Shown here in pieces: positions 1 to 26,113 of a stretch of 26,113 nt of DNA. How positions within the stretch are numbered: the stretch's first letter is position 1; the number at the start of each line of letters is the position of its first letter. Under the pieces are notes generated by a model. The model had not been told where the DNA came from and made no database searches. It worked only from the letters and a program-made list of their open reading frames with translations. Source of the stretch: a virus. Made by a program: the position numbers and the translations under genes. The stretch lies in IMG/VR virus record IMGVR_UViG_3300021959_000328, positions 1 to 26,113 of that record. One strand, written 5' to 3'.

Positions 1-257
1 GTGGTTCACCAACATCTGGTGCTAGTAAAACTGGTGCTATTGATTTTTCAAGTTTAACAGATAATGGTTTTTGGTTTCCTTTAATTTCAGATGCTTCTGG
101 AACGCAAACAATGACTTATCAATGTAATTTCGGCAATGGTTACTTCGGAACAACAGCAGTATCTAGTGCAGGAACTAACGCAAGTGGAAATGGAATATTT
201 GAATATGATGTACCAACAGGCTATACTGCTTTATCAACAAAAGGATTAAATTTATAA
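1..257 (+). CDS. Partial tail-appendage protein, C-terminal end (first copy of LamG/SPRY-type adhesin)
   Basis: This is the 3' end of a gene that begins outside the window; codons start at position 3 and the stop is TAA at 255-257. The last 45 or so residues, from FGNGYFGTTAVSSAGTNAS to ALSTKGLNL, nearly match the C-terminus of the complete protein at 3749-5113, so this is a paralogue of that adhesin. The visible part starts with GSPTSGASKTGAIDFSSL and contains a NGFWFPLISDASG stretch absent from the paralogue, so the two copies differ upstream of the shared tail. The stop overlaps the ATG of the next gene by one base (TAATG), exactly as in the second copy. Its role as a tail fibre or receptor-binding component is inferred from the paralogue. 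Confidence 0.8.
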   Translation, partial: GSPTSGASKTGAIDFSSLTDNGFWFPLISDASGTQTMTYQCNFGNGYFGTTAVSSAGTNASGNGIFEYDVPTGYTALSTKGLNL

Positions 258-1297
258 TGGCATACACAGGAATTAATAAATCTTCAGATTATTTTAATAC
301 TAAACTTTATACTGGTAATAATTCAGCAGGTCATGCAATTACAGGAGTTGGATTTCAACCAGATTGGACATGGATAAAATCTACAGATGGTACTTATAAT
401 CAGCACACTTTTGATGCAGTTAGAGGTGTAACAAAAAGTATTACTACAAATGAAAATGCAGCCGAAACTACTATATCTGGTCTTACTGCTTTTGGAACAG
501 ATGGTTTTACTTTAGGTTCAAATGCACAATGTAATAGTGGTGGTCCATTCGTATCATGGAACTGGAAAGCAAATGGTGCAGGTTCAGCTAATACAGATGG
601 TTCTATAAGTTCTACAGTTTCAGCTAATACTACAAGTGGATTTAGTATTGTTTCTTATACAGGAAATGCTGTAGCAGGTGCAACTATAGGTCATGGACTA
701 GGTGTTGTTCCTAAAATGATAATAACTAAAAAATTAAATGGTTCTCCTAATTGGGGAGTTTATCATGCAGGTTTAGGTAATGCTTCGAAATATTTAGAAT
801 TAAATTTAACTTCTGCAGAACAAACTGATAGTGCAGTTTGGGATGGTGCTAATCCAACTGCTTCTTTATTTTATGTAGGTAGTGATAATAAAACAAATGG
901 TAGTGGTGGAAATTACATAGCCTACTGCTTCGCAGATGTAACTGGTTATAGCAAGTTTGGTTCTTATGTTGGTAATGGAAGTACAGATGGAACATTTGTT
1001 TATACAGGATTTAAACCTGCTTGGATTATGTATAAAAATTCTGGTTATACTGGAGCATGGATAATGTATGATAATAAAAGAGACCCATATAATTTAATAG
1101 ATACAAGATTAGAAGCACAAGGTGACTTTGCAGAATCTACTTCATCAAGTAAATCTTTAGATTTTTTAAGTAATGGTTTTAAAATGAGAGGTGTAGATAA
1201 TGCACAAAGTAACTGGGATGGAAACACATACATCTTCATGGCATTTTCAGAAGCACCCCTAGTAGGTTCAAACAATGTACCATGTACAGCAAGGTAA
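257..1297 (+). CDS. Tail-appendage repeat protein, copy 1 (GFQPDW-type)
   Basis: The 346-residue product is a probable tail fibre or adhesin subunit. It carries three internal copies of a similar motif: GVGFQPDWTWIKS followed by FDAVRG near the N-terminus, GHGLGVVPKMIITKK followed by NWGVYH in the middle, and TGFKPAWIMYKNSG followed by MYDNKRDPYN near the C-terminus. This G-[FL]-x-P-x-[WM]-[IV] pattern is familiar from marine phage appendage proteins (I believe DUF7483, not checked). It has no signal peptide or membrane segment. The protein at 5113-6144 is a full-length paralogue with the same N-terminus (MAYTxINKSSDYFNT) and the same EAPLVG near the C-terminus. It starts within the stop of the preceding adhesin gene, implying translational coupling. 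Receptor binding is inferred from composition and context. Confidence 0.8.
   Translation: MAYTGINKSSDYFNTKLYTGNNSAGHAITGVGFQPDWTWIKSTDGTYNQHTFDAVRGVTKSITTNENAAETTISGLTAFGTDGFTLGSNAQCNSGGPFVSWNWKANGAGSANTDGSISSTVSANTTSGFSIVSYTGNAVAGATIGHGLGVVPKMIITKKLNGSPNWGVYHAGLGNASKYLELNLTSAEQTDSAVWDGANPTASLFYVGSDNKTNGSGGNYIAYCFADVTGYSKFGSYVGNGSTDGTFVYTGFKPAWIMYKNSGYTGAWIMYDNKRDPYNLIDTRLEAQGDFAESTSSSKSLDFLSNGFKMRGVDNAQSNWDGNTYIFMAFSEAPLVGSNNVPCTAR
585..652 (+). repeat. 68-bp exact direct repeat, copy 1
   Basis: These 68 bases are identical to 5435-5502. Both copies lie at the same place in the two paralogous appendage genes and encode the segment around NTDGSISSTVSANTTSGFS. The flanking sequence of the two genes has diverged far more, which points to recent gene conversion, or strong constraint, over this block. 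Confidence 0.9.
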
Positions 1298-1306
1298 TAT
1301 AAAATT

Positions 1307-2740
1307 ATGGCAATAATAAAAATTAAAAACCCAGCAATAGATTTAGATGCAGCAGAGATTCCTAATATTGATGCTAGTAAAATTACTACTGGTTCTTTAG
1401 GTGCAGATAGAATACCTTCATTAGCTGCAAGTAAAATTGGAAGTGGTACTTTTGATGATGCAAGAATAGCAGCATCTAATGTATCTCAACACGCAACATC
1501 TTTTGACGATAATAAAATTGTTAATGATATTTCTACTTTAGCTATTAGACAAGCATCTAACGAAAACAAAGGTGCTTACAATACTAACTCAATGTATGTT
1601 GATGTATTCCAAGATGATACTGGAATTGCGTCAAACACTAATGCACCGAGAAATGCTAGTGAATATGTTTCTTCTATAGGTTCAGTTACCGACACTTCTG
1701 TAAAAGGATTATGGACAACACAAATAGATAATGCAACTCAAACTGTTTATGACGCAAATATAGTTGATGCAACTGGAACTCTTTATTTAGCTACTGATAC
1801 AGCAGGTGGCTCTTTACAAACTGGGAGAGTATCTGGACAAAAAGCTATAAGAACAGCAGGTTGGAGTACAGATGTTTCTGGTAATGGATTTTTTATTAGA
1901 GAACAATCTGGACAAACTTCTGATTTAGGTTTTGGAACAGGTGCATTTACAATCGAAATGTTTGTTAAATTAGTAGACAGTTCTTATTCAGATAATGTTC
2001 ATCAATATGTTTATGATTTCAATAATGGTAGTAATAACAGAGTTTCAATGGCTGCTTATGGTGGTAGTTCAGTTGCATCAAATGCTTACAATGGTAATTT
2101 ATTTGGTACAGATGGTACTTATGATTGGGATACTAATTTTGGAGTAGGTAATTGGAGACATATTGCAACTTCAAGAGATGGCTCTGGAAATGTAGCACAT
2201 TGGATTAATGGTAGTCGAGTTAAATTAGAAACTGGAAAAACAGCTAACATGACTATGACTGACAGTAATGAACTTGGTATTGGACATAGATATAATGGAG
2301 CAAATTCTTCACATTTAGATATTACAGATATTAGACTTTCAAATGTTGCAAGATACACGCCAACATCAAGTAGTATTACAGTTCCAACTACAAGATTTAC
2401 TGCAACAACTGAAACAATAATTGCAACTGGAAACTTTATATCCAATGCAATCACAGCTCCATCTTCAGTATCTAGTATGGGAGCAATAGTTACTTATCAA
2501 GATGCATCTGGAACAAACACTTTAAATACAGATATTGTTTTACAATTATCAGCAGACAATGGTTCTAATTTTGCAACAGCTACAATGACAGCTATGCCTA
2601 ACTTTGCTTCTGGAATTAAAATGGCAAAAGTAAATGACTTGTCTGTTACAGCAGGAACACAATTAAAATATAAAATATCTTTTGCTAATCAATCTGGCTC
2701 TAAAGAAGCTAGAATAAGAGGAGTATCATTACAATATTAA
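1307..2740 (+). CDS. LamG-domain tail fibre or adhesin protein
   Basis: The 477-residue product has an N-terminal region (about 1-80) of degenerate short repeats rich in DASKI, SLGADRI and AASKIGSGTFDDARI, a pattern typical of trimeric phage tail-fibre shafts. Residues about 205-365 look like a LamG/concanavalin A-like lectin fold, with FTIEMFVKL, NWRHIATSRDGSGNVAHWINGSR and DITDIRLSNVARY as the characteristic strands. The last 100 residues (from SVSSMGAIVTYQDASGTNTL) form a beta-rich domain seen in other marine phage fibres. ATG at 1307 follows the preceding stop by 9 bases. The likely role is carbohydrate or receptor recognition at the tail tip; this is inferred from the fold, not shown. 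Confidence 0.75.
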   Translation: MAIIKIKNPAIDLDAAEIPNIDASKITTGSLGADRIPSLAASKIGSGTFDDARIAASNVSQHATSFDDNKIVNDISTLAIRQASNENKGAYNTNSMYVDVFQDDTGIASNTNAPRNASEYVSSIGSVTDTSVKGLWTTQIDNATQTVYDANIVDATGTLYLATDTAGGSLQTGRVSGQKAIRTAGWSTDVSGNGFFIREQSGQTSDLGFGTGAFTIEMFVKLVDSSYSDNVHQYVYDFNNGSNNRVSMAAYGGSSVASNAYNGNLFGTDGTYDWDTNFGVGNWRHIATSRDGSGNVAHWINGSRVKLETGKTANMTMTDSNELGIGHRYNGANSSHLDITDIRLSNVARYTPTSSSITVPTTRFTATTETIIATGNFISNAITAPSSVSSMGAIVTYQDASGTNTLNTDIVLQLSADNGSNFATATMTAMPNFASGIKMAKVNDLSVTAGTQLKYKISFANQSGSKEARIRGVSLQY

Positions 2741-2741
2741 T

Positions 2742-3749
2742 ATGGCTTATATCGGACAAAACTTAGATAGATTTAGTAGTGTTGAAAAACTAGATGCTAT
2801 AACACCAGCTACTGCAACAGGTGCTGGTCCTTATAATTTATTAAAAGGTGGTGTAGCATTTACACCATCTTCAGCAGATACAATGGTAGTATCTATTGAT
2901 GGAGTTATTCAGTATGGTAACTTTTCAGTAAGTGGTTCTACAATTACATTTGATGCAGCTCTATCAGATTCAAATACTTGTGATTTTATTTATCACATGG
3001 GTACAGGTTTTATTTCAACTCCTGTTGACAATTCAGTTTCAACTGTTAAAATAGTAGATAGTAGTGTTACTAATGCAAAATTAGCAGGTTCTATTGCTAA
3101 TGATAAATTATCTAATTCATCAATTACAATAAATGGTTCAGCAGTTTCATTAGGTGGAAGTGTAACAGTAGGAGAAACAAAACCTACTATAAGTTCTATC
3201 TCTCCATCAGTTATAGAAAATACACAAACAGCAGTTACAATAACAGGAACAAATTTTATATCAGTACCTCAAGTAGAAGCAATTAATTCTACAGGTGCTA
3301 TTGTTGCAGCAGATAGTATTACATTTACAAGTGCTACTCAAATAGTTGCAACATTTACTTTACCAGTAGATGGTACATATTTTTTAAGAGTAGAGAACAA
3401 TGATGGTAATGCAGTAAGAAGTAGTTCAGCTTTACTAACAGTATCAGATGCTCCAGCTTGGACAACAGCAGCAGGTTCTATTTATACTGGTGGGTCAACT
3501 GTAAGTACAATTACTTTATCAGCAACTGGTGCTACATCATTTGCAGTAACAACAGGTGCAATACCAACAGGATTAACATTTACATCTGGTACAGGAAGTT
3601 GTACAATTGCAGGAACACAAACAGAATTTTCAGCAGCAGCTACAAAGAATTTTAGTATAACAGCAACAGATGCCGAAGGACAAACAGCAGTCAGAGCTTT
3701 TAGTATGAGCTTTGTTTTTGAGATGTCAGGCTCAGGAGGATTTAATTAA
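2742..3749 (+). CDS. Appendage protein with IPT/TIG and Ig-like domains
   Basis: The 335-residue product has three parts. Residues 1-90 (MAYIGQNLDR... VVSIDGVIQYGNFSVSGSTITF) resemble the N-terminal attachment domain found in many marine phage fibre proteins. Residues 95-145 hold short shaft-like repeats (NSVSTVKIVDSSVTNAKLAG). Residues about 147-234 match an IPT/TIG fold (PTISSISPSVIENTQTAVTI, then GTYFLRVENNDGNAV), and residues 237-326 look like a second Ig-like domain of the He_PIG kind (GAIPTGLTFTSGTG, SITATDAEGQTA). The end is glycine-rich (SGSGGFN). Its stop overlaps the start of the next gene by one base. Ig-like domains on phage virions usually mediate weak surface binding; the exact position on the particle is unknown. 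Confidence 0.72.
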   Translation: MAYIGQNLDRFSSVEKLDAITPATATGAGPYNLLKGGVAFTPSSADTMVVSIDGVIQYGNFSVSGSTITFDAALSDSNTCDFIYHMGTGFISTPVDNSVSTVKIVDSSVTNAKLAGSIANDKLSNSSITINGSAVSLGGSVTVGETKPTISSISPSVIENTQTAVTITGTNFISVPQVEAINSTGAIVAADSITFTSATQIVATFTLPVDGTYFLRVENNDGNAVRSSSALLTVSDAPAWTTAAGSIYTGGSTVSTITLSATGATSFAVTTGAIPTGLTFTSGTGSCTIAGTQTEFSAAATKNFSITATDAEGQTAVRAFSMSFVFEMSGSGGFN

Positions 3750-5113
3750 TGGCTAGTACATATTTAACAAGAACAGAAGCAAATTTTGGAACAGCAACAA
3801 ATAGAAAAAAATGCACAATTTCTTTTTGGCTAAAAAAATCGCTTCTTACTTCTCAACAAGCAGTAATGGGTGTAGAAACAACTCCAGCAGGTGGTTCTAA
3901 TGAAGCAAGAATTGTTTTAAAAAGTGATGATACTTTTGAGTTTTATGATTATCAAAGTGGTTATACATTTAGATATAAAACTAATAGATTATTAAGAGAT
4001 ACATCAGCTTACTACCACATTGTTTTAACAGTTGATACTACACAATCAACAACATCAGACAGAGTAAAAATTTATATTAATGGTGTTCAAGAAACATCAT
4101 TTAGCATAGGAACTCATCCAAATCAAAATTTAGATACTTTTTTAAATTCAGGTGCTTATGTGCAAATTGGCAGACAATCTACTGGTAACAGTTATTTTGA
4201 TGGATTAATTTCACATTTTCATTTTATAGATGGTACAGCTTATGATGCTTCAGCATTTGGAGAAACAGATACTACTACAGGTGAATGGAAAGCTAAGACA
4301 AGTCCTTCAGTTAATTATGGAACTAATGGATTCTTTATTCTTAAAGATGGTAATGGTATTACTGACCAATCAGGTGAAGGTAATGACTTTACATTAGGTG
4401 GTGGTACTCTTACAGATTTAAAAGATAATCCTGATAATACTTTTGCTACATTAAATCCTTTAGATAAAGGGTTAACTTCTACAAGTTTTAATTTATCAAA
4501 TGGAAATTTAACTATGGGAAATGCCGCTAATACTAATGATTATGGATTGAGAGGAACTTTAGGTGCATCATCTGGAAAATATTATTGGGAAATTAAAGCA
4601 GTAAATGGTGGTGAGGTTTTAGGTATTACAAAAAGTGATACAACATTAACAATAAATAATATGAGTGGTTCTCCAGATGCAGGTTTTTGGGGTTGGCAAT
4701 CTAATGGTACAGGTGCTTCCATCAATTCTTATAATAATGGAACATTTAGTAATTCTAATGCCTTACAAGGTTATGCAAGTAATTCTATAATTGGTGTTGC
4801 TTTAGATATGGATAATGGAAAATTATATATGTCTATTGATGGAGTTTGGAAAGATGCAGATAATAATACTTCTGACCCTGCTAATCAAACAAATCCTTTT
4901 TATACGACAATACCTACAGATGGAACATTTATAATGCCATATACAGAACATAGAAGTAGTGGTGACCCTGCTAGTCATTGGAACTTCGGCAATGGCTACT
5001 TTGGAACTACAGCAGTATCTAGTGCTGGTACAAATGCTAGTGACAATGGAATATTTGAGTATGATGTGCCTACAGGTTACACAGCTCTTAGTACGAAAGG
5101 ACTTAACTTATAA
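3749..5113 (+). CDS. LamG/SPRY-type tail adhesin, copy 2
   Basis: The 454-residue product begins MASTYLTRTEANFGTATNRK and has an N-terminal concanavalin A-like domain (about 1-165: CTISFWLKKS, YYHIVLTVDTT, VKIYINGVQ, FDGLISHFHFIDGTAYD). A conserved linker follows (DASAFGETDTTTGEWKAK, then NGFFILKDGNGITDQSGEGNDF). A SPRY-like region occupies about 255-415 (GKYYWEIKA, IIGVALDMDNGKLYMSIDG). This architecture is common in marine phage tail genes. The last 45 residues are nearly identical to the partial protein at the left edge of the window. One-base stop/start overlaps join it to both neighbours. It probably binds the host surface, perhaps glycans; the ligand is unknown. Confidence 0.78.
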   Translation: MASTYLTRTEANFGTATNRKKCTISFWLKKSLLTSQQAVMGVETTPAGGSNEARIVLKSDDTFEFYDYQSGYTFRYKTNRLLRDTSAYYHIVLTVDTTQSTTSDRVKIYINGVQETSFSIGTHPNQNLDTFLNSGAYVQIGRQSTGNSYFDGLISHFHFIDGTAYDASAFGETDTTTGEWKAKTSPSVNYGTNGFFILKDGNGITDQSGEGNDFTLGGGTLTDLKDNPDNTFATLNPLDKGLTSTSFNLSNGNLTMGNAANTNDYGLRGTLGASSGKYYWEIKAVNGGEVLGITKSDTTLTINNMSGSPDAGFWGWQSNGTGASINSYNNGTFSNSNALQGYASNSIIGVALDMDNGKLYMSIDGVWKDADNNTSDPANQTNPFYTTIPTDGTFIMPYTEHRSSGDPASHWNFGNGYFGTTAVSSAGTNASDNGIFEYDVPTGYTALSTKGLNL

Positions 5114-6144
5114 TGGCATACACAACAATTAATAAATCATCAGATTATTTTAATACTATTACTTATACAGGTAATGGTTCAACACAATCTATTACAGGTG
5201 TAGGATTTCAACCTGATTGGATTTGGAATAAAACAAGAAGTTCAACAGGTAATCATGTTACTTTTGATGCAGTAAGAGGAACATTGAAAAGATTAAAAGT
5301 ATCTACAACAGATGCAGAAACAAATTCATCTTCAGTTACTTCTTTTGATAATGATGGTTATACATTAGCAGGAGAACAAAATACTAATGGAGTTACTTAC
5401 GCATCATGGAACTGGTTAGGTGCAAATGGAACTACAGCTAATACAGATGGTTCTATAAGTTCTACAGTTTCAGCTAATACTACAAGTGGATTTAGTATTG
5501 TTAAATTTACTGCATCAGGAAGTGGCGATGAAACTGTCGGTCATGGGTTGGGAGTAAAACCTAAAATGGTTATAACTAAATCAACAAGTACAACTAATCC
5601 ATGGAATACTTACAATGAAAATTTAAACTCATCTGCACCAGAAGATTATTATGTAGCTTTAAATTCAACAAATGGTTCATCTAATGATAGTCCAGGTGTA
5701 TTTGGTGCTGGAATGACTTCATCTACTATTGGAGTAGGAGTTGGAATTGGTTTTACCTCTGGCGAAGATTACATAGCTTACTGCTTCGCAGAGAAAAAAG
5801 GATTTAGCAAGTTTGGTTCTTATACTGGTAATGGAAGTGCTGATGGTAGTTTTATTTACACAGGATTTAAACCTGCTTTTGTTATTCAAAAAAATACAAG
5901 TGCTACACAAGGTTGGCAACTACAAGACAACAAAAGATTAGGTTACAATCCAAATAACTATTTACTACAACCACATGATTCTGCTGCTGAAAGTGCTTTA
6001 CAAAGAATAGACCTACTTTCAAATGGATTTAAAGTCAGAACTACAGATGCAGGTCAAAATGCTAGTGGTAATAATTACATCTACATGACATTTGCAGAAG
6101 CACCCCTAGTTGGAACTAATGGTGTTACAGCTAAAGCAAGATAA
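5113..6144 (+). CDS. Tail-appendage repeat protein, copy 2 (GFQPDW-type)
   Basis: The 343-residue product is the full-length paralogue of the protein at 257-1297. It keeps the three internal motifs (GVGFQPDWIWNKT with FDAVRG; GHGLGVKPKMVITKS with NPWNTYN; TGFKPAFVIQKN with LQDNKRLGYNPN) and the YIAYCFAEKKGFSKFGSYTG block. The regions between motifs differ in length and sequence, as expected for surface loops under diversifying selection, while a 68-bp block is identical in DNA. It follows the LamG/SPRY adhesin in the same order as copy 1, so the duplicated unit is the gene pair. Role inferred as tail fibre or adhesin subunit. Confidence 0.8.
   Translation: MAYTTINKSSDYFNTITYTGNGSTQSITGVGFQPDWIWNKTRSSTGNHVTFDAVRGTLKRLKVSTTDAETNSSSVTSFDNDGYTLAGEQNTNGVTYASWNWLGANGTTANTDGSISSTVSANTTSGFSIVKFTASGSGDETVGHGLGVKPKMVITKSTSTTNPWNTYNENLNSSAPEDYYVALNSTNGSSNDSPGVFGAGMTSSTIGVGVGIGFTSGEDYIAYCFAEKKGFSKFGSYTGNGSADGSFIYTGFKPAFVIQKNTSATQGWQLQDNKRLGYNPNNYLLQPHDSAAESALQRIDLLSNGFKVRTTDAGQNASGNNYIYMTFAEAPLVGTNGVTAKAR
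5435..5502 (+). repeat. 68-bp exact direct repeat, copy 2
   Basis: Identical over 68 bases to 585-652, in the paralogous gene and at the equivalent protein position. Homologous recombination between the two copies would delete or exchange the intervening LamG and IPT/TIG genes. Confidence 0.9.
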
Positions 6145-6287
6145 TGGCTAAGAAGTTTAAAGATTTTGTAGCACATGAAAGAATACAAAAAGGAAGTTCA
6201 CAAGGTAAAAAACCAAACACAAGTACTATGAATAAACATAAACGAAGACAAACTGGTGTAAAGATTTATAAAGGACAAGGAAGATAA
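6144..6287 (+). CDS. Small basic hypothetical protein (47 aa)
   Basis: ATG at 6144 lies within the stop of the preceding gene (TAATG), and its own stop TAA 6285-6287 overlaps the next ATG in the same way. The product (MAKKFKDFVAHERIQKGSSQ... ending GVKIYKGQGR) is very rich in Lys and Arg and has no hydrophobic segment. I do not recognise it. The doubly coupled position between virion genes supports it as real; the composition suggests nucleic acid or acidic partner binding, but this is only a guess. Confidence 0.6.
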   Translation: MAKKFKDFVAHERIQKGSSQGKKPNTSTMNKHKRRQTGVKIYKGQGR

Positions 6288-6463
6288 TGGCAAAGAAATC
6301 AGCTACAGAAGTTAAGATAGATTTTTTAGTAAGAGAAGTTAAAGAACTTCGTTCTGAAACTAAATATCTTAGAGCTGATATTAACAAAGGTAAAGGTGCT
6401 ATTTGGATACTATTAATTATAGCTAGTATTATAGGTAGTGCATACAATTTTTTTATTAAATAA
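6287..6463 (+). CDS. Small coiled-coil plus membrane-anchor protein (58 aa, XhlA-like layout)
   Basis: ATG at 6287 overlaps the previous stop. The product has a charged helical N-terminal half (VKIDFLVREVKELRSETKYL) with heptad-like leucines and valines, followed by one strong membrane segment (AIWILLIIASIIGSAYNFFI) and a lone C-terminal lysine. This coiled-coil-then-C-terminal-anchor layout resembles XhlA-type hemolysin/holin-accessory proteins of phage, which assist lysis at the membrane. The family match is by layout only. It sits far from the main small membrane genes at 17975-19360, so a role in tail or ejection assembly is also possible. Confidence 0.6.
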   Translation: MAKKSATEVKIDFLVREVKELRSETKYLRADINKGKGAIWILLIIASIIGSAYNFFIK

Positions 6464-6471
6464 GGTAGACA

Positions 6472-8592
6472 ATGTTAACAAAAGTAAAACGAATGAGATT
6501 AAATAAAATGAGACAGAAGTTTGCTGTTGGTGATGAAGCTAGAAAGTTTGAAAACATTCCTACTGCTTCTCAACCTCAACAACAAAAGTTAGGAACAAGA
6601 GAAGAGTTTGCTGATAAATATGTTACTCAACAAATTAAATCTCCTGAATTAGCAAGTGCTGCTACTCAACAATATACTACTCAAGCTGTACAGTCTGATG
6701 AATTATTAGCTGGTACAACTATGGCTGCACCTACAGATGTAGGTACACAAACTATTACTGGGTCAACTATTTCTGCTCCTACAACTGGAGTATCTCAACA
6801 AGTAGCAACTCCTTCATCTTTAACTGCAGCTCAAATGACAGCTCAAACAGGAGCAGCTCAAGCTGGTACTGCACAAGCTGGAACATTAAGTACTGGGTCT
6901 CAAGTAGGTACAGTTACTGGAACTTTATCTGGTACTGCTACAGGTGCTACAGCAGCTCCAACTACTTCAGCTATAGCTCAAGCAGCTCAAGGACAATTAT
7001 CTTCTGGTGCATTAGCACAAGTTGTAAGTGGTACTGCTGCTACTGTTAATGGACAGACTGCTACATTACCTGCAAATATTCAAGCAGCAGTTGCAAGTAA
7101 TCCTGCACAAGTTACAGCAACTATTATGCAACAACCTGCTGCAGTACAAGCACAAGTTGCTTCATTGCCTACAGATGCTTTAGTATCTACACAAATTAAT
7201 ACTTTGTTAGATGGTATTGACACAGGACAAATTCCTACATGGGCAAGAGGTGCTGTTGAAAATGTTGAAAAGAATTTAGCTGCTAGAGGTTTAAGTAAAT
7301 CTTCTATTGGTAGAGATGCATTAGTAAATGCTATTATACAAAATGCTTTACCTATTGCACAATCAAATGCTACTGCGTTACAACAAAGAGCATCACAAAA
7401 TTTAACTAACGAACAACAAGCTGCTGTACTAACTGCTCAACAAAGTTTTCAATCACAATTAGTTAATGCTGAAAATGATATGAAAGCAAATATGATGAAT
7501 GGTCAGTTTGCACAAGAGTTAACAAAATTAAATGCTATGAATGAACAACAAGCAATTGTTGCTTCAGCTAATCAACAACAACAAGTAAGACTAGCAAACT
7601 TAGCAAACTTACAACAAGCTGGATTAAGTCAAGCACAGTTAACACAGCAAATGTCTTTAGCTAATTTAAATGCTAATCAACAAACATCATTAGCAAATGC
7701 ACAAACAATTGCAGGTATGGATGTTTTAAATTTAAACAACCAACAACAAACTGCAATATCAAACTCTAATTTATTTAGAACATTTGAATTAAGTAATTTA
7801 TCTAATACTCAACAAGCTACTATGCAAAATGCTGTACAGTTAGCTACAATGGATATGGCTAATTTATCTAATGCACAACAAAAAGCTGTAGCTAATGCTC
7901 AAGCTTTCTTGCAAATGGATATGGCTAACTTAACTAATGCTCAACAGACAGAAGTATTAAATACACAGAATAGACAACAAGCTATGTTATCTGACCAAGC
8001 TGCTGCAAATGCTGCTCAACAGTTTAATGCATCAAGTGATAATCAGACACAACAATTTGTTTCATCATTAGCAACAACAATACAATCACAAAATGCTGCA
8101 AGAAATGATGCTATGACACAATACAATATTAGTGAAGGAACTAGAATTGAAGCATTGAATCAAGGTAACTCTTTAGAAGCAGAAAGATTACAATCTACAT
8201 TGAATAGTCAGATAGAACAATTTAATGAACAACTTGATTATAATAGAAATCAATTTAATACACAAAACTCTTTAGCAATTGAACAATCAAATGTACAATG
8301 GAGAAGAAATTTAAATACTGCAAATACTGCAGGAGTTAATGCTGTTAATCAAGCTAATGCTATGAATGCATTTAATTTAAGTAATCAAGGTTTATCTTTT
8401 ATATGGCAAGAAATGAGAGACTCTGCTAAGTGGGAATACGAAGCAGCACAAAATGCACAAGAAAGACAAACTAATTTAGCTATTGCTGCATTAGGAAATG
8501 AAGCTGCTTCTGACCAAGGTAGAGCAGACATACTTAAAACTCTTGGTGGTTTTGCTATGGATATTTGGTCTAAGATGCCTTCTAATAAATAG
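6472..8592 (+). CDS. Gln/Asn/Ala-rich virion protein with 22-residue repeats (probable internal/ejection protein)
   Basis: The 706-residue product begins with a short basic segment (MLTKVKRMRLNKMRQKF). Residues about 90-220 are low-complexity Ala/Thr/Gln/Gly sequence. A more conserved-looking block follows at about 250-300 (QIPTWARGAVENVEKNLAAR, then GLSKSSIGRDALVNAIIQNA), reminiscent of internal virion proteins of marine T7-like phages. A long Gln/Asn-rich helical region holds six regular 22-residue repeats (372-503). The C-terminal part (NLSNQGLSFIWQEMRDSAKW onwards) is a mixed helix. Apart from three Trp it has few aromatic residues, and I see no Cys. ATG at 6472 is preceded by AAGG at good spacing. 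Position before the other ejection-type genes supports an internal core role; a tail-shaft role is the alternative. Confidence 0.68.
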   Translation: MLTKVKRMRLNKMRQKFAVGDEARKFENIPTASQPQQQKLGTREEFADKYVTQQIKSPELASAATQQYTTQAVQSDELLAGTTMAAPTDVGTQTITGSTISAPTTGVSQQVATPSSLTAAQMTAQTGAAQAGTAQAGTLSTGSQVGTVTGTLSGTATGATAAPTTSAIAQAAQGQLSSGALAQVVSGTAATVNGQTATLPANIQAAVASNPAQVTATIMQQPAAVQAQVASLPTDALVSTQINTLLDGIDTGQIPTWARGAVENVEKNLAARGLSKSSIGRDALVNAIIQNALPIAQSNATALQQRASQNLTNEQQAAVLTAQQSFQSQLVNAENDMKANMMNGQFAQELTKLNAMNEQQAIVASANQQQQVRLANLANLQQAGLSQAQLTQQMSLANLNANQQTSLANAQTIAGMDVLNLNNQQQTAISNSNLFRTFELSNLSNTQQATMQNAVQLATMDMANLSNAQQKAVANAQAFLQMDMANLTNAQQTEVLNTQNRQQAMLSDQAAANAAQQFNASSDNQTQQFVSSLATTIQSQNAARNDAMTQYNISEGTRIEALNQGNSLEAERLQSTLNSQIEQFNEQLDYNRNQFNTQNSLAIEQSNVQWRRNLNTANTAGVNAVNQANAMNAFNLSNQGLSFIWQEMRDSAKWEYEAAQNAQERQTNLAIAALGNEAASDQGRADILKTLGGFAMDIWSKMPSNK
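7585..7980 (+). repeat. Six tandem 66-bp coding repeats (22 residues each)
   Basis: Six consecutive 22-residue units align without gaps on the pattern [MVF]-x-[LM]-x-N-L-x-N-x-Q-Q-x-x-x-x-N. Examples are MDMANLSNAQQKAVANAQ and MDMANLTNAQQTEVLN. The unit just upstream (LTKLNAMNEQQAIVASANQQ) is a degenerate seventh. The 22-residue (2 x 11) period is typical of hendecad coiled coils or amphipathic helical rods. The DNA copies have diverged, so the period is clearer in protein than in nucleotides. Confidence 0.85.
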
Positions 8593-8604
8593 GATTTATA
8601 AGTA

Positions 8605-8633
8605 TTGACAATGGTCAATTCTAATGATATAAT
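8605..8633 (+). promoter_or_regulatory. Perfect sigma-70 consensus promoter with extended -10
   Basis: TTGACA at 8605-8610 is followed after exactly 17 bases by TATAAT at 8628-8633, with TG one base upstream of the -10 (TGATATAAT). Both hexamers, the spacing and the extension are full consensus. The -35 also forms the left arm of a small palindrome (TTGAC-AATG-GTCAA, 8605-8618). The predicted start near 8640 lies inside the HlyC-like gene, so such a transcript would begin after that gene's start codon and serve the genes from 9067 onwards. Whether it works in the host is not known. Confidence 0.55.
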
Positions 8634-9057
8634 AGACATAATAAGATTATATAGGGAGTTTCCTAAATATAATTATCTTTCTGATAGAGATATTGCAAAA
8701 GCAATAATTCCTTCTTTGTCATTAAATCAGTTTAAAATATTTAGGTATCCAAATACTGATGTTGCTTATGCATTTACTAACTGGGCATATTTAAACAAGA
8801 CTGTTGAAGAAAGATTTTTACAAACAGGATTACTTGAAAATTTAGATTGGGATAGTGGAGATATTTGTTGGCATATAGAAACAGTAAATACTGCACTAGA
8901 TAAGATAAAAGAAATTTACAAATATACTGCAACAAGATTAGCAGAAGATATTGGTAAAGATAAATACTGTCATTGGATTAGAATAAATAAATCAGGCAGA
9001 GGAATTAAAAGAATAAATAAAATGAAAATAGAAATGGGATTAAGAAAATTTAACTAA
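8611..9057 (+). CDS. HlyC-like (RTX toxin-activating lysine acyltransferase) homologue
   Basis: The 148-residue product resembles the HlyC family, acyl-ACP-dependent enzymes that acylate lysines of RTX toxins. Against E. coli HlyC as I remember it, the N-terminal block (FPKYNYLSDRDIAKAIIPSL, then SLNQFKIF) aligns without gaps to the SPLHRNWPV... NQYALL region. VAYAFTNWAYLNKTVEE matches VAYCSWANL..E, and DWDSGDICWHIE matches DWTSGDRKWFID. IRINKSGRGIKRINK matches the later IRVDP block. The length is close to HlyC (about 170). The residue aligned with catalytic His23 is Tyr20 and that aligned with Asp92 is Glu90, so activity may be lost or altered. ATG 8611 is the start used here; TTG 8605, better spaced from an AGGA at 8591-8594, is an alternative. 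It lies 9 bases before a Lys-rich virion-type gene. Confidence 0.72.
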   Translation: MVNSNDIIDIIRLYREFPKYNYLSDRDIAKAIIPSLSLNQFKIFRYPNTDVAYAFTNWAYLNKTVEERFLQTGLLENLDWDSGDICWHIETVNTALDKIKEIYKYTATRLAEDIGKDKYCHWIRINKSGRGIKRINKMKIEMGLRKFN

Positions 9058-9066
9058 GGAAATAAT

Positions 9067-10362
9067 ATGGGAAGTGTATCAAGAGTATTTAAAAAAGTAA
9101 AACGAGCAGTAACGAGACCTATTAGTAAAGCTTTTAAAGGTGTAGTTAAAGGTATTATGAAAGTTGGTAAAGCAACTATGCGTGGTGTTGCTAAGTTAAA
9201 TCAAAAACTTGGACCACTAGGTTCTATTGCTATGGCTATTGCTATGCCTTATGCTTTAAGTGGATTAAGTACTGCAACTACTGCAGCTATGAATAGTACA
9301 AATACATTTTTAAAAAGTATAGGTACAGTAGGTAATTCTATTAGAACAGGTTATCAAGCTTTTAATGCTGGTGTATCAAAAACTTTTAGTACAATTACAA
9401 AATCTATTTCAAAAGGTTTTCAAAGATTTGCTCCTCAAGGAGTTAAAAATATGTTTTCTAATATTTCTACAGGTGCTAAAAATTTATATAACTCAGCTAA
9501 AACAACAATGAAAAAATATACACCTAAATTTAAACAAGGGTCTGTTGGACAATCAGAAGTATTTGGTTTAGGTCAAGCTGCTGAAGGACCTATGTTAATG
9601 GATAATACTCTTGTTGCTGATAAGATAGCATCTGGACAATTAACAGCAGGACAAGTTAATATGAAAACTTTAAGTGAACCTACAGGATGGTTTACTAAAA
9701 CAAATACTCTTGGAGTTAAGTCTGATAAAATTGTACAAGATACTTTAAATACAGCATATGAAAAAAGATTAGCAGGATTTGATAAAAATACTTTAAGATA
9801 TTTTAATGATACTAAAGCTGCTGCATTACAAAAAGGAACTTATTTAAGTGATGACCAAATAGGTTCAATGATTACAGATAGTAGTGCAGCTAAAAATTAT
9901 AGTAAAGAAGTACTTTCTTATAGTGGTGATATGGATTATACTGGAACAGGTACTGGTAAATATGATATTAAAACTGAAATAGCTGATTTATCTCAAACAG
10001 GAGATTATAATTTAGTTCCAGGTTCTGCAGGTGAAAGTGAATTTTATCAATATACAGGAGATAAAACTTTTGCTCAAGACCCTATACCTAAAAAGAAATT
10101 TGATAGTAAAGCTGCAGCTTCAAAAATAGCAAAAAGTTTATTAAAACCTTCAGATGGACCAGGTGTTGAAACACCTTTTTATATGGCTAACCAAGATATG
10201 ACTATGCAAACAAGTTTAGCTAATTATGGTGAGACAGATATTAAAGGTACTGCTGGTGGAGATTTTTTTACCAAAGTTTATGGAGAAGAAGCAGGACAAA
10301 AATTAAAAACATATTATAAAAATATGAATTTGTTACATCAAAACTATGCAGGGATTAATTAA
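9067..10362 (+). CDS. Lys-rich amphipathic protein, probable internal/ejection protein
   Basis: The 431-residue product is not one I can name. Its N-terminus is strongly basic and amphipathic (MGSVSRVFKKVKRAVTRPIS, KAFKGVVKGIMKVGKATMRG), followed by a hydrophobic stretch at about 50-75 (GPLGSIAMAIAMPYALSGLS). More basic helices run to about residue 160 (SKTFSTITKSISKGFQRF, KNLYNSAKTTMKKYTPKF). The C-terminal half is mixed and soluble-looking (YFNDTKAAALQKGTYLSDDQ). Such membrane-seeking helices fit a protein that enters the host envelope during ejection. AAGGAAATAAT before the ATG is a good ribosome site. It directly follows the HlyC-like gene, and its many lysines make it the obvious candidate partner; that link is inference. 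Confidence 0.6.
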   Translation: MGSVSRVFKKVKRAVTRPISKAFKGVVKGIMKVGKATMRGVAKLNQKLGPLGSIAMAIAMPYALSGLSTATTAAMNSTNTFLKSIGTVGNSIRTGYQAFNAGVSKTFSTITKSISKGFQRFAPQGVKNMFSNISTGAKNLYNSAKTTMKKYTPKFKQGSVGQSEVFGLGQAAEGPMLMDNTLVADKIASGQLTAGQVNMKTLSEPTGWFTKTNTLGVKSDKIVQDTLNTAYEKRLAGFDKNTLRYFNDTKAAALQKGTYLSDDQIGSMITDSSAAKNYSKEVLSYSGDMDYTGTGTGKYDIKTEIADLSQTGDYNLVPGSAGESEFYQYTGDKTFAQDPIPKKKFDSKAAASKIAKSLLKPSDGPGVETPFYMANQDMTMQTSLANYGETDIKGTAGGDFFTKVYGEEAGQKLKTYYKNMNLLHQNYAGIN

Positions 10363-10364
10363 TT

Positions 10365-10535
10365 ATGGCAGTAAATAAAGCAGGTAACTATACAAAACCT
10401 ACAATGAGAAAAAAAATATTTCAAAGAATTAAATCACAAGCTTCTCATGGAACAGGAGCTGGGCAATGGAGTGCAAGAAAAGCACAAGCTCTAGCTAAAG
10501 CTTATAAGAAAGCAGGTGGAGGATATAAATCATAA
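10365..10535 (+). CDS. Small basic protein (56 aa), QWSARKAQ type
   Basis: ATG at 10365 follows the previous stop by two bases, and its stop TAA 10533-10535 overlaps the next start. The product reads MAVNKAGNYTKPTMRKKIFQ at the N-terminus and carries a GAGQWSARKAQALAKAYKKA block ending GGGYKS. The TKPxxRxKI and GQWSARKAQ motifs recur in small proteins of marine phages and giant viruses; I believe the family is DUF5872 but cannot confirm. It is strongly positive, without Cys or hydrophobic segments, so nucleic acid association is plausible. It is paired with the related-looking basic gene that follows. Confidence 0.65.
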   Translation: MAVNKAGNYTKPTMRKKIFQRIKSQASHGTGAGQWSARKAQALAKAYKKAGGGYKS

Positions 10536-10777
10536 TGGCACTAGCTAAGTCTCAACAAAGCTTAAAGAATTGGAGTAAGCAAAAATGGAGAACAAAGTCT
10601 GGTAAACCTTCTAGTAAAACAGGAGAAAGATATTTACCAAGTGCTGCAATAAAAGCTTTATCAGCTTCTGAGTATGCAAGAACAAGTGCAGCTAAAAGAA
10701 AAGGTAAAGCAGCAGGAAAACAATTTGTTAAACAACCAAAGAGTATAGCAAACAAAGTAAGAAAGTATAGAACATAA
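10535..10777 (+). CDS. Small basic protein (80 aa), WRTKSGKPS type
   Basis: The product has the motif series NWSKQKWRTKSGKPS, GERYLPSAAIKALSASEYA and AAKRKGKAAGKQFVKQP, a pattern I recall from small conserved proteins of marine phages and large DNA viruses, where it can be fused to the motif of the preceding gene (possibly DUF5872). Here the two halves are separate, coupled genes. It is highly basic with no membrane segment. One-base overlaps (TAATG) link it to both neighbours. Function unknown; a virion DNA-associated role is a guess from charge and location. Confidence 0.72.
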   Translation: MALAKSQQSLKNWSKQKWRTKSGKPSSKTGERYLPSAAIKALSASEYARTSAAKRKGKAAGKQFVKQPKSIANKVRKYRT

Positions 10778-11355
10778 TGGCTGAAAAAATAAAAGAAAAT
10801 CAATTTGATGAAGTAGGTGTTAATCCTTTTAATGCTCCTATTCCTGGAGAATCATTAACAGCATCACCTGAAACTCCTAGAGCATGGGAAAGACCACCTG
10901 AATATACAGACCAAGATGAAGCTATGATGGCTGTATACATGGTGTTAACTGAACAAGATACCCTAAGACAATTAGTAGGTATTATTTCTGAAGGTGTACC
11001 TTTAGATGAAATAGCACAAGTACTTTTATACAAAGGATATACTGAAGGAAAATATACACCTGATATGATGTTAATGTTAGCAGAGCCTACAATTTATTTA
11101 TTAATAGCTATTGCTGATTATGCAGAAATAAAAGATTATGTTTTATATAATGAGGAAGATGAAGACCCAGATACTATGATACCTGAAGATGATGTTACAC
11201 CAGTTGATATGGATGGCGATGGTGAACCTGATACAGAAACTAGTACTAAACCAATCATTAAACCAGATTCATTAAGTAAAAGTTTATTAGCAAGAGTAGA
11301 TAATGAATTAGAATCTAAAGTAAAAGAAGCAACAGAAGAAGAGGTAGAGGAGTAA
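10777..11355 (+). CDS. Acidic virion-block protein (192 aa) with a DxDxDG loop
   Basis: The product is acidic, particularly after residue 120 (YNEEDEDPDTMIPEDDVTP) and at the end (EATEEEVEE). The N-terminal part contains NPFNAPIPGESLTASPETPR and WERPPEYTDQDEAMMAVYMV, a proline-rich opening common in small marine phage structural genes. Residues 60-120 are helical with some hydrophobic patches (TIYLLIAIADYAEI) but no clear membrane span. Residues 144-150 (DMDGDGE) look like a Ca-binding EF-hand or dockerin-type loop, although only one is visible. Lying between two very basic proteins and the large ejection proteins, it could act as a charge-balancing chaperone or scaffold; this is inference. 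Confidence 0.62.
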   Translation: MAEKIKENQFDEVGVNPFNAPIPGESLTASPETPRAWERPPEYTDQDEAMMAVYMVLTEQDTLRQLVGIISEGVPLDEIAQVLLYKGYTEGKYTPDMMLMLAEPTIYLLIAIADYAEIKDYVLYNEEDEDPDTMIPEDDVTPVDMDGDGEPDTETSTKPIIKPDSLSKSLLARVDNELESKVKEATEEEVEE

Positions 11356-11356
11356 T

Positions 11357-13099
11357 ATGGGATTTTTTACAGATGTCGGTAATTTTGCAAAAGGAATGAT
11401 TGAAAGAGATAGAGAAATTACTAATGAAAATTTAGCTATTAGAGCAGAAGAATTAAAAGCTAATAGAGATTTAATGATTGCAATGAAGAAAGATAAGTAT
11501 GCTGCTGACATTGCTGAATACAAAAAAGAAAAAGCTAAGTCTAATGAAATTAAACAATTAAACTCTGCTGCTGCTGCAGGTAATATGGATAATTCATCTT
11601 ATGCTAAACAATTTTTATTACATAGCTTAGGTACAGAAAAATTTAATGCGTTACAAAAAGCTGACCCTGCAGGATTTTTAGATATGGTTGATAATATTGC
11701 TAATCAAGCTAAAGCTAATGGAGGTTTAGACTATAAATTTACTATAGATAGAAATAGTCTTGATAATCAATTTGGTACTGATACTAAAATTATTAATAAA
11801 GGTTTTTCTAAAGCAATTGAAGATGCTAAAGGTGATAGTTTTTTAATTAATAAAATTCTTAATAAAAAATCTACTATTGATAAAGATGTTAATGCAGATA
11901 TAGAATCACAATTAAAAGCTGCTAAAGTAGTAACTGAAGAAACAATTGATAGTGATAAAAAAATTATTACATTTGCAGAAGGTACTAAACGATTAAGAGT
12001 TCCACCAAAAGAATATCAAACTGAATGGAAAAATCAAAGAGGAACTATTAATTTTGATTTAACAAAAGATAATAATAATACTTTTAAATTTTTAAGTTTA
12101 ACTGGTAAACTTGGTGGTAATGATGAGATAAGTTATAAGTTTAATAAAACAGACAGTAAAATTGAAGGTATGAATGCACCTGCAACAGAAAATTTACTTG
12201 CAATGGAATATATGTTTAATCAAGTAAAAAATTCTGATGACACAATGACATTACATTATAATACTGTTACTAAAAATTTAGGAGATGTAAGTAAAACTTG
12301 GAATGCTGATACTGTTTATAATAAAATGTCTACTATTTTAGATGGTAGAGGTGGTAACATTTCAGAATCTGGATTAGATTTACGAACTGACATAAGACTT
12401 ACAACTTTTGTTCCCTTATCTTTAGTTAACCAAAATAATAAAATGGAATTTGGTAATGGTACATCAATTGATTTTAGTAATAAATCAGATATGAAAGCAT
12501 TAAGTAATACTATGAATGAATATATTATTGAAAAAGCTAATTTAATGTATTCTCAAAATAAAGATGTTGATGAACAAAATCAAGCTGGAAGAGTTTATGA
12601 AAGACTTTATAAAGGTGATGCAACTACTATGAGTGAATTTTTAAATTATGCTGCTGAAAAAAATCCAGAATTATTTAAAGATATAATTACTAGTGCAGAA
12701 TCTGCAGGAGCAGAAATAGAAAGTACATCTACAGAAGGTACATCTCAAGATAAAACTATACAAGATAATAAAATACCAGAAAAAAAATCTACAATGAAAT
12801 TTAAAGTTGTAACTCAAGATGGTAAAAATGGTATTACTGCAAATGGAAAATTTAGAAGTTGGGAAGAATTAGAAAATGCAAATTTAATTTCTAAGTTAGA
12901 TGATGTTACTAAATTAGAATATGATAAATGGAAATCTTCTAAAGAATCATCACAAGTAAAAGGAACAACTTTTGAAGATATACAAGCTAGTACAGATGCT
13001 AACACTAAAAAAATAACTGAAGCATTTACTGATAGCGAAGGTAACTTTCAAAAGATGAAAACTAATAAAACTAATATTAGACCATTTAGTAAAGGATAG
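11357..13099 (+). CDS. Probable internal virion protein (580 aa)
   Basis: The product starts MGFFTDVGNFAKGMIERDRE and has a long charged helix, probably a coiled coil, over about residues 12-70 (IRAEELKANRDLMIAMKKDK, ADIAEYKKEKAKSNEIKQL). The remainder is soluble, Lys/Asp/Asn-rich and without Cys. Residues about 460-490 form a Ser/Thr/Glu-rich linker before a final helical domain. I cannot match it to a named family. Its place immediately before the gp16-like ejection protein, and its size, parallel the T7 arrangement of internal core genes 15 and 16, which supports an internal core role. ATG at 11357 comes just after the previous stop. Confidence 0.62.
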   Translation: MGFFTDVGNFAKGMIERDREITNENLAIRAEELKANRDLMIAMKKDKYAADIAEYKKEKAKSNEIKQLNSAAAAGNMDNSSYAKQFLLHSLGTEKFNALQKADPAGFLDMVDNIANQAKANGGLDYKFTIDRNSLDNQFGTDTKIINKGFSKAIEDAKGDSFLINKILNKKSTIDKDVNADIESQLKAAKVVTEETIDSDKKIITFAEGTKRLRVPPKEYQTEWKNQRGTINFDLTKDNNNTFKFLSLTGKLGGNDEISYKFNKTDSKIEGMNAPATENLLAMEYMFNQVKNSDDTMTLHYNTVTKNLGDVSKTWNADTVYNKMSTILDGRGGNISESGLDLRTDIRLTTFVPLSLVNQNNKMEFGNGTSIDFSNKSDMKALSNTMNEYIIEKANLMYSQNKDVDEQNQAGRVYERLYKGDATTMSEFLNYAAEKNPELFKDIITSAESAGAEIESTSTEGTSQDKTIQDNKIPEKKSTMKFKVVTQDGKNGITANGKFRSWEELENANLISKLDDVTKLEYDKWKSSKESSQVKGTTFEDIQASTDANTKKITEAFTDSEGNFQKMKTNKTNIRPFSKG

Positions 13100-13107
13100 G
13101 AGAAACA

Positions 13108-16100
13108 ATGTCTTCAGAGACTTTAACTAATAATGTTTCTTCAGAAAATGAATTAGAAAATTTTTTTAATACTAGCACAGTTAGTACACAAGAAGAAACT
13201 AAATCAATTGAACCTCAATCTGATATTCAACTTACTGAAGAACTACCCTCTCAAACACAACCTAAAACTGAACTAGAAAGTTTTTTTAGTTCTGAGCCAA
13301 TACCTGATTCTAATTCGTTAGAAGGGTTTCTTATGTCTGCAGAAAAACCAGAAATATCTAATCTTGAAAAATTAGAATATGGTTGGGATAAAGAAACTAT
13401 GGTACTTGGTAATTTATTTAGAATAGGTAAAGCTAAAGTACAAGATTTATTTGATGATGATAAAACATTTAAAGATTTTATTATTGAAAATGAAAAGAAA
13501 AGAATAGATGCTTTTGAAAAAGAACATTGGAAGTTTGATGATGAAGCTAAAGATAGTGGTATTGTAACAACAGGTTCAGTACTATCAATGTTGTTAGACC
13601 CTTATTATCTAGCTGGATATTTAAATCCTGTTAGTTTAAAAGCTATGACTAATCCTATTAGTGCTGCAACACTTAATGGTTTATTAGTTGGTGGTGATGT
13701 TGTTATAGATAACTTAGCAAAAACTGGTGAAATAGATTGGGGTAATGTAGCTGTTAGTTCTGGAGTTGCTGCAGCAGTTGGTGGTGTTATTCCTATAGGT
13801 GGTAAAGTATTAAGTAAGTATGCACCTAAATTAATAAAAAGTGAAGTTGAATTAGTTAAAAATTTTATTGATGGTAAACTAGCAAAACAAAACAATCTTA
13901 CTGTTCCTCAATTAAAAAAAATTCAAAAGGCTGCAAATAATACTGAAGTTAAAAATGCTAGTCAAGAATTAATTAAATGGACTAATAATTTTGTTAGACC
14001 TATAGCTGCAGAAACAGCAAAATTTAAATCATTAGAAAAAACATTATTAGATAAAAGAGATTTATTAATTAAGATAAGAAAATTAAAAGGTAGAAAAAAA
14101 CCTAAAGCAAATGTTCCTGGTATGTTAAAACAAGAACCTTTAGGTAAGCAAATAATAAATATTAGAAACGAAATTATAGATGCTAAGAAAGCTAGTGAAG
14201 CTGCAAAGAAAATATTAATAGATAAACAATCTAAAAAATTAGATAAATGGAGTGAGCTAGTTGCTAATAGAAATACAAAAATATTAGAAGCATTAAAAAA
14301 AGATGAAACAAAAATTGATTGGGCAGTAAGAAGTTTATTATCTGCAACTGTTAGACCATTAGTAGGTGCTGGTATGGGTGCAACTGGTGGTATTTTATTT
14401 GGTGACGAAGAAACTGATTTAATGTATTGGATTGCTGGTGGTGCAATGGCAGGTCAAATGCAAAAAATGATTCAAAGAAGTTCTAAGTTTGGTACTAATT
14501 TAGAAAAAGGAAAAGTATTAGGTATTATTGATAGAGAGTGGACACAGCTAACTATGCAAAAAGTTAGAGATTTAATGTCAGGAACAAGTGCATCTAAATT
14601 AAATTCATATGGTGGTGCTACAGAAAAAATAAGTAAGATGTTGTTTAGGGAAGTTGATTCTCCTGTTCAAGAAAAATCAGCTATTGCTGTTGCTGAACAA
14701 ATGCAAAGATATTACTTTAGAAAAATTAATGATATAACTAAAGGATATACTGATGATGAAATAGCTGCTGCTGTTTCTATTAATAGAGGTAAACAACTAA
14801 CAAAAGATACTCCTAGTAATGTAGAAAAATTATCTAAAGACCTAAGAAGTTATATGGATGAATTTAAAGATTTATATAATAGTTCAGGGTTCTTTTCTAA
14901 AAAAGAAATACAAGATTATTTTCCTAGATTATTAAACTACGATGTAATTAAAAAAGATGAGAAAGCTTTCTTAAAAACAGTAGAAGGTATATATAGAAGT
15001 TTAAAATATAAAGACCCTAAGAAGGCAGCAGAAAGATATTATCAAGGACATACAGCAGGTGAAGATACTGTTCTTAATGGTAGTGTATTAAAAGAAATAC
15101 TTGCAGGTAAAGATAAATTAACAAATAGAAATTTTATTAAAACTCCAGTATCAGACCATATAGAAAAAGAAAGAACATTAGTTGGTCCTTATAAATTAGT
15201 AGAAGAAGTATTAGAAAAGAAAGGGTATTTAGTAAATGATGCTCGTTCTATATTAAGTAATGTTGTGAATGATTCAGTTAAGTCTATATCTTTTGCTAGA
15301 CAGTTTGGAACTAATGGAGAATTACTTACTCCTTTAATGCAACAAATAAAAACTAAATATTTAAATTCTAATTTAGCAAAAGAAAAAGCTACAAGTGCTG
15401 CTGCTCAAGAAATAAAATTAGTATCTGATAGTATTGATGCATACTTTGATAGATATGGAAAAGCTATGACAGGTGCTGCAAAATCTAGTGCAAGTATATT
15501 AGCAACACTAGGTAATTTAAATATGCTAGGTAGAGTTACTATATCATCTTTAGGTGATATTGTTCAACCTTTTCAAAACTCTGCTAATTGGAGAAGTGTT
15601 GTTAAAGGATTTAAAGATACAGCATTAACAAATAGAAGAGAAACAGGAGCAGCAAAAGCTTTAAATCAAGATATAGATAATGCTATTGCATCTAGTTTAG
15701 AAAGGTCTGCTGGATTTGAAGGTAAAAATATAATGTTAAATGCTGGATGGGTAGGTAAAACTCCTACACAAAAAGTTAATAACATTATGTTTAAAGCATT
15801 AGGTTTACAATGGTTGACTGGTTATGCTAGAAGGTTTGCTTATAATACTGCTGTTGCTGATGCACATTATTTATCTAAAACTTTAAGTAAATTAGCATCA
15901 AAAGGTAACTTAGAAAAAAGACAAGCAAAACAAATTATATATTTCTTAGAAAATAATTATGGTGTTAAAACTAATCAAGCTTTACAAATAGGTAAGTTTA
16001 AAAATTTAGATGATGCACTTAAAGTTAGTAACAATAAAAAAATATTAAATCAAACAGGTGTTATTGGTGCAAACAGAGATGCATTAATACCTCAAGTATC

Positions 16101-17973
16101 TAATAGATTATTATTTACACAAAGTAATAATCAATGGGTAAGATTAATGGGTCAGTTTTTATCATGGGCTATGGCAAAATCTGCACAAACAAATAAAATT
16201 TTAGCACGAATGGAAAATGGTAATGCTAAAACTTTAGTAAAAACTTTAGCTGTATTACCTATTTATTCTGGTGTTCAATCATTAAGAGAAATAGCAAAGT
16301 ATGGTGAAGTTATAACTGATTACGATGCTAATAATAATAGATGGTGGTCTGAGGGTGCTAGATTATCTGGTATGTTTGGATATTTACCTGAATTAGTTGC
16401 AAATAGATTTATTGGTCCAGGTTCTAGAGAGCCTTGGTTTTTATTTCCTCCTGCTGCACAAATTGCATCAGTACCAGTTGAAGCAGGACAAGCTGCATGG
16501 AATGGTAATACTGATAGAGCAGTAAGAATTATAAATGAAAGACTATTACCTTTACCTAACTGGAGAAGGAACATTGTAAAAATATTTGGTTCTCCACTTA
16601 AAGAATTAAAAACTTCTTCTAGTGGAACTCTTTCTCCTTTTGCAATGGGAGGTGTTGTTAAAAGAAAAAAATTTAGTAATGGAGATGCTGTTGAACAGGC
16701 AGCTAAAGAAGTAATATTACCTATAGCAAAACCAGAAAAAACAGATGAAAATAGTTTACCTGTAATGGAATTAAATAATACAATTCCTGAAACAGTTAAA
16801 ACTAGAATTAAAATAAATGAAAATGATAAATTATTTAAGGATGATACAAGTGAAATAGTTCATGATTCAGTTGAGAAAGGAAATAAAACTATAGGATATG
16901 GTCATAAATTAACTGATGATGAAGTTAAAAGTGGAGAAGTATATGGTTATAAAATATCTACCTTAACAAAAGAACAAGCTGAAGATATATTTAATAGAGA
17001 TTTAGAAGTAGCTAGAGGAGATGTTGATAGTTTAATAGATAAAGATACTACTGACCCTAAAGCTTATGGAGTATTAATAGAAATGGCACATCAAATTGGA
17101 GGTACAAAATTACCTAAATTTAAAAAAATGTTAGAAGCTGTTAATAGAAAAGATTATAAAGAAGCAGCAAAGCAAATGCTATTTAACTATGATGATAAAG
17201 GTAACAAAATTGGAAAAACTAATTGGAATAAACAAATGGAAAATAGTGGAAGAGCAGAGCAATTAGCTGCTTTAATGTCTAGTATTAATTTTGATAGAAT
17301 AGAAAAAAATATAGGTGGTATAGTAGGTAAAGCTATAGCAAAAGGACTATCAAAAGCTGCAGTTAAAAGAGGTGATACAGCAATATCAACTACAGTAGGT
17401 ACATATAAAAAAGTTAATAAAATATTTGATGATGCTAATGTTAAAACTGTACATGATTTTGGTTCTGGTTTAGGTTTAGGTTCAAAAGAATTTACAAATA
17501 AAATTGTAACTAATCATGAACCTTTTGTTCCAGTAGAAAAAATTATAAAAGTAAAAGGTAAAGTACCTGATTATAAAACAGCAGATGATGTTATATTTAA
17601 AGAAGGATTTGCATCTAAAGATGGTGTTGTTAATGCGAATGTATTAAATGTAATTGAAGACCCTATTGAAAGAGCAAATGTTGTTAGACAAATATCACAA
17701 TTAATTAGTAATAAAGGTATGGCTGTTATAACAACAAGAGGTAATGAAGTTACTAAAGCAGCCCAATCTTCTAAGAATGCTACACCATTTAATGATGGTT
17801 GGATATTTGGTAAGGGAGATAAGAAAACTTTTCAAAAAGGATATAGTCAAAAAGAATTAGAAGAATATATTAAAAGTATCTTAGGCGATAAATTTAAAGT
17901 AGAAAAAATTCCTAGTAAATATAAAATAGGAACATCAGGAGTAATTATTAAAAAAATAAAAGGAGATAAATAA
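13108..17973 (+). CDS. Giant gp16-like ejection protein with lysozyme and methyltransferase-like domains (1621 aa)
   Basis: This is the largest gene in the window. Residues 1-90 are an acidic linker with repeated motifs (ELENFF 15-20, ELESFF 55-60, SLEGFL 70-75). Hydrophobic segments at about 152-185, 212-235 and 408-448 could insert in a membrane. A long helical body follows to about 1180, then a linker with MGGVVKRKKFSNGDAVEQ. Residues about 1230-1395 look like a GH24-type lysozyme: candidate catalytic Glu1238, TIGYGHKLT at 1261-1269, a MAHQIGGTKLPKFKKML block and a closing SGRAEQLAALM. Residues about 1430-1621 resemble a class I methyltransferase: DFGSGLGLGS (1450-1459) as the SAM-binding loop and VLNVIEDPIER (1512-1522). 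In T7 gp16 the murein-degrading domain is N-terminal; here it is near the C-terminus. RBS AGGAGAAAC precedes the ATG. Confidence 0.8.
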   Translation: MSSETLTNNVSSENELENFFNTSTVSTQEETKSIEPQSDIQLTEELPSQTQPKTELESFFSSEPIPDSNSLEGFLMSAEKPEISNLEKLEYGWDKETMVLGNLFRIGKAKVQDLFDDDKTFKDFIIENEKKRIDAFEKEHWKFDDEAKDSGIVTTGSVLSMLLDPYYLAGYLNPVSLKAMTNPISAATLNGLLVGGDVVIDNLAKTGEIDWGNVAVSSGVAAAVGGVIPIGGKVLSKYAPKLIKSEVELVKNFIDGKLAKQNNLTVPQLKKIQKAANNTEVKNASQELIKWTNNFVRPIAAETAKFKSLEKTLLDKRDLLIKIRKLKGRKKPKANVPGMLKQEPLGKQIINIRNEIIDAKKASEAAKKILIDKQSKKLDKWSELVANRNTKILEALKKDETKIDWAVRSLLSATVRPLVGAGMGATGGILFGDEETDLMYWIAGGAMAGQMQKMIQRSSKFGTNLEKGKVLGIIDREWTQLTMQKVRDLMSGTSASKLNSYGGATEKISKMLFREVDSPVQEKSAIAVAEQMQRYYFRKINDITKGYTDDEIAAAVSINRGKQLTKDTPSNVEKLSKDLRSYMDEFKDLYNSSGFFSKKEIQDYFPRLLNYDVIKKDEKAFLKTVEGIYRSLKYKDPKKAAERYYQGHTAGEDTVLNGSVLKEILAGKDKLTNRNFIKTPVSDHIEKERTLVGPYKLVEEVLEKKGYLVNDARSILSNVVNDSVKSISFARQFGTNGELLTPLMQQIKTKYLNSNLAKEKATSAAAQEIKLVSDSIDAYFDRYGKAMTGAAKSSASILATLGNLNMLGRVTISSLGDIVQPFQNSANWRSVVKGFKDTALTNRRETGAAKALNQDIDNAIASSLERSAGFEGKNIMLNAGWVGKTPTQKVNNIMFKALGLQWLTGYARRFAYNTAVADAHYLSKTLSKLASKGNLEKRQAKQIIYFLENNYGVKTNQALQIGKFKNLDDALKVSNNKKILNQTGVIGANRDALIPQVSNRLLFTQSNNQWVRLMGQFLSWAMAKSAQTNKILARMENGNAKTLVKTLAVLPIYSGVQSLREIAKYGEVITDYDANNNRWWSEGARLSGMFGYLPELVANRFIGPGSREPWFLFPPAAQIASVPVEAGQAAWNGNTDRAVRIINERLLPLPNWRRNIVKIFGSPLKELKTSSSGTLSPFAMGGVVKRKKFSNGDAVEQAAKEVILPIAKPEKTDENSLPVMELNNTIPETVKTRIKINENDKLFKDDTSEIVHDSVEKGNKTIGYGHKLTDDEVKSGEVYGYKISTLTKEQAEDIFNRDLEVARGDVDSLIDKDTTDPKAYGVLIEMAHQIGGTKLPKFKKMLEAVNRKDYKEAAKQMLFNYDDKGNKIGKTNWNKQMENSGRAEQLAALMSSINFDRIEKNIGGIVGKAIAKGLSKAAVKRGDTAISTTVGTYKKVNKIFDDANVKTVHDFGSGLGLGSKEFTNKIVTNHEPFVPVEKIIKVKGKVPDYKTADDVIFKEGFASKDGVVNANVLNVIEDPIERANVVRQISQLISNKGMAVITTRGNEVTKAAQSSKNATPFNDGWIFGKGDKKTFQKGYSQKELEEYIKSILGDKFKVEKIPSKYKIGTSGVIIKKIKGDK

Positions 17974-17974
17974 T

Positions 17975-18409
17975 ATGCCATTTGAAATGATAACAATGCT
18001 AGGCTCAACTGTACTCGGAGGATTTATGAGTATATGGTCGCAAAGTATTAAGGCTAAACAAGCAGAACAAAAGATGTTACTGCAAAGAGCAGAGGTGCAA
18101 ACTGCTGCGTTTAAAGATGCAAGAGAATATGAGAATGTAGGATTCCAATGGACTAGAAGAATTATAGCATTGACTGCTGTATTTGCTATTATAGTATTAC
18201 CAAAACTATTACCATTGATTGACCCTGAAGCAAATGTAATCGTAGGTTATTTAGAATTTAAACCTGGATTCTTTTTTCTAACTGAGGGTAGAGATGTGTT
18301 AAAGTGGGAATATTTATCAGCTAAAGGACTAGTACTTACACCATTAGATACAAACTTAGTATCAGCTATTATTGGTTTGTACTTTGGAGGTTCACTAGTT
18401 AAGAAATAA
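17975..18409 (+). CDS. Holin-like membrane protein (144 aa)
   Basis: The product has a weakly hydrophobic N-terminus (MPFEMITMLGSTVLGGFMSI), a charged helix (QSIKAKQAEQKMLLQRAEVQ), then a strong membrane segment (TRRIIALTAVFAIIVLPKLL, about 61-80). A C-terminal hydrophobic segment ends in basic residues (VSAIIGLYFGGSLVKK). The order and the FQWTRR entry into the membrane segment recall the three-TM holin family of phages and gene transfer agents (GTA_holin_3TM), but this is from memory. Holins permeabilise the inner membrane to time lysis. It directly follows the ejection protein and begins a run of small membrane genes. The protein is longer than most holins. Confidence 0.6.
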   Translation: MPFEMITMLGSTVLGGFMSIWSQSIKAKQAEQKMLLQRAEVQTAAFKDAREYENVGFQWTRRIIALTAVFAIIVLPKLLPLIDPEANVIVGYLEFKPGFFFLTEGRDVLKWEYLSAKGLVLTPLDTNLVSAIIGLYFGGSLVKK

Positions 18410-18410
18410 T

Positions 18411-18551
18411 ATGATAGATAAATTTTTTTATAAACTATTTTCTTCAGTTGATAATTTATTTTCGTGGTTAGAAACTTATTCAATTAAGTTTACTACATGG
18501 TTATGGCACTCAAGAGTAGAATTATTAAGAAAGAAAAGAAAGAAGAAATGA
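18411..18551 (+). CDS. Small aromatic amphipathic protein (46 aa)
   Basis: ATG at 18411 follows the previous stop by one base and the TGA at 18549-18551 overlaps the next start (ATGA). The product is rich in Phe, Trp and Tyr (MIDKFFYKLFSSVDNLFSWL, then TWLWHS) and ends in a dense basic tail (LLRKKRKKK). This is an interfacial, membrane-active-looking peptide without a full transmembrane span. I do not recognise it. Overlap with both neighbours inside a row of membrane genes suggests it is real and perhaps linked to lysis. Confidence 0.5.
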   Translation: MIDKFFYKLFSSVDNLFSWLETYSIKFTTWLWHSRVELLRKKRKKK

Positions 18552-18748
18552 TTAAAAATTTTAAAGATATAGTTATATTATTAATAACAACTGGAGTGTT
18601 AGTACTTCTTGGTGTTATTATTATTGGTGATTATTGGGTAGCATTAGAAGAGAATAGACCTGTAGATGAAAGTGTAATTACATTAATGAAAATGGCAGTT
18701 ACAGGATTGATTGGTGTTATCGGTGGATACATAGGGGGTAGTAAATGA
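18548..18748 (+). CDS. Small two-TM protein, holin candidate (66 aa)
   Basis: I use ATG 18548 because it overlaps the upstream TGA (ATGA) and has a purine-rich AAGAAAGAAGAA before it. An in-frame ATG at 18497 would add 17 residues but lie deep inside the upstream gene. The product has a strong membrane helix (DIVILLITTGVLVLLGVIII, about 7-27), a charged loop (EENRPVDESV) and a second Gly-rich hydrophobic helix (MAVTGLIGVIGGYIGG), ending in SK. Two short helices with a polar loop are typical of class II holins. Its stop overlaps the next ATG. Confidence 0.62.
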   Translation: MIKNFKDIVILLITTGVLVLLGVIIIGDYWVALEENRPVDESVITLMKMAVTGLIGVIGGYIGGSK

Positions 18749-18912
18749 GAGACACAAAACTTATAAATTCTTACACAGAAAAAGTAAACAAAGAAAAAAA
18801 GAGAATGGAACTGTTTAAAGAGTTAAAGAAAGAAGTAGAGATTGGTGCTAATGGTACTCAGTCTTATATAATAAAAGAAGGTGTTAACAAAGGTAAGAAA
18901 GCAACTAAATAA
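18745..18912 (+). CDS. Small charged hypothetical protein (55 aa)
   Basis: ATG 18745 overlaps the preceding stop (ATGA). The product begins MRDTKLINSYTEKVNKEKKR, continues as a Lys/Glu-rich helix (MELFKELKKEVEIG) and ends EGVNKGKKATK. It has no membrane segment and no Cys. I do not recognise a family. Coupling to a holin-like gene is the main support that it is expressed. Confidence 0.5.
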   Translation: MRDTKLINSYTEKVNKEKKRMELFKELKKEVEIGANGTQSYIIKEGVNKGKKATK

Positions 18913-18926
18913 TATGGACTCTAGTT

Positions 18927-19001
18927 ATGAATTATTATTTTACAGGTTTATTAATTGTTGCATTTGTATTGTTAGCATTTTTTGGAGGACCTAATTTATG
19001 A
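18927..19001 (+). CDS. Tiny single-TM peptide (24 aa)
   Basis: ATG 18927 opens a frame encoding MNYYFTGLLIVAFVLLAFFG followed by GPNL, whose TGA (18999-19001) overlaps the next ATG. Most of the product is one membrane helix. The GGAGG within its 3' end is the ribosome site of the downstream gene. The alternative frame from ATG 18914 gives a 26-residue Cys-containing peptide that looks less like a designed protein and lacks the coupled stop. No clear ribosome site precedes 18927, so expression may rely on coupling. Confidence 0.4.
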   Translation: MNYYFTGLLIVAFVLLAFFGGPNL

Positions 19002-19360
19002 AAATATCACAAGACACATCAGTAAGTATGCCAGTTAAAAATATGATTGGGATTGTAGTAGCTGTAGCTATGGGTGTGTTTGCGTATACAGAAGTAACAG
19101 CAAGACTTACCAGTTTAGAAACATCAAGAGAATTATTTCAAGCAGACTTATTAAAAAAGTCAGAACAGAAACCTACAGACCAAGAACAATTTATGTTAAT
19201 AGAATCGTTGTTTGAAGATGTAGAAAAATTAATTGAGAATCAAGAACAGAATATGACTAACAAAGTTAATATAGAATTTCTTAAATCTCAATTAGAAAAA
19301 TCTTTAAATGATGTAGAAGAACTAAAAGATAAGGTAAGAGCAAATGGAAACAGTCATTAG
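18998..19360 (+). CDS. Membrane-anchored coiled-coil protein (120 aa), possibly i-spanin-like
   Basis: A strong GGAGG ribosome site lies upstream of ATG 18998. The product has one N-terminal membrane segment (about 14-31, MIGIVVAVAMGVFAY) and then a long charged coiled coil (LTSLETSRELFQADLLKKSE; NIEFLKSQLEKSLNDVEELK). That is the layout of an inner-membrane spanin (Rz) and also of several unrelated phage membrane proteins. The next gene starts inside its 3' end in another frame, as some spanin pairs do, but that partner lacks a lipobox, so spanin identity is unproven. Confidence 0.55.
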   Translation: MKISQDTSVSMPVKNMIGIVVAVAMGVFAYTEVTARLTSLETSRELFQADLLKKSEQKPTDQEQFMLIESLFEDVEKLIENQEQNMTNKVNIEFLKSQLEKSLNDVEELKDKVRANGNSH

Positions 19361-19565
19361 TACAGTAGTAGCATTATGTATGTTTATAGCAGGGGAATTA
19401 ACTGAACACAGAATACAACCTGCAATGAGTGATTGTTTAAAAGGAAAGAGAGTAGCTGAGAGAACAGCTAATGATAATATAGAGTACAAATGTGGAAGAG
19501 TAAAAGCTGAATTAGAATCAAACATTGATGGTAGTAAAGCAATTAAAAAAATAATTGGAGAATAG
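19344..19565 (+). CDS. Small protein with N-terminal membrane segment (73 aa)
   Basis: The gene overlaps the end of the preceding coiled-coil gene by 17 bases in a different frame. The product opens with a hydrophobic segment (VISTVVALCMFIAGELTEH), then a soluble part with two cysteines (SDCLKGKRV; EYKCGRVKAELE) and a charged end (AIKKIIGE). The two Cys could form a disulfide if exported. I recall similar small proteins in marine phages but no function. It may act with the preceding membrane protein. Confidence 0.55.
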   Translation: METVISTVVALCMFIAGELTEHRIQPAMSDCLKGKRVAERTANDNIEYKCGRVKAELESNIDGSKAIKKIIGE

Positions 19566-19567
19566 AA

Positions 19568-19705
19568 ATGAAAAAAAATTGTAATAAATGTAAAAAAGAA
19601 TATGAAGCTAAAGAAGAATTAGATATGTTTTGTAGCCAACAATGTAAGGAAGAAGCTTTAGCTGATTTAGATAGTGATAGTGATGAGTGTTTATCTTGTC
19701 AATAA
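19568..19705 (+). CDS. Small Cys-rich zinc-finger-like protein (45 aa)
   Basis: ATG 19568 comes two bases after the previous stop. The product MKKNCNKCKKEYEAKEELDM is followed by FCSQQCKEEA, an Asp/Ser run and a final ECLSCQ. The spacing CxxC, CxxxC and CxxC gives six cysteines, enough for one zinc site plus an extra pair. The acidic DLDSDSDE segment separates them. It is probably a treble-clef or zinc-ribbon mini-protein; the binding partner is unknown. The Cys pattern supports real coding despite its length. Confidence 0.6.
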   Translation: MKKNCNKCKKEYEAKEELDMFCSQQCKEEALADLDSDSDECLSCQ

Positions 19706-19717
19706 GGAAATAAAAAT

Positions 19718-19951
19718 ATGACAGCAGCAAAAATATATATATTAACAATAATGTTATGTTCGGTAGGACAACCTCAATGTGTTATGCCACAAGTAATTAC
19801 TGAACATGAAACTCATTATGATTGTGTTAAACATGGAATGGGTGATGGATATGAAGTTTTATTTGGAAGTGATTTAACTAAACAACAGATTAACGATGCA
19901 AAGTTATATGTAAGATTTAGTTGTGTGCCTAAAGATATTGTTGAATCTTAA
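19718..19951 (+). CDS. Small probably exported Cys-containing protein (77 aa)
   Basis: ATG 19718 has AAGGAAATAAAAAT upstream. The product starts with a hydrophobic, signal-like stretch (MTAAKIYILTIMLCSVGQPQ) and then contains cysteines in CVMPQ, YDCVKHG and FSCVPKD. A conserved-looking block, LFGSDLTKQQINDAKLYVRF, recurs in my memory of small marine phage proteins of unknown role. Export with disulfide formation is plausible. It is the last gene of the late strand; its TAA (19949-19951) overlaps the stop of the converging minus-strand gene. Confidence 0.6.
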   Translation: MTAAKIYILTIMLCSVGQPQCVMPQVITEHETHYDCVKHGMGDGYEVLFGSDLTKQQINDAKLYVRFSCVPKDIVES

Positions 19952-20205
19952 TTATAAGAAACATCTGAAGCAATCTTTTCTAAGTCTTCAGTTAACAATT
20001 CAAACTTAGCAGAACACTCTCTTAACAAAGCTTTAATAACTCCAGCATTTTCTTTCTTAAAATGAAGATGTATTTTATCTAAAGGATACTTAGATAACTC
20101 AGTAATAAATTGTCCTTGATTATTAATAATTAATTTGAAGCCCATGAGGTGTGCTTCTTTTCTTCTAACTCTTTTCTTTTGTTTAAGTTTTCGATTGGTT
20201 TTCAT
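19948..20205 (-). CDS. Small hypothetical protein (85 aa), end of replication operon
   Basis: This is the last gene of the minus-strand operon. The product opens with a very basic segment (MKTNRKLKQKKRVRRKEAHL), then MGFKLIINNQGQFITELSKY and a helical end (GVIKALLRECSAKFELLTED). The start at 20205 overlaps the upstream gene by 23 bases and has AAAGAGAAAC before it; an internal Met (residue 21) is a possible alternative. No family is recognised. Its stop is embedded in the stop of the opposite-strand gene, leaving no space for a terminator. Confidence 0.55.
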   Translation of the reverse strand: MKTNRKLKQKKRVRRKEAHLMGFKLIINNQGQFITELSKYPLDKIHLHFKKENAGVIKALLRECSAKFELLTEDLEKIASDVSYN

Positions 20206-20515
20206 GTTTCTCTTTCAGTAAGTCAACAAGAAAATCATCATCATTCTTCTCGCTTCTAAGTTTAGTCATAGGATTAGTACCTTCTTTATAGGTTTCAATA
20301 GTTCTAATTCTAACAGGATTAGTCATGAATATAGGAAACTTAGGATTGTCTAAAGACTTTACCATAAAGAAACCATCTTCAGCAACACCAAATGTTTCTA
20401 CTCTTTTGATGTCTATATCATCTGAACCTATTAAACAAACTCTTAAATTATATACATCTTTTTTTTCAGGTGGTTTAATATTCTTACCATTTAAACCTAC
20501 TATATTATTTGTCAT
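20183..20515 (-). CDS. Hypothetical protein (110 aa)
   Basis: The product begins MTNNIVGLNGKNIKPPEKKD and contains a beta-rich centre (VYNLRVCLIGSDDIDIKRVE; DGFFMVKSLDNPKFPIFMT) followed by a charged tail (KNDDDFLVDLLKEKHENQSK). I do not recognise it. It overlaps both neighbours by 11 and 23 bases within the replication operon, so it is probably translated by coupling, and an early-expressed accessory role is likely but unspecified. Confidence 0.55.
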   Translation of the reverse strand: MTNNIVGLNGKNIKPPEKKDVYNLRVCLIGSDDIDIKRVETFGVAEDGFFMVKSLDNPKFPIFMTNPVRIRTIETYKEGTNPMTKLRSEKNDDDFLVDLLKEKHENQSKT

Positions 20516-20807
20516 TAATAATTTCCTTATTGTGTATATCTTCTATAACAACAGGTGCTACTTCTCCTTGTTGTCCATCATCATCAGCTAAACTATCTAC
20601 ACTTTCAGTATACATTTCATTTAGCTTATCATTGTTTCTTGTTATCTTTAATTTAAGATGGTCTTTCAATGCATCAATCTTAACATGAAGTATTTTATCT
20701 AAGTGTCTGTTAATACCATACATAGGTAAATCATTTAGTGCTGAGATAATTCTGCGAAAACCTCTTGCTCTTTTTTCTAATTGTGTTATCTGTGATTCAT
20801 TAGTCAT
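20505..20807 (-). CDS. Hypothetical helical protein (100 aa)
   Basis: The product starts MTNESQITQLEKRARGFRRI and is helical through about residue 70 (DKILHVKIDALKDHLKLKIT), ending in an acidic tail (SVDSLADDDGQQGEVAPVVI). There is no Cys, membrane segment or recognisable motif. Overlaps of 8 and 11 bases with the adjacent genes place it firmly in the operon. Function unknown. Confidence 0.55.
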   Translation of the reverse strand: MTNESQITQLEKRARGFRRIISALNDLPMYGINRHLDKILHVKIDALKDHLKLKITRNNDKLNEMYTESVDSLADDDGQQGEVAPVVIEDIHNKEIINDK

Positions 20808-21039
20808 AGTCTCTCTCCAATATCATTTCTAAATAGTGAATTGCTTTTTCTATATCTTTTTGTTTTCCTTTTAGCTTATGTCTACAAATATATTTAATAG
20901 CATTACCTTCAGCAAATAATAATTGATTCTCATTTATAAACTGAGCAGGTTGTATCTTCATACCTTTGTAGTGGTCTCCATCAATTTGCTTATCTAAGCT
21001 ATCATAAGCAACACCTTTAAACATTTCTTTACTTGGCAT
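20800..21039 (-). CDS. DUF3310 family phage protein (79 aa)
   Basis: The product shows the DUF3310 (SaV1-like) signature: DKQIDGDHYKGMKIQPAQFI, then GNAIKYICRHKLKGKQKDIE and KAIHYLEMILE. This family is widespread in phage early genes and is often labelled nucleotide kinase without evidence; its biochemical role is not established. The full motif is present within 79 residues, so it is intact and nearly pure domain. The start shares one base with the preceding stop (TAATG). Its location in the replication operon agrees with the usual early-gene context. Confidence 0.85.
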   Translation of the reverse strand: MPSKEMFKGVAYDSLDKQIDGDHYKGMKIQPAQFINENQLLFAEGNAIKYICRHKLKGKQKDIEKAIHYLEMILERDYD

Positions 21040-21335
21040 TATATTATATTATCCTGTCTTCTTAATTGTTTTTCTGTTGGTTGTAACATAGCATTTAAAT
21101 CATCTATTGTCAACTCTGAATTTCTTTTTAGTTTCTTTACTATCCATTTGTAAGACCAAGGTTGTAATCTAAATTGTTGTTGACTATCATAGTAATGAGT
21201 TTGATTAGGTATAAAATCAAATACATTTTTATAATTAATCTTACTAGCTTCTTCTTTAGACAACAAAGACTGTAGCCATTCAACAAGTATGTGCCTTGCT
21301 TTTCTTCTTATAGGTTTCATTTTTTTACTATTCAT
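21039..21335 (-). CDS. Hypothetical basic protein (98 aa)
   Basis: I choose the ATG at 21335 (product MNSKKMKPIRRKARHILVEW) because it has a GGAAAGAAAG ribosome site and overlaps only the last 8 bases of the upstream zinc-ribbon gene. The longer start at 21371 would add 12 residues and run deep into that gene. Conserved-looking segments are SKINYKNVFDFIPNQTHYYD, LQPWSYKWIVKKLKRN and LTIDDLNAML. I recall similar proteins in marine phage replication regions without known function. No motif for catalysis is visible. Confidence 0.6.
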   Translation of the reverse strand: MNSKKMKPIRRKARHILVEWLQSLLSKEEASKINYKNVFDFIPNQTHYYDSQQQFRLQPWSYKWIVKKLKRNSELTIDDLNAMLQPTEKQLRRQDNII

Positions 21336-21486
21336 TTTCTTTCTTTCCATGACAAACTTCATATGAAGCATTACAATTTTTACAACTGTAATTACTTACA
21401 AATAAATATTCATCATTGTCATATACATCTTCAGCATCAAAATCATTACCCCAAAGTACATCACCATTACAAATAAAACACTTCAC
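21328..21486 (-). CDS. Zinc-ribbon mini-protein with GTG start (52 aa)
   Basis: GTG at 21486-21484 overlaps the speD-like stop (TAGTG), and the frame runs to TAG at 21330-21328. The product reads (M)KCFICNGDVLWGNDFDAEDV, then an acidic Asp/Tyr stretch, then YSCKNCNASYEVCHGKKENE. The paired CxxC and CxxC knuckles, 30 or so residues apart, make a zinc ribbon. The coupled GTG start and clean Cys pairing argue strongly that this is coding. Other phage zinc ribbons bind nucleic acid or RNA polymerase; which applies here is unknown. Confidence 0.72.
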   Translation of the reverse strand: MKCFICNGDVLWGNDFDAEDVYDNDEYLFVSNYSCKNCNASYEVCHGKKENE

Positions 21487-21860
21487 TATTTTACCTCTAT
21501 AAAATTAGTTTCTCTATCAAAGTATTTATACTCAACAGTTATAGGTTTAAACTCTTCTAAACAATCTATAACATCTGCTTTCTTAAATTCTTTACATGAA
21601 TAAACATCTAATTGAATTAACGCAGGATTCTGTTCATCCCAAGTATGAATACTAATATGTGATGTATCTATAATAGCAACACCACTTAATCCTTTGTTTC
21701 CTTTCTTAGAAACTTGTGAAGAATAAGGACCTGCAAGTATATTCATATCAATTGTTTTAATTAATTTTCTCATCCAAGAAATAGTTTCTTCTTCATTCTT
21801 AGGTGGGTTTTGTACCTCTGCTCTAATTAGTAGGTGCTTGTGTTTCAGTTCTTTTTCCAT
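21486..21860 (-). CDS. speD: SpeD-type pyruvoyl-dependent S-adenosylmethionine decarboxylase proenzyme
   Basis: The 124-residue product belongs to the small prokaryotic AdoMet decarboxylase family, which makes decarboxylated SAM for spermidine synthesis after self-cleavage at a serine that becomes pyruvoyl. The core GVAIIDTSHISIHTWDE and LDVYSC match the family: Ser67 is the predicted cleavage serine, His72 and Cys89 the catalytic pair, with spacing close to that of the Thermotoga enzyme. The residue before the serine is Thr66 where I recall Glu in that enzyme. The N-terminal KHLLIRAEV strand is also typical, and the length is normal. No speE partner is visible. Some SpeD homologues, including phage ones, are reported to decarboxylate arginine or ornithine, so substrate is uncertain. 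It overlaps the nuclease gene by 38 bases. Confidence 0.88.
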   Translation of the reverse strand: MEKELKHKHLLIRAEVQNPPKNEEETISWMRKLIKTIDMNILAGPYSSQVSKKGNKGLSGVAIIDTSHISIHTWDEQNPALIQLDVYSCKEFKKADVIDCLEEFKPITVEYKYFDRETNFIEVK

Positions 21861-22776
21861 AGTTTTTTAATTGTTCCTTATATTGATTTGTAATTTCATC
21901 TACATTAGGTTCTTTAACAACCTCAGCTAACATAACATTCTTATTAGAATATTTAAATACTCTTAAACCTTTACCACCATTAGCATCAGAATGACACTCC
22001 CATTTGTGAGGACAAAACATACAACCAGTAGCTAAAGTTTTGTTACCATTCTTCTCTGTCTTAAACTCATAACATTTTTCTGGTGGTGTATCTTTCTCTA
22101 AAGATTCTCTTAGGTTTTTAATCAAAGACTTAACATTAGGTTTAGCCATATCATCTGGTTTGTAAAAACAAATATCACCAGAAGATTTATCAACAACAAG
22201 AAAGCCACCTGCTTTTGTATCACAACCTTCTTCATATGCTGCTAACTGTGCATGATAACCAAATGGGTCATCACCTACTATCTCACCTGATTGAAACTTT
22301 TTAAAACTAAAAGGTGAAGCTGACTTAACATCACATACTTCACCATCAATAATACTATCTATATGTCCTGATACTCCTGACACTTCAACTTTTCTTTGTT
22401 GGTCTTTTATCTTATGTCCTGAAAGTTCAGCTAAGTATAGTACTAAGTGTTCAATGATATGACCATATAAGAATTTTAAATTTAATCCTGTGTCTTCATC
22501 TTTTCTATCTTTAGGACTATGTTTATCATACCATAGTTGTCTTGCAGGTTTACCAATAGAAGACATTCTAAGTTTGCCTTCATACTTTTCTGCTTTTACT
22601 TGAGAAGTATTCCAAGATAGAATAGCTTCTTTAATATTATTAAGAAAAACATTTAAGTTTTCCTCTGTCATGTTGGCAGGTTTACCAGTAGATATATCAG
22701 AAATCAATTGCTTGATGTCTGTTGCTATCGTACTAATGTGTTTCTGACCAGTTGTTTCCGATTTTATATTCGCCAT
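21823..22776 (-). CDS. PD-(D/E)XK nuclease (RecB/Cas4-like exonuclease)
   Basis: The 317-residue product has the order of RecB/Cas4-type nuclease motifs: RMSSIGKPARQLWYDK (70-85), YGHIIEH (104-110), GHID (137-140) with metal-binding Asp140, CDVKS (148-152) with Asp149 and Lys151, and HAQLAAYEE (175-183) with the motif Gln/Tyr. A C-terminal Cys cluster (Cys235, 252, 255, 261, spaced C-x16-C-x2-C-x5-C) could hold a metal or Fe-S site; the N-terminal Cys of Cas4 is absent. In T7-like phages an exonuclease at this place degrades host DNA and processes recombination intermediates. It overlaps the polymerase gene by 44 bases and the speD gene by 38, so its expression is tied to both. Confidence 0.82.
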   Translation of the reverse strand: MANIKSETTGQKHISTIATDIKQLISDISTGKPANMTEENLNVFLNNIKEAILSWNTSQVKAEKYEGKLRMSSIGKPARQLWYDKHSPKDRKDEDTGLNLKFLYGHIIEHLVLYLAELSGHKIKDQQRKVEVSGVSGHIDSIIDGEVCDVKSASPFSFKKFQSGEIVGDDPFGYHAQLAAYEEGCDTKAGGFLVVDKSSGDICFYKPDDMAKPNVKSLIKNLRESLEKDTPPEKCYEFKTEKNGNKTLATGCMFCPHKWECHSDANGGKGLRVFKYSNKNVMLAEVVKEPNVDEITNQYKEQLKNYGKRTETQAPTN

Positions 22777-24415
22777 TTAGTGGACACCTTACATTTAATT
22801 GTTTACCTGCATCTATAATTGATTGTACTGCTAACCTTCCAAACTCTTCGGCTCTACTTTCTTCAACCTCGTATTGAAATTCATCATGTACATTTACAAC
22901 TGGAAATGCTTTGATTTGTTTTCTTATAACATATTCCTCTAGCAATGTCAACGCATACTTCATAACAATAGCACCTGCTCCTTGTAATAAAGTATTCAAT
23001 GCTGCGTGAGGATGTCTTATTATTATTTTTCTTTGGTCGAGTCCTCTGACCCATCTTCGTTGAGCCACTCGTTCCACTTTTTCTCGTAAGCTTCTAAGAC
23101 TTGGTGTTGCTCTAAGAAATTTTTCTTTAGCTCTTTCGCCATCTCTTTCCGAACCTCCAATGATACTTCCGATTTTTTTTGAACCTGCTCCATAGATAAA
23201 TGCGTAGATAAAAGTCTTCGCCTTATCTCTTGATTCCAAACCAGCAGCAGCTTGATTTGCTCTGTGTATATCTCCATTAACGACTTCATATGTGTACCTT
23301 TCATCATTCATGTAGTGTGCTAACATTCTTAACTCAAGTCCAGAAGCATCAACACCTACTAATTTATAACCTTTGTTTACTGTCCATAATGCCCTACATT
23401 CTTTACCATAAGGAGAGTACACAGCAGGAATCTGAGCCATGTTGGGCGACTGGTGGCTCATCCTCCCTGTAATTGTACCATTGGTTATTACTTTACCATG
23501 TACTCTACCATCTTCCTTAATGCCTTCAATCCAAGAATTAACTTGAGCAATTCTTTTCTGTAGCATTAAGAATCTGTTTATTAATTTAGCTTCAGGTATA
23601 TTATGTATTTCAGATAATACTTTCTCATCAACAATCACATGACCTTTATCTGTTTTCTTCTTAGGTTTCCACCCAAGTAACATTAGTCGTTCAGCAATCT
23701 GTTGTCTTGAACCTAAATTAAATTCTTTGTATTTAACTTTAGTAAAGGGAACACCCTTCACATAACCTCTTGCTTTGTTATTAGACTTAGGTATAAACTC
23801 TTCTTCTATTTTCATTGGAGGAAAAGTTTGTCTTACCTTAGTAGTTAAGTCATTCATATCTTCTTGAAACTTAGATTGTAATTCATATGCTTCAACAACA
23901 TTAATTTTAAATCCTCGTTCATGTTGTTTCTGAATTATTTGTGCAACCTTATGTTCAAGTTCAACTGATTGACCAAAGTCTGTTGTCTTCTTAATTAAAA
24001 ATTTATAAAGTCTTTCAGTTAGTTCAACATCATTTCTACAATAGGTTAACATATCTTCAGAGAAATAATCAAACTGTTCAAAGTGTATTTTGTTTTGACC
24101 TAACTTAGTACCCCAGTTTCTTAATGAGTGTCCACCTTCTATCATAGGATTTAATAATCTAGATAAAACTAAAGTGTCAGTTACTTTGCAATTAGCAAAT
24201 ACATCATAACCAAAAATTGTATTGACTACTGGTATATCAAATCCAATTATATTATGACCTATAACTTCTTCAGTTTGTTTTATTAGTTCAGCAAACCTAT
24301 GTAGTCTATCTTCTTTAAACTGATAATAAGTATCGCCATGCTTACAAACAATACACCATATCTTATCAGCAGTCATAGTGGTTTCTATATCAAATACAAC
24401 TTTATTAAAAGTCAT
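22733..24415 (-). CDS. Family A DNA polymerase, T7-like, with 3'-5' exonuclease
   Basis: The 560-residue replicative polymerase has intact proofreading motifs: Exo I FDIET (Asp9, Glu11), Exo II HNIIGFD (Asp60), Exo III YCRNDVE (Tyr125, Asp129). The polymerase motifs are also intact: motif A VGVDASGLELR (Asp356), motif B R396-xxx-K400-xxx-Y404-xxx-Y408-G, and motif C VHDE (509-512). Tyr404 occupies the position of E. coli Pol I Phe762, as in T7 gp5, a residue class usually seen in lytic phages. T7 gp5 is 704 residues; the shorter length suggests that the thioredoxin-binding insertion is missing or much reduced. The start lies 11 bases inside the primase-helicase gene. Confidence 0.95.
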   Translation of the reverse strand: MTFNKVVFDIETTMTADKIWCIVCKHGDTYYQFKEDRLHRFAELIKQTEEVIGHNIIGFDIPVVNTIFGYDVFANCKVTDTLVLSRLLNPMIEGGHSLRNWGTKLGQNKIHFEQFDYFSEDMLTYCRNDVELTERLYKFLIKKTTDFGQSVELEHKVAQIIQKQHERGFKINVVEAYELQSKFQEDMNDLTTKVRQTFPPMKIEEEFIPKSNNKARGYVKGVPFTKVKYKEFNLGSRQQIAERLMLLGWKPKKKTDKGHVIVDEKVLSEIHNIPEAKLINRFLMLQKRIAQVNSWIEGIKEDGRVHGKVITNGTITGRMSHQSPNMAQIPAVYSPYGKECRALWTVNKGYKLVGVDASGLELRMLAHYMNDERYTYEVVNGDIHRANQAAAGLESRDKAKTFIYAFIYGAGSKKIGSIIGGSERDGERAKEKFLRATPSLRSLREKVERVAQRRWVRGLDQRKIIIRHPHAALNTLLQGAGAIVMKYALTLLEEYVIRKQIKAFPVVNVHDEFQYEVEESRAEEFGRLAVQSIIDAGKQLNVRCPLNGEYKIGNNWSETH

Positions 24416-26045
24416 CAGACTTAACCTCAGTTAATCTTCCAGTATCTATATCATATTTTAAATCACAACAAGGACCAGTAATACCTGAGAATCTATTCTT
24501 CAATACTCTTATCCTAGTGGTGTTACGAATATCAGGGTCATCGTTCTGTGCGTCTCTCTCTAGTCCAATAACCATGTCACTTAGCTGACCTATACTAGCC
24601 GAACCTCTTAACTGTGATAGTGAAGTTGCTGCACCCTCTTCATGTCCTTTACCTTCAGGTCTTCTAAGGTGTGATACAACTATCATAGATACTCCTGTCT
24701 CTTGAACAAGTGTTCTAAGTCTAGTCATAATTTCATCTAATGCTCTTCTCTCATCACCATGTTGTTGGTCAGATACAATGATACTTATATGGTCAATCAC
24801 TACATACTTACAATCTAAACCTTTAGCTAAGAACCTAACTCTTGAAACAATATTATCAATAGAGTTAGAACCAAAATGGTCAAACATAAATACTCTACCA
24901 GTACCTACTGTTGCATCAAAGTATGTTTTCATTTCTTCTTTACTTACATGAACATCTGGTAAGTGTAGTCTTTGATTAGCTTCAACACTCATCAAACCTT
25001 TTGAAGTTATGACTGGTGTTTCTTCTAACATTAACAAACCTATATTATCTTCTGTTGATTTTATAATGTGATGTACTACTTCTCTCATTACTTGTGTCTT
25101 ACCTAGTCCAGACCCTGCTGTAAAGGTAACTAACTCTGAAGGTCGTAGACCATAAGTAATTTTATTCAATCCTTCAAATGGATATTGAACAAATGATTTT
25201 GTTATTGGTTTAAGTACATCATCTAATAATGTATTAGCATTTATAATTCCATCTGGTGCAAATACTTTAGCATCCCAAAATGTTTTATTATATATTTGTA
25301 TTTTGTTTTTAGTTAAACAATCAGACGCATCTTTAAACCCTTCAGGTAAATGCATTATCTTACATTTTCCTGGAGAGAATAACTCTGCAACTTTCATAGC
25401 ACCATCAATACCATGCTCATCATTATCAAAATTAACAATGACATTATCAAAATTATTTTCTAACCATTCTAAACTATTCTTAATATCTTTTACTGCTGAA
25501 GATATTCCATTCTTAATACTTACTACTGGTGTATGATATGTACCTTTGAGCATCATCTGATAAGCTGATAAAGCATCTAACTCACCCTCTGTAATTATAC
25601 AATATTTGTTTTTAGAAAAAAGATGTTGACCAAACAAACCAGAATCTTTTGTGTTACCTTGTATGCTAAACTCTTTTAGTTTAGTGTATCTAGTTTTAGT
25701 TGCTATCTTTGCACCTTGTGTATCATGATATGGGTAGTAGTGATTAGTGATAGTACCCATGCTATCCATCTTAACTGTAACTCCAAACTTCTTACAGGTA
25801 TCCTCTGAAATATTTCTATCTATAATCTCTGCATAGTTAGATTCTTTCATGAAGTCTTTTACTTCATATTCATTTTTAGTTTGTGGTATTGTTGGTTGTG
25901 CTTCCATATCGTATTCCTTTATAAATTCTTGACATGAAAAACAATAAGCTGAGTTGTCTGCGTTAACAGATACTGCGTCACTACTAGAACATAGTGGACA
26001 GGGTAAGTGATATTTTACAAAACCTTTTTTATTTATTTCTTCCAT
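24405..26045 (-). CDS. Primase-helicase, T7 gp4-like
   Basis: The 546-residue product has the full T7 gp4 layout. The zinc-binding domain is CPLC (16-19) and CFSC (35-38). The primase TOPRIM motifs are ITEGELDALSA (151-161) and VNFDNDEHG (204-212). The RecA-like helicase has Walker A GSGLGKT (311-317), the LMLEE glutamate (Glu341/342), Walker B KYVVIDH (413-419), the sensor VSHL (457-460) and the arginine-finger region RVLKNRFSGITG (513-524). It unwinds the fork and lays down primers for the polymerase encoded next. The length is close to T7 gp4 (566). ATG 26045 is preceded by AAGGGCGAC. It is the first gene of the operon visible here, about 30 bases downstream of a terminator. Confidence 0.95.
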   Translation of the reverse strand: MEEINKKGFVKYHLPCPLCSSSDAVSVNADNSAYCFSCQEFIKEYDMEAQPTIPQTKNEYEVKDFMKESNYAEIIDRNISEDTCKKFGVTVKMDSMGTITNHYYPYHDTQGAKIATKTRYTKLKEFSIQGNTKDSGLFGQHLFSKNKYCIITEGELDALSAYQMMLKGTYHTPVVSIKNGISSAVKDIKNSLEWLENNFDNVIVNFDNDEHGIDGAMKVAELFSPGKCKIMHLPEGFKDASDCLTKNKIQIYNKTFWDAKVFAPDGIINANTLLDDVLKPITKSFVQYPFEGLNKITYGLRPSELVTFTAGSGLGKTQVMREVVHHIIKSTEDNIGLLMLEETPVITSKGLMSVEANQRLHLPDVHVSKEEMKTYFDATVGTGRVFMFDHFGSNSIDNIVSRVRFLAKGLDCKYVVIDHISIIVSDQQHGDERRALDEIMTRLRTLVQETGVSMIVVSHLRRPEGKGHEEGAATSLSQLRGSASIGQLSDMVIGLERDAQNDDPDIRNTTRIRVLKNRFSGITGPCCDLKYDIDTGRLTEVKSDDF

Positions 26046-26075
26046 TGTCGCCCTTAGTTAATTTTAATTGAGTCC

Positions 26076-26107
26076 AAAAAAAAGGAGTGGCAATTTCTCG
26101 CCACCCC
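26076..26107 (-). terminator. Rho-independent terminator upstream of primase-helicase
   Basis: Read on the minus strand, GGGGTGGC (26107-26100), an 8-base loop and GCCACTCC (26091-26084) form an 8-bp stem with one G-U pair, followed by eight T (26083-26076). On the plus strand the same pair would be an A-C mismatch and there is no T run after the stem, so the direction is minus. It ends transcription arriving from the genes beyond the right edge, or attenuates entry into the replication operon. Confidence 0.85.
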
Positions 26108-26113
26108 CTCGGA

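Follow-up and report, generated by a model that had tools for sequence, protein, structure and literature searches.

The ejection-type gene and its parts

The window, by which we mean the whole stretch of DNA analysed (a single virus record of 26,113 bases), carries on its plus strand a gene for a 1621-amino-acid ejection-type protein (13108..17973) that is gp16-like by position and size and has a conserved, mostly helical body. This gene is the last in a trio of 192-, 580- and 1621-aa ORFs, of which the preceding two are gp14/gp15-like by size and order only. Alignment delimited a conserved region of the body (aa 501-1191; 14608..16680, plus strand) with 170 relatives in viral contigs, the best 80 of which were kept for the survey described below. 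Downstream on the same strand lie a phage lysozyme domain (aa 1256-1365; 16873..17202; PF00959, E 8.4e-11, above the Pfam cut-off) and, from about aa 1400, an interdomain linker (KNIGGIVGKAIAKG...; 17305..17364, plus strand) that holds a mosaic breakpoint in blastn comparisons with relatives and has low confidence in the model (residues 1-11, pLDDT < 50). The chain ends after a putative class I SAM methyltransferase domain (aa 1425-1621; 17380..17970, plus strand), delimited by a partial TIGR04096 match, AlphaFold, Foldseek and VIA-align, giving the order body, lysozyme, methyltransferase. A preliminary description of this DNA had placed such a domain at 17395-17973; the domain is indeed there, but that interval is slightly short, since the fold starts at about aa 1420 (17365). 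An interdomain F-x-GG-x-V motif, considered as a protease site, has a single exact match across the 17 ORFs of the window.

The gene order of the window resembles that of HTVC103P-type pelagiphages, and the sole homologues of the body among phage records were HTVC104P gp54, HTVC103P gp52 (42%) and HTVC115P gp40 (32%). The window thus belongs with the HTVC103P-type pelagiphages, and it is probably a marine virus infecting SAR11-type bacteria. HTVC103P and HTVC104P are isolates whose recorded host is Pelagibacter HTCC7211.

We use the term "ejection protein" by analogy, from gene order, size, helicity and the presence of a hydrolase. Like T7 gp16 and other internal virion proteins D (PMC8954989), the window protein is large, mostly helical, equipped with a peptidoglycan hydrolase and last of a small/medium/large trio. 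According to the same source, the N-terminal hydrolase of T7 gp16 is periplasmic and its C-terminal region is placed by modelling in the host cytoplasm, whereas the hydrolase of the window protein lies near the C-terminus, not at the N-terminus, and is accompanied by an extra methyltransferase. Because the hydrolase is near the C-terminus and the domain order can be flipped in relatives, the T7 gp16 topology is not transferable to the window protein. Profile comparison of the body with T7 gp16 and HMO-2011 gp22 found no match, a body profile found nothing among PDB sequences, and a weak, mostly helical model of the body (pLDDT 56) had no Foldseek match in the PDB at E <= 1e-3; neither the 192-aa nor the 580-aa ORF matched PHROGs at 0.001. 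It is for want of a gp16 or gp22 sequence match and a PDB fold match for the body that the name is one of analogy. Of the earlier proposal that a methyltransferase is fused to the C-terminus of a gp16-type protein, the fusion to an ejection-type protein with a lysozyme therefore holds, but homology to gp16 was not found.

A class I methyltransferase domain and its distant relation to TIGR04096

The C-terminal domain is predicted to fold as a class I SAM methyltransferase, and its SAM loop is intact. Built from an alignment of 42 sequences (the window and 41 relatives, 27-90% identical to it), the AlphaFold model has a mean pLDDT of 92.6 and a pTM of 0.88, and 749 PDB chains matched it by Foldseek at E <= 1e-3, the best being Trm9-Trm112 (1.3e-8). 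VIA-align gave Z >= 8 for 999 of the 1000 chains compared, with the best at Z 16.6 (2p8j, rmsd 3.3, 179 aligned); a Rossmann-type methyltransferase fold, whose absence from the structure prediction would have refuted the preliminary description, is thus predicted. The nearest folds were those of METTL6 (8owx; Z 16.0, rmsd 3.3, 194 aligned), Trm9-Trm112 (Trm9, 5cm2; Z 15.9, rmsd 3.1, 166 aligned) and small-molecule N-methyltransferases, at an identity of only about 8-17%. Among the top 50 fold matches listed, the proteins are tRNA, amine, sugar or other small-molecule methyltransferases, or are unnamed. Since VIA-align rows within one Z unit are tied, the fold is clear while the substrate cannot be read from it.

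Conserved positions are consistent with binding of SAM. Both motif strings reported earlier are present on the plus strand: the motif I sequence DFGSGLGLGS, the putative SAM loop (aa 1450-1459; 17455..17484), and VLNVIEDPIER in the motif IV region (aa 1512-1522; 17641..17673). With alignment residue n corresponding to aa 1403+n of the window protein, D47, G49 and G51 of the loop, L110, N111 and R119 of the motif IV region, I126, R141, Q173-K174-G175 and E180-L181 are invariant in the 42 sequences, and E68-P69 is conserved in at least 90% of them. The QKG motif (aa 1576-1578; 17833..17841, plus strand) lies within TFQKGYSQKEL, and QKG[FY] occurs in 42/42 aligned sequences. In the model, D47-x-G-x-G ends strand 1 and E68 comes after strand 2; class I methyltransferases hold SAM at those strand-1 and strand-2 positions. 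The full D.G.G.G pattern is complete in 40 of the 42 sequences; shuffling produced such a motif in 167 of 20000 trials with the domain and in 169 of 5000 with the whole protein.

That the methyltransferase assignment reflects nothing more than a motif arising by chance, without a true domain behind it, seems scarcely credible. Pfam did give no methyltransferase family over cut-off on the domain of the window protein, but relatives L026 and L096 matched Pfam methyltransferase families over cut-off and NCBIfam reported TIGR04096 in the window protein itself; the confident model, its PDB matches and the invariant D, G and G of the loop argue against chance. PHROGs likewise returned nothing for the window domain at 0.01. 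Among the 42 aligned members, 17 matched phrog_2774 (annotated without function; best 2e-17) and 12 matched phrog_8156 (methyltransferase), which means that PHROGs already groups some of these proteins, though without a studied function.

The domain is under purifying selection: dN/dS had a median of 0.127 and a maximum of 0.304 in the 67 of 136 pairs with dS 0.1-1.5, drawn from 17 close copies (16 distinct). The enzyme accordingly looks active on its sequence. Alternatively, the domain could be catalytically dead and serve as a SAM-responsive or structural module, for which the existence of both fused and separate versions might speak. We regard this as very unlikely given that the residues of the SAM loop are invariant across such divergent sequences and dN/dS is low.

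The preliminary description had named the DNA phosphorothioation-associated putative methyltransferase family TIGR04096 (dnd_rel_methyl), and this is right in the sense of a partial and distant match. The NCBIfam profile matched aa 1507-1594 (E 9.3e-9; 34.5 bits, the cut-off being 150) over profile positions 72-152 of 478, and the window domain falls short of both the curated cut-off and the full-length architecture of about 478 positions; eight of the ten members of a smaller alignment matched at E <= 0.01. In 143 genomes of one class, seven had any TIGR04096 match and a single full member was above cut-off (L103, 550.9 bits). The N-terminal part of this protein aligned with the phage domains by profile comparison over 120 columns (98.6% probability, 33% identity), suggesting that the N-terminal methyltransferase of TIGR04096 is homologous to the window domain. 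Both contain the D-x-G-x-G loop, an N...VINVIEDP.ER block, DGW and TFQK.FSQ.EL, in the last of which L103 has L where the QKG of the phage domains has G. Unlike TIGR04096, the window protein is without a counterpart of the C-terminal part of that family and is fused to a phage virion-type protein.

In the genome of the full member, DndC was not matched and DndD had no match over cut-off, and DndC was found in none of the ten phage records carrying the domain, although these records may be fragments. Because of these missing Dnd matches, "phosphorothioation" in the family name is weak guidance here. The text of a Dnd reappraisal (PMC10853773) mentions TIGR04096 zero times. In the open-access PMC literature, the phrase "phosphorothioation-associated" came up in one Rhodococcus genome paper.

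The TIGR04096 match also bears on whether the domain could act like P1 DarB, shielding the incoming phage genome from restriction by methylating its DNA. Like DarB and other methylase-helicase polyvalent proteins (PMC5512222), the window protein combines a methyltransferase with a large phage protein thought to be virion-borne. Those methyltransferases are mostly EcoKI/TaqI-like adenine enzymes, nearly always helicase-fused, and the DarB type has NPP(Y/F), LPD36 and an SF2 helicase (PMC5512222), whereas the window domain lacks an NPP(Y/F)-type motif and appears to be of a different methyltransferase class. The DNA-amino-methyltransferase motif [DNS]PP[FYW] occurred in 0/42 aligned sequences, the window domain contains no cysteine, and Pfam scans of 19 domain proteins (the window and 18 relatives, some cut by contig ends) found no helicase. 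Protection of DNA in the manner of DarB would fit a methyltransferase that is probably virion-associated, that partially matches a family named for DNA phosphorothioation and that is patchily distributed like a counter-defence gene. It is nevertheless improbable, and unsupported because the amino-methyltransferase motif and cysteine are absent; DndC, too, is missing both beside the full TIGR04096 member and in the ten phage records. The parallel with DarB as a DNA modifier, drawn in the preliminary description, is thus not supported: motif, cysteine, helicase partner and Dnd linkage were sought and none was found. As targets, RNA, protein or a small molecule are more probable than a DNA base.

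Distribution and patchy presence of the domain

By tblastn, the domain was found in 12 of 50,697 phage records: the pelagiphages HTVC103P and HTVC104P (62-63%), the roseophages CRP-3 and CRP-738, the Microcystis phage MJing1, Rhodobacteraceae phage LS06-2018-MD07, and six mycobacteriophage records (Myrna, ScoobyDoobyDoo, two of Phabba and two of Bigswole). IMG/VR contained 309 confirmed stretches with the domain, of which the best 80 were kept, and a one-genome-per-species collection yielded four matches with search patterns that were phage-derived. In a tree of 47 hand-picked methyltransferase rows (L100 was left out, and L099 was left out of the alignment), domains fused to the window-type body grouped in a single clade (100/99), separate from the terminase-portal and other forms. 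Three of the 19 "ejection" labels (L042, L050 and L053) rest on adjoining sequence in contigs without the body.

The domain is joined to varied partners. HTVC103P gp52 has the order body, methyltransferase, lysozyme, the reverse of the window, and the hydrolase beside the domain may be PF00959 (window), a PF01832 glucosaminidase (L019, L052) or a PF18013 tail lysozyme (L014); in L013 and L018 the stretch adjoining the domain had no Pfam match. CRP-3, an HMO-2011-type roseophage according to PMC6918029, carries the domain in a different large protein, gp36, with a PF07486 cell-wall hydrolase and DUF7178 in one chain. A 3,100-aa stretch of the LS06 protein combines the domain with DUF7178 and an ADP-ribosyltransferase match below cut-off. 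In L017 and L005, an in-frame stop between hydrolase and domain is followed by a separate ORF, and these separate-ORF versions in close relatives suggest that the fusion is not essential.

A survey for the same fusion, proposed in the preliminary description, returned it repeatedly. It covered 82 body loci (the best 80 of the 170 relatives plus HTVC103P and HTVC115P, some of them near-copies), of which 20 had the domain fused, two had it as a separate ORF, 50 had none, and ten had too little DNA to score. L015, counted as a separate ORF, has a broken reading frame inside the lysozyme and not a clean separate gene, and L116 and L185, whose body ORF is broken, were nonetheless scored as without the domain. 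HTVC115P gp40 has other sequence where the domain would be. In L115, with a body 94% identical, the domain is absent and the tail shares 58% identity with the glucosaminidase stretch of L019. For 20 of the records lacking the domain, which may be fragments, no copy turned up anywhere else in the record; the same search recovered the domain in 11/11 known carriers. Absence from 50 of these 82 loci indicates that the domain is dispensable.

The body tree contained 70 of 73 rows (72 scored loci and the window, three under 380 aa being left out); 62 were different, and 21 had the domain and 49 did not. It required at least 14 gains or losses of the domain, every one of them imposed by well-supported branches, where shuffled labels needed 18 on average; the tree carries long-branch warnings. 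Presence of the domain is therefore only mildly clustered.

Nucleotide identity with the window resumes within the linker, at 17308 in L009, L010 and L012 and at 17292 in L018. A recent transfer of the methyltransferase alone was suggested by domain identity of 97% against body identity of 44-54% in L009 and L010. However, 19.7-25.3 kb of the window is also 93-98% identical in L009, L010 and L012, the divergent part being body and lysozyme, so these data point to a mosaic bounded at the linker, together with patchy presence, and not to transfer of the domain only. An AdoMet decarboxylase gene lay within about 6 kb in 14/16 loci with the domain and 20/39 without, in a search that missed some, and in 10/11 and 7/17, respectively, among longer records; a link with the domain is not claimed, the median p being 0.25 after phylogeny correction.

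Packaging-gene neighbours and possible roles

In 39 more distant loci (L060-L098, including several near-copies), a terminase or portal gene was present in the same locus in 32 and lacking in seven; the 32 include L068, where the profile missed the ORF of the methyltransferase itself. The commonest order was TerL, methyltransferase, portal, and in L065 both TerL and portal were confirmed by PHROGs. The methyltransferase precedes TerL in L083, L085, L089 and L091 and follows the portal in CRP-3, CRP-738, MJing1 and L096, while in L087, one of the seven loci lacking both, a major head protein is encoded nearby.

We tentatively favor the view, at somewhat less than an even chance, that the largest ejection-type protein of HTVC103P-type pelagiphages bears at its C-terminus, as an optional cargo, a class I SAM methyltransferase that looks active and would act as a virion-carried effector. 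The data show the confidently predicted fold, a conserved SAM motif, constraint on the sequence, the fusion to the body, the patchy occurrence and, for relatives, a position near virion or packaging genes. The methyltransferase would be packaged in few copies in the internal core, leave the capsid together with the core proteins upon infection and gain access to host SAM; the cytoplasmic position modelled for the C-terminal region of T7 gp16 (PMC8954989) speaks for this reading. Early in infection it could then modify a host target or incoming nucleic acid, in a role that may be counter-defence or host conditioning. An injected modification function, as suggested in the preliminary description, is consistent with the fold, SAM loop, fusion and head or packaging context of relatives, but not in its DNA-modifying form. 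Counting against an effector are the missing sequence and fold matches of the body, the separate-ORF versions in close relatives, the absence of the domain from 50 of 82 loci and the adjacency of methyltransferase and peptidoglycan hydrolase in swappable order. Peptidoglycan hydrolases act in the periplasm, a compartment not expected to contain SAM.

In a broader and more doubtful form, which we consider possible, a methyltransferase family of non-DNA type would be virion-delivered in pelagiphages, roseophages, mycobacteriophages and a cyanophage and would modify RNA, protein or a small molecule before phage gene expression. On the pelagiphage ejection protein, it would be a plug-in gained and lost like counter-defence cargo.

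Alternatively, the enzyme may act in the cell that produces the particles, tethered at the portal or core, where it would methylate a virion protein or DNA during packaging and merely travel in the particle afterwards. SAM is available in the producing cell, and both the encoding of relatives between terminase and portal, before the terminase or after the portal and the ability of the domain to stand as a separate ORF would agree with such late expression. This is the strongest rival to a virion-carried effector, stronger than DarB-like protection, in which the DNA-methyltransferase motif is absent and a helicase was not found. We still think it rather unlikely, since the 50 same-body loci without the domain, among the 82 surveyed (best 80 of 170 plus two), imply that it is not needed for assembly, and its fusion partners are unrelated.

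Virion-borne methyltransferase domains of the DarB type, mostly DNA adenine enzymes and nearly always helicase-fused, have already been described (PMC5512222). Within the open-access PMC literature (subscription papers lying outside this scope), we found no description of the present methyltransferase family. That a different methyltransferase class is tied to proteins of entry or packaging type across several groups of phages, and was gained or lost at least 14 times within one marine group, suggests an early effector of a new kind. Because HTVC103P and HTVC104P were isolated with their Pelagibacter HTCC7211 host, packaging, ejection and substrate are directly testable.

Sequence in place of the methyltransferase and downstream of the large gene

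In the homologous protein of phage HTVC115P (gp40, locus L112), a different sequence stands in place of the methyltransferase on the same body (approximately aa 1220-1893), possibly representing another cargo domain. This sequence had no match in Pfam, and the tail at its end resembles the tails of L055 and L056. Directly downstream of the window's large gene, a 144-aa ORF (17975-18409, + strand; phrog_38283 match, 4.4e-8) starts one base past the large-gene stop, and a similar stretch is retained in L127, a related locus without the methyltransferase.

Methyltransferase fusions in distant loci

In L081 (1974-3113), and also in L069 and L075, the methyltransferase is fused to an N-terminal domain of approximately 380 aa and located between the terminase gene TerL and portal; this N-terminal domain (L081) had no match in PHROGs. 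A further fusion, in L082 (3947-5743), joins the methyltransferase to a cytidylyltransferase-like domain (PF01467, 3.1e-5).

Other genes of the window

The window encodes an AdoMet decarboxylase-family ORF (21486-21860, - strand; PF02675, E 2.2e-16), a gene also annotated in HTVC103P and HTVC104P. Among the longer records it was more frequent where the methyltransferase was present (10 of 11) than where it was absent (7 of 17), a co-occurrence that was not significant once phylogeny was corrected for. Some phage homologues are described in PMC10407285 as ornithine or arginine decarboxylases.

An ORF with a TTG start carries a HlyC-type toxin acyltransferase domain (8605-9057, + strand; PF02794, E 1.6e-13), and HTVC103P gp34 and HTVC115P gp46 are annotated as 'toxin-activating lysine-acyltransferase'. 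Two DUF7483 proteins are encoded on the + strand (257-1297, E 3.6e-128; 5113-6144, E 3.9e-121), and between their genes lie ORFs matching Ig-like and lectin-like domains.
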